Shown piece after piece: positions 1 through 64,000 of a DNA stretch of 64,000 bases (within the stretch, counting starts at the first letter, position 1; every line of letters starts with the position of its first letter). The notes beneath the pieces are model-generated. The model was not told where the DNA came from and did no database searches. It saw only the letters and a list, made by a program, of their open reading frames with translations. Origin of the DNA: Rhodospirillaceae bacterium. Its GTDB lineage: Bacteria > Pseudomonadota > Gammaproteobacteria > Steroidobacterales > Rariloculaceae. Location of the stretch: positions 42,446-106,445 of the forward strand of contig JAHEKF010000003.1 of the NCBI GenBank assembly GCA_024638465.1. The letters run 5' to 3'. The position numbers and the translations under genes were made by a program.

Positions 1-33
1 CGACGCAGAAAAGCCTGAATTCAACTTGCGATA

Positions 34-1227
34 TTGCTTGCACTACCCATCGTGGAGACCAGCTTGGACTCACTCGACGCTCTAGATCTACTGGATATCG
101 ACTCGGAATTGACGGCGGAAGAGCGAATGACTCAAGCCACTGCTCGCCGTTTCGTCGAAGCTTCCGTCGTTCCCGTTATTCGCCAGTGTTTCGAAGAGCA
201 CCGTTTTCCGAAGGAGCTCATTCCCGAGATTGCAGCGCTGGGAATGCTCGGCAGCACTATCCAGGGATACGGCTGTGCCGGGCTAAATAATGTCTGTGCC
301 GGCCTGATCTATCAGGAGCTCGAACGAGGCGATAGCGGGCTACGAAGTTTCGTTTCCGTCCAAAGCGCTCTCGTGATGCATCCGATCCTTGCATTCGGAT
401 CAGACGCGCAGCGGGAACGCTGGTTGCCAGAACTTGCGCGCGGCGAGGCGATAGGCTGCTTCGGACTGACTGAGCCCCATGGTGGCTCTGACCCTGGCAA
501 CATGAAGACACACGCCAGAAAAGACGGCTCGGATTGGGTCGTGAATGGCTCGAAAATCTGGATCACCAATGGAACCTTCGCTGATGTTGTGGTGGTGTGG
601 GCCAGAACCGAAGAGGGCATCCGTGCGCTTCTGGTCGAGAGTGACATGCCGGGGTTCAGCTCCACCGAGATTGACAACAAATTTTCTTTGCGAGCATCCA
701 GTACTGCCGCGCTGTTTTTCGACGACGTTCGCGTGCCAGAGGCAAACGCCCTGCCCTCGGCAACAGGCCTCGGCGCCGCATTGGCATGCCTGACCGAAGC
801 GCGCCTGGGCATCAGCTGGGGAGCGATCGGCGCAGCCCAGGATTGCCTCCGGGAAGCTTTGTCGTTCACCGAGACTCGAGAACTCTTCGGAAAAAAGCTG
901 AATAGTACACAGTCGGTACAACAGCGACTTGCCGACATGGCGCGAAGAATTGCGACCGGCCAACTGCTGGCCCTGCATCTCAGCCGACGCAGGGACGCCG
1001 GCAAACTCCACCCCACTCAGGTCTCCATCGGTAAATGGAATAACGTGCGAACGGCTCTCGATATTGCCCGTGACTGCCGCGACCTTCTCGGCGCCAGCGG
1101 TATCAGCGCGGAGCACGTCGCGATTCGGCACATGCTGAACATGGAAAGCCTGGTGACGTATGAAGGCACGGAAACCGTACATCAGCTCGTTGTCGGTAAG
1201 GAACTCACGGGCATCAATGCGTTCTAA
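34..1227 (+). CDS. Acyl-CoA dehydrogenase, glutaryl-CoA dehydrogenase-like
   Basis: Motifs LTEPHGGSDPGNMKT, NGSKIWITNG, C-terminal YEGTETVHQLVVGKELTG; start codon uncertain. Confidence 0.88.
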   Translation: MLALPIVETSLDSLDALDLLDIDSELTAEERMTQATARRFVEASVVPVIRQCFEEHRFPKELIPEIAALGMLGSTIQGYGCAGLNNVCAGLIYQELERGDSGLRSFVSVQSALVMHPILAFGSDAQRERWLPELARGEAIGCFGLTEPHGGSDPGNMKTHARKDGSDWVVNGSKIWITNGTFADVVVVWARTEEGIRALLVESDMPGFSSTEIDNKFSLRASSTAALFFDDVRVPEANALPSATGLGAALACLTEARLGISWGAIGAAQDCLREALSFTETRELFGKKLNSTQSVQQRLADMARRIATGQLLALHLSRRRDAGKLHPTQVSIGKWNNVRTALDIARDCRDLLGASGISAEHVAIRHMLNMESLVTYEGTETVHQLVVGKELTGINAF

Positions 1228-1362
1228 ATAATGAGGCGCAGCACACCTGGGCGCCGGGCGACGAGTTCGGCAGTAGCGATCTTGCGGAACGCGTCACAGC
1301 AGGCTCGCGCCATCAGATCGATAATTTGCGCGAGCCATAGACTCATCAACAGGGACGATTAG

Positions 1363-1566
1363 ATGACCAGGATACGGCGGATATGTCTTTCGGTGGGTGA
1401 ACGGAAAGAGTGGATCAGTTTGGTTTCGGGATCCGCTCCGAATACGCACCGGGTCATCCCGACAGACGGAGAGGAGTTCGAGTTTTCGCCGAATGACGAG
1501 GAACCGCTCGAGGCGCAGATCGCCAGACTGATGGAAAATCGTGACGCAGGGACTGCTGGTCAATAG
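1363..1566 (+). CDS. Small hypothetical protein (67 aa)
   Basis: ORF with AGGGA-like sequence upstream, in a gap between larger genes. Confidence 0.4.
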   Translation: MTRIRRICLSVGERKEWISLVSGSAPNTHRVIPTDGEEFEFSPNDEEPLEAQIARLMENRDAGTAGQ

Positions 1567-3395
1567 ACAAAAATAGCGCCCGAGTCTCGTGCATCGTCGT
1601 TGTAGCGATCGCCTCCGACTCCGGTCGCAGCGCTGTCTTCAAATCGCGCCCCGACGATCATCGTCGATCCATCCTCGTCGAACGCTACGACTGAAGCGAA
1701 TTCGTCATATACACCGGCATTCGGTGCCTTTACGTAGGCTTCTTCGGTCCAAACGCCTTGCGGATCTCGCGAATAAAGCCAGAGCGCTCCGTATTCCGAA
1801 CCACCCGCTTCATCATCGCCACGATCTCCGTTCAAACCGGATGACGGGCTGTCTTCCAACGGCACGCCCACAGCTAACAGCTCACCATTTCCGTTTAAAG
1901 CAACCCGCGTCCCGAACTGGTCGAATTGTCCGAGATGCGATGGTTTGAGATAGGCCTGTTCGCGCCACTCGCCGTTTTCACGGTGGAATACATAGGCAGA
2001 GCCGTTGGAGTAATCGGTTCGCGGATCGAAACCGACACGGTGACCAACTTCTGCATTGGCACCGGTCGAGGTGTTGTTCTCATCCGGCGCGCCGACCGCC
2101 AGGGTGTTGCCATCACCGCTCAACGAAACGACCGCGCCAAACGCATCAGCGCCCTGCGTATTTTCACCTTTGACGTAAGCCTCCTGTTGCCAGGAACTTC
2201 CGGTTCTCGTGAAGACGTAGGCGGCACCCGAGCCACGCTCGGAGTTATCGCGTTGATCGCCATTGATTCCTGGCGGACCGTCCTCATCCAGAGCACCCAC
2301 CGCGATTGTGTTTCCGTCGTAACTGATCGCGACCGAAGTACCGAACAGGTCGTTCTCCTCCGGATACATGGCTTTGACGTAAGCCTGCTGAGACCAAACG
2401 CCGCCATCGCGCGCGAAGACGTATGCCGCGCCCGCACCGCCGGCATCGTTGCTCGCTTCGTCGAAGTTGATTCCCGACGACGCACTGTCCTCGCCCTGTG
2501 CGGTCGCAACAAGCGTATCGCCGTCGTAACTGAGCGCAACCTGATAGCCGAATACATCGCCCGCTTCCGCGTTCGATGCTTTGAGATACGCCTGCTGGGA
2601 CCAGTTACCCCCGTCCCGGGCGAAGACGTAAACCGCACCCGCGCCAAGCGCGGAGTTATCGGATTGATCGCCGTCGATACCGGTTGCGCTGCTCGCTTCG
2701 AGATTGGCGCCCACCGCCAGCGTATTACCGTCACCGCTTAGCGATACCGAATATCCGAATTGGTCACTCGACTCCGCATTGGATGCCTTGACGTAGGCCT
2801 GCTGAGACCAGCCATCGTCATCGAGCACGAAGACATAGACGGCCCCGGCGTCGAGTGCCGAGTTGTCGGTCTCGTCGCCGTTTATACCGGTTGCCGCGCT
2901 ATCCTCGAAGATGGCGCTAACCGCCATCGTGTCGCCGTCGGCGCTTATCGACGCCGATAATCCATAGATTACGCTGCCGCCACCAAATTGATCGTCGACC
3001 CCCGTATTGGAGGCTTTAACGTAGCCGATCGTTTCGGACATTCCATCCAGCGGAGAGACTTCTTCGGATCGCGTGCAACCACTCGCGTTGCAAGCTTCCA
3101 GCGCATAGCGAGCCGTATCCCAGGGATACAGATGAACGGCGACTGGAACCGATGTTCGCGTCGTCTCGGCCGAAAGATCGGTACCAACCTGGGAGAACGC
3201 GGTAACGCCGTCCAGATCAGCAAGCAAGCGATAGCGTTCCGCGTCCGCGACCGGAGACCAGTTGAACTCGAGTGTCTTCAGACCATAACCGAGCGTCAGC
3301 GTCGGCGCAGGTGGCGGCGACGAACACGCGGAAAGGGCCGCCGCTGCTACAACGAAAAACCCGACGCTTCTCAACCAAGCGTAATTAGACATCAT
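1560..3395 (-). CDS. Exported FG-GAP/integrin-alpha-like beta-propeller lipoprotein
   Basis: Lipobox-like LSACSS; seven copies of a Y(V/L)K-x(n)-FG-x-VSLSGDGNTLAVGA repeat. Confidence 0.85.
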   Translation of the reverse strand: MMSNYAWLRSVGFFVVAAAALSACSSPPPAPTLTLGYGLKTLEFNWSPVADAERYRLLADLDGVTAFSQVGTDLSAETTRTSVPVAVHLYPWDTARYALEACNASGCTRSEEVSPLDGMSETIGYVKASNTGVDDQFGGGSVIYGLSASISADGDTMAVSAIFEDSAATGINGDETDNSALDAGAVYVFVLDDDGWSQQAYVKASNAESSDQFGYSVSLSGDGNTLAVGANLEASSATGIDGDQSDNSALGAGAVYVFARDGGNWSQQAYLKASNAEAGDVFGYQVALSYDGDTLVATAQGEDSASSGINFDEASNDAGGAGAAYVFARDGGVWSQQAYVKAMYPEENDLFGTSVAISYDGNTIAVGALDEDGPPGINGDQRDNSERGSGAAYVFTRTGSSWQQEAYVKGENTQGADAFGAVVSLSGDGNTLAVGAPDENNTSTGANAEVGHRVGFDPRTDYSNGSAYVFHRENGEWREQAYLKPSHLGQFDQFGTRVALNGNGELLAVGVPLEDSPSSGLNGDRGDDEAGGSEYGALWLYSRDPQGVWTEEAYVKAPNAGVYDEFASVVAFDEDGSTMIVGARFEDSAATGVGGDRYNDDARDSGAIFVY

Positions 3396-3427
3396 GGCGA
3401 TTTTTTCTATTGGCTGTACGGGCGCCG

Positions 3428-3826
3428 CTAGCGCCCACGGTAGAGTTCTTCGCCGGACTCGAGATCGACCAGAACCGAGCCCTCCGACAGCGTCATCTGC
3501 GGTGAACCGTTCTTCAGAGCGCGCCCGGTCATTTCAATGCGGTCGCCCGGCTGAAATGTGGTCTCGTCCCATCCGAAGCGTGTACCGAGACTGGTCGGAT
3601 TTCCGAGCTCGCCGCGCCAGCGAACGATGTTCCCGGTCTCGTCTTCGACATCCAGGATCAGGACGGAATGCGGATTGATCAACCGCCACTGCGCGACAAC
3701 GCCAGCGACAGTAGTGACGTGGTCGTTATACCGACCGGCATCGCCATGATGGGATCGCACCGGTCCGGCAAACAGCAATACGGTTGCGCCAATCGTCAAC
3801 CACGCGGCGTGGGTTTTATGCGGCAT
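3428..3826 (-). CDS. DUF6152-like exported protein
   Basis: Signal peptide, HHGD, INPH and GELGNPTSL-type motifs; paralogous to the 8705-9103 protein. Confidence 0.75.
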   Translation of the reverse strand: MPHKTHAAWLTIGATVLLFAGPVRSHHGDAGRYNDHVTTVAGVVAQWRLINPHSVLILDVEDETGNIVRWRGELGNPTSLGTRFGWDETTFQPGDRIEMTGRALKNGSPQMTLSEGSVLVDLESGEELYRGR

Positions 3827-4032
3827 TGAACCTGCCCTCCTTCACTCTCACTACAGCGCGACAAAATCGCGGCAGTTCGTAAGTTCTTCCTGCTCCGGCG
3901 GTGCAGAAACCGCAGCGGAGGCCATCAATCAATACACAAAATTATACCGTAGTCGCTTCTCTGGCGACGTAGGAACTTATACATACTGAGTCACCGGAAT
4001 CCATCGTGGAGAACGAATAACGACGTATTTCG

Positions 4033-5178
4033 TTACAAAATATTCATGCCCAGCCAGCTATGAATGTATTCCGCAATCTCCTTGCTGTTGAGCTCGAGCA
4101 TCATCATATGACCGTTGCCCGGCAAACCGACGTCTTCCATCAGCACGTATTCCGTGTCGACACCCGCCTGATTGAGCCAGTTCGCGAGACAATGATCGAA
4201 GATGCGGTGATAGCCTCCTTCGCCGTTCATGAACAGTACGGGTATATCGGTGAGGTTGACAAGCTGGCGAGCCGGCTCCTGCTGTTGATAACACGGAACG
4301 AGACCGGGTCCTTCGGCTTGCGCCTGCAGTTCGACCATGAGTTCCGACGGGTCGCTAACCGGAGGATCGTAAGTAATTGGCGTATTCCCTACGCCCCAGG
4401 AAAGGCCACCACCGTCGCGATAGGTCACGTTCGTCGTGTCGACGCCGCGAATAGGCGGTGCCGCAGGCTCCAGGGTCACAATAACTTCGACGAGATCCGG
4501 ACGCAGGTCCGCGATATTCCAGCCGAACCAGCCGCCCTGCGAATGTGTCAGCAGAATCACCGGCGTGCCAATCATGTCCAGCAGTTCGACATTCGCGTCG
4601 ATCGTGAGCTGCGCCTGGCGCCCACCTATATATTGGACCTGGGTTTTCATGAACGCGTCCATTACGGGATCACCCATTCGACCACTTCCAGGCCACTGCG
4701 TGTGCTTTGCGGCCTGCGGGAAATCTGCGGTCGCTGCGGAGGCCGTGAATATCTGCTCGATACCGGGCGCGTTGCGAATATTCAAATTTCCGTCAACGCC
4801 CGGAACGTACTGGGAGCGACCGCGCGCAGGAAAGTCCTGCATATACACGACGTAGCCCATATCGACGAAGTTGTAAGCCCAACCTGGCCTTCCATCGGGC
4901 GTCTGCAGCCAGTCGACACCGGTCTGCCCCGCGCCGTGCAAAAGCACGATTGGATACGGATGCAGAATTTCTCGCGGCACGAGAACCTCAACGTACATCG
5001 CACCACCCATCGTCTCTTCGCCGGGCTCGCCGACGTATTCGCCGCCCACGTAGAAATAGCCGTGCCTCGCGACGTTGTCGAGCGCTACCGTCGGAATCGA
5101 ATCCGGCGGCGCCTGCGCAAAAGCACCGGCTCCGACACAAAGCAGCAGCGACGTAAGCAAAATCTCTCTAGCGTTCAT
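4033..5178 (-). CDS. Exported alpha/beta hydrolase
   Basis: VLLHGAGQTG oxyanion region, LTHSQGG nucleophile elbow, C-terminal GNGHMMMLE; start moved to MNAREILL with a signal peptide. Confidence 0.82.
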   Translation of the reverse strand: MNAREILLTSLLLCVGAGAFAQAPPDSIPTVALDNVARHGYFYVGGEYVGEPGEETMGGAMYVEVLVPREILHPYPIVLLHGAGQTGVDWLQTPDGRPGWAYNFVDMGYVVYMQDFPARGRSQYVPGVDGNLNIRNAPGIEQIFTASAATADFPQAAKHTQWPGSGRMGDPVMDAFMKTQVQYIGGRQAQLTIDANVELLDMIGTPVILLTHSQGGWFGWNIADLRPDLVEVIVTLEPAAPPIRGVDTTNVTYRDGGGLSWGVGNTPITYDPPVSDPSELMVELQAQAEGPGLVPCYQQQEPARQLVNLTDIPVLFMNGEGGYHRIFDHCLANWLNQAGVDTEYVLMEDVGLPGNGHMMMLELNSKEIAEYIHSWLGMNIL

Positions 5179-5233
5179 AGGATCTCTCCGTACGCAACGA
5201 TCAGATCGTGTATCCAATTTTCAGAAGCGGAAA

Positions 5234-6499
5234 CTATTCCCACGCGGCGTAGACCGGTTTGCCGATCAGGGTTTCGGGTCGCGCTCCCCGGCGCGGCGTG
5301 TATTTCTGCACACGCCCGTTTCCGACTTCAGCGATGTAGAAGTTGCCTTCCTGGTCGACGCTCAACCCGTGCACACCCCATTGAGCGCCCGGAAAATCGC
5401 CAAAGACGCCCCAGGAATACAGGAAGTTGCCATCGAGATCGTAGCCAAGAATCTTGCTGGTCGCCCGATCTGCCGCCCACAGAACCCGGTCCGCGCCAAT
5501 GTAGAACAGATGAATGTCCGTGGGCTCGGGGCCGAAGCTCCATTCGTCCAGAAACTCGCCATCTTCGGTAAAGACCTGGACGCGATTGTTAGCGCGATCG
5601 TTCACGAACACGCGGCGCGTCTCGACATCCACGGCAACGCCGTGAACATTGTTCATATAACCCGGCCGCGTCTCGTTCGGCGGATTGCCCGGCTGACCCC
5701 AGGTCATGAGGTAGTTACCATCGTGGTCGAACTTCACTACGCGGGTATTGGCATAGCCATCTGCAACGAACATCGCGTCGTCCAGAAACGCCATGAAAGT
5801 AGGCCGGTAAAAATGCTCAGGGTCGTTACCCGATTCATTCGGAATACCGATCGTCTGAACGAGTTCCGAGCCGTCATTAGTGAACTTGAAGATCGCATGC
5901 CGGAAGTCGTCAACGACCCAGACGTGCTTCTCCGGATCGTAGGGATTGATCGTCACATAATGCGGACGGCGGAACAGACTGTCCCATTGAGTCCATTCCT
6001 CGATGATCTCGCCGTCACTGTTCACGACAACCAGGCAGTGCTCCCATCTGTGATCGACGCCGTGAACGCCACGATCGGTATCGTCGCCATCCAATGCGCC
6101 GGGAAGGCTCGCGCGAGGTCCGACAGAGGCGTTGCGCCATGGTAGTTGCGCGACAGGAAACGACAACGCCGGTCCGGCCTCCGGATAAACCGTGGCCGGC
6201 GGCCGTTCGATGTTCGGCAATTCGCCGCGATGAAGAATAAATACGCGATCGGGACTCTCGGCAAACACACTTTGACCGGCGCCGTACGTCCAGGCTGAAT
6301 GACCGGGGAGATCCGCGAGATCCTGTGGCCAGTCCGCGTCTACGTTATACGGGCCAAACATGTCCTGTCCGCCTTTTTGCCCGGGAACGGCAGCGAACCC
6401 CGGGGTCCCGCTCTGAGCGAATGCGATATGGCTGCCACCGGCGAGTGCGACTGCAACTCCGGCCGCCGCCCCCAAAAGCCCTCTGAATCGGTTATTCAT
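5234..6499 (-). CDS. Exported NHL-repeat / six-bladed beta-propeller protein
   Basis: NHL-like repeats (NVHGVAVDVETRRVFVNDRANNRVQVF, GVHGLSVDQEGNFYIAEVGNGRVQKYTP); start chosen at MNNRFRG. Confidence 0.8.
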   Translation of the reverse strand: MNNRFRGLLGAAAGVAVALAGGSHIAFAQSGTPGFAAVPGQKGGQDMFGPYNVDADWPQDLADLPGHSAWTYGAGQSVFAESPDRVFILHRGELPNIERPPATVYPEAGPALSFPVAQLPWRNASVGPRASLPGALDGDDTDRGVHGVDHRWEHCLVVVNSDGEIIEEWTQWDSLFRRPHYVTINPYDPEKHVWVVDDFRHAIFKFTNDGSELVQTIGIPNESGNDPEHFYRPTFMAFLDDAMFVADGYANTRVVKFDHDGNYLMTWGQPGNPPNETRPGYMNNVHGVAVDVETRRVFVNDRANNRVQVFTEDGEFLDEWSFGPEPTDIHLFYIGADRVLWAADRATSKILGYDLDGNFLYSWGVFGDFPGAQWGVHGLSVDQEGNFYIAEVGNGRVQKYTPRRGARPETLIGKPVYAAWE

Positions 6500-6532
6500 T
6501 CGTTGTTTCTCCGCTTTCTTATTCACGTTTCG

Positions 6533-7813
6533 TTATTCGATGTTGTCCTGAATCCATTCGTGGATATAGGCAACGATGTCGTCGCTGTTGAGCTCCAGCA
6601 TCATCATGTGACCGTTCCCACTGATACCCACGTCTTCCAGCCGAACAAAATCGGTTTCGACGCCGGCCTGATTGAGCCATTTTGGAATGCAGGCATCGAA
6701 TACACGGTGATAAGTGCCGTCGGCGGAAAGCGCGAGAACCCGCATATCGGCCATGTTGACCAGCTGGCGCGCAGGTTCTTCCTGCAGATAGCACGGGACT
6801 TCGCCGGGCTGGTCGCCCTCTTCCTCGAGATAGGTTACGAGTTCAGACGGATCGCCAACGGGCGGCTCATAGGTCAGGGGGTAGTTCACCGGCCCCCAGG
6901 CATTCGCCGGCCGCCCGGAATAGGCAACTTCAGCCGTATTGACGTTCCCGATCTGCGGACCGCCCGGCTCGACCGTGACGATTCCGCGAACGAGTTCGGG
7001 CCTGCCGTCCGCGACGCCCCAGCCGACACCGCCGCCCTGCGAGTGCGTTAACAGAATTACCGGCTGCCCTATCGTGTCGAGCAGTTCCATCGCCGCAAAG
7101 CGCGCCATCTCCGTACTGCGCCCTGCGAACTGAACCTGCGACCTGATGAAGTTATCGAAGATCGCGTCGCCGCGATGACCGCCACCCGGCCATTGCGTGT
7201 GGTTGTCCTTCAGCGGAAAATTTCCTTTCTCGCCGACGTTCGTCCAGATACGCTCGAGCTGCTCGGCTGTGCGGATTCCGAGATCGCCATGCTCGCCGCC
7301 CGGAATATAGGTCGAGCGACCTCGCGCCGGGTAGTCGACCATGTAGAGCGTGTAACCCTGCTCTACCAGGTAATACGCCCATCCCGCTCTGCCATCGGGC
7401 GTAACGAGCCAGTCGAAACCCGTCTGGCCGTTGCCATGGAACATGACCAGGGGATACGGCTGCGTCGCTTCACGCGGCTCCCAGACCTCGACGTACATAT
7501 GACCGCCCATGATCGGCGGCTCACCGACATAGTCGCCTCCGGCATAGAAGAATCCCTTGCTCGCGATATGTTCTGTCGAGAACGTCGGTATGGCATCGGG
7601 TGGGGACGCCGGAGAACTTTCGACGACTGTTGCTGTTGCCGGCGCAGGCGCAGGCGCAGGCGCGGGCATGGTCGTCGCCATCGCATCGCTAGCATTCGGA
7701 TCGGTTGCCGATGCCATGGGTTCGGATTCGCTATTACTGCCACAGCCGGCGAGTAGTGAAACGGCAACGATTGTCGTTACCGCAGAAATCGGGTGACACG
7801 TTTTCGGGATCAT
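6533..7813 (-). CDS. Alpha/beta hydrolase lipoprotein, paralogue of 4033-5178
   Basis: Lipobox LLAGCG, Ala/Pro linker, VMFHGNGQTG, LTHSQGG, GNGHMMMLE. Confidence 0.83.
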   Translation of the reverse strand: MIPKTCHPISAVTTIVAVSLLAGCGSNSESEPMASATDPNASDAMATTMPAPAPAPAPATATVVESSPASPPDAIPTFSTEHIASKGFFYAGGDYVGEPPIMGGHMYVEVWEPREATQPYPLVMFHGNGQTGFDWLVTPDGRAGWAYYLVEQGYTLYMVDYPARGRSTYIPGGEHGDLGIRTAEQLERIWTNVGEKGNFPLKDNHTQWPGGGHRGDAIFDNFIRSQVQFAGRSTEMARFAAMELLDTIGQPVILLTHSQGGGVGWGVADGRPELVRGIVTVEPGGPQIGNVNTAEVAYSGRPANAWGPVNYPLTYEPPVGDPSELVTYLEEEGDQPGEVPCYLQEEPARQLVNMADMRVLALSADGTYHRVFDACIPKWLNQAGVETDFVRLEDVGISGNGHMMMLELNSDDIVAYIHEWIQDNIE

Positions 7814-7831
7814 GGCCTGTTACCCCCAATC

Positions 7832-7850
7832 CATAATGCTAATCATTGTC
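7832..7850. promoter_or_regulatory. Candidate Fur box
   Basis: cataatgctaatcattgtc matches GATAATGATAATCATTATC at 16/19 positions, about 19 bp upstream of the start codon at 7813. Confidence 0.6.
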
Positions 7851-7853
7851 ATT

Positions 7854-7875
7854 CCGGAAATTTTTTTATTTCCGG
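7854..7875. repeat. Perfect inverted repeat, 8-bp arms, next to the Fur-like site
   Basis: ccggaaat-tttttt-atttccgg. Confidence 0.6.
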
Positions 7876-7919
7876 CTCTAGTGTCCGAACGCGAGGAACC
7901 GCGCTTAATAAAGAATACG

Positions 7920-8675
7920 CTACTCTTCGGCGTCCGGTTCGTAATTCAGAATCGCATCTTCGAAAGCTTCGAAGTTGACGTTGTCCATACACGCGAACTC
8001 TTCGATATCCCAGTCGACGGGTCGATAACGCCGCTCGCCCGTCCAGGGCTCAGTAAACGCCACCGGATCCTCGATCGTAATGTCGATGCGGAGGTTGCCA
8101 TCCTCATCCAGCCTGATACGTTCAAGGACTCTGAGTTGCTCGCTGTGCGGTATTCCCTGACGATCGACCCAGGTCTTATCATTGAAATTGACCGTCTCGA
8201 CAACGAGCGTGTCGCCCTCCCAATGCCCCGTCGAGTCACCCATCCACATCGGCGCAAGATCCGTTCTGTGCTCGCGTCCATCCGTATAGATCTGACGAAC
8301 CGCGTGATCGTATTCGAACAGCATCAGCACTCTTTCCGGCGTCTGGATGATCTCCATCGGAAACGGATGCATGTAAATTCGCGGGGTTCCCGGCTTGAAG
8401 CACTCATACACGGGATCGTTGGTCTCCAGGACCGGAACGCTGCGGGGCCCGAAGGTCGGCTTCGATTGCTCGTAGCGCTGCATTGCCCAAGGTGTCATTG
8501 GCGGCAGATCCGGACGCAAGGCGGAATTCTGATACGACCGCGTATGCTCGAGCGGAAAATTGGTCCAGACTCCCGAGAAATCGGCGCCGTGATCACCGGA
8601 TTGCGCCAGCAGTGGCTGATTGACACAGAGAAGCGTCGCGAAAGCGGCAAACATTACGGGCCTGCGAAACGCCAT
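7920..8675 (-). CDS. Hypothetical exported protein
   Basis: Signal peptide ending LLAQ, full-length ORF in line with neighbouring genes. Confidence 0.75.
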   Translation of the reverse strand: MAFRRPVMFAAFATLLCVNQPLLAQSGDHGADFSGVWTNFPLEHTRSYQNSALRPDLPPMTPWAMQRYEQSKPTFGPRSVPVLETNDPVYECFKPGTPRIYMHPFPMEIIQTPERVLMLFEYDHAVRQIYTDGREHRTDLAPMWMGDSTGHWEGDTLVVETVNFNDKTWVDRQGIPHSEQLRVLERIRLDEDGNLRIDITIEDPVAFTEPWTGERRYRPVDWDIEEFACMDNVNFEAFEDAILNYEPDAEE

Positions 8676-8704
8676 CAGGAATTCATCCTCGCCACTCGAC
8701 AGCT

Positions 8705-9103
8705 TCAGTCATCGCCCACCAGAACGGCTCCTTCGGCATTCACGACGGAGCGAAGTCGCAAAGAGGGAGCGCCACTGCGGGCCGGGTTGCCGGACAACGT
8801 TATCTCATCCCCTGGCTGAAGCAGATCCTTGCTCCATTGCACCGTCGATCCACGTTCCATACGCGCCAGCCGATTCGGGCTCGTAAGCTCGCCGGACCAT
8901 TCGACAACTTCACCGTCGTCACCGGTGACAGCGATATAGATGAGCACATGGGGATTGATGAATTCGAACTTCGTGACTGCGCCGGTCACAGTAACGGATT
9001 CGTCGCTGTCATAAGCGGCGCCGCCGTGATGGGCCTGCACGGAGGCTGCGGCCAAAAAGACACCTGCGATCGCGAACGAAACTTTGCTAATTCTCGTGAG
9101 CAT
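8705..9103 (-). CDS. DUF6152-like exported protein
   Basis: Signal peptide, AHHGGAAYD, INPHVLIYI, GELTSPNRL, LQPGDEITLSG; start chosen at MLTRISKV. Confidence 0.75.
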   Translation of the reverse strand: MLTRISKVSFAIAGVFLAAASVQAHHGGAAYDSDESVTVTGAVTKFEFINPHVLIYIAVTGDDGEVVEWSGELTSPNRLARMERGSTVQWSKDLLQPGDEITLSGNPARSGAPSLRLRSVVNAEGAVLVGDD

Positions 9104-9183
9104 TGACATCTCCCTCATCGAACGCCGTCTGTTCCCCCGAATCGACCCGAACGCAGCCGAACAATCATGCCGCAAGTATCAAC

Positions 9184-9215
9184 GCCCCATGGCGTTGGCG
9201 TCAACGCCATGGGGC
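9184..9215. repeat. Perfect intergenic inverted repeat, 14-bp arms, 4-nt loop
   Basis: gccccatggcgttg-gcgt-caacgccatggggc; no T-tract on either side. Confidence 0.8.
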
Positions 9216-9298
9216 CTCGGCCAAGCGAGAAACCGGAGTTAAATTTTATTAATAATCCGGTAGTTACCACGCAGCGCGAAAGACGGCGCCGACGCTCA

Positions 9299-10831
9299 TC
9301 AGTCGATTTCGGGCCAATCGGCACCTTCGCGCGCAGAGCCGGTTAACTCCAGAATGTGCAGTCCGGTATTCGCCCTGTCGAGCGCATAGATGAAACCTCG
9401 CGCATCGTAATTGACATTGTTGGTTTGAATAGCCGTCTTGCACTGACGCTCGCCGTCACGCTCGACGCATCTTTCATCGGTGTTCTCGGTAATCGCCGGA
9501 ATGTAATACGCGATTTGCCGTGGATTGAACGGGTCCCGAATATCGACCGCTCGAATTCCAGCATTGAAGTAAGACAGCAGCAGTGTGTTCTTGTAGAACA
9601 CCGACGCCATGTTGTCGTTCGAGGCATGTGGTCCGAAACGTCCGCCGCGATTACAGAAGTCGCCCTCTGATTCGGGCACCTGGAACGACGAAATACCCAT
9701 CGGCTTGTCTTCCTCGGTGATATCGATCAAAAAAGTTGCGTGACGCGCGTAACCGCACTCGTTCGCCGTGACCTCCGATACCACAACGAGAATATCCCGA
9801 ACTCGGTGGGTCTCGTCGTCCGCATAATCTTCGATCTCCATCCCCAGTATGGGATGGACGCTGTGACCGCCCCAGTAACTCGGCAGGTCGATACGTGCGA
9901 TTTCCGGGTAAAGCAGATTCTCCGGCGTTGGCGCCAACGGATCCTCGGCATCCGGATCGCCATTCAGAAAACGGTCACGGTCCAGTATCTGGATTACGCC
10001 ATCGCTATCCATGCCGTAGGCAAGATAAATTCGGTCGCCGAGCACCGTCGGCTGATGTATTCCGGAATAACCACCGGGTGCTTCAACGTTGGGAATGGTC
10101 GACGTCGGCTCAGTGCCGACGAGGTTGAAGTCACGAATATGCTCGGGTTCTTCCGGCCGGCTCAAATCGAACGCCTGCAGGCTGCGCCACTTTTTCCAAC
10201 CGGTGATACTGGACGTCACATAGGCAACGCCGGTTTCACAGTCCCACCAGTTCTTATGGGTTCCTTTGACATCGTAGAAATCAGCGCCGGGCTCCATAGG
10301 CGGCGAATCGCCGGTCCAGACAACAGTCACGACAAACTCCGGCGCACTCGGGTCGGTCACGTCATAGACTTCATGACTCACGTTGCCGAGCGACCGCAGC
10401 ATATAGACCTTCGAAGGATCTCCCTCCGGGAGATCCGTGCCGTTACAGACCTGGACGTGTTGCGCACCGGTTCCGAGCGACATGGAACCATGCTCCTCCC
10501 ACGGCGGGGCGGCGATATGCGCAAGATAGACAGGGTTCGTAGGATCCGTCACGTCGAGGACGGAGGTGCCGTTGCCTTCGATCTCGCCATTGAGAGAATT
10601 GATCGCCTCGCCGGCATGATGACCGGCGAACAGTATCCAGCGATCGCCGTAGCGATGCGGCATCGGCGTGTATGACGGCCGGCCGTCGAGCGGATGGTGC
10701 GCCAGCAAGGCCATGTTCTCGGACTCGGCCTGCGTCTGGCTGAAGGCCATCGGCGCGGCGAGCGCACACACGGCGACAATCAAGCTAAGCAGCCGGCACG
10801 TTTTCGCGCCGGTTTGAACGGTGATCATCAT
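9299..10831 (-). CDS. Exported LVIVD-type beta-propeller protein
   Basis: Signal peptide; repeated LDVTDPTNPVYLAHI, YDVTDPSAPEFV, VDIRDPFNPRQIAYY motifs. Confidence 0.75.
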   Translation of the reverse strand: MMITVQTGAKTCRLLSLIVAVCALAAPMAFSQTQAESENMALLAHHPLDGRPSYTPMPHRYGDRWILFAGHHAGEAINSLNGEIEGNGTSVLDVTDPTNPVYLAHIAAPPWEEHGSMSLGTGAQHVQVCNGTDLPEGDPSKVYMLRSLGNVSHEVYDVTDPSAPEFVVTVVWTGDSPPMEPGADFYDVKGTHKNWWDCETGVAYVTSSITGWKKWRSLQAFDLSRPEEPEHIRDFNLVGTEPTSTIPNVEAPGGYSGIHQPTVLGDRIYLAYGMDSDGVIQILDRDRFLNGDPDAEDPLAPTPENLLYPEIARIDLPSYWGGHSVHPILGMEIEDYADDETHRVRDILVVVSEVTANECGYARHATFLIDITEEDKPMGISSFQVPESEGDFCNRGGRFGPHASNDNMASVFYKNTLLLSYFNAGIRAVDIRDPFNPRQIAYYIPAITENTDERCVERDGERQCKTAIQTNNVNYDARGFIYALDRANTGLHILELTGSAREGADWPEID

Positions 10832-11019
10832 GAACCCCCTCTCTGGTGTTCGAAGCTTCGACTCTGCCAGACCGCGCCAGCAGTGCGCGATCTTCGTAGA
10901 ATGGTTTAAGTTGAGGTAGCGAGCGCCATTCTAACGTGCCGCGTGCGAATCATGCACCGGTACGAATGCCCGCTCTGGGCGGGACTGGAATCAACCGTTC
11001 CTGTACTGGGCGCCGGCGA

Positions 11020-13362
11020 TCAGATGTCGTCGCGCGTGACGGGCATGCTCGTAGCCGCTGCGGTCGCGCCGCTGTCGACGGCCGCAATCGCCTGCAGCTC
11101 GGGAAATTTGACGACGGTTCCGGGCGACACGCGATCCAGGTCCAGATCAGGGTTGAACTGCCGCAGCAGCCAGACGGGTACCTGATAGGTCCGCAGCGCC
11201 AGCACCCACAGGGACTCGCCGCGCCGCACGACATGATCGCGGGTGTCAGTAATCTGGTAGGCAAGGAAAAAGGCTTCCTGGGTGCTTTGCTGGTACTCGA
11301 GACGCCGCTGCTCGAAGGTCTCCCGGTCGACCACAGAGAAATCCAGCTCCAGGCGCTGCCCGATGACGACCGCCTGCCGGAAGGGCATCCCGTTGATGTC
11401 GCGTAGTCGCTGGGTTCGAAGCTGTAGCCAGTCGGCGTAGTGGCCAAGTGTCTCGAGCGCCTGGACTTCGATCGTGTCGCTCGCCGAGACGAGGTAGTCG
11501 CTCGGATCGGCCGCCAACTCGGCCTGGGAGCTGGCGAGCACGTTGTCATCTTCCGAGAACGACACTTCGTCCTCGATATCCTCGACATCGAGATTCTCGA
11601 GATCGACAGCCTCGACCGGGTCGTCCGGCGCAGCGACGTCGTCATTTGCTACAAACACGGGCGCAGCGGGAATTCGCTCCGCGGGCTGGAATTCGAGCGG
11701 TCCTGCTACCGCTGCAGTCGTCTCAGGCTCGACAGCCACCACATCGGCGATCGTTGCAGCAGGAGGATTCTCCTCCGCTGCCTCGAGATCCGCGACCTGA
11801 ATCTCCTCAGGCTCGGCGATCGTATCGGCCACAAGAACCGCTGTGGCGATCGCTTCGATCGGCTCCGCGACCTCGCCGATCTGAAGTTCCTGGCCGACAT
11901 AGATTAGATTCGCATCGCTGATCCGGTTTCGTGACAGCAGATCGCTGGCAGAAATCCCCAACCTTCGCGCAATGGTCGCTATCGTATCGCCGGACTGCAC
12001 GACATAGGTGTCGCCCGGCTCCTGGCCATTGAGCTGAGCGATGGTCAGCGGTACTGAGCCATCGCTGCCGGGCAAGCGCAGTACCTGTCCGGCACGAATA
12101 AAATTTCGGCTTCTGAGGCCGTTGAGCTGAACCAGCGAGGTCTCGCTGACGCGATAACGACCCGCGATCTGGGAGATCGTATCGCCGCTGCGCACGCGAT
12201 GCATGATGTCCGGCATCTGCGCCGTGTAACGCTGTGTATCCGGTATCGCATCGAGACTTGTGGCGCCTCGCGCGTAGATCTCCGACGGCAGCCGGAGATT
12301 GAATCCGCGAGGCACGAATTTGTCGCCGCCCCATACGGCGTCTGTCAGCGCGGGATTCCAGCTCCTCAGCGACCCACGATCCGTGTCCAACGCGGCCTGC
12401 AATGTCGCCACAGTCATGAAATCCGGGACAGAGACGAGCGTACTGTCGATCGCCGGCGCAAAGTCCAACGGCCCGAAGTAGTCCTCGTAGTTCTGATCGA
12501 CCTGGACGGCGGCAAGAAACGCGACATAAAAGTTGCGCGAGGCAAAACCGAAAGTACGTCCTTCGTAATTTCGCAAGATCGTCTCGATGTCGTCGGTACC
12601 GAGCTGTCTGACGGCCCGCCGCATGCCGGCCTGGCCATGGTTGTAAGCAGTAATGGCGAGCGGCCAGCTCTGCAACACATCGTAATTGTTTCCGAGCAGA
12701 CGCGAAGCGGCGACGGTTGAGAGAAACGGGTCGCGACGTTCATCGATAATGTGATCGATGCGCATATAGCGTAATCCCGTTGAACGCGTGAACTGCCACA
12801 TGCCGGCAGCGCCAACACGCGAGTAGGCGGTGGGGTCGAACGATGATTCGACATGAGGCAGGGCCACGAGCTCTGGCGGTAAACCGCGATCGCTCAATAC
12901 ATCCGCGATGTACTCACGCCAGGCACCGGAGCGAATGAGTCCTGCGCGGAACCGGTCCGACTGCCCTAGTTGAAAACGAAGCCGGCCCGACGACGCGCGC
13001 AACTCTGAATTGCTGACGTCCGCCGGCCACAGATCGAGGACCTGGCGTTCCGCCTCCGAGAGATTTTCGCGTTTGCCGTCAGCAAGCGTTGCGAGTATTT
13101 CCCGCACCTCGGCGTAGGCGTTATTGATACGCCGTGTCCGCTCGCGCCGGCTTACCCCCTCAGGGAAGCGAACGGTGCGGTAGACGGCAGCGAGATTGAC
13201 CGAGTCGTGGATGAAACCACTGCGAGTATCGACTTCCGTGTATACCCGCACCCAGAAGTCGACGTCGTGCTCGATTCCTTCCGGACGCGGCAATTCGGGA
13301 TTCTGCGCGGCGGCAATACCGACCGCGCCGATCGCGACTGCGAGAAATCCTAACCACCTCAT
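11020..13362 (-). CDS. mltD: Membrane-bound lytic murein transglycosylase D with LysM repeats
   Basis: SLT motif ESSFDPTAYSRVGAAGMWQF; LysM repeats HRVRSGDTISQIAGRY and YVVQSGDTIATIARRL; start moved to MRWLGFLA. Confidence 0.85.
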   Translation of the reverse strand: MRWLGFLAVAIGAVGIAAAQNPELPRPEGIEHDVDFWVRVYTEVDTRSGFIHDSVNLAAVYRTVRFPEGVSRRERTRRINNAYAEVREILATLADGKRENLSEAERQVLDLWPADVSNSELRASSGRLRFQLGQSDRFRAGLIRSGAWREYIADVLSDRGLPPELVALPHVESSFDPTAYSRVGAAGMWQFTRSTGLRYMRIDHIIDERRDPFLSTVAASRLLGNNYDVLQSWPLAITAYNHGQAGMRRAVRQLGTDDIETILRNYEGRTFGFASRNFYVAFLAAVQVDQNYEDYFGPLDFAPAIDSTLVSVPDFMTVATLQAALDTDRGSLRSWNPALTDAVWGGDKFVPRGFNLRLPSEIYARGATSLDAIPDTQRYTAQMPDIMHRVRSGDTISQIAGRYRVSETSLVQLNGLRSRNFIRAGQVLRLPGSDGSVPLTIAQLNGQEPGDTYVVQSGDTIATIARRLGISASDLLSRNRISDANLIYVGQELQIGEVAEPIEAIATAVLVADTIAEPEEIQVADLEAAEENPPAATIADVVAVEPETTAAVAGPLEFQPAERIPAAPVFVANDDVAAPDDPVEAVDLENLDVEDIEDEVSFSEDDNVLASSQAELAADPSDYLVSASDTIEVQALETLGHYADWLQLRTQRLRDINGMPFRQAVVIGQRLELDFSVVDRETFEQRRLEYQQSTQEAFFLAYQITDTRDHVVRRGESLWVLALRTYQVPVWLLRQFNPDLDLDRVSPGTVVKFPELQAIAAVDSGATAAATSMPVTRDDI

Positions 13363-13535
13363 AGATGAGCAGATCCGGGCAAGCGGAAATGACCTGTACG
13401 AAAGTAAAGAGATTATGTCCCTGCGTCCAGAGATTCCCGGAAGCAGATCACGATCCGCGGAAAACGCCGCAAGGTTTTTTCTCGGCATGGCTACCTGTCT
13501 GATTTTCCTTTTTTTATATAGGCTTACAGACAGAT

Positions 13536-13541
13536 ATTATA
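13536..13541 (-). promoter_or_regulatory. Candidate sigma-70 -10 element upstream of mltD
   Basis: Perfect TATAAT on the minus strand; no convincing -35. Confidence 0.3.
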
Positions 13542-13607
13542 GTCTTCTCTGACTAGACGCCAGTCGCCCGAGGAGGGCGGCGGGCGCGCTGCGGCAAGGT
13601 CTCCTGC

Positions 13608-15097
<1,490 letters not shown>

Positions 15098-15142
15098 AGT
15101 CCTAGCCTCCTGTTTCCGCTATGGGATGCTGGAGCTTGCTGG

Positions 15143-16018
15143 CTACGGCATCGCGCCGGTCTGCTCCTGCAAGAACTTGAAGAAGTCGCTGTCCGGGCTG
15201 AGAACCAGCACATCCTGATCGCCACCGATCGATTCACGGTACGCCTGCATGCTGCGATAGAAGGCGTAGAACTCCGGATTCGCGTTGTAAGCGTTGGCAT
15301 AAATCTCGGACGCCCGCGCGTCGCCTTCGCCACGCATTATTTCCGCGTCACGGTACGCCTCGGCGAGAATAACGGTCCTCTGCCTGTCGGCGTTGGCGCG
15401 AATTCTTTCGGAATCTTCAGACCCTTCGGCGCGAAGCTGCGCCGCGACTCGCGCACGCTCCTGCTGCATTCGCGCGTAGACCGAATCGCTGACTTCATCC
15501 GAGAGTTCGATACGCATGACACGAACGTCAATGACCTCGAGACCAAGCTCCGGCGCTCGCTGTTGAGCCGTGACGAGCATTTCGGCCATTATCTCGCTTC
15601 GCTCGGCAGAAACGACTTCGACAACGGTACGTCGCGAGAACTCGGCCTTGATGCCTTCACGAATGATCGCGGACAGCCGTTGCCGCGCGAACAGTTCATC
15701 GCCGCGAGCACTGCGGTAGTACTGTGCCGGATCGGCAATACGCCAGGTAATGAAGTAATCGACGAGAAGATTCTTTTTCTCGCCGGTCAGGAATGGTTCC
15801 TGAGACTCGCCGTAATTGAGGATCCGATTCGGATACTTCGTAATGTTATTGACGAACGGAATCTTGAAGTGCAATCCGGGTTCGTAGTCCGCCTTGACGA
15901 TCTCGCCAAACCGGAACTTCACGGCGTGCTCTCTCTCGTCAACCGTAAAAACGGTCATGCGAATAAGCGTGACACCGATCAGCACGGTTGCCAGAAGAAT
16001 ATTGAATCGAGGACTCAT
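15143..16018 (-). CDS. hflC: FtsH protease modulator HflC
   Basis: SPFH-family protein next to hflK; VDEREHAVKFRFGEI. Confidence 0.93.
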   Translation of the reverse strand: MSPRFNILLATVLIGVTLIRMTVFTVDEREHAVKFRFGEIVKADYEPGLHFKIPFVNNITKYPNRILNYGESQEPFLTGEKKNLLVDYFITWRIADPAQYYRSARGDELFARQRLSAIIREGIKAEFSRRTVVEVVSAERSEIMAEMLVTAQQRAPELGLEVIDVRVMRIELSDEVSDSVYARMQQERARVAAQLRAEGSEDSERIRANADRQRTVILAEAYRDAEIMRGEGDARASEIYANAYNANPEFYAFYRSMQAYRESIGGDQDVLVLSPDSDFFKFLQEQTGAMP

Positions 16019-16031
16019 TTCACACCCCGCT

Positions 16032-17177
16032 CTATCGTGAGTCCCGCGCCCTTAATCGGGCTGCGGAACCTGAGTTGTTATCGGTAACTGTCGACGACGG
16101 CGGCAGGAGAGTCGTCTGCGGTTGGTTGCGACGTTGCACCAACTGATCCAGCGGCAGATAGATCAGGTTACCGCCTCCTTCCGCGTCGAGAAGCACTTTC
16201 GTCGAACTCGCAAGAATCGTCTCGAGCGTCTCGAGATAGATTCTCTGCCGCGTGACCAGTGGCGCACGCTCATACTCGGTGAGTATCTGCGAGAAGCGAT
16301 TGGCCTCACCTTCCGCGTCCGCGATCACGCGCGCGCGATAACCTTCGGCATCCTGCAGCTGTCTGGCTGCGGCACCTCGCGCATTCGGCAGAATGTCGTT
16401 CGCGTAAGCCTCCGCCTCGAAGCTCATTCGCTCTTTGTCCTCGCGAGCCTTGATCGCGTCCTGGACACTGGCCTCAACGTCGCCGGGGAAGTTGGCTTCC
16501 TGCAGGTTCACCTCATACACTGTTATACCCGCTCCGTACGCATCGGCGGTCGCCTGGATCAGTTCCTGCGCCTGACTGGCGATCTCGGCACGACCCTGGG
16601 TCAGAATAAAGTCGAGTACGTTCTTGCCGATGACCTCGCGTATGGCACTTCCGGTTATGTCACCCAGCGTTGCTTCAGGCGCTCGCATATTAAAGAGGAA
16701 GTCCTCGGGATTCGTACGCCGGTACTGCACGACGAGATCGACGAGCACGATGTTCTCGTCACGCGTCAACATGCTGCCCTGGTACGGAAAGCGCTCGGTC
16801 ACATTCGTATTGATGGTTTCGACCGTTTCGACCGGCCAGGGAATGTGCCAGCGTAGTCCCGGCTGGGCGATCTGCTGGAAAGCACCGAACCGCAGCACGA
16901 TCCCGCGCTCGGCATCGTTAACCTGGTAGAAACCCGTAAATGCCCAGACCGCAACAAGCAACATGACAGCGCCGCTGATCAGGCCGCTACTGGCGCGCCG
17001 TTTACCCGGACCGTCACCGTCTCCCGACGCGCCGTTGCCGCCTCCGCCGCCGCGGCCGCCCAGGAAGCCCGTAAGCTTGCGTTGCAGGTCCCTTACAATC
17101 TGGTCGAGATCGGCAGGACCTCGATCGCCAGATTTTCGCCAAGGGTTGTCTTTGTCGTCAGGATCGTTCCAGCTCAT
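16032..17177 (-). CDS. hflK: FtsH protease modulator HflK
   Basis: N-term MSWNDPDDKDNPW, Gly-rich linker, SPFH domain. Confidence 0.94.
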   Translation of the reverse strand: MSWNDPDDKDNPWRKSGDRGPADLDQIVRDLQRKLTGFLGGRGGGGGNGASGDGDGPGKRRASSGLISGAVMLLVAVWAFTGFYQVNDAERGIVLRFGAFQQIAQPGLRWHIPWPVETVETINTNVTERFPYQGSMLTRDENIVLVDLVVQYRRTNPEDFLFNMRAPEATLGDITGSAIREVIGKNVLDFILTQGRAEIASQAQELIQATADAYGAGITVYEVNLQEANFPGDVEASVQDAIKAREDKERMSFEAEAYANDILPNARGAAARQLQDAEGYRARVIADAEGEANRFSQILTEYERAPLVTRQRIYLETLETILASSTKVLLDAEGGGNLIYLPLDQLVQRRNQPQTTLLPPSSTVTDNNSGSAARLRARDSR

Positions 17178-17178
17178 A

Positions 17179-18477
17179 TCAGTGTACTTCCCGTTGAAAG
17201 CTATCGTCCGATAGCCCTTCCTGGTTACAGAGTTCCTTCCAGCGCCTGGTCGTCAGTTCCACGTCGAGGGTCCAGCCTCCCGACTCTTCTGCCTGCTCCG
17301 AGCGCACAGCCCTCAAGTCGAACAGTTTCGCGCGAATCCGACTCTGGTCGGGACCGAGCACCAGCCGGCCGATCAGCGGCGGGCCGAGGCACTGATCTCG
17401 GATCGCGTCCGAAAGTGCATCGAGCCCCGCACCGGTCTCGGCTGAGACCCAGATTTTGGCCGAACTCGCCCCGTTGAGGCGACGACCGGCCTTCGCGGAC
17501 ACTTTGTCTACCTTATTGTACACCTGGATGCAGGGCACGGACGCCGCGCCAATACTCTCCAGAACGTCCTCAACCTGCTGTTTTCGGTCCGCATGATGCG
17601 GATCGCTCGCATCGATGACATGCAGCAACAGGTCCGCCTCGCGTGTTTCGGTGAGCGTAGCCCGGAATGCCGCGACGAGTTCGTGCGGCAAATCGCGGAC
17701 GAAACCGACGGTATCGGCAAGCAGAATCTCGCTCGCTCCGCCGGTATCGAGGCGCCGGATCGTCGGATCGAGCGTCGCGAACAACAGATTTCGCGCGTCG
17801 GCCTGCGAGCCGGTCAGGGCATTGAAAAGGCTGGTCTTTCCGGCGTTGGTATAGCCGACCAACGCGACCGTCGCTACCTGCGCCCGGGTCCGGTCGCGCC
17901 TGCCCATCTCGCGCTGTTTCTCGACCCGATCCAGCCTGGTTTTGAGGTGCTTGATCCGCTGACCTACCAGACGCCGGTCGGTTTCGAGCTGGGTCTCACC
18001 AGGGCCGCGCAGCCCGATTCCGCCCTTCTGGCGTTCAAGATGCGTCCAGCCCCGAACAAGGCGCGTCGACAGGTGCTCGAGTTGTGCGAGCTCAACCTGA
18101 ATCTTGCCTTCGAACGTCGCTGCACGTTGCGCGAAGATATCGAGAATCAGTCCATTACGATCGAGTACGCGCGTTTTGAGTAGCATCTCCAGATTTCGTT
18201 CCTGGCTCGGACTCAGCGGCTGATTCACGAGGACGACTTCCGCACAACTCGCCTCGACGCGAGACTTGAGTTCCTCGGCCTTCCCCGAACCGATAAACAG
18301 ACGCGGAGTCGGACGATCACGACGCGCAGTCAGCTCGTCGACAATCTCCGCGCCGGCCGAGCGTCCCAGTGCCTTGAACTCCTGGATTTCGTCGTCGTCA
18401 CAGGCCCGGTTCAAGCCGATGTGAAGCAGAAGCGCGCGTTCGCCGCTTCCGGGGCGTTCAAGCAATCCTTGCTCCAT
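17179..18477 (-). CDS. hflX: GTPase HflX
   Basis: GPGETQLETDRRL, GYTNAGKTSLFNAL, DTVGFVRDLPHELV. Confidence 0.95.
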   Translation of the reverse strand: MEQGLLERPGSGERALLLHIGLNRACDDDEIQEFKALGRSAGAEIVDELTARRDRPTPRLFIGSGKAEELKSRVEASCAEVVLVNQPLSPSQERNLEMLLKTRVLDRNGLILDIFAQRAATFEGKIQVELAQLEHLSTRLVRGWTHLERQKGGIGLRGPGETQLETDRRLVGQRIKHLKTRLDRVEKQREMGRRDRTRAQVATVALVGYTNAGKTSLFNALTGSQADARNLLFATLDPTIRRLDTGGASEILLADTVGFVRDLPHELVAAFRATLTETREADLLLHVIDASDPHHADRKQQVEDVLESIGAASVPCIQVYNKVDKVSAKAGRRLNGASSAKIWVSAETGAGLDALSDAIRDQCLGPPLIGRLVLGPDQSRIRAKLFDLRAVRSEQAEESGGWTLDVELTTRRWKELCNQEGLSDDSFQREVH

Positions 18478-18491
18478 GCCCAGACGGGCGA

Positions 18492-18731
18492 TTATTCGTT
18501 CGAGTCCTCATCATCCATTGAGAGCTGCACATTCCGCGATGGAACGACGGTCGAGATCGCGTGCTTGTAGACCATCTGGCTCACACTGTTGCGCAGCAAT
18601 ACGACAAATTGATCGAACGAATCGATCTGCCCTTGCAGCTTGATGCCATTGACCAGATAGATCGATACGGGAACCTTCTCCTTGCGCAACGCATTAAGAA
18701 ACGGGTCCTGTAATGACTGACCTTTGGCCAT
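18492..18731 (-). CDS. hfq: RNA chaperone Hfq
   Basis: [36 protein letters not shown]...[12 protein letters not shown]. Confidence 0.98.
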
Positions 18732-18942
18732 GAATATCTCCTTATTGTTAGGTTATTCGAGATAAGGGCCGAAGTTACCACCCGCGCCCGCTGCGGCTTT
18801 CCAATAAAGCCTACACTCCGTTATTCACAAAAGGTGTCATCCCACAGGTAGGAAATAGTAGCACAGCGCCCGTTTTTCAAGGGCTGAATCGGTACTCGCT
18901 TGAACTACAAGCGGATATTTTCGGGCAACGGGCTTGAAACCG

Positions 18943-19893
18943 CTACGCCGGGCGGCCTCGCGCCGATTGGACGCGCGCGATCAAGCGTGCGCCGAGACCA
19001 GGCTCGCCCATCGTGAAACGGATGGCGGTCGTGTCGGACCGCAACGAGGTAAGCTGGCGCTTCGCGAGCTGACGTGTTGCCGCCAGTACTTTCGATCTCG
19101 CCGTTTCCCAGTCGCAATCACCCTCGAGGTGGGCCCAGATCTGACGATACCCGACGGCCCGCATTGACGGTGTCGCCGCATCCAGATCGCCTCGCGACCG
19201 CAGCCGTTCGACCTCTTCAACGAAGCCTGCTGCCAGCATCGCGTCGAAACGACGCTCGATTCTGTCCGCGAGCGATGCGCGATCCGGGGGGACGATGGCG
19301 ATCGTAGTGATATCGAGATCATGGACCGGAGCCGATTGCTTCTGCAGCACGCTCAACGCCACACCCGTGATTTCGTGAACCTCGAGCGCTCTTTGAATTC
19401 GCTGCCCGTCGCTCGGTGAAATCCGCCCGGCTGCATCCGGGTCGTGTTCGGCCAGACGCAAATGTAATGCCGGCCAGCCAACCGCCGCCGCTTCGTCGTC
19501 CAGTCGCCGCCGAATCCCGGGATCCGCTTTTGGCAGATCGGCCAGACCGTCACGCAGCGCGCGAAGATACAAATGGGTACCGCCGACCAACAACGGAATC
19601 TTGCCGCGATCGGCGATCGCTCGAACTTCCCGGCTCGCGTCGGCCACGAAGCGTCCCGCAGAATAGGCTTCCGCAGCATCCAGAATATCGATCAGGAAAT
19701 GCGGAATCTGCTCTCGAATTGCGATAGACGGCTTCGCTGTACCGATGTCCATGTCCCGATAAACCAGCGCCGAATCCATGCTGACGATCTCGAGCGGTAA
19801 TTCGCCAGCGATTTCGAGGGCGAGATCCGTTTTTCCGGTCGCAGTGGGTCCCGTGAGGCAGATACAGGAAATCCTGCCCGCGCCGGCGGCCAT
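18943..19893 (-). CDS. miaA: tRNA dimethylallyltransferase
   Basis: LTGPTATGKTDLALEIA, LIDILDAAEAYSAGRF. Confidence 0.95.
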   Translation of the reverse strand: MAAGAGRISCICLTGPTATGKTDLALEIAGELPLEIVSMDSALVYRDMDIGTAKPSIAIREQIPHFLIDILDAAEAYSAGRFVADASREVRAIADRGKIPLLVGGTHLYLRALRDGLADLPKADPGIRRRLDDEAAAVGWPALHLRLAEHDPDAAGRISPSDGQRIQRALEVHEITGVALSVLQKQSAPVHDLDITTIAIVPPDRASLADRIERRFDAMLAAGFVEEVERLRSRGDLDAATPSMRAVGYRQIWAHLEGDCDWETARSKVLAATRQLAKRQLTSLRSDTTAIRFTMGEPGLGARLIARVQSARGRPA

Positions 19894-19895
19894 CG

Positions 19896-21650
19896 CTATT
19901 GACCGCGCAGGAAAAGCTTATCGAGTTCCGCGGTCGTGATTCGAGACCAGGTCGGGCGACCGTGATTGCACTGGTCGATTCGCTCGGTTTGTTCCATTTC
20001 GCGAAGCAGCGCGTTCATCTCGTCGATGTTAAGCCGCCGATTGGCGCGTATTGCACTGTGGCATGCCATTGTCGCGAGAATCTCGTTAGCAGATCCTTCG
20101 ATTCGATCCGCTTTGGCGGTCTCTCGCAGATCGCTGAGTACGTCGCGCAGCAGGGATTCGGCGTCTGCATCTTTGAGTAACAGCGGGACCTCGGAAATCC
20201 GCAGCTCTTCCGGCCCGCGACGCATCACGACGAAACCAAGCTTCAATAGTTCTTCCGCGAAAGATTCCGCGGCTTCGGCTTCCGCGGCAGAGACATTTAA
20301 CGAGACCGGAACGAGCAGCGCTTGACGATTTAGCTTTTCCTCGCCCAGCGATTGCTTCATACGCTCATACATAACGCGCTCGTGTGCAGCGTGCATGTCC
20401 ACGATCACCAATCCGTCTTCGTTTTCCGCAAGAATGTAGATTCCGGCGAGCTGGGCCAGCGCAAAGCCGAGCGGCGGTACCGCGCTATGATCGCGCTTGC
20501 TGCCTTCGCGCGAATGCAGCATCTCGTACAACGGCTTGTGATCCTGGACTTCCGTTCGGGATGCGTGGGATAAGGACAACGCATGCTGGCCTGCGCTGCC
20601 GGAGACCGAATGCGCTTCCGCCGGCGGATTTAAAGCCGGCGGCGCAGCGGATTCCAGCGTGCTTGCGAGCGCCGCCTCGACCGTACGGAACACGAAGTCG
20701 TGGACCAGCCGGGAGTCCCTGAACCGAATCTCCAGTTTCGCCGGATGCGCATTGACGTCCACCCGCCGCGGATCGAGTTCGAGAAAAACGACATACGCCG
20801 GCTGGCGAGACTGGAACAGCACGTCCTGATAGCCAAGACGCACGGCATGGCGAAGGACCTTGTCGCGGACCACGCGGCCATTTACGTAGGTGTACTGCAT
20901 GTCCGCCTGGCTTCTGGAGAACGTCGGCTCGGCGAGCCAGCCGCGCAATCGCAATCCCTCGATTTCGCGCTCGAAATAGCGAGCGTGCTCGAGAAAATTC
21001 TCCCCACAGATTTGACTCAAACGCGCTTCAAAGTCTTCTCGTGAATCGGCCGGCGGAAGTGCGATGCTCGCGCGCTGATTGTGCTTCAGTTGCCACGCAA
21101 CCTCGGAGCGACCGAGCGCGAGTCCGCGAACGATCGACTCGATATGCGAAAACTCCGTACGCTCCGTGCGAAGAAATTTTCGCCGGGCAGGCGTGTTGAA
21201 GAACAGATCCCTGACTTCCAGCGTCGTTCCGGGCGGATGCGCCGCGGGCCGAAGCGCTCCGACTTCGCCCCCATCGCAGTCGATAGACCATCCGGAATCT
21301 TCGCCCTGCGCGCGCGACGTCAGCTTCATATGCGCAACCGAGCCGATACTCGGTAGCGCTTCGCCGCGAAATCCCAATGTCGCGACCCGCTCCAGCTCGT
21401 CGAGACTCGCGATCTTGCTCGTTGCGTGTCGTGCCAGCGCCAGTGGCAACTCCTCCCTGGAGATACCGACGCCGTCATCGCGGATTCGAATCAGCCGGGT
21501 CCCGCCGGCCTGGACCTCGATATCCACACGCCGTGCGCCTGCGTCGAGACTGTTCTCGACGAGCTCCTTCAACGCAGACGCGGGTCGTTCGATAACCTCG
21601 CCGGCCGCGATCTGATCGATTAGCTGTGGGGGAAGAAGGCGGATCGTCAC
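19896..21650 (-). CDS. mutL: DNA mismatch repair protein MutL
   Basis: QIAAGEVIERPASALKELVENSLDAGA, TLGFRGEALPSI. Confidence 0.96.
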   Translation of the reverse strand: MTIRLLPPQLIDQIAAGEVIERPASALKELVENSLDAGARRVDIEVQAGGTRLIRIRDDGVGISREELPLALARHATSKIASLDELERVATLGFRGEALPSIGSVAHMKLTSRAQGEDSGWSIDCDGGEVGALRPAAHPPGTTLEVRDLFFNTPARRKFLRTERTEFSHIESIVRGLALGRSEVAWQLKHNQRASIALPPADSREDFEARLSQICGENFLEHARYFEREIEGLRLRGWLAEPTFSRSQADMQYTYVNGRVVRDKVLRHAVRLGYQDVLFQSRQPAYVVFLELDPRRVDVNAHPAKLEIRFRDSRLVHDFVFRTVEAALASTLESAAPPALNPPAEAHSVSGSAGQHALSLSHASRTEVQDHKPLYEMLHSREGSKRDHSAVPPLGFALAQLAGIYILAENEDGLVIVDMHAAHERVMYERMKQSLGEEKLNRQALLVPVSLNVSAAEAEAAESFAEELLKLGFVVMRRGPEELRISEVPLLLKDADAESLLRDVLSDLRETAKADRIEGSANEILATMACHSAIRANRRLNIDEMNALLREMEQTERIDQCNHGRPTWSRITTAELDKLFLRGQ

Positions 21651-21706
21651 CCCGCTTATTGTAAGAGGAATAAGCGTGATTGACAGACTCGGGCAGCAGC
21701 GCCGGC

Positions 21707-23023
21707 CTAGATCGGGATTGTCAGTATCTGCCCGACTTTTATGACGTCGCCGCTTATCTCGTTGTAGCGCTTCAGCGTCGCGAGCCGGATTCGATAGCGT
21801 TCCGCGATCTCCGACAGCGTCTCACCACGGCTGATCACATGGCGAAGCGGCCCCTGCCGGACGGGTGGCGGATGCATGGCGACGTAACTTCCGGGCGGCG
21901 GATGTGCGCGGAAGTAATCCACTATGCCGTCATGGATCGAGCGTGCGAGATCCGCCTGATATTTCGCGTCGTTCAGTGCCCGTTCTTCCTGAGGATTGGA
22001 GATGTAGGCCGTCTCGATAAGCAGCGACGGGACGTCGGGCGATTTCAAAACCAGGAACGGCGCCTGCTGTACCTGCGATTTTCGAATCCGGGTCACTCGC
22101 CGCAACTGCTGTATGACGAAGCTTCCGGCAACGGAACTCGCACTGATTGCCGCGCTTTGTGACAGGTCGAGCAGCACGCCTGCGAGAAGATCGTCCTTGT
22201 CGCTCAACGAGACGCCCCCGACGAGATCCGAGGCATTCTCGCGTTCCGCCAGGCGGCGCGCCGCTTCATCGGTCGCACCTTTCGCCGACAGCATGTACAC
22301 CGTGGCACCGCTGGCGGAGCGATCGCGGAATGCATCGGCATGAATGGAGACGAAGAGATCCGCCTCTTCGCTATGGGCTTTCTGCATCCGGTCGCGATGC
22401 GACACGAAGTAGTCGCCGTCACGGACGAGTACCGGTCGCATCCCGCGCTGATTTTCGACTTCTTCCGCAAGACGTCGCGCTACTTCGAGCACGACCGTTT
22501 TTTCGCGAACGCCGTTCGGACCGGTAGCACCCGGGTCGTCGCCACCGTGCCCGGCGTCAATCGCGATGATGAGGTCGCGACCGCCAGGCTTGGGCGGAGG
22601 CGGAGTACGCGTGACGACGGGCGCCGAACTGGCGGGCATGAGATCGATAACGAGCCGGTGGCCATAGCTGTCGTTCGGCTCGAGCAGAAAAGTTCGGGAG
22701 CTGACCTGCTGCGTCAGGTCGATGACGACCCGAAGGTCACCACCCGGACGCGCACCGGTACGGATTCCCGCAACGAAACCGCGCGGCGCCGGTATCTCCA
22801 CGGGCAATGAAACGTGTGCGTCGCTGAGATCGACGACGAAGCGATCGGGCGCATTCAGAGAAAAAGCGCGGTGCGAGGTCGCCGAGGAGAGATCGAGTAC
22901 GACGCGGGTGGACTCCGGACCTGACCAGACTCGCAGACCATCGACGCCCGCGCCGTGAACGGTCAATGGCAAAAAACCGAGTACGACGGCGCTGATTTCG
23001 CCTAATCGGAATCTCGATCTCAA
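21707..23023 (-). CDS. amiB: N-acetylmuramoyl-L-alanine amidase, AMIN + Amidase_3 + LysM
   Basis: IAIDAGHGGDDPGATGPNG, C-terminal LysM HVISRGETLSEIAERY; upstream of mutL. Confidence 0.9.
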   Translation of the reverse strand: MRSRFRLGEISAVVLGFLPLTVHGAGVDGLRVWSGPESTRVVLDLSSATSHRAFSLNAPDRFVVDLSDAHVSLPVEIPAPRGFVAGIRTGARPGGDLRVVIDLTQQVSSRTFLLEPNDSYGHRLVIDLMPASSAPVVTRTPPPPKPGGRDLIIAIDAGHGGDDPGATGPNGVREKTVVLEVARRLAEEVENQRGMRPVLVRDGDYFVSHRDRMQKAHSEEADLFVSIHADAFRDRSASGATVYMLSAKGATDEAARRLAERENASDLVGGVSLSDKDDLLAGVLLDLSQSAAISASSVAGSFVIQQLRRVTRIRKSQVQQAPFLVLKSPDVPSLLIETAYISNPQEERALNDAKYQADLARSIHDGIVDYFRAHPPPGSYVAMHPPPVRQGPLRHVISRGETLSEIAERYRIRLATLKRYNEISGDVIKVGQILTIPI

Positions 23024-23129
23024 GCTATCCCCTCCCTCTGTAGAGCGGACACATCTTCACAATTCTCGCTGTGAATTTCAAGATTTATCTATAAAAAATA
23101 TACGATTAGCCGAAACTACTCGAACTTTG

Positions 23130-23627
23130 CTAAGCACCTGATACCAGCTGCTCGACCGCACTGATCCCGATCGCGGTCTGCGGCGTGAAGATCAACTCCC
23201 GGCCTTCTCCCGCGAGGGGTTCGAAGCGAATCGCGAGATCCGTCTGCGCAACCAGTAACGGCGAGCGTTCCGGCCATTCGACCAGCACCCAGGTCGCCTC
23301 CCGAGCGAGCCACTCGCGAATCCCGAGGGCGTCGAGCTCGCGATCGGCGTCCCCTTCGAGGCGATAGAGATCGGCGTGGACGAGCGTCAGTCCATGGAGC
23401 GGATACAGCTCCACCAGCGTATAGGTCGGCGACGGAACACGACCCGTATAACCGAGTCCGCCGAGCAAGCCCCTGGCCCAGGTCGTTTTGCCGCTACCCA
23501 GCTGTCCCTGCAGCCCGATCAGCAGCGACTGTGCGGCGAAATCGGCCCAGGCGCGAGCAACATCCACGGCACCCGCGACGAGTTCCGTTTCATTGCCGAA
23601 AGCCCTGCGTAAAGACTGGCCGGTCAC
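23130..23627 (-). CDS. tsaE: tRNA threonylcarbamoyladenosine biosynthesis protein TsaE
   Basis: GQLGSGKTTWARGLL, SPTYTLVELY, HADLYRLE. Confidence 0.93.
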   Translation of the reverse strand: MTGQSLRRAFGNETELVAGAVDVARAWADFAAQSLLIGLQGQLGSGKTTWARGLLGGLGYTGRVPSPTYTLVELYPLHGLTLVHADLYRLEGDADRELDALGIREWLAREATWVLVEWPERSPLLVAQTDLAIRFEPLAGEGRELIFTPQTAIGISAVEQLVSGA

Positions 23628-25108
23628 ACGGGATTCGCCAACCGCCGGATATGCGGCATGAGATCGCTCGCGATCAGGCCACGCTCACCTGCGGTAACGG
23701 CCGCATCGCCCGCGAGCGCATGTAACAATACGCCGGCTCGCGCAGCCAGCGACAGGTCGCCGGTCTGAACCGCGATCGCGCCGATGATACCGGCAAGCAC
23801 ATCGCCCATCCCGGCTGTTGCCATCCCGGCATTGCCGCGGTCGCAAATGGAACACACGGCCTCTTTCTGCGTCGCGATGATCGAACCCGCACCCTTGAGA
23901 ACGACGGTCGCAGCGTATCGTTCGGCGAGCCCTGTGGCAGCCTCCAGCCGGCCTGCCTGAATCTCGGCGCTACCGCAACCGCGGAGACGCCCGGCCTCAC
24001 CGGGATGCGGCGTGAGCACCCAATTGCCGCGTTGCCGGGGATGCTCTGCAAGCCAGTTGAGGCCATCAGCATCGACGACGGTCGCGAGATCGGCGCCGAG
24101 TACGTGTTCCGCGAGCTGCTGCCCCCACGCAGAGGTTCCCAGACCGGGCCCGAGTACGACGGCATCGGATTGCTCCAGTAGCGGCTGCAGCTCGACGGGC
24201 TCCATCACGGCACGGCAGATGATCTCGGGCCGGCCACAAACGATGGGGGTTACGCTCTGCGCATGCGCCGCGACTCGCACCACGCCGGCACCTGCGCGCA
24301 GCGCTGCTTCGGCCGCCATGCGAATCGCACCGGGCATGCCCGGACCACCGCCGACGAGCAACAGGCTGCCGTTCGAACCCTTGTGAGCCGTCGGAAGTCG
24401 ACGCGGAAAAGCGTCGCGCAGGATCGCCGCACTCAGCCGCCTGAGGACAGGCGTATGCGATGCATAGACCCCGTCGGGAATCCCCAGTCCGGCGAACACG
24501 AGTTTCCCGCAGTAGTCGGGAGCGAATCCCAGAAACTGGCCGGCCTTCAGTCCGACAAAAGTGACGGTAACGTCGGCCCGGACGGCCGCCCCCATCGTCA
24601 TTCCGGTATCGGCATCGAGTCCGGTCGGGATATCCAGCGACAGCACTGGCGCGTTCGCGGCGTTGATGGTGGAGACCGCGTCCAAATAAGCGCCTGCGAG
24701 ATCCCGGACCAGCCCCGTACCCAGCAACGCGTCAACGATAACGCCGGTGCGGATCACAATCTCAGGCGAGAAAGTTTCGACCGACCGCCCGGCATCACGG
24801 TAAGCCTGCCATGCGGACGCGGCCTCTCCGGATAGCCGATCAGGCGGCGTAACCGCGATCACGCGTACCTCCCGGCCCGCGGCTGCGGCCAATCGCGCAA
24901 GTACGTAACCATCTCCGGCATTGTTGCCGGCACCGCAGAAGATCGTGAGCGCCTCGGTCGACGGCCAGTGGTCGTCGAGCACATTGAATGCGGCTTCGCC
25001 GGCGCGGCACATCAAGTCATAGCCCGAGATACCGAGCCGATCGATCGCGCCGAGATCGAGTTCTCTGACCTGCCGTACGGAGTAGATCTCTTCAGGAAGT
25101 TCAAACAT
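23624..25108 (-). CDS. nnr: Bifunctional NAD(P)H-hydrate epimerase/dehydratase
   Basis: YjeF N-domain FCGAGNNAGDGYVLARL; C-domain GSNGSLLLVGGGPGMPGAI, NAGMATAGMGDVLAG. Confidence 0.93.
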   Translation of the reverse strand: MFELPEEIYSVRQVRELDLGAIDRLGISGYDLMCRAGEAAFNVLDDHWPSTEALTIFCGAGNNAGDGYVLARLAAAAGREVRVIAVTPPDRLSGEAASAWQAYRDAGRSVETFSPEIVIRTGVIVDALLGTGLVRDLAGAYLDAVSTINAANAPVLSLDIPTGLDADTGMTMGAAVRADVTVTFVGLKAGQFLGFAPDYCGKLVFAGLGIPDGVYASHTPVLRRLSAAILRDAFPRRLPTAHKGSNGSLLLVGGGPGMPGAIRMAAEAALRAGAGVVRVAAHAQSVTPIVCGRPEIICRAVMEPVELQPLLEQSDAVVLGPGLGTSAWGQQLAEHVLGADLATVVDADGLNWLAEHPRQRGNWVLTPHPGEAGRLRGCGSAEIQAGRLEAATGLAERYAATVVLKGAGSIIATQKEAVCSICDRGNAGMATAGMGDVLAGIIGAIAVQTGDLSLAARAGVLLHALAGDAAVTAGERGLIASDLMPHIRRLANPV

Positions 25109-25133
25109 CTAGACGATTATACTGGTGCCGTAC

Positions 25134-26222
25134 ATGAGTATTACCGATGAATCCCGCCAGGATCTGCCGGCACCGCGGCTGCGAGCGCTCGCGGCGGAGA
25201 TCAAGCGCCGTGGCCGCGAGCTCGGTTTCGAGCAGGTCGGTATTACCGGTATCGATCTCGAAGACGACGAACGCCGGCTCGATCGATGGCTCGAGCTCGG
25301 GCGGCACGGTGAGATGGCATACATGGCGCGGCACGGCGCGAAGCGGTCGCATCCCGAACTGCTGGTTCCGGGCACGGCCCGGGTGATCTGCGCACGGCTG
25401 GACTACTGGCCGGCGGAAAGCCAGGACGCCGGCAACCTGCTCGAGCGATCAGACAGGGCCTATGTAGCTCGTTATGCACTCGGCCGCGATTACCACAAAG
25501 TCCTGCGTAGTAAGCTGCGCAAGCTCGCCGGGTACATCGAGACTCGAATCGGTCCGTTCGGGTATCGGGTTTTCGTCGACAGCGCACCGGTACTGGAGAA
25601 GAGTCTCGCGCGGAACGCCGGACTCGGCTGGATCGGCAAACACACTAATCTCATTAATGACCGCGCGGGTTCTTATTTCTTCCTCGGCGAGCTGTTCACC
25701 GATTTGCCGCTCCCGATCGACGAGCCGGCGACCGAGCATTGCGGCAGCTGCACCGCCTGTCTAGACATTTGCCCCACGCGAGCAATCGTGGCGCCGTTCG
25801 AGTTGGACGCCCGGCGCTGCATCTCTTATCTGACGATCGAACTCAAGGGCAGCATTCCCATCGAATTTCGATCCGCGATCGGCAACCGAATTTTTGGCTG
25901 CGACGATTGCCAGCTCGTGTGTCCCTGGAACAAATTCGCCCGCCCCACCACGGAAGACGATTTTTCGCCGCGACATGAACTCGACGACACCACGCTGATT
26001 CGTCTTTTTCGCTGGACGCACGCTGAGTGGGACGCGGCGACCCGCGGCAGCGCGTTGCGGAGAGCGGGCTATGAAGGCTGGCTTCGAAATATCGCCGTCG
26101 CACTCGGCAATGCACGTTCGACCCCTTCGATAGTCGCTGCGCTGCGAGAGCGAGCGGCAGATCCGTCGGATATTGTGCGTGAACATGTCGAGTGGGCGAT
26201 CGCCCAACACGGGGACTGCTAA
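25134..26222 (+). CDS. queG: Epoxyqueuosine reductase QueG
   Basis: 4Fe-4S motifs CGSCTACLDICPT and CDDCQLVCPWNK; start set at MSITDESRQ. Confidence 0.94.
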   Translation: MSITDESRQDLPAPRLRALAAEIKRRGRELGFEQVGITGIDLEDDERRLDRWLELGRHGEMAYMARHGAKRSHPELLVPGTARVICARLDYWPAESQDAGNLLERSDRAYVARYALGRDYHKVLRSKLRKLAGYIETRIGPFGYRVFVDSAPVLEKSLARNAGLGWIGKHTNLINDRAGSYFFLGELFTDLPLPIDEPATEHCGSCTACLDICPTRAIVAPFELDARRCISYLTIELKGSIPIEFRSAIGNRIFGCDDCQLVCPWNKFARPTTEDDFSPRHELDDTTLIRLFRWTHAEWDAATRGSALRRAGYEGWLRNIAVALGNARSTPSIVAALRERAADPSDIVREHVEWAIAQHGDC

Positions 26223-26288
26223 CTGCGTCACACCCATACGCTGACGTGGTACCTACCATAGCTGGATGCTCATTCGCCGTCGCAAAGC

Positions 26289-27290
26289 ATGACTCCCGGC
26301 TCCGCGTATCAGATCGACACCGATTTCAAACGCTCGCTGCTTCAAAGTATCGACCTGTTTCGTGATGTAGACCCCGACGCCGTCTCCACGCTCCTGACGC
26401 AGTGCGAGAGGATTGACATTGCAAAGGGCGAGATCCTGTTATCGCCCGACCGCCCTAACGATTCACTCTATATCGTACTGTCCGGACGGCTGCACGTGCA
26501 CAGAGGCTCGCTGGACGCCGACAAGATCGCTGAGCTTTCCGCCGGAACCTGCGCTGGCGAGATGTCGCTGATGAAACACAAAGACCCGAGCGCTTGTGTC
26601 ATCGCGGCAGAAGACTCTCACCTGATGGTGATGAGTCACGAGCTGTTGTGGGAGATGATCGATCGTTCCCATCGGCTCGCGAAAAACCTGCTGATCATCT
26701 TCTCCGAACGAGTACGCAGCGATAATGAGTTCATTGCGGAGCGCCTCGGCGTGTTGAAGCAAGCGGAGCGAAACGCGATCACCGATGCCCTGACCGGGCT
26801 TCGAAATCGCCACTGGATGCAGGATATGTTCGAGCGGGAATTGAAACGCGCACGGAAAGACAATATCGATCTGTGTTTGATGATGGCCGATGTGGACCAA
26901 TTTAAAGAGCTGAACGATGAACACGGCCACGTCGCCGGAGACCGTGTCCTCGCGGCTATTGCCGACTCTCTGCAGGAACACCTCAGACCAACAGACCTCA
27001 TCGTCCGCTTCGGCGGTGACGAGTTCGCAATCCTGCTACCCGGGATTTCGCTGAATGAGGCGACAGCCACAGCCGAACGCATACGTGCAAGCCTCTCTCG
27101 ACAAACGATCCCGAACCATACAGGCAACGTCACCGTATCGATCGGCCTGACGTCGGCGAACGAGCACGATGATCTTGATCGCCTGCTGGAACGTGCCGAC
27201 GGCGCGATGTACGACGCGAAAGAGCAAGGACGAAATCGCGTAGCCGTGAGAGATTCGCGCCACCGCAGCGGTCCGCTGACCGCAAAGTAG
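26289..27290 (+). CDS. Cyclic-nucleotide-binding domain / GGDEF diguanylate cyclase
   Basis: cNMP-like N-terminus (GEILLSPDRPNDSLYIVLSGRLHVHRG), intact GGDEF, and RPTD I-site five residues before GGDEF. Confidence 0.9.
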   Translation: MTPGSAYQIDTDFKRSLLQSIDLFRDVDPDAVSTLLTQCERIDIAKGEILLSPDRPNDSLYIVLSGRLHVHRGSLDADKIAELSAGTCAGEMSLMKHKDPSACVIAAEDSHLMVMSHELLWEMIDRSHRLAKNLLIIFSERVRSDNEFIAERLGVLKQAERNAITDALTGLRNRHWMQDMFERELKRARKDNIDLCLMMADVDQFKELNDEHGHVAGDRVLAAIADSLQEHLRPTDLIVRFGGDEFAILLPGISLNEATATAERIRASLSRQTIPNHTGNVTVSIGLTSANEHDDLDRLLERADGAMYDAKEQGRNRVAVRDSRHRSGPLTAK

Positions 27291-27316
27291 CCAGCGCCTA
27301 CGGCAGTCGCCCTGCC

Positions 27317-28177
27317 CTAAACTCTGATGTTGTCGATGAGTCGCGCCTTCCCGAGCCAGGCCGCAGCGAGCACGATGCGCTCATCTCCCGCTTCGAAGAC
27401 ATCGGGCGGCGCCAGGTCGTGCGCACGGCGCACTGACACGTAATCCGACCTGAAGCCTCGCTCGGCCAGATTCGCCATCGCCACGCTCTCCAAGGCCGCG
27501 TAGTCGCACGCTCCGTCACGCAGCGCCTGCGCGACCGAACCCAGCTCCGCGTGCAGACCCGGAGCGACCTCACGCTCCTCTGCGGTCAGATAACCGTTAC
27601 GGGAACTCATCGCAAGACCGTCTGGCTCACGATAGATCTCGGCTGAAACCACCGCCGCCGGAACGTGCAAATCCTCGAGCATCCGCTGCAACAGGACACG
27701 CTGCTGGTAATCCTTGTCGCCAAGCACGAGCGTGTGCGGCATGACGATGTTCATCAAGCGCAGGACGACCGACGCGACACCATCGAAATGACCGGGCCTG
27801 GAAGCGCCGCATAGATCGTTGCCAAGCGGAGGAAGGCTAACCGAGACCGCGGAATCCGTACCGTAGGGATAGATGGTGCGGAGGTCCGGGAGAAACAGAA
27901 GATCGACTCCGCCGTGCTTCCCCAGAGCCGCTTCGTCCGACTCGAGCGTCCTGGGGTAACCGTCGAGATCTTCATCGGGACCGAACTGCATCGGGTTCAC
28001 GAAGATGCTGTAGACCACGCGATCGGCGTCTTCGCGCGCACGCTCGATCAGCGACAAGTGCCCGGCATGGAGGTTCCCCATCGTCGGCACGAGAGCGATC
28101 CTTTCGCCGCTGCTGCGCCAGGCGTTGACTTGTTCCCGAACCGAATTCGGATTTTCAGCCGTCAGCAAAGCGGACAA
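27317..28177 (-). CDS. panC: Pantothenate synthetase
   Basis: ALVPTMGNLHAGHLSLI, SIFVNPMQFGPDEDLDGYPR. Confidence 0.96.
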   Translation of the reverse strand: MSALLTAENPNSVREQVNAWRSSGERIALVPTMGNLHAGHLSLIERAREDADRVVYSIFVNPMQFGPDEDLDGYPRTLESDEAALGKHGGVDLLFLPDLRTIYPYGTDSAVSVSLPPLGNDLCGASRPGHFDGVASVVLRLMNIVMPHTLVLGDKDYQQRVLLQRMLEDLHVPAAVVSAEIYREPDGLAMSSRNGYLTAEEREVAPGLHAELGSVAQALRDGACDYAALESVAMANLAERGFRSDYVSVRRAHDLAPPDVFEAGDERIVLAAAWLGKARLIDNIRV

Positions 28178-28220
28178 GAGCGACCCCTGATCGGTAGCGC
28201 ATAAAAGGCCGGCTATTCTA

Positions 28221-29051
28221 TCAGGAGAAACAATGCTCCTTGGCGGGGTAAGTTCGATCCTTCACCGCGGCTACATAAGCCTCGATAGCAGCCAGCGGTG
28301 CATCGATGCCGGTCATGAAGTTCCTGACGAACCGCGGTGTCCTGCCCAGGGTAATTCCGAGCATGTCGTAAAGCACGAGGATCTGCCCGTCGACATGGGG
28401 CCCGGCGCCGATTCCGATGACCGGGACATCGAGCGAATCGGTGATTTGTTTCCCAACTTCATTAGGTACGCATTCGAGTAATACGATATCAGCACCGGCG
28501 CTCTGTAGCGCGATCGCATCGGCCACCATTTGCTTTGCCGCTTCGCTCTCGCGGCCCTGGACCTTGAAGCCCCCGATTTTATGGACAGACTGGGGCTTCA
28601 GTCCCACGTGCGCGCACACCGGAATATCGTGCTTCGCCAGGAACTCGACGACGGACACCTGCCCCTGCCCCCCCTCGAGCTTCACCATCATGGCCCCACC
28701 CTCCTGCATGAGACGAACCCCGTTCTCCAGCGCTTGCTCCGGAGTTGCATAGCTCATGAATGGCAGATCCGCCACCAGAAACGCGTGACGAAGCCCTCGC
28801 GTAACGATGCGCGTGTGATAAACGATGTCATCGACGGTAACCGGAACCGTTGTGTCGTGACCCTGAATCACCATCCCCAATGAATCGCCAACAAGCACCA
28901 GATCGGTGCCGGCCATATCGACGAGTTGCGCGAAGCTCGCGTCGTAAGCCGTCAGACAAGCGATTGGCTCACTTTGCTCCTTCATTCTCTGCAATGTCGA
29001 TACGTTGACCGGCGGAGAATCCATGTCCCGCTGTTGTAATTGTTTGTACAT
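28221..29051 (-). CDS. panB: 3-methyl-2-oxobutanoate hydroxymethyltransferase
   Basis: TAYDASFAQLVDMAGTDLVLVGDSLGMVIQG, IGIGAGPHVDGQILV. Confidence 0.96.
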   Translation of the reverse strand: MYKQLQQRDMDSPPVNVSTLQRMKEQSEPIACLTAYDASFAQLVDMAGTDLVLVGDSLGMVIQGHDTTVPVTVDDIVYHTRIVTRGLRHAFLVADLPFMSYATPEQALENGVRLMQEGGAMMVKLEGGQGQVSVVEFLAKHDIPVCAHVGLKPQSVHKIGGFKVQGRESEAAKQMVADAIALQSAGADIVLLECVPNEVGKQITDSLDVPVIGIGAGPHVDGQILVLYDMLGITLGRTPRFVRNFMTGIDAPLAAIEAYVAAVKDRTYPAKEHCFS

Positions 29052-29069
29052 ACGGCGCCCTCGAAACTC

Positions 29070-29744
29070 TTAAGCGATGGTTTCTATAGCAGGGTTGAAA
29101 AAATGTCTACCGCGCTCGATGCGAGTGATTGCGCTCAGCAGCTCTCTGTAATCTGCATCGCGATGAACGGGATCAATCGCCGCCGCATTAACGATAAGCA
29201 GCGGCGCCTTGTCGTACTCGTAGAAAAAGCTTGCGTAGGCTTCACCCAGGCGCTCGAGATAATTCTCATCGATAAATTGTTCGTAGCTAACGCCGCGGTC
29301 AGCGACCCTTCGCAACAGTACGCTTGGCGGAGCCTGCAGGTAGACGACCAGATCCGGCGTAGGCGGGTCGAGATCAAGCGACTCATAGACCTGATCGTAA
29401 AGTGACATTTCGTTACTGTCGAGATTCAGCTGTGCAAACAACCGATCTTTTTCGATCATGAAATCGGAGATACGAACGGGTGAGAACAGGTCACTCTGGC
29501 GAATCTCTTCCACTTGCCGTGCTCGCTGAAAAAGGAAAAAGAGCTGTGCGGGTAGTGCCGCGTTGCGACGTTTCCGGTAGAAGCGTTCGAGAAACGGGTT
29601 TTCGTGAGCGTTCTCCAGGATCAACTCGCTGTCGAAGCTCTCAGCCAACCGCCTCGCGAGGCTGGTTTTACCGACGCCAATCGGCCCTTCTACAACGATG
29701 TATCGCGGTCCATCGTGTCGGTTGTCGTCTACTCTTTGCGTCAT
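29070..29744 (-). CDS. Deoxynucleoside kinase family protein
   Basis: YIVVEGPIGVGKTSLARRLAE, ENPFLERFY; start uncertain (ORF extends to 29789). Confidence 0.85.
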   Translation of the reverse strand: MTQRVDDNRHDGPRYIVVEGPIGVGKTSLARRLAESFDSELILENAHENPFLERFYRKRRNAALPAQLFFLFQRARQVEEIRQSDLFSPVRISDFMIEKDRLFAQLNLDSNEMSLYDQVYESLDLDPPTPDLVVYLQAPPSVLLRRVADRGVSYEQFIDENYLERLGEAYASFFYEYDKAPLLIVNAAAIDPVHRDADYRELLSAITRIERGRHFFNPAIETIA

Positions 29745-29815
29745 CGATTCAGGGTGGGAATTGCCGGAGCGGGCCGACTTTAACTTCAAGGATACTCTTG
29801 CGACGACTCAGTGCA

Positions 29816-31129
29816 CTAGCGCCCGGCCCCGGCATCCTGCTGCGACTGGTTCGGTCGTCGACGGCCGCGGCGGCGAACGGAAAACGCCTTGCGTTGCTCG
29901 CCTTCGGGGAGTGACTGCACCTCGGTCCAGAAATCCGCGAGATCCTGTCCAGCTTCGCCGCAGCTTGCCCGCAGCAGAAGAAAATCGTATGCCGCGCGAA
30001 ACCGCTTGTGCGACAGCAGTCTCATGGCACGCGCGCCACGACGATTCTCGAACCGCTTCTGCATGACGAGCATATCTTTCATTGGCACACTGTATCTGCG
30101 CGGATAGCTGGTGTGGGATTGTTGCTCTGACGAAATCTCATCGCACGCGTCCAGCAGCGCTTCGATTTGACTGACATCGTATTCCTTCAATATGGATTCC
30201 GCGCGCTCGAAGATCGGATGCCAAAGAAATACCGCGTAGAGGAACATCGGGGTGACAGGCTGATTCTCGCCGATGCGGCGATCGGTGCTGGCGAGACCCT
30301 CGCGCAGGAGTTTCAGGGTCTGTTCACCTTCGTCGCCTTTCAGCAGCTTCGCCGTTTGCGGAAACAGATATTGCAGCAGGTCGTGCTCCACGAGGAATTC
30401 GAGGCTCTTCACGCCATGTCCCGACTGGAATAGCTTCAGCGTCTCGTCGAACAGGCGCGCGGAGGGCACATCCCGCAACAAAGGACCAAGCCGCCCGATC
30501 GGAGCGGCAGCTTCCGGCGCGATTTTGAAGTCCAGTTTCGCTGCAAATCTCGCTGCACGAAGCATTCGCACGGGATCTTCCCGATAGCGTGTCTCAGGAT
30601 CGCCGATCAGCCGAAGCGTTCGTGCCGCGACGTCAGCCATACCTGATGTGTAGTCCCAGACAGTGAAATCGGCGATGTTGTAGTAAAGCGCGTTAATCGT
30701 GAAATCCCGTCGCCAGATATCTTCTTCGATAGCTCCGTAGACGTTATCTCTCAGAATCCTGCCGCTGTCGGCCTGCTCACGCTGCTGATGCTCTTCGACG
30801 GCAGCAGCGCGAAACGTGACGACTTCGATGACCTCGCGACCGAAATGAACATGCGCCAGGCGAAACCGGCGTCCGATCAATCGGCAGTTACGAAACAGAG
30901 TTCGGACCTGCTCCGGATGGGCGTCGGTCGCGACGTCGAAATCTTTTGGATGAAGGCCCAGTAACAAGTCCCGCACACCACCGCCTACCAGAAAAGCCTG
31001 GTAACCGGCCTTGTGAAGCCGGTAGAGCACCTTGATGGCATTGTCGGAGATGTCCGCCCGGGAGATGTTGTGGTCGGGCCGGGCGATGATAGTGGGGCCG
31101 GGATGCGACTGCAGGTCCGTATCGTTCAA
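29816..31129 (-). CDS. pcnB: Poly(A) polymerase I
   Basis: GYQAFLVGGGVRDLLLGLHPKDFDVATDA, RRDFTINALYYN, basic C-terminus. Confidence 0.94.
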   Translation of the reverse strand: MNDTDLQSHPGPTIIARPDHNISRADISDNAIKVLYRLHKAGYQAFLVGGGVRDLLLGLHPKDFDVATDAHPEQVRTLFRNCRLIGRRFRLAHVHFGREVIEVVTFRAAAVEEHQQREQADSGRILRDNVYGAIEEDIWRRDFTINALYYNIADFTVWDYTSGMADVAARTLRLIGDPETRYREDPVRMLRAARFAAKLDFKIAPEAAAPIGRLGPLLRDVPSARLFDETLKLFQSGHGVKSLEFLVEHDLLQYLFPQTAKLLKGDEGEQTLKLLREGLASTDRRIGENQPVTPMFLYAVFLWHPIFERAESILKEYDVSQIEALLDACDEISSEQQSHTSYPRRYSVPMKDMLVMQKRFENRRGARAMRLLSHKRFRAAYDFLLLRASCGEAGQDLADFWTEVQSLPEGEQRKAFSVRRRGRRRPNQSQQDAGAGR

Positions 31130-31204
31130 TCAGTTTCCGTTGGCGTGTTCCACCGCTCCAGAAAGGCCGGTATCATAGCAGCCCCGCCGACCCGCGACAC
31201 CCGT

Positions 31205-31280
31205 GCTCCCTTCGTCTAGCGGTCCAGGACGCCGCCCTCTCAAGGCGGAAACAGGGGTTCGATTCCCCTAGGGAGCGCCA
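31205..31280 (+). tRNA. tRNA-Glu (anticodon CTC)
   Basis: 76-nt cloverleaf: acceptor gctccct/agggagc, anticodon stem ccgcc-ctctcaa-ggcgg, T-loop ggttcgattcc, encoded CCA. Confidence 0.96.
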
Positions 31281-31366
31281 CTTCTGCGAAACGCAATCCA
31301 CATCACAGGGCATGATCTGGCGCGTGCCAGCGTTCCGTTCGCGCGCTGCCAACTCCGGCTGCACGT

Positions 31367-32596
31367 TTATTCTTTCTGCGTCTGGCGAGGATCGACCGGC
31401 AATGTAGCCCGCAGCACCAGGTACCCGCAAACCCCTGAAAGCAGGGAGCCTGCGATGATTCCGAGGCGCTCGTCGAAGAGCAGATCGACGCCGGTACTTT
31501 CGAACGCCAACGACCCGATGAACAGACTCATCGTGAAGCCGATTCCGCACAGCAGCGCGGTTCCGTAGAGCTGTTTCCACTCTACATCCGGGGGCAGATG
31601 TGCGATGCCTACGCGAACCGCCAACCAGCAAGAGAAAAAAACTCCGATCTGATTTCCAAAGAACAGGCCCGCCGCTACCCCGAGCGAAACCGGATGGAGC
31701 AAATCAGCCAACGAGACGTTCGCCAGCGGTAGCCCCGCGTTCACGAACGCGAAGACGGGAAGGATAAAGAAGGCAACTGTAGTATGAAGATCGTGCTCGA
31801 GTTCGTGAAGCGGGGAATGTTGAGCTTCTGAATCACGAATCGGAATAAAAAGTGCCAACAGGACTCCCGCCAAAGTAGCATGGACGCCCGACTTCAATAA
31901 TGCGGTCCACATGACAAGACCGATCAAAACATAGGGCGTTCGCTCGAGCACGCCTCGGCGATTCAATACCACTAGAGGCACCAGGCACGCGCCCGCGACC
32001 CCTAGTGCGAGAGGCGATACGTCGTTCGAATAAAACAGCGCAATAATGAGTATCGCGCCGATATCGTCAATGATCGCGAGCGACACGAGGAATACTCTGA
32101 GCGACAGCGGAACGCGGCTACCCAGTAAAGCAAATACCGCCATCGCGAATGCGATGTCCGTCGCCGCGGGTATCGCCCATCCTTGCAAGGCCACCGGATC
32201 ACCGCGATTGAGAAACACATAGATCAGCGCGGGAAACAGCATCCCCCCGACTGCGCCAACCGCCGGTAGCCCTATGCGACGAAGGTCAGATAACTCTCCT
32301 TCTACGATCTCGCGTTTGAGCTCCAGACCGATCAGAAAGAAGAACACTGCCATGAGGCCATCGTTAATCCAGAGAAGCAGTGGCTTCGCGATTTCGAGCG
32401 CACCAATACGAATTTCGACTGGCGTATCGATCAAGGCGGCATAGAGATCCCCTAAGGGCGAGTTCGCGACAACCATCGCCCCTGCGGCGGCGACTATCAG
32501 AATAGTCCCGCTCGCGGTCTCTAATTTAAGAAAGTCACGAAATGCATGAAGCATGTCCACTATGCTCGCATTACGGGATGGATGGCGCCAGCGCAC
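31367..32596 (-). CDS. nhaA: Na+/H+ antiporter NhaA (copy 1)
   Basis: FLKLETASGTILIVAAAGAMVVANSPL, WAIPAATDIAFA, LAIIDDIGAILIIA. Confidence 0.95.
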   Translation of the reverse strand: MRWRHPSRNASIVDMLHAFRDFLKLETASGTILIVAAAGAMVVANSPLGDLYAALIDTPVEIRIGALEIAKPLLLWINDGLMAVFFFLIGLELKREIVEGELSDLRRIGLPAVGAVGGMLFPALIYVFLNRGDPVALQGWAIPAATDIAFAMAVFALLGSRVPLSLRVFLVSLAIIDDIGAILIIALFYSNDVSPLALGVAGACLVPLVVLNRRGVLERTPYVLIGLVMWTALLKSGVHATLAGVLLALFIPIRDSEAQHSPLHELEHDLHTTVAFFILPVFAFVNAGLPLANVSLADLLHPVSLGVAAGLFFGNQIGVFFSCWLAVRVGIAHLPPDVEWKQLYGTALLCGIGFTMSLFIGSLAFESTGVDLLFDERLGIIAGSLLSGVCGYLVLRATLPVDPRQTQKE

Positions 32597-32696
32597 TATC
32601 CGTTTACCATGTACGTCTTACATTGGCGTAGTAATCCTTGCGCCGGGCGGCGCTATACAGGAGTCGGGTTCACGCGAGGAACCTCGACTGACGCTT

Positions 32697-32712
32697 TGGC
32701 GCACTTCTTGCA
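32697..32712 (+). promoter_or_regulatory. Weaker candidate sigma-54 promoter
   Basis: TGGCGCA-CTTC-TTGCA; GG/GC dinucleotides at canonical spacing, two mismatches to TGGCACG-N4-TTGCW. Confidence 0.35.
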
Positions 32713-32754
32713 GACCTGACAGGGGAAACCTGTCGCTGTACCGGACAATGTATC

Positions 32755-34581
32755 GTGCCTGAAGTACTCAATATCCATGGCAGCCTGACGCTACTGCTGA
32801 CCGTAGGGGCCATCGTGCTCTTTACGCGAGATCGAATCCCGCTGGAGACTTCCGCGCTGGCGGTCCTCGTCCTGCTGGTGGTGCTGTTCGAACTGCTGCC
32901 GTTCTCGCGCGACGGCAACATCCTGCATTCAACCGAATTTTTTTCAGGCTTCGGTCACGAGGCGCTGGTCAGCATCTGCGCCCTCATGATCATGGGGCGT
33001 GGACTGGAGAGAACGGCAGCCCTGCAGCCGGTCGCCTTCGCGCTCGCCAGAGCCTGGCCCCGCTACCCAACCGCGACGCTTCTGGTGACGCTGGTTGTCG
33101 GCGCGCTGCTCAGCGGATTCGTCAACAACACCCCGATCGTCATCATGCTGCTGCCAATGCTGGTCGCCGTTGGCCTGGAGAACGACTTTCCGCCGAGCCG
33201 GATCCTTTTACCAATGGGTCTCGCAACGATCGTCGGCGGCATGGCTACGACGATCGGAACATCGACCAATCTTCTGGTCGTTTCGATCGCTGCCGACATG
33301 GGGATGCGCAACTTCGGCATGTTCGATTTTTCCATTCCTGTACTGATCGCGGGTTCTCTCGGAATCATTTTCCTGTGGCTCATTGCGCCCAGAATTCTTC
33401 CGGAACGCGAACCGCCCCTCACCGATACGTCACCGCGCATTTTCGCCGGCCGAATACGTATCGACGAAGATAGCAAAGTCGCCGGTCTGACCTTCGCCGA
33501 GGCGCTCGACCTGACGAACGGGCGAATGCGCGTCGAGGAGATTCAACGCGGCGAAAATCTGTTTCTGATGAAGCTTCCCACGGTGGTCCTGAAACCGGGC
33601 GACCGGTTGCTGGTCAACGACACGCCGGAAAATCTCAAGCTCTTCGAGCAACAGCTCGGCACCACGCTGGGCGAAAACCAGCGCGAGGAAAAGCTTGCCG
33701 ATGAGCCGGCTGCTACGGGCGACGATGGCGAGCAGCAAAAGCTCGCGGAAATCGCCGTGACCTCCGGATCGTTACTCGACAACCGAAAGCTCGTAGAGGT
33801 CGGATTCGAAAACCGTTTCAAGCTCCTTCCGGTCGCGCTACACCACGCTGGCAGCCAGGTAGCTGACATCGCAAATACGAAGCTATCCGTCGGTGACGTA
33901 CTCCTGGTTCAGGGAGAGAGCGAAAATATTGAAGCACTGAAAAGATCTGCGGAGGTCATGGTTCTGGATGGCATCACGGATTTGCCGGTGCAGAAGAAAG
34001 CACGCCTCGCGCTCGCCATCATGGGCGCAGTAGTCGCCGCCGCGGCAATCGGCCTGGCACCCATCTCCGTGGCCGCTATCGTCGGGGTATTGGCGATGCT
34101 GCTCACGCGCTGCCTGTCATGGTCGGACGCCGGTGAGGCACTCAGCATTCCGGTCATCATGATTATCGTTACCAGCCTCGCGCTCGGTCAGGCCCTGATT
34201 GCGACGGGCGGCGCCGAATTCCTCGCGGAGCTGTTCCTGAACGCGGTCGAAGGGCTGTCGCTCGGCCTGGTGCTCGCAATCCTCATGATCTCGATGACAG
34301 CGGTTACGAACATTGTCTCCAATAACGCAGCGGCGATTATCGGCACGCCTGTCGCTGTCGACATCGCGCTGGGACTGAATGCGCCGATCGAGCCGTTTCT
34401 CCTTGCCATCATCTTCGGTGCGAACATGAGTTTCGCAACCCCGATCGGCTACAAGACCAATTTGCTGGTCATGAGCGCCGGCGGATACAGATTCAGCGAT
34501 TTCCTGAGAGTCGGCATGCCGCTCACACTTATTATGTGGGTTACGCTGTCGCTTCTGCTTTTGGTGATGTACGACTTGTGA
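32755..34581 (+). CDS. SLC13/DASS-family permease with TrkA-C (RCK_C) domains
   Basis: Multi-TM; FVNNTPIVIMLLPMLVAVG, GTSTNLLVVSIA, soluble TrkA-C-like central region; GTG start. Confidence 0.85.
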   Translation: MPEVLNIHGSLTLLLTVGAIVLFTRDRIPLETSALAVLVLLVVLFELLPFSRDGNILHSTEFFSGFGHEALVSICALMIMGRGLERTAALQPVAFALARAWPRYPTATLLVTLVVGALLSGFVNNTPIVIMLLPMLVAVGLENDFPPSRILLPMGLATIVGGMATTIGTSTNLLVVSIAADMGMRNFGMFDFSIPVLIAGSLGIIFLWLIAPRILPEREPPLTDTSPRIFAGRIRIDEDSKVAGLTFAEALDLTNGRMRVEEIQRGENLFLMKLPTVVLKPGDRLLVNDTPENLKLFEQQLGTTLGENQREEKLADEPAATGDDGEQQKLAEIAVTSGSLLDNRKLVEVGFENRFKLLPVALHHAGSQVADIANTKLSVGDVLLVQGESENIEALKRSAEVMVLDGITDLPVQKKARLALAIMGAVVAAAAIGLAPISVAAIVGVLAMLLTRCLSWSDAGEALSIPVIMIIVTSLALGQALIATGGAEFLAELFLNAVEGLSLGLVLAILMISMTAVTNIVSNNAAAIIGTPVAVDIALGLNAPIEPFLLAIIFGANMSFATPIGYKTNLLVMSAGGYRFSDFLRVGMPLTLIMWVTLSLLLLVMYDL

Positions 34582-34589
34582 GCTAACCC

Positions 34590-35015
34590 ATGCAAGAACT
34601 CAACTGGAACGACATCGTTTCGAATCTCTACCAGATCGGTATCGCCTATGCGCTGGCGCTTCCGATCGCGTGGAACCGGGAGAAGGCGGAGCGCACGGCG
34701 GGCCTGCGCACGTTTCCGCTGGTCGCCATGGCGTCTTGCGGTTACATGCTGATCGGCCTGCAGGTGCTGACAACTACCGACGCCGAATCAAGGGTGCTTT
34801 ACGGCATCATCGCCGGCATGGGTTTTATCGGAGGCGGCGCCATTCTCAAGAACAAAGGCAGCGTCGATGGAACGGCAACGGCGGCAAGTCTATGGAACAC
34901 GGGCGCAATCGGCGTAGCAATTGCATTCCATCGTTACGAGATTGCCCTGGTACTTTCGGCGCTGAATTTCTTTACGCTCTATTTCGGTAAGCATGTCAAA
35001 GACTTAGACGACTAA
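34590..35015 (+). CDS. MgtC/SapB family protein
   Basis: NREKAERTAGLRTFPLVAMASCGYMLIG, GMGFIGGGAILK. Confidence 0.88.
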   Translation: MQELNWNDIVSNLYQIGIAYALALPIAWNREKAERTAGLRTFPLVAMASCGYMLIGLQVLTTTDAESRVLYGIIAGMGFIGGGAILKNKGSVDGTATAASLWNTGAIGVAIAFHRYEIALVLSALNFFTLYFGKHVKDLDD

Positions 35016-35054
35016 TACCATCCTGGCATGACGGCCGTGACTTTCCCGTTCCGG

Positions 35055-37136
35055 CTAGCCGAATCGCGAAGTATCCAGCGCTACGGATGCGTCACTCTTG
35101 TCGGTGATGTGAAAGTGACCGGACGGCGATGCGTCGGTTGGAAGACGGACCGAAAAAGCGGCCCCCGCGCCAGGACCATCGCTCGTCGCTTCAATCGTAC
35201 CGCCGTGTGCTTTCACGAGCGCGTGCACGATAGACAATCCGACTCCCAGGCCGGCGATACTCGCATCCGCGCGCCAGAACGGCTCGAAAATCTGATCGAT
35301 CTGTTCAGCGGTCAGGCCTTTACCTGTGTCGCGCACGGTGATTTCCAGGTGCTCGTCTTCGACCCGGGCACGAAAATGGATCCGACCGCCGGTCGGCGTG
35401 TACTTGGCCGCGTTATTCAATAAATTTCGGACGATCTGCTGCAATCTGACGGCGTCAACGTTCGCATTGAAGTCGCCCGGTTCGATTACCACAACAAGCT
35501 CATGCTCGGCTTCGATACCCGGACGCAGCTCTTCCACGGTGCTCTCGAGAAGCTCGCGCGCATCGATCTCTTCGGATTCCAGGCGTATTCCCGATTTGGC
35601 GATTCGCGAGATATCCACGAGATCGTCAATCAGGCGCGATTGCGAATCGATACTTTGCAGCATGATCGCAAGACCTTTGTTTCGCGTCTCGACTCTATCG
35701 TCCAGCTCCATTAGCCGCAGCCAGGTCAGCGCGGCATTTAACGGAGTCCGGAGCTCGTGTGAGATAACGTGGACGAATGTGTCGCGCATCGAAGCGGCGA
35801 CCCGTGCTTCGTCCAGCGCCTCACGCAGCCGGTTGCCCTGGTCTTTGCTTTTCGTAATGTCGTCGAGTACACCGACGATATGAGTAATTTCGCCTTCGTG
35901 GTTTTCGATGGGTGCCAGACTGAGCCGGTTCCAGAAAACGCTGCCATCCTTGCGGCAATTTCTGAACTCAACGGTGCCGCTCTTTCCGTTCGCGACCAGC
36001 GTACGAACTTCGTCCATGATCTCCGGCGGATTATCCGCGCCCTGATTTAAAAAGCGGCAATTTCTACCGATGCACTCATCGAAATCGTACCCGGTTATTT
36101 TCGTGAACGCCTCGTTCACGAAAACGATCGGCTGGTCAGGAGCGCGGTAATCTGATATCGCGACACCGTTGGTGGCTGCCGCCAGCGCGCGATCCTTGAC
36201 GAAGAGCGCGCTCTCCGCGCGACGCAGGACGATGACGGAAACGAATGCGACGGCCGCGGCCACGAACACCGAGCCCAGTGAAGTAATCGCGACTGCCAGC
36301 GGCCCCTCGAAAAAACGTCCGTAACCTGCCGTCACAACGGCGCCGACCAACAATGGTGCACAGATGATCATGATCAGGAGCGCGCGTACATGCGAACTGA
36401 CCAGGGATTCATCACTGAGCAGCGCCGGCAAGCCTGAACTTGGATGCAACCAGAAAACCCCTAGCGCGACTACCGCGAACAGCAGCGCTGTCGGCAAAGC
36501 CATTGCCGTCACACCCGATCCGCCCAGATAGAACGCGGGCTGGCCGTAAGCATGGCCAACGAGAGATATCACGGCGATGAGCAACACGATCGCTGCCAGA
36601 ACGCGCGCCGGAGCGCGGCTTTCGATTCCGCGCCAGTGGTCTGCGAGAAACCCGCACGCGAGCAGCAGGAACCCGATCGCCGACGTAGGCGCCATCCGGC
36701 CCGGCGAAGATGTGTCGGTCGCGTTCGTCGATTCGGCAATCAGCAATTGATCGATGCCGAGGTTGGATCCGAAGAGATACTGCGCAAGCGTCAATAGCCC
36801 GAGCGACAAAAGCAATGCTTCGAGCGTCCACCGGGACTTCTGCAATATCGGCGATGAATCGAGCTGGGCGAGCAGCAGCAAGACGGCACAGATCAGGAAT
36901 CCGCTGGCCGTGTTGATTTTCATTGAGACCCGGTCGGGGCTGAAACTCGTGAGCGCATCGACATCGAGCAGCCAGCCGGCGATGACCGCGATACTCACCA
37001 TCAGCGTGAATCCGGCGGCGATTGTCGGTAGCGTAAGCGCCAGCGCTCGGTTTCGGGACGAGAGTTGAGAAGAGCTCATTCGATAAAACTCCGACAATTC
37101 GACCGGCGTGCTTATTGTTTTGACACTGAGCGCCAT
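35055..37136 (-). CDS. Multi-TM sensor histidine kinase with LOV/PAS domain
   Basis: About 8 TM segments, LOV signature GRNCRFLN with adduct Cys, then HisKA (HELRTPLNAALTWL) and HATPase (NLLNNAAKYTP, DTGKGL, LGVGLSIVHAL). Confidence 0.9.
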   Translation of the reverse strand: MALSVKTISTPVELSEFYRMSSSQLSSRNRALALTLPTIAAGFTLMVSIAVIAGWLLDVDALTSFSPDRVSMKINTASGFLICAVLLLLAQLDSSPILQKSRWTLEALLLSLGLLTLAQYLFGSNLGIDQLLIAESTNATDTSSPGRMAPTSAIGFLLLACGFLADHWRGIESRAPARVLAAIVLLIAVISLVGHAYGQPAFYLGGSGVTAMALPTALLFAVVALGVFWLHPSSGLPALLSDESLVSSHVRALLIMIICAPLLVGAVVTAGYGRFFEGPLAVAITSLGSVFVAAAVAFVSVIVLRRAESALFVKDRALAAATNGVAISDYRAPDQPIVFVNEAFTKITGYDFDECIGRNCRFLNQGADNPPEIMDEVRTLVANGKSGTVEFRNCRKDGSVFWNRLSLAPIENHEGEITHIVGVLDDITKSKDQGNRLREALDEARVAASMRDTFVHVISHELRTPLNAALTWLRLMELDDRVETRNKGLAIMLQSIDSQSRLIDDLVDISRIAKSGIRLESEEIDARELLESTVEELRPGIEAEHELVVVIEPGDFNANVDAVRLQQIVRNLLNNAAKYTPTGGRIHFRARVEDEHLEITVRDTGKGLTAEQIDQIFEPFWRADASIAGLGVGLSIVHALVKAHGGTIEATSDGPGAGAAFSVRLPTDASPSGHFHITDKSDASVALDTSRFG

Positions 37137-37225
37137 TCGCTTCGCTTGACAGTGTGAGCCGCTGCGGGGAGCATGTGCAGCCCGCTGGCCGCTACCCGAA
37201 CAACAGACTAAGGCTGCTTACCGAC

Positions 37226-38542
37226 ATGCCACAGGTACTGATTGTAGACGATGAAGAGTCGTTTTCTAGCGGCATATCCGAGTTCCTGCAGCTCCAGGGC
37301 CACTCGGTCACCGCTGCCCGCTCGCTCGCGGCGGCTCGTGACGCTTTGACGGAGGGCGTTCCGGACGTAGTCGTACTGGATCTGATGTTGCCCGACGGCA
37401 GCGGTTTACAGTTGCTCGACTCGTTCGAAAACAATCGTCCGCAGAAAATCATCATCGTCACCGGTCACGCCGGCGTTAAATCGCTCATCGGCGGTATGGC
37501 CGGCAGCAACGTCTCATACATGAAGAAGCCGATTGAGCCGCGAGAGCTCGTTGGCGTAATCAATACCCTGAGTGTCGACGCACCGTCGCCGCAGTCACCA
37601 ACAGTGCGCGCTCACTTCGGACTACTTGTCGGCGAAAGCGAAGCCATGCAGGAGGTCTACAAGAAGATTCGCCAGGTAGCGGCGACGGACAGTACGGTAT
37701 TCATCCAGGGTGAAAGCGGAACCGGTAAAGAACTGGTGGCGGAATCAGTCCACCGTTACAGCGACAGGCCGGGCACGTTCCTCCCGGTCAACTGTGGCGG
37801 TCTCACGAAGGACCTGGTGTCGGCGCAGCTTTTCGGCCATGAGAAAGGCAGTTTCACCGGTGCGAACCGTCGTCATGCCGGCTTCTTCGAGCGCGCGAAC
37901 GACGGCACACTGTTTCTCGACGAAATCACGGAGATGCCGATCGAGATGCAGACACACCTGCTGCGGGTGCTCGAGACCGGGCAGATTCTTCGGGTGGGCG
38001 CCGAGCAGGAAATCGGCGTCGATGCGCGTCTCATCGCGGCGACGAACCGCGATCCTGCAGATGCCGTAAGCGCGGGAGCGTTGCGGGAGGACCTGTACTT
38101 TCGCCTCAGAGTATTTCCGATCGCTCTGCCGCCACTGCGAGAGCGATCCGGAGACGTTGCCCTGCTCGCGAACAGCTTCCTGGCGGACCTCAACTCGAAG
38201 CATTCGACGGACAAAAGCTTCTCCGACGACGCGATCGAGCGACTGGAAAGACATTCCTGGCCGGGCAATGTACGCGAACTGAAACATACCGTTCACCGGG
38301 CCTACATTATGGCCGATAACGACGTCGTATCGGTGCCGGAACGATTCGACGACGATCTGCCGCAAAAAATCGATGGTCTTCGCGCAGGCCGGTCGATCGC
38401 GGACGTAGAGAGAGACCTGATCCTGACGACGCTGAATCACCTCAACGGCGACAAGAAAGCGGCAGCCGCTGATCTCGGTATCAGTCTCAAGACGCTCTAC
38501 AATCGGCTCAAGGAATACGGTCAGGACACGACTGAACCGTAG
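37226..38542 (+). CDS. NtrC-type sigma-54-dependent response regulator (REC-AAA+-HTH)
   Basis: Receiver (VDDEE, DLMLPDGSG, TGH, KKP), Walker A GESGTGKE, GSFTGA (GAFTGA variant), ISLKTLYNRLKEYG helix-turn-helix; start at MPQVLIVDDE. Confidence 0.94.
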   Translation: MPQVLIVDDEESFSSGISEFLQLQGHSVTAARSLAAARDALTEGVPDVVVLDLMLPDGSGLQLLDSFENNRPQKIIIVTGHAGVKSLIGGMAGSNVSYMKKPIEPRELVGVINTLSVDAPSPQSPTVRAHFGLLVGESEAMQEVYKKIRQVAATDSTVFIQGESGTGKELVAESVHRYSDRPGTFLPVNCGGLTKDLVSAQLFGHEKGSFTGANRRHAGFFERANDGTLFLDEITEMPIEMQTHLLRVLETGQILRVGAEQEIGVDARLIAATNRDPADAVSAGALREDLYFRLRVFPIALPPLRERSGDVALLANSFLADLNSKHSTDKSFSDDAIERLERHSWPGNVRELKHTVHRAYIMADNDVVSVPERFDDDLPQKIDGLRAGRSIADVERDLILTTLNHLNGDKKAAAADLGISLKTLYNRLKEYGQDTTEP

Positions 38543-38576
38543 TGCGACAAGCGCCACGTTGTCTGCGGTCCCGCCG

Positions 38577-38592
38577 TGGCACAATTTTTGCT
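38577..38592 (+). promoter_or_regulatory. Candidate sigma-54 promoter upstream of stand-alone receiver
   Basis: TGGCACA-ATTT-TTGCT, one mismatch to TGGCACG-N4-TTGCW. Confidence 0.6.
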
Positions 38593-38622
38593 TTCATGTC
38601 TGAAGAACCGGTTTCTTCGAGA

Positions 38623-39030
38623 ATGAAAGTTAACCAGAGCAAAGCAGACCCGAGCCGCGCGAAGTTAAAACGCGTGCTGATCGTTGAAGACGAGCCGTCG
38701 GCCAGAGAGGCGACCGGACGCTACCTCGAGCATTGCGGATTCGAGGTTGCCGCGGCCGCGAGCGCGAAGGAGGCGGTACAGCGCGCTTCTGAACTGGGGC
38801 CGGAGGTCGTGGTGTGCGACTGGCAGCTTGCCGGTGGCGATAACGGCGCTGTTGTAGCGCGACAGCTCCAGAGTCGTTTTGGCGCTGCTATCATTTTTGT
38901 CACCGCACACCCCCTCGACGAGCTACGCGACGCCACCCGAGACCTCGACGTAGCCACTTACCTGCGCAAGCCGATATCGCTCGCGACGCTCGCCGCAACG
39001 ATCAACGACGTCCTGTCCAGTCCCGCTTGA
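38623..39030 (+). CDS. Stand-alone receiver-domain response regulator
   Basis: RVLIVEDEPSAREATGRYL, CDWQLAGGDNG, VTAHP, YLRKPIS; start placed downstream of the sigma-54 site, alternative ATG at 38596. Confidence 0.85.
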   Translation: MKVNQSKADPSRAKLKRVLIVEDEPSAREATGRYLEHCGFEVAAAASAKEAVQRASELGPEVVVCDWQLAGGDNGAVVARQLQSRFGAAIIFVTAHPLDELRDATRDLDVATYLRKPISLATLAATINDVLSSPA

Positions 39031-39171
39031 CTGCCCGCCCCTGCCGGCGAGCAGCCGTTATGGCCGCGCTTTCCGTGCACTTTTTTCCAACACTGGAAGT
39101 TTTTGCAAACTGAAGAGCGCTGACTGGCCGGTCGACCCTGATTTTTCGCGAGTTAATGCAGCTCGAAGAAT

Positions 39172-39187
39172 TGGCACGGTATCTGCA
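39172..39187 (+). promoter_or_regulatory. Candidate sigma-54 promoter
   Basis: TGGCACG-GTAT-CTGCA, one mismatch to TGGCACG-N4-TTGCW; 39 bp before the ATG at 39227. Confidence 0.7.
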
Positions 39188-39226
39188 TTGATTCCAGCGT
39201 AACGAACCAATTCGGAGGAATCGACA

Positions 39227-39400
39227 ATGCTTTCATGGGCACTCACGTTTTTCGTACTCGCCGTAATCGCCGCTGTTCTGGGCTTTACGGGAATCGCAGG
39301 CGCGGCAGCGAATATCGCTCAGGTGCTGTTTTTCCTGTTCCTCGGGCTACTGCTCATCAGCGCGATCGCAGGCGCATTGCGTGGCCGACCACCCGTTTAA
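39227..39400 (+). CDS. DUF1328 small membrane protein (57 aa)
   Basis: [63 protein letters not shown] upstream; missing from the ORF track. Confidence 0.88.
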
Positions 39401-39418
39401 CCTGAGGAGATCGCAGAA

Positions 39419-39571
39419 ATGAAGAAGTTTATCGTCGCGTTGATTTTCGGAGTCTTCGGCCTGTCGCTGGCAGGGTGTAACACGACGCGCGGCGTCGGCC
39501 AGGACATTCAGGCTGCGGGCGAATCGATCGAAGATTTCGCAGAGGAAACCCGCGAAGACCTCAACGATTAA
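39419..39571 (+). CDS. Entericidin-like small lipoprotein (50 aa)
   Basis: MKKFIVALIFGVFGLSLAGCNTTRGVGQDIQAAGESIEDFAEETREDLND; lipobox LAGC; missing from the ORF track. Confidence 0.88.
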   Translation: MKKFIVALIFGVFGLSLAGCNTTRGVGQDIQAAGESIEDFAEETREDLND

Positions 39572-39601
39572 ACCAAACCATAGCTACTAAAGGAGAATCA
39601 C

Positions 39602-39898
39602 ATGAGCACCAAAGAATCAGCCGCCCCGACAAGCAACGGTTCCGCCGCGCGACGTCTCGCCGAAGCCGCACACGCGGTCGTCGACGAAACGGCAGAAAAG
39701 GCCGAAGCGGTAGAGAAAAAGGTCCGCACCCAGGCAGCCGAAGCCAATGAGAAGCTGGAAGCGTCGCAGGAAGCCGCCATCCGTACGGTCGAAAGTTCGA
39801 TCGAGCGGCTCGAAGGCTTCGTCAAGAGCCGCCCGGTAGTCGCCACTGGTGCTGCTTTCGCCGCGGGCATTCTGGCCACAGCCCTGCTGCGTCGCTAG
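39602..39898 (+). CDS. DUF883/YqjD-ElaB-like protein with C-terminal TM
   Basis: Ala/Glu-rich coiled coil followed by KSRPVVATGAAFAAGILATALLRR. Confidence 0.75.
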   Translation: MSTKESAAPTSNGSAARRLAEAAHAVVDETAEKAEAVEKKVRTQAAEANEKLEASQEAAIRTVESSIERLEGFVKSRPVVATGAAFAAGILATALLRR

Positions 39899-39908
39899 AG
39901 GGTACGAC

Positions 39909-40310
39909 GTGGCAAGCCACTCCGACCCCATACCCGCCGCTACCGACCCGGCCCCGAGCTTGCCGAAGCTTGCCCAGGGCTGGGTCGCTGCGGCGGGTGC
40001 CACGGTTAAATCGACAACCGAGCTCGCGTTCGCTGAGGCCAGGCTTGCCGCCGTCAGCGTTCCGGCCATGTTAATGGCGGCAGTACTTTCCGCGGCATGC
40101 CTGCTATTAGGGTGGGTGCTGCTTGTCAGCGCACTTGCTTACTCTCTGGTAGGACTCGGAATCACTCCCGCGAAGGCTTTTTTACTGATTGGCGCGCCGC
40201 ATTTTCTCGCCGCCATTCTTCTCTGGCGTCTGGTTGAGCGCCTGAGCCGCAACCTCGATTTCGCCCACACACGCCAGCACCTCGCCGGCTCCGATGAGAA
40301 GACCGACTGA
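39909..40310 (+). CDS. YqjE-like phage-holin-family membrane protein
   Basis: Hydrophobic helices AVLSAACLLLGWVLLVSALAYSLVGLGI, position after the YqjD-like gene; GTG start. Confidence 0.72.
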   Translation: MASHSDPIPAATDPAPSLPKLAQGWVAAAGATVKSTTELAFAEARLAAVSVPAMLMAAVLSAACLLLGWVLLVSALAYSLVGLGITPAKAFLLIGAPHFLAAILLWRLVERLSRNLDFAHTRQHLAGSDEKTD

Positions 40311-40576
40311 TGTGGATTACAGAAAAACATAAAGTCGATCGCCTCGCGTCGCGGGCGAACGCCAATAAGCAGGCGTTGAATGCAAAGACTCAGGACCTTC
40401 GCCGCTCCGCCAGGGAGACGCTGGCATCGCCTGAGGTGCTCGTCTGGTCCTTCGCAGCAGGCGCATTCCGGGGCGCCGTTCGAGATCCGAAAAGCGGCTC
40501 GCCGGTCAAGCGAGCGCTGCGAAAGTTACTGGATGCTATGTTGACGTGGCGGCTGGCCAATCAGATTTTTTTCTAA
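40310..40576 (+). CDS. YqjK-like hypothetical protein
   Basis: Small basic protein, ATG/TGA overlap with the preceding CDS. Confidence 0.6.
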   Translation: MWITEKHKVDRLASRANANKQALNAKTQDLRRSARETLASPEVLVWSFAAGAFRGAVRDPKSGSPVKRALRKLLDAMLTWRLANQIFF

Positions 40577-40764
40577 CCGCATAATGCCCCTCGCCGAATC
40601 CCGCGGAATCGGTTTCAGCCCTCAAAGACCTCCTGCTACCGCAGATTCGGCGCACGACCAGCCCTCCCAGGCCGGGCGGCAAGTTTTTCACCCGCATTTG
40701 TAAATCGTTCCACGATTCAGTCAGGTGGCGGCTCCTGCCCCCCGGAAAGCCTGCAGTTCAGAGT

Positions 40765-40780
40765 TGGCACGTTATCTGCA
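40765..40780 (+). promoter_or_regulatory. Candidate sigma-54 promoter
   Basis: TGGCACG-TTAT-CTGCA; nearly identical to the 39172 promoter (TTGGCACG[G/T]TATCTGCAT shared). Confidence 0.7.
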
Positions 40781-40856
40781 TAAGTACCCCCGACAGCCGG
40801 CACAGCCAACGATCGCGTGAATCACGAGCCGGCAACAGACGAAGGAGAGATGAACA

Positions 40857-41744
40857 GTGTTTCAGGATCTGGTTGAAGTAGTGAACCTGCAGGTACTCAT
40901 GACGCAGGCCATCGAGTTCGTGCCGCGACTGCTGATCGCGATCGGCATCGTCATCGCGGCAGTCGTCCTGTTCCGGATCACGCGCATCGGCCTGGAAAAG
41001 ATACTCGAGAAAGCCGACTTCCAGCCGGTCCTGATCAATCTGCTGATCGACAAGCTTTACCGCTACACGATTCTGGCGCTCGGTTTGATCATGGCAGTCG
41101 ATCAGCTGGGCGTAAACGTCGCCGCGGCACTCGCTGGACTCGGTGTCGCGGGTATCGCCATCGGCTTCGCAGCGCAGGATTCAGTGGCCAACGTCATCTC
41201 GGGCATCCTGATTTTCTGGGACAAGCCGTTCGTCGTCGGCGACTGGATCAGCACGGAAGGTCAGTACGGCAAAGTAACCAATATCACTTTACGCACAACC
41301 CGGATTCGAACGCCAAAAAATACCTACGTGGTGGTCCCGAATAAACGGATCATCGACGAACTGCTCGAGAATCACAGCAAACACGGTGAACTACGCGTCG
41401 ATGTCCCGGTCGGGATCGCCTACAAGGAAGACATCGACAAGGCCCGCGACGTTCTGCTGGAGGCCGCGCAAAATATCGAACACGCATTGGATGATCCTGC
41501 GCCTGACGTCGTCGTCGACGAACTGGGCGGCTCGAGCGTAAATCTCAAGGTCCGGGTCTGGGTCTCCGAGGCGTCGAAGCAGCGCAAGACCTTCTTCGAG
41601 CTCACCGAAGCCGCGAAGAAAGCGCTGGACAATGCTGGAATCGAGATTCCGTTCCCGCACCTGCAACTCTTTGTGGACAACGTCGAAGACCAGATATGGA
41701 GCCAGGCGTCGAATGCATTTAGCGGGCTGCGCAAAGCGAGCTGA
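40857..41744 (+). CDS. MscS-family small-conductance mechanosensitive channel
   Basis: AGLGVAGIAIGFAAQDSVANVISGILIFWDKPFVVGDWI. Confidence 0.92.
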   Translation: MFQDLVEVVNLQVLMTQAIEFVPRLLIAIGIVIAAVVLFRITRIGLEKILEKADFQPVLINLLIDKLYRYTILALGLIMAVDQLGVNVAAALAGLGVAGIAIGFAAQDSVANVISGILIFWDKPFVVGDWISTEGQYGKVTNITLRTTRIRTPKNTYVVVPNKRIIDELLENHSKHGELRVDVPVGIAYKEDIDKARDVLLEAAQNIEHALDDPAPDVVVDELGGSSVNLKVRVWVSEASKQRKTFFELTEAAKKALDNAGIEIPFPHLQLFVDNVEDQIWSQASNAFSGLRKAS

Positions 41745-41803
41745 TAGCAGATCGTGATTGCGCGGCATCAATTTTTAACTGGAAAGAGAAAGGAGAACTG
41801 ACG

Positions 41804-41977
41804 ATGAGAGGACTATTACTGGTATTAGCGAGCACCTTCATGCTTTGGGCCTGCGAAGATCAGGGCCCGCTTGAGCGTGCCGGCGAGGAATTGGACGAGG
41901 CAGCGGAAGACATTGCCAACGGTGGCGAGACGCTGCAGAACAGACTGGATGACGCGGCCGACGAGGTACGTCAGTAG
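41804..41977 (+). CDS. Entericidin-like small lipoprotein (57 aa)
   Basis: MRGLLLVLASTFMLWACEDQGPLERAGEELDEAAEDIANGGETLQNRLDDAADEVRQ; AGGAG upstream; missing from the ORF track. Confidence 0.78.
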   Translation: MRGLLLVLASTFMLWACEDQGPLERAGEELDEAAEDIANGGETLQNRLDDAADEVRQ

Positions 41978-42002
41978 TTATTAGGAGGAACGTCCCTCCC
42001 CC

Positions 42003-42041
42003 TGCACGGCCGCTGCTCCCCCGGCGGCCGTGCATTTTTTT
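42003..42041 (+). terminator. Rho-independent terminator or attenuator
   Basis: tgcacggccgc-tgctcccccg-gcggccgtgca followed by ttttttt; perfect 11-bp stem. Confidence 0.9.
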
Positions 42042-42050
42042 GGTGAATCC

Positions 42051-43376
42051 ATGCCGCGCGCCGATACGCTAACGACAAGCATCTATGAGCTACTCGTCAA
42101 CGAGGAAGACGCGCGCGCCTGTGCCGATATTCCGGAGCGTGCGTGTCGTGAGACGCCCCGCAACTTCGTTCTGATATTGATCACTCACTTTCTCACGAAG
42201 GTGGGCGACGCGATCTCCAGTCCCAAAACGGTTTTATCGTGGGTTCTGGCCAGCGTTCAGGCGCCCCCGTTTCTTGTCGGCTTTCTGGTTCCGGTCCGCG
42301 AATCGGGATCGCTTATTCCACAACTTTTTATCGGCGGATGGGTCAGACGCCTTGCGCTCAGGAAGCACGTCTGGGTTGCCGGGGCAGTCTGTCAGGCTGT
42401 CGCCATTGCAGGAATGGCGCTCGTTATTATCACTCTCGAGGGCGCCGCTGCAGGCTGGTCATTGATCGGACTCTTGACGTTGTTCAGTCTTGCGCGCGGC
42501 CTGAGCTCAGTCGCGTCGAAAGACGTGCTGGGAAAGACAGTACCAAAGCGCCGCCGGGGGCAGCTGACGGGATGGTCTGCCAGCGCTGCCGGTCTCGTCA
42601 TTCTCGGCGTGGGCGCGTTCCTGCTCATGCCTGGGATTCAGGAACCGGACAACGCTACATTCGCAATCCTTCTCGCTGCCGCGGCAGCGCTATGGATTCT
42701 GGCTGCCGCAATTTTCGGCTTGATCGAGGAGTACCCCGGCGAGACCGATGGCGGCAAAAACGGCTTTGTCGATGCATTACGACGCGTCTCGCTGCTGGTC
42801 GAGGACCAGCCATTTCGACGCTTCGTCATTGCGCGTTCACTGCTGCTGTGCTCGGCGTTAAGCGCTCCATACTATGTGCTTCTGACGCGCGAAAACGTCG
42901 GCTCCCAGTCGTTTCTGCTCGGCCTGTTCGTGATCGCCGGCGGACTGGCGCAGCTGATCTCGGCGCCGCTGTGGGGGCAGTTTTCGGACCGTTCCAGCCG
43001 CCGCGTAATGGCTACCGCCGGCGCTTTGAGCGCAGCAGTTGGCGTCGTAGTCTTCTTCACCGCCAGCGTGCTTCCGGACGTACTCGCCCACGTCGCGTTT
43101 CTTCCTCTCGCCTATTTCGCGTTGAGCGTAGCCCATAGCGGCGTGCGCGTCGGACGGAAAACTTACGTCGTCGACCTGGCGGGCGGCAACCGCCGCACCG
43201 ACTACGTAACCGTCTCGAACTCGGTGATCGGGGTTGTGCTGTTGATCGCAGGCACGACGGGAGCGCTTACCAGCCTGATCGGTACGGCAGGTGTGATCCT
43301 CGTCCTCTCCTCGATGGGATTCGCGGGTGCTACGCTCTCGATAGGGCTTCCGGAGGTGCAGGATGGTGCAGCCTAG
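42051..43376 (+). CDS. MFS transporter
   Basis: About 12 TM segments; VSKDVLGKTVPKRRRGQLTGW-type loop; start at MPRADTL. Confidence 0.8.
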   Translation: MPRADTLTTSIYELLVNEEDARACADIPERACRETPRNFVLILITHFLTKVGDAISSPKTVLSWVLASVQAPPFLVGFLVPVRESGSLIPQLFIGGWVRRLALRKHVWVAGAVCQAVAIAGMALVIITLEGAAAGWSLIGLLTLFSLARGLSSVASKDVLGKTVPKRRRGQLTGWSASAAGLVILGVGAFLLMPGIQEPDNATFAILLAAAAALWILAAAIFGLIEEYPGETDGGKNGFVDALRRVSLLVEDQPFRRFVIARSLLLCSALSAPYYVLLTRENVGSQSFLLGLFVIAGGLAQLISAPLWGQFSDRSSRRVMATAGALSAAVGVVVFFTASVLPDVLAHVAFLPLAYFALSVAHSGVRVGRKTYVVDLAGGNRRTDYVTVSNSVIGVVLLIAGTTGALTSLIGTAGVILVLSSMGFAGATLSIGLPEVQDGAA

Positions 43377-44733
43377 CGACAACGAGCCGACCCGCGCTCC
43401 GCTCGAGAACAGCGTTCGACCGCTTGCTGAGCCATTTCGTGAATTCGTCCAGGCTCAAAGTGCGTCCGGCTGGACCCTTCTCGGCGCTACCGCCATCGCA
43501 ATTATCCTGTCGAACTCGGTTTTCGCGCCGCTGTATTTCGACATATTGCATCTGGAATTGGGTTTTGCCTTCGCCGACACGCGGTATACGCTGTCGCTGC
43601 AACATTGGATCAACGACGCGCTCATGGCGCTGTTTTTCTTTCTTCTTGGCCTGGAGCTGAAACGAGAGCTGATCGTCGGACAGCTCAGCGAGCTGCGAAA
43701 AGCGCTGTCCATTCTGCTCGCAGCGTCAGGCGGGGTTCTGCTTCCGGCAACGGTCTTTCTGCTGTTCGCGGGAGACTCGGAAGCGAGTATCGGCTGGGGC
43801 ATACCGATCGCGACCGACACCGCGTTCGCCATGATGGTGCTCGTGCTGCTCGGCCCGCGTATACCCGTTGCCGCGAGGGCATTCCTCGTCGGTCTGGCAA
43901 TCATCGACGATCTGGCCGCAATACTCGTGATTGCGTTCGGTTATACAGCCAGCTTCAACACCGCATTGCTCGTACCCACCCTGCTCATCATCGGAGTGCT
44001 TATAAGCCTTAATCTGTTCGGAGTCCGGGCCGGCCTGCCGTATTTTGTAACCGGCGCAGTACTCTGGATAGCTTTCTTGAGCCTGGGACTTCACGGAACT
44101 CTCGTGGGCGTCGTCGTGGCTGCAGCGGCCCCCGTTCGTCCTGCTATAGCCCGCAACACGTTCGTCGACCGAGTTCAGGACCGTCTTCGCAAATTCAAAC
44201 GCGAGCTCGACGAGGACACGGGCAGTATCCTCGAGCAACCCGAACAACAGGAAATTGTCGAGAACGTTCTCGACATTGCGGAGCAGGCGGCACCGCCGTT
44301 GACGAAATGGGAATCACGACTGGAGAAGCCGATCAGTTTCGTCGTGATGCCGCTGTTCGCGCTGGCGAACGCCGGCGTGATCCTGTCGATCCCGGCAATT
44401 GTCACGGCATGGACGCACGAACTGAGCTTCGCGATTCTGTTTGGACTGCTCGTCGGCAAACCCCTGGGAATCGTCACGAGCACGTGGATTGGAACGCGAG
44501 TCGGGCTCGCGGAACTGCCGGACGGACTGACGTTTCGTCACCTGCTCGGGCTGGGCGTGCTTGGCGGCATAGGATTCACGATGTCGCTGTTCATTGCCAC
44601 GCTGAGCTTCGGCGAGGGCTCGCCAATGCTTGAAATCGCCAAACAAAGCATCGTCGCAACGTCACTGCTGGCAGGACTGATCGCCTACGCCTGGTTGCGC
44701 TGGGCCTGTCCGGACAAGCGCGACGCGTTGTAA
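43363..44733 (+). CDS. nhaA: Na+/H+ antiporter NhaA (copy 2, with long charged cytoplasmic loop)
   Basis: GWGIPIATDTAFAMMVL, LAIIDDLAAILVIA; overlaps the MFS stop by 14 bp. Confidence 0.94.
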   Translation: MVQPSDNEPTRAPLENSVRPLAEPFREFVQAQSASGWTLLGATAIAIILSNSVFAPLYFDILHLELGFAFADTRYTLSLQHWINDALMALFFFLLGLELKRELIVGQLSELRKALSILLAASGGVLLPATVFLLFAGDSEASIGWGIPIATDTAFAMMVLVLLGPRIPVAARAFLVGLAIIDDLAAILVIAFGYTASFNTALLVPTLLIIGVLISLNLFGVRAGLPYFVTGAVLWIAFLSLGLHGTLVGVVVAAAAPVRPAIARNTFVDRVQDRLRKFKRELDEDTGSILEQPEQQEIVENVLDIAEQAAPPLTKWESRLEKPISFVVMPLFALANAGVILSIPAIVTAWTHELSFAILFGLLVGKPLGIVTSTWIGTRVGLAELPDGLTFRHLLGLGVLGGIGFTMSLFIATLSFGEGSPMLEIAKQSIVATSLLAGLIAYAWLRWACPDKRDAL

Positions 44734-44805
44734 GAATTTCCCTCCGATCTGCAATATTTGCGCGCGCACGCTTGCCGGCCTGGCCAGGTCCTGCTGCGCA
44801 GCGGT

Positions 44806-44821
44806 CGGCACGAAACTTGCT
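44806..44821 (+). promoter_or_regulatory. Candidate sigma-54 promoter upstream of SOD
   Basis: CGGCACG-AAAC-TTGCT, one mismatch to TGGCACG-N4-TTGCW; 48 bp before the ATG. Confidence 0.6.
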
Positions 44822-44868
44822 ACTGATAAACTGGCAGACGGCTTCATTAGCGAAGGAGGGCACCAGCA

Positions 44869-45678
44869 ATGAGCTACCAACTTTCGGACCTTCCCTATGC
44901 GTACGACGCGCTGGCGCCGCACATCGGCCCGCAGACTCTGAAGATTCATCACGGCAAACACCATCGCGCCTATGTCGACAGGCTCAACGAGCTGACCGAG
45001 GGCAATATCGATTCTGATGCGAAGCTGCAGCACTTGCTTGGCAAGGCCGATGGCGCGCTGTTCGACCAGGCCGCGCAGGTCTGGAACCATTCGTTCTACT
45101 GGCAGTCCATGTCCCCCGACGGCGGAGGAAATCCCGACGGCGAGCTCGCCAAAGCGCTAGCGTCGGCATTCGGCAGCGTCGAGCGTTTCCGCACGGAGTT
45201 CGCGGAGGCTGCGAAAGGAACATTCGGTTCCGGCTGGGCCTGGCTCGTGCAGGATCGTGACGGAAAGCTTCGGGTTATCAACACGTCCAATGCGGATACG
45301 CCCATACGCCACGATCTGACACCGCTACTGACAATCGATGTCTGGGAACACGCGTATTATCTCGATTACCAGAACGACCGCGGCGCTTACGTCGAGACCT
45401 TTCTAAAACACGTTTTGAACTGGTCGTTCGTTGCAAGCAATTTCACGACGGCATTCCGCGACATGATGCGGCGACCTGGCGAAATTTTCGAGGCGCCCGG
45501 AGATGTACTGGATCATCCCGCGCTGTCGAAAACGCAACGAATCGAAGTGTTACAGCAATGGCGTTATGATGCGGTTCAGCTGCAGGTCGCTGCTCAGGAG
45601 AATATGACCGGGGGCGAGCAGGGAGCCGGCTTTATCGAGAAAATCGACCAGGCGCTGACGCAGCTCGACCGGAACTGA
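44869..45678 (+). CDS. sodB: Fe/Mn superoxide dismutase with C-terminal extension
   Basis: LKIHHGKHHRAYVDRLNE, DVWEHAYYLDYQN, plus about 70 extra C-terminal residues. Confidence 0.93.
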   Translation: MSYQLSDLPYAYDALAPHIGPQTLKIHHGKHHRAYVDRLNELTEGNIDSDAKLQHLLGKADGALFDQAAQVWNHSFYWQSMSPDGGGNPDGELAKALASAFGSVERFRTEFAEAAKGTFGSGWAWLVQDRDGKLRVINTSNADTPIRHDLTPLLTIDVWEHAYYLDYQNDRGAYVETFLKHVLNWSFVASNFTTAFRDMMRRPGEIFEAPGDVLDHPALSKTQRIEVLQQWRYDAVQLQVAAQENMTGGEQGAGFIEKIDQALTQLDRN

Positions 45679-45843
45679 ATTCCGCTTTAGCTGCAGGGCG
45701 GCGCTGCCATCGCGAAACGCCGCGTTCCGGTATTCGGTTCGACCTGCGTGCCTGGCCTGTAAAGGGGGCATACGGCCGACACGGTGTGGGAGCATGAAAG
45801 TTGTGAAACCAGTTGATGGCGCGATGAGTTCTTTGATCCGGCG

Positions 45844-46914
45844 ATGAACGAGGCCGTACCCCGCTACAGGCTGATCTTCGTCGTCGCTCTGGCTTTGGCG
45901 ATTACTGCAGCGTTTCTGTGGATGATCGCAGGCTTCATTGCGCCACTCATCCTGGCTGCTTTGTTCACGTTCTTCCTGTTACCGGTCAAGGACTGGCTTA
46001 GCCCCCGGCTCGGCAATCGCGATGCCCTGGCCGGCATCGTCGTAACACTGCTCACGCTGTTTGCGATCATCATTCCCATGCTCGGCCTCACGGGTTTGCT
46101 GGTAGCCCAGGCGGTCTCGGTTAGCGAATCCGTTGCACCATGGGTACAGCAACAGGTCGCCGATTCAGAAGGATCGGTATCGCGTCTCCTGCCGGACTGG
46201 TTGCCCGGGCTCGGAGTCATCGCGCCTTATGAAGCACAGATCACCAGCAAGCTCGGTGAATTCGCCGGTCTGGTCGGCGGCTATCTGATTAACAGCCTGT
46301 CGCGCGTCACGCAGGGAACGTTGCTGTTTTTTCTCGGCCTCTTTGTCATGTTGTACGCCGTGCTCTACTTTCTCCGCTCGGGCCCGGCTCTCGTTGAGGA
46401 TTTTCTCGCCTGTATCCCGATGTCCAGGAAAGACAAGACCATGTTGGCCGAACAGTGCGCGTCGGTCGTCCGGGCAACCGTAAAAGGAACTTTCATCATC
46501 GGCATAATTCAGGGTGGGCTGGCCGGCGCCGCGTTCGCCGCGGCCGGCCTGCAGGGCGCCGTATTCTGGGCGGCCGTAATGGCGATATTGTCAATCGTCC
46601 CCGGAGTGGGCGCCGCGCTCGTCTGGGTACCGGCCGTGCTCTATCTCCTGGCCGTCGGCCAGACCTGGCAGGGCATCGCGCTTGCCGCATGGTGCGCGGT
46701 CGTGGTCGGCACGGCCGACAACGTTCTGCGACCGAAGCTCGTCGGGAAAGATACCAAAATGCCCGACCTGCTGATTCTCTTGAGCACGCTGGGTGGCCTG
46801 TCCGTTTTCGGAATCGTTGGAATCGTGATCGGACCGGTCATAGCCAGTATTTTTATCTCGGTCTGGGGTATCTATCGAAGCTCGTTTTCCGAAGCGCTCG
46901 GCGAGACCGAGTAG
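45844..46914 (+). CDS. AI-2E (PerM/UPF0118) family transporter
   Basis: Multi-TM; ATVKGTFIIGIIQGGLAGAAF, VGTADNVLRPKLVG. Confidence 0.88.
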   Translation: MNEAVPRYRLIFVVALALAITAAFLWMIAGFIAPLILAALFTFFLLPVKDWLSPRLGNRDALAGIVVTLLTLFAIIIPMLGLTGLLVAQAVSVSESVAPWVQQQVADSEGSVSRLLPDWLPGLGVIAPYEAQITSKLGEFAGLVGGYLINSLSRVTQGTLLFFLGLFVMLYAVLYFLRSGPALVEDFLACIPMSRKDKTMLAEQCASVVRATVKGTFIIGIIQGGLAGAAFAAAGLQGAVFWAAVMAILSIVPGVGAALVWVPAVLYLLAVGQTWQGIALAAWCAVVVGTADNVLRPKLVGKDTKMPDLLILLSTLGGLSVFGIVGIVIGPVIASIFISVWGIYRSSFSEALGETE

Positions 46915-46918
46915 CAAA

Positions 46919-47872
46919 TTACGGCTCAGGCGGCGAAGACTCCAGGGCCTCCCGAGCTTCCTGCGCTCCCCTGGCTTCGGCGGCCGCGCGTTCCTCCTCG
47001 CGTATCCGTGCTTCGTCCAGCGTAATCAGACCCTCAGCGATAAACCCGTGCGTTCCTCCTCGCGAATCTTCGAAAAATCCCACGATGGCGCCGCCGTCGT
47101 TTATGTCCGTCGCAGTCGTCGATACGGCTTCAGGAAAGTCGAACGTCGCAAAAACGCCGTCGCGATAGAGAAAAGCGTGATCGCCACTTTCGTTGCTGAA
47201 CCCGCCGACGAGATCCTCATCGCTATTGATGCCTGTAACGAAAGTCCGTGAGGCACCGGGAATATCGATCGGCTCGAACTCGTCAGCTTCGAACCGGAAG
47301 CCATGCATCACGCCGTCCTCTCCGCTATAACTGCCTACGATGTGGCCGAAATTATTCACATCTCTTGCGACCGTCTCGATCGCACCCGGATAGTCCACCG
47401 GTCGGAATGTCGCGATACGCAGCATGAAACCTCGAAGCCGGCCAGCCGAATCTTCGTAGTCGCCAACGACATCGGAGCGATCGTTCAGAGCCCGGGCTCG
47501 AGTGTGCGCAGCCCCGTCCATGTCGAGTGACGCCAATTCACCTCGCCGAACCCTGAATCCGCGATAACGTTCGTTCTCGTCCCGGTAAAAGCCGGATACC
47601 GAATCATGCAGATTGAATCCCGAAACCTGCGTCTCGGTCGCATCCGGATAATCTACTGTGCGATAGATACCGAGGGAATCGAGCGTGAACCCGAGCGTCT
47701 GGCCACTTCTGAGCGTGAAAGCGCCCGCAACGTCGCCGTCACGGTTGATCGCTTGCAGTGTCGTCTGTATCGAACTCGGAAAATCGACTTGTGTAAACCC
47801 CTGTGCGACAGCGATCTCAGTAACGCTGAACGACAGCGTTAACAAAAGCGTCGAATTGATGCTGAGCTTCAT
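46919..47872 (-). CDS. Exported HAF-repeat-like protein
   Basis: Signal peptide; repeats of the type FxxVDYPGAxETxxxDVNxxGxIVGxYxDxxGxxHGF. Confidence 0.7.
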   Translation of the reverse strand: MKLSINSTLLLTLSFSVTEIAVAQGFTQVDFPSSIQTTLQAINRDGDVAGAFTLRSGQTLGFTLDSLGIYRTVDYPDATETQVSGFNLHDSVSGFYRDENERYRGFRVRRGELASLDMDGAAHTRARALNDRSDVVGDYEDSAGRLRGFMLRIATFRPVDYPGAIETVARDVNNFGHIVGSYSGEDGVMHGFRFEADEFEPIDIPGASRTFVTGINSDEDLVGGFSNESGDHAFLYRDGVFATFDFPEAVSTTATDINDGGAIVGFFEDSRGGTHGFIAEGLITLDEARIREEERAAAEARGAQEAREALESSPPEP

Positions 47873-47888
47873 TGCGTTTCCCGTCAGT

Positions 47889-48815
47889 TCAACCGAACTC
47901 CGGAACGACCGGGTTTCGCAATGACCCGATCGATTCGATCGATGCCGTCATGACGTCGCCCGGCTTGAGAAAGACACCGCGGCCCATGCCAACGCCGGTT
48001 GGCGTTCCGGTTGCGATCACATCGCCGGGTTGCAACGTCAGAATAGTCGTTAGATAGGCAATCTGCTCGCGAATGTCATAAATCATCGATGCGGTAGATG
48101 CATCCTGCATCATTTTGTCATTGACACGCAGCTGGATTCGAAGATTGTGCGGATCTTCAATGCACTCCGCGGGAACGAGCCAAGGCCCCAGCGGTGCGAA
48201 GGTATCGAAGCACTTACCCAACAACCAGTCGGTTTTGAACGGATAGTCTTCGCGTTCATTCAAATCCCGTGCGGTCACGTCGTTAACGATCGTATACCCT
48301 GCTACGTAATCAAGCGCCTCTTCGACTGAAACATGTCGAGCATCGCGCCCGATAACGGCGGCCAGCTCAACCTCCCAGTCGACCATTCTGGAAGCGCTCG
48401 GAAGAACCACTGCAGCACCATGGCCGACGACAGAAGTAGCAGGCTTCATGAACATATACGGTTGGCGCTCGGCCTTGTCGGTCAGCTGCGTACCCATCTC
48501 GGCGGCATGTTCGGAATAATTAGCCGCCGCACAAAATAGTCTGCCCGCACGGAACGGCGGCAGGATATCGAGAGGACCTGGATCGAGTTCTTCGAGGCGC
48601 TCTGCATTCGCTGCCGCAGCTCTTGCCAGCTCGCTCAGTTCCGCAACAATGCCGGGCCACCGGCGCAGCATCTCGTCGACGCTATCGAATGCCGGCACGG
48701 CATCGAAATCCAATGCCTTCGCGCTGGCCTCGATGTCTACGAGCCGACCTTCAAGTACCAGTGCGGGCCGAACCTCTTCACCGCGCCTTATTGACGCTAT
48801 TCCGTACCAAATCAT
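47889..48815 (-). CDS. Fumarylacetoacetate hydrolase family protein
   Basis: CAAANYSEHAAEMG, VDWEVELAAVIGRDARHVSVEEALDYVAGYTIVNDVTARD, GDVIATGTPTGVGMGR. Confidence 0.9.
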   Translation of the reverse strand: MIWYGIASIRRGEEVRPALVLEGRLVDIEASAKALDFDAVPAFDSVDEMLRRWPGIVAELSELARAAAANAERLEELDPGPLDILPPFRAGRLFCAAANYSEHAAEMGTQLTDKAERQPYMFMKPATSVVGHGAAVVLPSASRMVDWEVELAAVIGRDARHVSVEEALDYVAGYTIVNDVTARDLNEREDYPFKTDWLLGKCFDTFAPLGPWLVPAECIEDPHNLRIQLRVNDKMMQDASTASMIYDIREQIAYLTTILTLQPGDVIATGTPTGVGMGRGVFLKPGDVMTASIESIGSLRNPVVPEFG

Positions 48816-48958
48816 GACAGATACCGCGCGCTTCTTTTGGCCTATTCCAAGACGATGGCCCGTCTAGTATATCGATGCTCGACAATTCCGGTTGCTTGCG
48901 CCCTGCTCGAGTGACGGGCGTGGCGGATCGAACACAAAATGCAACGATTGCACATAAG

Positions 48959-48974
48959 AGTGAAACACATCACA
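48959..48974. promoter_or_regulatory. CRP-like binding site
   Basis: AGTGA-aacaca-TCACA, 9/10 to TGTGA-N6-TCACA. Confidence 0.5.
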
Positions 48975-49032
48975 TAATTGCGTTCGCAAATGTCAGAACC
49001 TTCTCCGCTCTGCAAACGTACGAGATGGAGCA

Positions 49033-49260
49033 ATGAACCGATCTGCAAAACTCCAGTCTGAGTCGAGTTACGCGATGGACGATGAAGTAATGGAGGAAAT
49101 GGAGAATGCTGAAGCTACCGGGCTGTTTGAGTATGCCCCCGAAGCAGAGGACCTGACGGATGCCGACATTCTCGACGACACTTTCCTCGATGACTACGAA
49201 GACTTCGACGCGACGGACGTACTGGATCAAGAGTTCAATTTTCTCGCGGACGACGATTAA
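49033..49260 (+). CDS. Highly acidic small protein (75 aa)
   Basis: ORF ending LDDTFLDDYEDFDATDVLDQEFNFLADDD, downstream of a CRP-like site. Confidence 0.6.
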   Translation: MNRSAKLQSESSYAMDDEVMEEMENAEATGLFEYAPEAEDLTDADILDDTFLDDYEDFDATDVLDQEFNFLADDD

Positions 49261-49394
49261 CCCGGCCCGAGATCCGTAACTTCACCGGTTCCGGCGCCAA
49301 GAGCGGCGAAGCACCGCCGTTAAAAAAGAAATTTTTCGACGCATTACTCAGAATGTGTCACAAGCACTTCACTTAATCTCAGTTCGATACCAGA

Positions 49395-49410
49395 TGTGAC
49401 TCAGGTCACC
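49395..49410. promoter_or_regulatory. CRP-like binding site
   Basis: TGTGA-ctcagg-TCACC, 9/10 to consensus. Confidence 0.45.
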
Positions 49411-49719
49411 GCCGGTCAACAGGGTCTCCGCGAAACTTCGGCCGTATACGAGCAAGCCGTTCTTGCATACGAACGACCGGAAGATGAGAAACGCGGAACT
49501 AAAAATTATTACCAGCGATATCCCGCAACTCGCCGCAAGCGTTTCCGAAAAGCGCATGGCGAACCTGACCGCTTACCCGCTCGCGCGTCTGTGCGAGTGG
49601 TCGGCTCCACGACGGCAGCAGAGGCTCGATTCGAGCGAGAGCCCTAAAGACGAAGGCCAGGACTAGGCCCTGCTCCACGCCGACGAATTCGCGCAAAGCG
49701 CCGAACGACGCGACTCGGA

Positions 49720-50043
49720 TCAGGGGCTACAGGGATAAAGCGCTTTGAGACGCTCCAACACGGTAGCCGTAACCGTCGCGAGATCGTGATCGCCGTTTAA
49801 CTCCTGTTCCGCGAGGTCCCACAGGTAGTTACCGCTGATGTCGACATCAGCGGGCGGACAATAGAGACGTGCGAATCCCGGTTGCGTGAGTTCCGAGTCA
49901 ACCGCGTGAAACCCATAGGCTACGCCTGCTACGAGTAGTCGTGCGTTTCGCTGAGCGAGTCCTTCGATAGACAACGGCGCTTCCTGCGCCACCGCAGATC
50001 CGATCGTCATACAAACCATCGTGCTCGCTAACAGGCGTATCAT
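49720..50043 (-). CDS. Exported hypothetical protein, possible Rap1a/Tai-like fold
   Basis: Signal peptide MIRLLASTMVCMTIGSAVAQ; YCPPADVDISGNYLWDLAEQEL pattern; start moved from the ORF-track ATG at 50142. Confidence 0.65.
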   Translation of the reverse strand: MIRLLASTMVCMTIGSAVAQEAPLSIEGLAQRNARLLVAGVAYGFHAVDSELTQPGFARLYCPPADVDISGNYLWDLAEQELNGDHDLATVTATVLERLKALYPCSP

Positions 50044-50113
50044 CGGCAGATTCTCCGGAATGGCGCGATTGCCACGACCCGAGCCTAGCGCAAACGCGCC
50101 GAACCGCCCAGTC

Positions 50114-50140
50114 AAAAAAAAGCCCGGCGTTGAGCCGGGC
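50114..50140 (-). terminator. Minus-strand Rho-independent terminator without an obvious upstream gene
   Basis: Minus strand reads gcccggc-tcaac-gccgggc-tttttttt. Confidence 0.85.
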
Positions 50141-50202
50141 AATTCAGGGGGAAAGTATGAGGAGTACCGGAGCCCAAATTACGCCTGAATCGAAAGGCGT
50201 TC

Positions 50203-50218
50203 TGTGACACAGTTCACA
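50203..50218. promoter_or_regulatory. CRP-like binding site, perfect consensus
   Basis: TGTGA-cacagt-TCACA, 10/10. Confidence 0.65.
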
Positions 50219-50332
50219 GTCTGGAAGCAGCGCTGAGCGACCAGGCGCCAGTTGCAGCCGCGACGGCGAGACTGCGGCGCCCGACCGTAAGCCGAATCAC
50301 GTCGAAAGTGCAGGGCACCACGGATAATTGAC

Positions 50333-51292
50333 ATGAAGTCTATATTATATATTACTGTTTTTTATATATTTTTATCCTTATTTGCAGTTCCGCCCACGGC
50401 AGCTCAGGGACAGGCCGCGGGGCCGGCGGGATTCAGTCAGGTCGCACCCGGTCTCTACTTCAATTATGACTTCGGGGGCTCGAATTCCGCGGTCCTGATC
50501 ACGGCAACGGCCATCCTCGTCGTCGACACGCGCATGCACCCCGACGATGCCGAACGGCTGCTCGCGGAGATTCGGCGAATCTCGGACGCGCCTGTCCGTT
50601 GGGTAGTCAACTCCCAGTTCCACGGCGATCACTATATGGGGAACGCCGTTTTCGCACGCGAGGGCGCGACAATCATTGCCCATCGCGATACCCAGGAAGT
50701 CATTCTGGAGCGTTTCGACTACGAGGTCCGGACGCGGCCATTCGAGCAGCGCGGACAGAACCGCGAGGATGTAGTCCTCGTTCTGCCCGATATCCTTTTC
50801 GATCGAAAACTGACGCTCGATGTCGGCGGAATCCCGGTCGAGCTGATTTATCTCGGCGCCGGCCAGAACGAAGGCGATACGCTAGTTCATTTTCCGCATG
50901 CGCGCGCGCTCCACACGGGCGGCGTTTTCCACAATCGCAGCTGGGCCAACACCTCCTATACACCCTCCGTTGACGGCTGGCTGAACGTACTCCGCGCGAT
51001 GCGCAGAATCGACGTTGATGTCTACCTTCCTCCTCATGGGCCGCTCGCTTCGTTAGCCGATCTCGATAACTTTATCGAGTTCGTCGACCGGCTCCACCAG
51101 GGGGTAAAAGCCGCAGTTGACCGCGGCGCGACTCTCGAAGAAACCCTTGCGGAAAACCTGTTCACCGAATACAGCGATTGGCGAGGATACGAACGGCGCG
51201 AGCGAAACCTGACGGCGTTATTCGAACTCCTGACGGTCGGCGAGGCGCAATACTTCGTTCCGTCGAGCCGTGCCGCGCCGATCTCACCATAG
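50333..51292 (+). CDS. Exported metallo-beta-lactamase-fold hydrolase
   Basis: Signal peptide; NSQFHGDHYMGNAVF (HxHxDH-type), HTGGVFHNR, LPPHGP. Confidence 0.85.
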   Translation: MKSILYITVFYIFLSLFAVPPTAAQGQAAGPAGFSQVAPGLYFNYDFGGSNSAVLITATAILVVDTRMHPDDAERLLAEIRRISDAPVRWVVNSQFHGDHYMGNAVFAREGATIIAHRDTQEVILERFDYEVRTRPFEQRGQNREDVVLVLPDILFDRKLTLDVGGIPVELIYLGAGQNEGDTLVHFPHARALHTGGVFHNRSWANTSYTPSVDGWLNVLRAMRRIDVDVYLPPHGPLASLADLDNFIEFVDRLHQGVKAAVDRGATLEETLAENLFTEYSDWRGYERRERNLTALFELLTVGEAQYFVPSSRAAPISP

Positions 51293-51302
51293 CGCAGCAG
51301 AA

Positions 51303-51587
51303 TTACGCGCCTATCAGCACGCGTTTCTCGCCCGGCTTGAGTTTCTTGATTTCACGCTCCCGCCTGAGCGCGGCGCTTCGATCGACCGCAAGCTCCGTGT
51401 AGACGAGCGTGACGGGTAACCGCCCCCGCGTATATTTTGCGCCGCGGCCCGCATTGTGCGTGACCAGCCGCGCCGGCAGATCGTTCGTGATCCCGGTATA
51501 AAGTGTCGCGTCTGCGCAACGTAGAACATAGACGATCCATTCCGACGCGGCCGCCTTCGTCAGCGCGCTTTCGGTCTGCACCGTCAT
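51303..51587 (-). CDS. GIY-YIG endonuclease domain protein
   Basis: [40 protein letters not shown]. Confidence 0.92.
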
Positions 51588-51988
51588 GCTGCGAAGGTCC
51601 AGTTCTCCCGCAGAGCCGCTGGCTCGAATCCGTGGCGCTCGATATTGCCGTAGGAATGCTGCGGGTCGCCCTCGACGGCCTCCCCCGTCTCGGTGAAAAA
51701 GCGCCCGATACCGTGCTCACGGTAGATACTTGCGATTTTATCGATTGTTGCCGCATCGGGCGCGTCTCTCGTCCCGAGGCCCAGCGTACGGTTCAGCAGA
51801 ATGGAAGGGTCGTGCTCGGCCACGGATACGAAAGCGTCGGCGACGTTTCTCGCGATGAGGCCCAGGCGGCGTCCTGCTTCGGGCGGACAATTCTCATGAA
51901 GACTCGAAAAGGCTGCGAGTTCGGTGGCCTCGGCTCGCAGATCGAGACCGTCCATCGCCTCAACTGCGCTCCTTAAAGAAGAAAGCAA
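51584..51988 (-). pseudogene. GNAT-type acetyltransferase apparently lacking its central domain (in frame)
   Basis: N-terminal segment ([33 protein letters not shown]) joined directly to C-terminal [32 protein letters not shown]. Confidence 0.55.
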
Positions 51989-52169
51989 CCAGGAATGCCG
52001 CGGACAACGAAATTCCCACTCCGACTCCGAGCGCCGCTCCTATGGCGATGCCGATCGCCGGCTGCCCGAACAGCGCGCCAACGAAAACGCCGAGTATCAC
52101 GCCCGCACTGAGTGACAGCGGAAAACTGAATACTCGCAGTATCGATGCAACGGATGTTTCGTTCGACAT
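51960..52169 (-). CDS. Small Gly-rich two-helix membrane protein
   Basis: SAGVILGVFVGALFGQPAIGIAIGAALGVGVGISLSAAFLVAFFF. Confidence 0.6.
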   Translation of the reverse strand: MSNETSVASILRVFSFPLSLSAGVILGVFVGALFGQPAIGIAIGAALGVGVGISLSAAFLVAFFFKERS

Positions 52170-52356
52170 GTCGCCCCCCTGCGTAGTTGAGGCCGAGTTT
52201 ACCCTTACGCGGCCGGTTCATTCGACAAAGCGTCCCGCTTGCCACAATCGACAGACACGCTTCAGGAGCCCCGAGAGACCGTCGCGCCGGCGAACCTGCA
52301 CCTGCGGTCGCCTGGGCTGTTAAACTTCGGCCGCGATTTCCGCTCGAGTATCGCGA

Positions 52357-52779
52357 ATGCTTGCTAGCCTAACACGCCGGTCGGCCGGCCTGCCCCGGCG
52401 ACTCGCAGCGCTGGTCTACGACTGGCTGCTGCTCATTGCGCTGATGTTCGGCTTCACATTACTCGTCATTCTGATCCGCGGCGGCGAGGCAGTCGAGCCG
52501 GCTTCCTGGTGGTTTAACGCAAGTCTCGTAGCCGTCAGCTTCGCGTTCTTTGGTTGGTTCTGGACTCACGGCGGCCAAACTCTGGGGATGCGCGCGTGGA
52601 AACTCCGGCTCGAACGGGCCGACGGAGGCAATTTGCGATGGCCCGATGCCGCGCGCCGCTATATGGCGTCCTGGGTGCTGGCGCTGCCGCCAGGTCTGGG
52701 ATTTCTGTGGGGCGCCATCGACCGTGAGGGGCTCTGCTGGCACGACAGGCTATCGCGGACGCGAATCGTGCGAATTTAG
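52357..52779 (+). CDS. RDD family membrane protein
   Basis: GLPRRLAALVYDWLLLIALMFG, GQTLGMRAWKLRL, CWHDRLSRTRIV. Confidence 0.9.
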   Translation: MLASLTRRSAGLPRRLAALVYDWLLLIALMFGFTLLVILIRGGEAVEPASWWFNASLVAVSFAFFGWFWTHGGQTLGMRAWKLRLERADGGNLRWPDAARRYMASWVLALPPGLGFLWGAIDREGLCWHDRLSRTRIVRI

Positions 52780-53843
52780 CGAATGCGGGTCAGCGCCGCG
52801 ACCGTAATCAAAAGCAGTACCGAACTCGGCAACCACGCGACGACCAGCGGATCGAGATCGAACACCTCACCGCTGTTGACGAATGTCTGTGCGACCACGT
52901 AATAACCGAGCCCGATGATCAGACCAACCAGCAAACGTCCGCCCGCCCCCGCGGAACGAAGCGCGCCGGAAACGAACGGTAATGCCAGTACTGTCATCAG
53001 AAACACGGACACGACATCTGCCATTCGAGCCCAATAAGCGGTTACATAGCGATCCGCATCGAGATCGTTCTGCTGCAGATAGCCGATGTAGCGTTTCAGC
53101 CCCTGCGTATCGAGAAGATCTTCACGGACTTCCGATAGCCCGAGTAATTCCAGGCTGAGTTCGTAATTCTGAACGGAGCGACGTTCAGCAGTAGACGAGA
53201 TGCTGTCGCTCGAGAACTGGGTAGCCGCGTAGTTTGCCAATACCCAACGTTGCTGCGCGTCTATCTCTGCAGAGTCAGCGCTGCTGACCTGTGTGAGCTC
53301 GCCCTCTTCATCGAACTCGAACAGATACACGCCGCCGAAATTGATGCCGTCGTCGGCGCGACGGAAATTGAAGATGCGGTCTCCGTCCTTGAGCCATGCG
53401 GACCGCGCGTTGGCAATATCGACGCTGTCGAGAAGTGCGTGCGAGCGAAGCTGACTCGCATACGACCCGAGCGACGGCGCCAGCGACTCTCCAAGCAGCG
53501 CCATGAGGATCATGAGGACGATACCCGCGATTCCCACCGATCCGATCATGCGCAGGCGCGATACGCCGCTCGACCGCATGACCACGAGCTCGCTGTGAGT
53601 CGCCAGATTGCCGAGACTCAATAGCGCGCCGATCAGCGCAGCAGCCGGGAGCATCTGCACGATCATTCTCGGCAGCCGCAATGCGACGTAGGCAAGCGCA
53701 TCTTCGAGCCTGTATTGCGCGGTACCGACGTCGTCGAGTTGCCCGACAAACTCGACGAAAGTCACCACAGCAAGCAATATGAGAACGACAATCGCTACCC
53801 CTTTCAGGACAGCGCCGGCGATGTATCTGTCGAGCAGCCCCAT
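52776..53843 (-). CDS. lptG: LPS export permease LptG
   Basis: MGLLDRYIAGAVLKG, MLPAAALIGALLSLGNLATHSELVVMRSSGVS; start moved from 53960. Confidence 0.93.
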   Translation of the reverse strand: MGLLDRYIAGAVLKGVAIVVLILLAVVTFVEFVGQLDDVGTAQYRLEDALAYVALRLPRMIVQMLPAAALIGALLSLGNLATHSELVVMRSSGVSRLRMIGSVGIAGIVLMILMALLGESLAPSLGSYASQLRSHALLDSVDIANARSAWLKDGDRIFNFRRADDGINFGGVYLFEFDEEGELTQVSSADSAEIDAQQRWVLANYAATQFSSDSISSTAERRSVQNYELSLELLGLSEVREDLLDTQGLKRYIGYLQQNDLDADRYVTAYWARMADVVSVFLMTVLALPFVSGALRSAGAGGRLLVGLIIGLGYYVVAQTFVNSGEVFDLDPLVVAWLPSSVLLLITVAALTRIR

Positions 53844-54937
53844 CAGGTCGTCGCCAGCTTGCCCGACGACGGGCTCGAACTGAACCAGCCCGCTTCGCGA
53901 CCGAGCATTGCGATCCCGACGAGCGCAAAGCCGAGATGCACCCACCAGACACCGAGCCATTGCGGCACCTGGTCGCGCTCAACCCAGACGCGAGCGACCG
54001 AGAGCAGATTCGCATAGGTAATGTAAATCAGAATTCCCACACCGAGCCGCGCGTAGCGCCCCTCGCGCGGCCGCGAGCGACTCAGCGGCACGGCGAGGAA
54101 CATCAGAACGAACAACATCAGCGGTGCGGAAAGCCGCCATTGAAGCTCCGCCCTGTCTTCCGGCAAGTCCGACAGCAAAAGAGCGAGCGTGGGTTTCGTC
54201 TCTACCAGGATCTCGGCTTCTTCATCATCGTCGCTGCGAACCGGCATACCATGCTCGGAGAAGTTGACGACGCGAAAGCTTCGTTCGCCTGGAACGCCTT
54301 CGTAGCGGGTGCCGTTGTAGAGAACGAAAGTAAGATTTCCGGTGGCCGGATCGTGAACGCGCTCGCCTCGCTCTGCAAGAATCACGACGACGCTCTCTTC
54401 GGTCGTGTGCTCGATGAACACGTCGCGGATCTCTTCTCCCTCCACTTCCTGCGCGTAAATGATCGTGTCACCCGCGTCCGGTGACGTGAACTTTCCCGAT
54501 TCGAGCACCCCAAGCTCGAGTTCTTCCTGGGCGCGCTGCTTGATCTCTTCGATAAAGCGTAGCGCGTCGGGCGTGCGTTCGAGCGACAACCAGGCGACGG
54601 ATGCAGACAACAACAGCGTCAGTACGCTGATGGGACCCAGGAGCTTCACCGGGCCGATCCCGCAAGACGCGAGCGCTGCCATCTCGGAATCCCGATTGAG
54701 CCTCGCGAGCGCCAGCATGATTCCGAGAAATAGTCCGATCGGCGTGAGGACCGTGATGTAACGCAAGGACGTCAGGCCGAGAATCGCGAATACGGCGTCT
54801 CGCGGCAGCTGCCCTGCGGCGGCATCATCCAGAATTTCTGCGAACTGGTTACTCATGAGAATCACGAATAACACGAGTGTTACCGTCAGCCAGGCGACAA
54901 ACGTCTCGCGAAAAATATAGCGGCTGATGAGGCTCAA
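53843..54937 (-). CDS. lptF: LPS export permease LptF
   Basis: MSLISRYIFRETFVAWLTVTLVLFVILMSNQF; LARLNRDSEMAALASCGIGP. Confidence 0.94.
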   Translation of the reverse strand: MSLISRYIFRETFVAWLTVTLVLFVILMSNQFAEILDDAAAGQLPRDAVFAILGLTSLRYITVLTPIGLFLGIMLALARLNRDSEMAALASCGIGPVKLLGPISVLTLLLSASVAWLSLERTPDALRFIEEIKQRAQEELELGVLESGKFTSPDAGDTIIYAQEVEGEEIRDVFIEHTTEESVVVILAERGERVHDPATGNLTFVLYNGTRYEGVPGERSFRVVNFSEHGMPVRSDDDEEAEILVETKPTLALLLSDLPEDRAELQWRLSAPLMLFVLMFLAVPLSRSRPREGRYARLGVGILIYITYANLLSVARVWVERDQVPQWLGVWWVHLGFALVGIAMLGREAGWFSSSPSSGKLATT

Positions 54938-55100
54938 GGGATCAGAGTGTTTTCAGTACGTTGCGCTAATCGAGTACACTAGCCCGCACTTTTTCGGCTG
55001 GGATCAGGACACGATAACACAAGCGCGAATGCGCCCCGGTATGCATGTCGCATCGGGGCTGCGTCGAGATTTATCGTCCGGCCACACTGAGGAGAAAACT

Positions 55101-56582
55101 ATGGAATTTCCGGTCAAGACCGGAGCGCCGGCCAGTCAGAGAACTGCCTGCGCCATTCTTCCGGTCTTCGAGGGCCGCGGCCTGAAAGGACCGACTAAAG
55201 AAGTCGATCTGTCCTGCGGCGGACTCCTCGGTCAGCTCGTAAAGAGCGGCGATGCTTCGGCCAAGCCCGGTTCTGTCCTTCTCGTACCACAGCTGCAAGG
55301 CTCAGCCGCCGACCGGGCCTTGCTCGTAGGCTGCGGCAAGCAAGCCGATTTCGACGCGAAGCGCGTACGCCAGGCGCTGATTACCGCTGTCGGAAAACTG
55401 AAATCGACCGGCGTGAAGGAAGCGACAAGTTACCTGACCTATACCAGGCACCGCAGCCTGGACGCATACTATGCGACACGCGTCAGCGTCGATGCCGCGC
55501 GCAGCGCCGTGTACAGCTTCGACGAGCTGAAGAGTGGCCGAAAATCGCGGACCAGGCTCTCCAAACTGGCAATCGCCATTGGTAATCGAAGCGACCTCCG
55601 GGAATCCAGAAGAGGCGTCTCTGACGGACGCGCAATCGCAAACGGTACTGATATCGCGCGCGATCTCGGCAACCGGCCAGCCAATGTCTGCACACCGTCG
55701 CATCTCGCTCGTGAAGCGCGGTCGCTGGCTAAGCGCTGCGACAATATGGAAGTTACCGTACTCGGGCCGAGTGAGATTAAGCGCTACAAGATGGGGGCCT
55801 TTCTTTCAGTCACCCAGGGAGCGGACGAGCCCCCCCGCTTCATTGTCGTCCGCTATCGTGGCGCGCCCGCGAGCCACGCCCCGGTAGTCCTCTGCGGCAA
55901 GGGAATCACCTTCGACACCGGAGGTATATCGCTCAAACCGGCGCCTAAACTCGACGAAATGAAATTCGATATGTGCGGTGCCGCGGGCGTTCTCGGCACG
56001 ATGGCCGCCATAGGCGAGTTGCAGCCCGAGATAAACGTCGTCGCGTTGATCCCTGCCTGCGAGAACATGCCGAGCGGAAGCGCAACGCGGCCGGGTGACA
56101 TCGTCAGATCGATGTCCGGTCAGACTATCGAGATATTGAATACCGACGCTGAAGGCCGTTTGATCCTCGCGGACGCGTTAACGTATGCGAAACGCTTTAA
56201 GCCTAAATACATACTGGACGTCGCGACACTGACGGGCGCCTGCGTCGTCGCGGTCGGGCACCTTTACACCGGCCTGTTCAGCCGCGACGAGAAACTGACC
56301 GCCGCCCTGCTCGGCGCCGGAGAGCGGTCGCTCGATGCTGCCTGGCGGCTACCGGCCGACGACGAATACGGCCTGTCGCTTAAGAGCAATTTCGCGGACT
56401 TCGCAAACATTGGCGGCCGTGAGGCAGGCGCGAGCATCGCCGCACAATTCCTGTCCCGTTTCGTCGACGACACGCCCTGGGCCCACCTCGACATCGCCGG
56501 ATCCGCCTGGGTATCGACCGGCGAAAAGGGCGCGACCGGGCGACCCGTTCCACTCCTCACGGACTTTCTGCTGAACTTATAA
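55101..56582 (+). CDS. pepA: Leucyl aminopeptidase
   Basis: GKGITFDTGGISLKP, NTDAEGRLILADAL; start moved to MEFPVKTG. Confidence 0.96.
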   Translation: MEFPVKTGAPASQRTACAILPVFEGRGLKGPTKEVDLSCGGLLGQLVKSGDASAKPGSVLLVPQLQGSAADRALLVGCGKQADFDAKRVRQALITAVGKLKSTGVKEATSYLTYTRHRSLDAYYATRVSVDAARSAVYSFDELKSGRKSRTRLSKLAIAIGNRSDLRESRRGVSDGRAIANGTDIARDLGNRPANVCTPSHLAREARSLAKRCDNMEVTVLGPSEIKRYKMGAFLSVTQGADEPPRFIVVRYRGAPASHAPVVLCGKGITFDTGGISLKPAPKLDEMKFDMCGAAGVLGTMAAIGELQPEINVVALIPACENMPSGSATRPGDIVRSMSGQTIEILNTDAEGRLILADALTYAKRFKPKYILDVATLTGACVVAVGHLYTGLFSRDEKLTAALLGAGERSLDAAWRLPADDEYGLSLKSNFADFANIGGREAGASIAAQFLSRFVDDTPWAHLDIAGSAWVSTGEKGATGRPVPLLTDFLLNL

Positions 56583-56600
56583 ACTAACGGGTAGCCAGCC

Positions 56601-57059
56601 TTGACCCAGGTCGATTTCTACATCCTGACGACGAACTCGAGCGATTCCTGGCTGCGCCTCGCGTGCCGAATTACCGAGAAGGCGATGCAGCGGAAGATGC
56701 AGGTTTATCTGCATGCTGCCGGAGAATCCGATGCACGCACGCTCGACGAGTTGCTGTGGACCTTTTCGCAGGGTAGTTTCATACCGCATCGGGTCGTGGA
56801 CACAACCCACAAGCCACCGTTCGACGAGCCGGTATTGATCGGGCAGCATGGTCCCGCCGCAACGTCCGATTCCGAATTTCAGGCCGAAGGAAACTGGGAT
56901 CTGCTGATCAATCTGGCGCCGGTCGTTCCGGAATTCTTCAGCCGCTACGACCGTGTCGCTGAAGTGGTCGACAACGAACCGGCACGGCGTAAGGAAGGCC
57001 GCGATCGATTCCGTTTTTACCGAGACCGAGGTTACGAACTAAAAACTCACCATGTCTGA
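56601..57059 (+). CDS. holC: DNA polymerase III chi subunit
   Basis: VDFYILTTNSSDSWLRLACRITEKAMQRKMQVYLHA; pepA-holC-valS order; TTG start. Confidence 0.93.
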   Translation: MTQVDFYILTTNSSDSWLRLACRITEKAMQRKMQVYLHAAGESDARTLDELLWTFSQGSFIPHRVVDTTHKPPFDEPVLIGQHGPAATSDSEFQAEGNWDLLINLAPVVPEFFSRYDRVAEVVDNEPARRKEGRDRFRFYRDRGYELKTHHV

Positions 57060-57369
57060 GACAGAACTACCGCAAGAATCGAACGTCAGCGAAGAGATAC
57101 CGGTTCTCACGGATATTATCGAGGGCGAATCGACGCCGGAAGAAGCGATCGCGGAAGACCCCTCGGCGAACGAAGAACTGATCGCCGAACTCCAGACCAA
57201 GTTGTCCGTGGGTGCGTTCACTTTGACGGAACAACTGCTCCATTCCGCGATCTCCGAGATGGAGGCCACGCTCTTTCAGCAGGTCTTGAATCGTTTGCGC
57301 CAGGAGTTGCCCGAACTCATCGACACGGTATTGCGCGAGCACCTCGCTGACGACGGCGACGACGAATAG
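57052..57369 (+). CDS. Conserved hypothetical protein between holC and valS
   Basis: 105-aa ORF overlapping the holC stop; acidic N-terminus. Confidence 0.75.
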
Positions 57370-57382
57370 GCACGGGATTCAC

Positions 57383-60169
57383 GTGGCGAAGGGCTACCAA
57401 CCCGCCGAGATCGAATCCCGGCACTATCAGCGATGGGAAGACGCAGGCTACTTCGCGCCGTCGGGCTCCGGATCGCCGTACTCGATCGTTATCCCTCCTC
57501 CGAACGTTACCGGCACGCTACATATCGGCCACGCGTTCGGCGGCACGGTCCAGGACGCGTTGACGCGTTATCACCGCATGCGCGGCAACGACACGCTGTG
57601 GCAACCGGGAACCGATCACGCGGGGATCGCCACGCAGATGGTAGTCGAACGGCTACTGGCCGCGGAGGGTCAATCGAAGCACGATCTCGGCCGCGATGGC
57701 TTCATCGATCGGGTCTGGGAGTGGAAGGAACAATCGGGCAACCGTATTTCGCAACAGCTCAGGCGCCTCGGCAGCTCCGTCGACTGGTCGCGCGAGCGCT
57801 TTACGATGGACGAAGGTCTTTCGGCGGCCGTTACGGAAGTCTTCGTTCAACTGTATGAAGAAGGCCTGATCTATCGTGGCAAGCGCCTCGTGAACTGGGA
57901 TCCGGTGCTTCACACTGCACTGTCCGACCTCGAGGTACTTTCGAACGAGGAACAAGGCAGCCTCTGGCGGTTTCGCTACCCGCTGGCTGACGGCGACGGC
58001 CATGTCGTCGTTGCGACGACGCGTCCGGAAACGATGCTTGGCGATTCTGCCGTCGCCGTGCACCCCGACGACGATCGTTATCGATCACTGATAGGGAAAT
58101 CAGTAGCGCTACCGTTGGCAAACAGGGATATACCGATCATCGCCGACGACTATGTCGACGCCGAATTCGGCACGGGCTGCGTAAAGATCACGCCCGCACA
58201 CGACTTCAATGACTACGACGTCGGGCGGCGGCACGACCTGGCCGTGATCAACATCCTCGACGAGGACGCTAATCTGAACGATGCCGTTCCGGAAGCCTAT
58301 CGTCGACTGAATCGCTTCGAGGCGCGCAAACGTGTCGTCGCGGATCTCGATGCGCTCGGACTCCTCGACGGTATCGACGATCACACGCTGAAGGTTCCAC
58401 GCGGCGACAGAAGTGGCGAAATCGTGGAACCGTTCCTGACCGACCAGTGGTATGTCAGAGCCGAACCGCTCGCCAGACCCGCGATAGAAGCGGTTGAGAC
58501 CGGCGCGATTCGATTCGTACCGGAAAACTGGTCCAAAACCTATTTCGAGTGGATGCACAACATCGAGGACTGGTGTATTTCGCGGCAGCTTTGGTGGGGA
58601 CATCGAATACCGGCCTGGTACGACGAAGACGGCAACGTCTATGTCGGCCGCGACGAGGCTGCAGTGAGAAGCCGAAACAACCTGACCGATGACGTGAAAC
58701 TCGAGCAGGACAACGATGTGCTCGACACCTGGTTCTCGTCCGCTTTGTGGCCTTTCTCAACCATGGGCTGGCCCGAGCAGACCGACTCGCTCGAAAAATT
58801 CTATCCGACTTCAGTGCTCGTAACCGGCTTCGACATCATCTTTTTCTGGGTCGCCCGCATGATCATGATGGGTCTCAAGTTCATGGGCGATGTTCCGTTT
58901 CGCGAGGTCTATATCCACGGACTAATTCGCGACCATGACGGCCAAAAAATGTCGAAGAGCAAGGGCAACGTCCTGGACCCGCTCGACATCGTAGAAGGTA
59001 TCGATCTCGACGGGCTGCTCGCGAAGCGCACCGAAGGCCTCATGCAGCCACACCTCAGGGATCGAATCGAAACGGCGACGCGCAAGGAGTTTCCGCAGGG
59101 TATTGCGGGATACGGAGCTGACGCATTGCGCATGACGCTCGCATCGCTCGCCACGACAGGCCGGGACGTGAGTCTCGATCTCGGGCGCGTGGAAGGCTAC
59201 AGAAACTTCTGCAACAAACTCTGGAACGCTTCCCATTACGTCTTTACCACGATCGACAGCAGCGATGCCTCCGATACCCACGTCGAACCGGAGTTCTCGA
59301 CTGCTGACCGCTGGATTCGGTCGCGACTCGCCGCGACGATCGAGAGTTACCACTCGAGCATCGCGGACTATCGGCTGGATCTGGCCGCACAATCGCTCTA
59401 CGAATTCGTCTGGCATGAATTCTGCGACTGGTATCTCGAAATGACGAAACCCGTCCTGACCGGAGATGACGTACCTGCCGCGCGAATGAATGCGGCTCGT
59501 GTAACGCTCGAGGAGGCGCTCGGGGCCATCATCAGACTATTGCATCCCATCATGCCGTTCATCACCGAAGAGCTGTGGCTCGCGTTGTGTGCGAAAGCGA
59601 ATATCCGGACCGAATCGGTCATGATCGAAGCACTTCCGGAGGCCGGGGAATTCGCGAGCGACGCGGCAGCGGATGCCGAGATTGCATGGATCAAGGATTT
59701 CGTTTTCGGCGTCCGGCAGATCAGAGGCGAAATGGATATCAATCCGGGAAAGCGTCTCCCGGTCCTTCTGTCCGGCGCAAGCGCCATCGATAGCGAGCGC
59801 CTCGAGTCGAACCGCGGCCTGCTGAGCGCGCTTGCTCGCCTCGAGAGTATCGAGCTGAGCGATGACGCGAAGGTCGACGAGGGGGTCGCGACGGCTCTCG
59901 TCGGTGAATTGCGCCTGCTGGTCCCGTTGGCGGGAGTCATTGACGTCGATGCCGAGATCGCTCGACTCAAAAAGCAGCAGGCGCAGACGCAGGCCGATCT
60001 GAACAGATGCACGGCCAAACTCGAAAACGACCAGTTCGTGAGCAACGCACCCGCAGAAATCGTCGCCAAAGAACGCGGTCGCGCGAACGAAATGACCCGG
60101 AAGCTCGAGCAGCTCGCGACCCAGATCGACCGCCTGACAACCATCGCCCAGGACCCGGCACGCGCCTGA
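57383..60169 (+). CDS. valS: Valyl-tRNA synthetase
   Basis: [30 protein letters not shown]-terminal coiled coil; GTG start. Confidence 0.97.
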
Positions 60170-60262
60170 AGCCCATTAACCGCGCCGTTTTCTGCAGACT
60201 GCGTCACATTTGACCGGAACCGGACTGTTCCCTCGGGCGCTTTTGAGCCACCATTCGAACCC

Positions 60263-61222
60263 ATGGCTACTCCAACCCTGCGTGCCGCCACCAGCGGCGC
60301 TGAGAATCCCGTCGCGATCGTCGAACGCGTGCTCGATGCGCTCGACAGCATCATCATCGGAAAATCCACAGAGGTTCGGCTGAGCCTTGCCTGCCTGCTG
60401 GCGCGCGGGCACCTTCTGATCGAGGATGTGCCAGGCGTCGGTAAGACAACGCTGGCGCATGCTTTGGCGCGGGCACTGGATCTCAGCTACCAGCGAATTC
60501 AGTTCACCAGCGATCTGTTACCCGCGGACGTCATTGGCGTTTCGGTATACGGCCGCGACACCGGTCGCTTCGAGTTTCACAAGGGTCCCATTTTCTCGCA
60601 TCTCGTCCTCGCGGACGAGATCAACAGAGCGACGCCGAAAGCGCAAAGCGCGCTCCTGGAAGCGATGGAAGAGCGGCAGGTCACAGCCGACGGCGACACG
60701 TACTCGCTCCCCACACCGTTCTTCGTCGTCGCTACCCGAAATCCGACTGAACAGATCGGTACTTTTCCGCTCCCTGAATCCCAGCTCGATCGATTTCTCA
60801 TGCAGATCTCGCTCGGTTACCCGTTACCGTCTGAGGAACGGCTGCTGCTTGCGAATGGCGACCGTCGCAGCCTCGTCGACCGCCTCGACCCCGTCCTGAG
60901 CGTAGATGCACTGCTCAAGCTCCAGGGAGCCGTTGCCGATGTCCATGTCGCGGACGCGGCGCTCGATTACATCCAGGCGCTCGTCGCGCATACGCGCGAA
61001 TCCGGCAAGTTCAACGCCGGCTTGTCGCCGCGCGGCGCGCTCGCGCTGGTCAGCGCCTCGCAGGCCTGGGCGATGATGGCCGGCCACAGTGGCGTTCACC
61101 CTGAAGACGTCCAGGCGGTATTGCCGAGCGTTGTCCGGCACCGACTGGATCCTGCACAGGACAGCGAACTGGCTGCCACCGGCATCGGCGAATCGATTCT
61201 GGAGGCCGTCCCGGTCGCCTGA
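60263..61222 (+). CDS. MoxR-family AAA+ ATPase
   Basis: LIEDVPGVGKTTLAHALARAL, FTSDLLPADVIGVSVY, ADEINRATPKAQSALLEAMEERQVT. Confidence 0.94.
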   Translation: MATPTLRAATSGAENPVAIVERVLDALDSIIIGKSTEVRLSLACLLARGHLLIEDVPGVGKTTLAHALARALDLSYQRIQFTSDLLPADVIGVSVYGRDTGRFEFHKGPIFSHLVLADEINRATPKAQSALLEAMEERQVTADGDTYSLPTPFFVVATRNPTEQIGTFPLPESQLDRFLMQISLGYPLPSEERLLLANGDRRSLVDRLDPVLSVDALLKLQGAVADVHVADAALDYIQALVAHTRESGKFNAGLSPRGALALVSASQAWAMMAGHSGVHPEDVQAVLPSVVRHRLDPAQDSELAATGIGESILEAVPVA

Positions 61223-61249
61223 TACCAGGTTCAGAGGACAGCTCAGCGT

Positions 61250-62239
61250 ATGCGAGCCCAAGCGATACTCGGCGCAGCGTCTGACAGAGTTCGACTCCAG
61301 GCTGCCGCGTGGGCGGAGCGGCGCCAGGGTCCGGATCCGGCCGATCTGGTATTGCGCCGGCAGCGGATCTACATTCTGCCGAGCCGCTTCGGCATCGTTT
61401 ACGGACTGCTGGTGTTCGCCATGGTACTCGGCGCGATGAATTACGCCTCGAGCATGGGCTTCGCGCTCGCGTTCCTGCTGACGGGCCTTGGCCTCGTGAC
61501 CATGCATCACTGCCACAACAATCTTCTGGGTGTGCAGATTCGGTTCACTGGCGCAGCGCCGGTTTTCGCCGGGCAATCCTGCCGTTTTCACATCATGCTG
61601 AAGAATCACTCCCGCGCGGAACGCTGCGAGCTGCAGTTGCACAGTGAAGACTTCACCTCGCCACCGCAGGATCTGGCGGCGGGAGAGATGCGTAAAGTCG
61701 CGATCGAGATCCCGGCCAGTCGTCGTGGCCGTGTTCGCCTGCATCGCGTCACAATTTCCAGCCGCTTTCCGGGCAATCTCTTTCGCGCCTGGTCGTGGCT
61801 GCACATGAACGCCGACTGTATCGTCTATCCGAGACCTGCTGCCCGCGGCAGGCCGCTGCCTCTGGCAGGCCCGATCGGTGGCTCGCAGGGCACCGGTAAA
61901 CACGGCGATGCGGATTTTGCCGGACTCAGAGAGGCTGTGGAGGGAGACCCGCCACAGCACATCGCGTGGAAAGCGTATGCGCGCAACGAAGAGCTTTTGA
62001 CGAAACAGTTCGCCGGCGGCGAGCAGCGCGCGCAATGGCTGGATTTCGACGCGCTGAAAGGGCTCGATACCGAACAACGCCTGTCCCAGCTCACGCGCTG
62101 GTGCCTGGATGCCACCGACGCCGGCTGCGCGTTCGGCTTGAACCTCCCGGGTACACAGATTCCGCTCGGCGCCGGACGCTCCCAACTGCACGCCTGTCTG
62201 AAGGCACTCGCGCTGTATGAGGGGGGTGCGCGGTCATGA
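61250..62239 (+). CDS. DUF58 domain protein
   Basis: HGDADFAGLREAVEGDPPQHIAWKAYARNEELLTKQF. Confidence 0.9.
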   Translation: MRAQAILGAASDRVRLQAAAWAERRQGPDPADLVLRRQRIYILPSRFGIVYGLLVFAMVLGAMNYASSMGFALAFLLTGLGLVTMHHCHNNLLGVQIRFTGAAPVFAGQSCRFHIMLKNHSRAERCELQLHSEDFTSPPQDLAAGEMRKVAIEIPASRRGRVRLHRVTISSRFPGNLFRAWSWLHMNADCIVYPRPAARGRPLPLAGPIGGSQGTGKHGDADFAGLREAVEGDPPQHIAWKAYARNEELLTKQFAGGEQRAQWLDFDALKGLDTEQRLSQLTRWCLDATDAGCAFGLNLPGTQIPLGAGRSQLHACLKALALYEGGARS

Positions 62240-64000
62240 ACGGCGCGTTGTCGTTCCGGCGCAATGAGTCGCGCCGCCTGCTCTGGACAGCGGGCGTGAT
62301 CACCGGCGCGAGTCTGCCCCACTGGCCGACACTGCCACTGTGGGCGCCGATTCTGCTCTGCGCCTGTGTCGGCTGGCGACTGATGGGCGATATCGCGAAC
62401 TGGCCGTTGCCGAACAGAATCGTTCGTATCGGTCTCGCCATCGTTGCGCTCATCGCCGTGCTCGAGCGCTACCACACGATCAATGGCGTCGAAGCAGGCA
62501 GCGCGCTGCTCGTCGTGATGGTCGCGCTGAAGTTTCTCGAGACCAAAACGAATCGGGACCAGCTGATATTGCTGATCATCGCTTATTTCATCCTCTTCGC
62601 CGGCCTCCTTGCCCAGCGAAATCCGCTGATACTGCTCTATCTCGGGGTATTCGTGTGGTTTACGACTGTCGGTCTCCTGCAATTGGGCCGGCAGGGCCCG
62701 CTGTTGCCGACCCGGGATACGACGCGCCTCGCCGGACGCCTGTTACTTCAATCGATCCCGATCATGCTGCTGCTGTTCCTGCTGTTTCCACGTCTGCCGG
62801 GACCGCTCTGGGCAATTCCCGGCGCGAACACGAGCGGCCGATCGGGCCTCTCCGATACGATGAGCCCCGGCGATATCACCGAGCTCGGCCTCTCGGACGA
62901 TGTCGCTTTCCGGGTCGAATTTTTCAGCCGCCCGCCGCGATTGGACCAGCTCTATTGGCGTGGCCCCGTATTGAGCCACTTCAATGGACGAACCTGGTCG
63001 TCAGGATCGACCGAACTCCGGCCGACTATCGTCGACACACTGGAGTACTCGGGTGACCCGATCGATTATCGCGTCATGCTCGAACCCACCGGAAGACGCT
63101 GGGTATTCTCGCTCGATATGCCCGAAGAATGGCCCCAGGACGAGAACGTCGTCATGGAGGCCCACTATCAGCTGATTCGAATGCCGGGAAGAATACGGAC
63201 CCGCGAAGAGTTCAATCTTCGCTCTTACCCCGAATATTTCGCGGGCGAGCGACTGTCAGACGCGCAACGCAGCCTGTATCTGTTCCTGCCGGAGGACAAC
63301 AACCCTCGCTCTCGCGAGCTGGCCGCCGAATGGCGCTCAACATCATCGAGTCCACGCGAGATCATCTCGACGGCGCTACAGATTTTTCGCGATGAAACGT
63401 TCTTCTACACGCTGACACCACCGCCGCTCGGCGCCGACCCGGCAGACGAGTTCCTGTTTCGCACGCGCGAAGGTTTCTGCGAGCATTACGCGTCCGCATT
63501 TACCGTTCTCATGCGTGCCGCCGGCATTCCGGCGCGCGTCGTAACGGGGTATCAGGGCGGCGAGCTCAACCCGTTAGGCCAGTACTACATCATCTATCAG
63601 TCGAATGCCCATGCGTGGACGGAAGTCTGGCTGGAAGATGAGGGGTGGATACGAATCGACCCGACCGCTGCGGTCGCACCCGACCGGATCCAGTCCGGCC
63701 TTTACGGCAGCGCACTGTCCGGGCAACGCGCCGCTGGCGGTGCGTTTCGTAATATCCCCTTGCTAAGGGAGATGGCGCTCGCATGGGATGCCGCCAATAC
63801 CTACTGGAACGACTGGGTACTCGGCTACGGACCGGAGATTCAGCAGGCGCTGTTGCGATCTCTCGGCGTTGCGCGACCTCACTGGACCAAGCTGGTAGCG
63901 ATCTGCATTGCACTGCTCGTGACATTCCTCACAGGGCTGGCCATTTATCTCGCCTGGGCCTACCGCAGCGACGGGCACCGGGACAATGCGTCGCGCTACT
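62236..64000 (+). CDS. TgpA-like membrane transglutaminase, partial (runs past the window end)
   Basis: My translation from ATG 62236: N-terminal TM helices, then FLFRTREGFCEHYASAFTVLMRAAGIPARVVTGYQGGE, HAWTEVWLEDEGWIRIDPT; no stop before 64000. Confidence 0.92.
   Translation, partial: MNGALSFRRNESRRLLWTAGVITGASLPHWPTLPLWAPILLCACVGWRLMGDIANWPLPNRIVRIGLAIVALIAVLERYHTINGVEAGSALLVVMVALKFLETKTNRDQLILLIIAYFILFAGLLAQRNPLILLYLGVFVWFTTVGLLQLGRQGPLLPTRDTTRLAGRLLLQSIPIMLLLFLLFPRLPGPLWAIPGANTSGRSGLSDTMSPGDITELGLSDDVAFRVEFFSRPPRLDQLYWRGPVLSHFNGRTWSSGSTELRPTIVDTLEYSGDPIDYRVMLEPTGRRWVFSLDMPEEWPQDENVVMEAHYQLIRMPGRIRTREEFNLRSYPEYFAGERLSDAQRSLYLFLPEDNNPRSRELAAEWRSTSSSPREIISTALQIFRDETFFYTLTPPPLGADPADEFLFRTREGFCEHYASAFTVLMRAAGIPARVVTGYQGGELNPLGQYYIIYQSNAHAWTEVWLEDEGWIRIDPTAAVAPDRIQSGLYGSALSGQRAAGGAFRNIPLLREMALAWDAANTYWNDWVLGYGPEIQQALLRSLGVARPHWTKLVAICIALLVTFLTGLAIYLAWAYRSDGHRDNASRY

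Follow-up and report, generated by a model that had tools for sequence, protein, structure and literature searches.

A membrane-anchored LOV histidine kinase family without the pocket glutamines and its predicted sigma-54 stress circuit

YtvA/YF1, Brucella LOV-HK and Caulobacter LovK combine the LOV fold with a LOV-controlled kinase or a general-stress output, as we propose here for a new locus. They differ from the kinase described below in that they keep the signalling glutamine, work through sigma-B or PhyR/EcfG-type pathways rather than sigma-54, and employ soluble kinases. Blue-light sensors of B. subtilis and C. crescentus have been linked to stress (PMC6932827). In the BphP-AlgB system of Pseudomonas (PMC6932827) a photoreceptor histidine kinase likewise acts on an NtrC-family response regulator, but there the sensor is a phytochrome and the regulon serves biofilm formation and virulence.

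LOV domains lacking the glutamine of the last beta strand (Gln513 of AsLOV2) also occur naturally. About 350 of them, mainly with Leu or Ile, were catalogued by Dietler et al. (2022; PMC9098866); in that study, one natural Met-bearing case is a working light-repressed diguanylate cyclase, and Gln-to-Leu exchange in AsLOV2, YF1 and NmPAL attenuates the response without abolishing it. For AsLOV2 the exchange left half the CD amplitude and slowed recovery ∼22-fold, in keeping with the original prediction that it weakens signalling by phototropin LOV2. These LOV-deltaQ receptors, for example the LOV-GGDEF-EAL protein of Mesorhizobium loti, keep the LOV residues while Gln513 gives way to Leu, Ile, Met or others, as in our case. 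Unlike these, members of the family treated here are membrane-anchored histidine kinases that additionally carry Asn for Gln454 and adjoin a sigma-54 regulator. Lack of the glutamine is not new in natural LOVs and is ordinary for LOV-deltaQ receptors.

A LOV kinase lacking Gln513 and Gln454

The window (the whole 64,000-nucleotide stretch of DNA analysed) encodes a sensor histidine kinase on the minus strand, in an open reading frame (35055..37136; 693 aa from 37136) matching HisKA, HATPase_c and PAS. Its native start is probably the Met at 37079 (MSSSQLSS), giving 674 aa, because orthologues align from there. Both the HisKA H-box and HATPase_c were found, with the phospho-acceptor His in SHELRTPLN (35757..35759, minus strand). 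Hydropathy predicts an N-terminal membrane domain of ∼8–9 hydrophobic helices (36192..37079, minus strand); the N-terminal ∼300 residues gave no Pfam family above cut-off, and their SMKxNT and TSSPGRMxP motifs are conserved across kinase orthologues. The membrane domain was also matched, at 27–36% identity, in other large ORFs of the class (e.g. L049, L057, L073, L085).

Between membrane domain and HisKA lies the LOV core (35853..36170, minus strand). Its best sequence matches among solved structures were all LOV proteins, and phmmer matched it to a LOV diguanylate cyclase at 2e-28. An AF2 model built from six orthologues reached a pLDDT of 87, and the top 50 Foldseek hits to it were LOV structures only, including Meiothermus LOV, YF1, YtvA and Brucella LOV-HK. 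Sequence, AF2 and Foldseek all place the domain in the PAS/LOV fold.

Residues were numbered by reference sequences of AsLOV2 and YtvA. The adduct-forming Cys (Cys450) is read from TGC at 36057..36059, within GxNCRFL, and the first residue past NCRFL, at the Gln454 position, is Asn (AAT, 36045..36047). In the last strand, HIVGVLDDIT, Leu (CTC, 35865..35867) takes the place of the conserved Gln513; all three codons are on the minus strand. The other flavin contacts, Asn449, Arg451, Arg467, Asn482, Asn492 and Gly511, are retained. The original prediction of a natural LOV domain without its signalling glutamine, with this Cys, this Leu and Asn for the Gln after RFL, is borne out on each point.

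A glutamine in another register would have undone that reading, and alignment revealed none. At 513, phmmer aligns HIVGVL gap-free in the strand with HYLGIQ, HFVGIQ and HYIGYQ of solved LOV domains. At 454, the following loop has one extra residue, and Gln346 could in principle slide onto the position. Comparison of orthologues rejects this: all seven kinases have Asn345, whereas the neighbouring position holds R, R, D, R, R and P in the six orthologues, making Asn the true Gln454 equivalent. With the remaining conserved LOV residues present, Gln513 absent and Gln454 replaced as well, the domain is filed, on its sequence, as LOV-deltaQ rather than canonical LOV, since Gln513 is known not to be obligatory.

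Five genomes, all from a single other family of the order, encode full-length orthologues (50–54% identical, with the same membrane-LOV-kinase architecture); four of the five are Woeseia/Woeseiaceae or gammaproteobacterial MAGs. A sixth orthologue came from a Xanthomonadaceae MAG (L110), and the window's own family, sampled in 21 further genomes, yielded none. The window kinase and these six form one clade with support of 100/99. Position 513 is occupied in its seven members by L, I, A, V, M, V and L, never by Gln, and residue 454 is Asn throughout. Cys450 is kept in six (five TGC, one TGT) and is Pro in L110. All seven share Asn449, Arg451, Asn482, Asn492 and Gly511, whereas over the whole domain the modal residue has a mean frequency of 0.69.

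The L110 kinase (4915–6867) reads GRNPRFLN, with Pro for the adduct Cys and Leu at 513, and is a natural LOV with neither Cys nor Gln. The Cys-less LOV-like protein BAT (PMC4682037) also has Pro at the Cys position but retains the Gln. With its Pro in place of the Cys, L110 shows that retention of the module does not require the adduct.

Loss of Gln513 proved to be no unique oddity. Among LOV domains from searches over ∼1,300 genomes, a sample leaning towards the query's relatives, 22 of 63 with the Cys lacked Gln513, 13 of these having Leu there and an intact Gln454; on a tree of 80 LOV domains the state switches at least seven times. A second, separate Gln-less clade occurs in the same order (L058, L060, L061, L062, L064, L069, L071, L132, L142), with Leu513, Gln454 and Cys kept, and the motif A[FY]AGxLTDxT, its members lying mostly within long open frames. 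In a clade of LOV-like domains the Cys is replaced by Leu and Gln513 by His (GRNLRFLQ ... GxHRxxGxRL; L054, L055, L056, L066, L067, L128, L137, L139, L162).

A conserved neighbourhood with clustered sigma-54 sites

Divergent from the kinase is a gene for an NtrC-type sigma-54 response regulator (37226..38542, plus strand), with matches to Response_reg, Sigma54_activat (1.6e-64) and HTH_8 and the motifs of a receiver, an AAA+ domain whose GAFTGA loop reads GSFTGA, and a Fis-type HTH. Its orthologues beside LOV kinases are 62–71% identical. It is followed on the same strand by a single-domain CheY-like receiver (38542..39030, domain match), whose true start is probably 38596 or 38623 and which has an orthologue in all seven loci; a DUF1328 small membrane protein (39227..39400; PF07043, 3.8e-14); and an entericidin-type small lipoprotein (39419..39571; PF08085). 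Next come a YqjD/ElaB-like membrane-tethered helical protein (39602..39898), a YqjE/holin-superfamily-III-like membrane protein (39909..40310) and an MscS-family mechanosensitive channel (40857..41744, domain match). The YqjD/ElaB-like product gave no Pfam match above cut-off and is named by inference; in L107, L108, L110 and L184 its homologues lie close to DUF1328 or the regulator. The YqjE-like one has a weak PF07332 match, below cut-off, and homologues in L107, L108 and L184. Farther along, also on the plus strand, is a Fe/Mn superoxide dismutase with a C-terminal extension (44869..45678, domain match). In L184 (5714–5908) and L110 (2816–3040), homologues of the extension (45436–45675) stand separately from a dismutase match.

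The neighbourhood of kinase, regulator, receiver and DUF1328 is kept over ∼50% kinase divergence. Receiver and DUF1328 adjoin the kinase in 7/7 loci and the regulator is near it in 6/7, a few genes away in L184; none was found near the L109 kinase. Within the Woeseiaceae-type family, DUF1328 was present in all seven module genomes compared with 1 of 100 others, although these genomes are not independent. Regulator and receiver also occur in L223 and L224, where the stretch seen holds no LOV kinase and a phospholipase D-like gene adjoins. In the window's own family, G020 has a regulator homologue (53%) divergent from a 224-residue kinase with no sensor domain. The regulator module seems to predate the LOV input or to be separable from it, as L223 and L224 carry the regulator with no LOV kinase in the stretch seen and G020 has its homologue beside a sensor-less kinase; kinase-regulator pairing is not strict, given L109 on one side and L223/L224 on the other. 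The phospholipase D-like genes (L223, 8090–9463; L224, 5317–6690) both end in WPLEYWL, and each adjoins the NtrC-type regulator and has a sigma-54 site.

We searched for sigma-54 promoters with the pattern TGGCACN5TTGCW, allowing one mismatch. The seven loci contained 20 sites, where dinucleotide shuffles gave 1.62 on average and 7 at most. Most were 55–154 bp before the ribosome site and start of stress-type genes: DUF1328, BON/OsmY, CsbD, entericidin-like and other small lipoproteins, MscS, phospholipase D-like and superoxide dismutase. In the window, the −24/−12 site TGGCACGGTATCTGCA (39172..39187) is 55 bp before the DUF1328 start, TGGCACGTTATCTGCA (40765..40780) is 92 bp before MscS, and a weaker site, CGGCACGAAACTTGCT (44806..44821), is 63 bp before superoxide dismutase, all on the plus strand. 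The DUF1328 site is equally placed in L106–L110 and L224; in the L184 genome its match is weaker, with two mismatches. Two DUF1328 copies outside the module (L227, L235) likewise have such a site; that of L230, a genome with no detected module, has none. A site at 38577 was considered as a promoter for the receiver and is doubtful, being unconserved and too near the start. A one-mismatch site, TGGCGCACTTCTTGCA (32697–32712), is just upstream of a CitMHS/TrkA_C transporter gene at 32755, with no evident palindrome.

The window's genome encodes RpoN. Genome-wide, the pattern matched 16 times, compared with 19 in a reversed control, so it was not enriched and the argument depends on clustering and gene context alone: of the 16, 3 fall within 2.2 kb at the window locus. 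The 16 include pilin, PspA, flagellar and glutamine synthetase promoters (named from translations), textbook sigma-54 genes that serve as internal validation.

A de novo dyad search yielded TTTACN8GTAAA. Of 26 upstream regions, 8 contain the exact dyad, a count that did not exceed 3 in shuffles. With one mismatch allowed, it was found in 10 of 28, compared with 0.09 expected, 78–113 bp upstream of the sigma-54 sites; these counts are not all independent, as in divergent pairs one palindrome may serve two promoters. The window's candidate regulator-binding palindrome, TTCACCCGCATTTGTAAA (40687..40704, plus strand, one mismatch), is 78 bp upstream of the MscS sigma-54 site; no good palindrome was found at its DUF1328 promoter, and within the window the upstream activator site is clear for MscS only. 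It is at the level of sequence that stress genes stand behind −24/−12 promoters with an upstream activator site. The gene content is comparable to that of a published stress regulon, since csbD, ecnAB and mscS are under general-stress control in an alphaproteobacterium (PMC7083833).

Light, redox or envelope state as the signal

The DNA itself shows the domains and pocket residues, the clade without Gln, the conservation of gene order and the enrichment of sigma-54 sites and palindromes. From these we favour, with some reserve, the interpretation that the membrane-bound Gln-less LOV kinase drives a sigma-54 envelope/general-stress regulon through the divergent NtrC-type regulator. The LOV domain would most likely bind a flavin nucleotide, and blue light, presumed to be the natural signal, would produce a Cys341-flavin adduct. 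N5 protonation would be relayed without Gln, by water, as proposed for other Gln-less LOVs, and the signal would reach the HisKA domain by way of the beta sheet and the C-terminal helix. The kinase would then set phosphorylation of its putative partner, the divergent regulator, the direction of the light effect being likewise putative. The regulator would bind TTTACN8GTAAA ∼80–110 bp upstream of the sigma-54 promoters and turn on DUF1328, entericidin-like, BON, CsbD, MscS, phospholipase D-like and superoxide dismutase genes as an envelope/general-stress regulon. The CheY-like receiver would probably act as a competitor or phosphate sink.

The main rival to light sensing is redox sensing. The LOV domain would then serve a membrane-bound kinase as a flavin redox sensor, its flavin reduced by the respiratory chain or oxidised by ROS, with the Cys incidental or a modulator. 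Loss of Gln throughout the kinase clade fits this, as do the membrane anchor, the superoxide dismutase in the predicted regulon and L110, whose Pro replaces the Cys while polar flavin contacts are still present; Cys-less LOVs can signal via flavin reduction (PMC4682037). We nonetheless regard it as unlikely. The Cys persists in 6/7 orthologues at ∼50% divergence, once with the synonymous codon TGT, and Gln-less LOVs are demonstrated photoreceptors (PMC9098866). The original prediction had offered a glutamine-less LOV or a mainly redox-sensing one; the first half stands, and the second is not supported because of this retention of the Cys.

Alternatively, the LOV domain might have decayed to a structural linker, leaving the membrane domain to sense envelope state (tension, lipid or ion) and drive the stress regulon. 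The conserved, uncharacterised 8–9 helix domain could be the true sensor, the predicted target genes are envelope-directed, and in G020 a sensor-less kinase stands beside the regulator homologue. We find a pure membrane-domain sensor quite doubtful, because the flavin pocket is conserved: the polar contacts are invariant where the average LOV position is not, and persistence of the Cys would not be expected in a relic. That kinase, regulator and sigma-54 stress genes are mere neighbours with no regulatory link, as the unpaired L109 and L223/L224 might suggest, is highly improbable given gene order, promoter and palindrome conserved over seven divergent loci and the near-exclusive co-occurrence with DUF1328.

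Returning to the LOV-driven sigma-54 circuit, a literature search for a comparable sigma-54 stress regulon gave no match. Judging by the papers searched, a coherent Gln-less family with a predicted sigma-54 stress circuit is undescribed; Gln-less LOVs had been known as scattered sequences and one tested case. The gene context suggests an undescribed light- or redox-controlled stress response, and with target promoters and a binding palindrome predicted, the pathway is open to direct testing. That residue 513 drifts among L, I, A, V and M while the Cys (6/7) and flavin pocket stay is an argument that signalling without Gln can persist through evolution. The orthologue without Cys and Gln is a natural test case for telling light from redox sensing. 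It is a tentative proposal, though a serious one, that in Woeseiaceae and relatives an envelope and general-stress regulon of the sigma-54/NtrC type is under the control of a LOV kinase family that has lost both pocket glutamines. This would add a LOV-stress wiring to those of YtvA/sigma-B and LovK/PhyR/EcfG, and the Cys-to-Pro orthologue may be a pure redox sensor.
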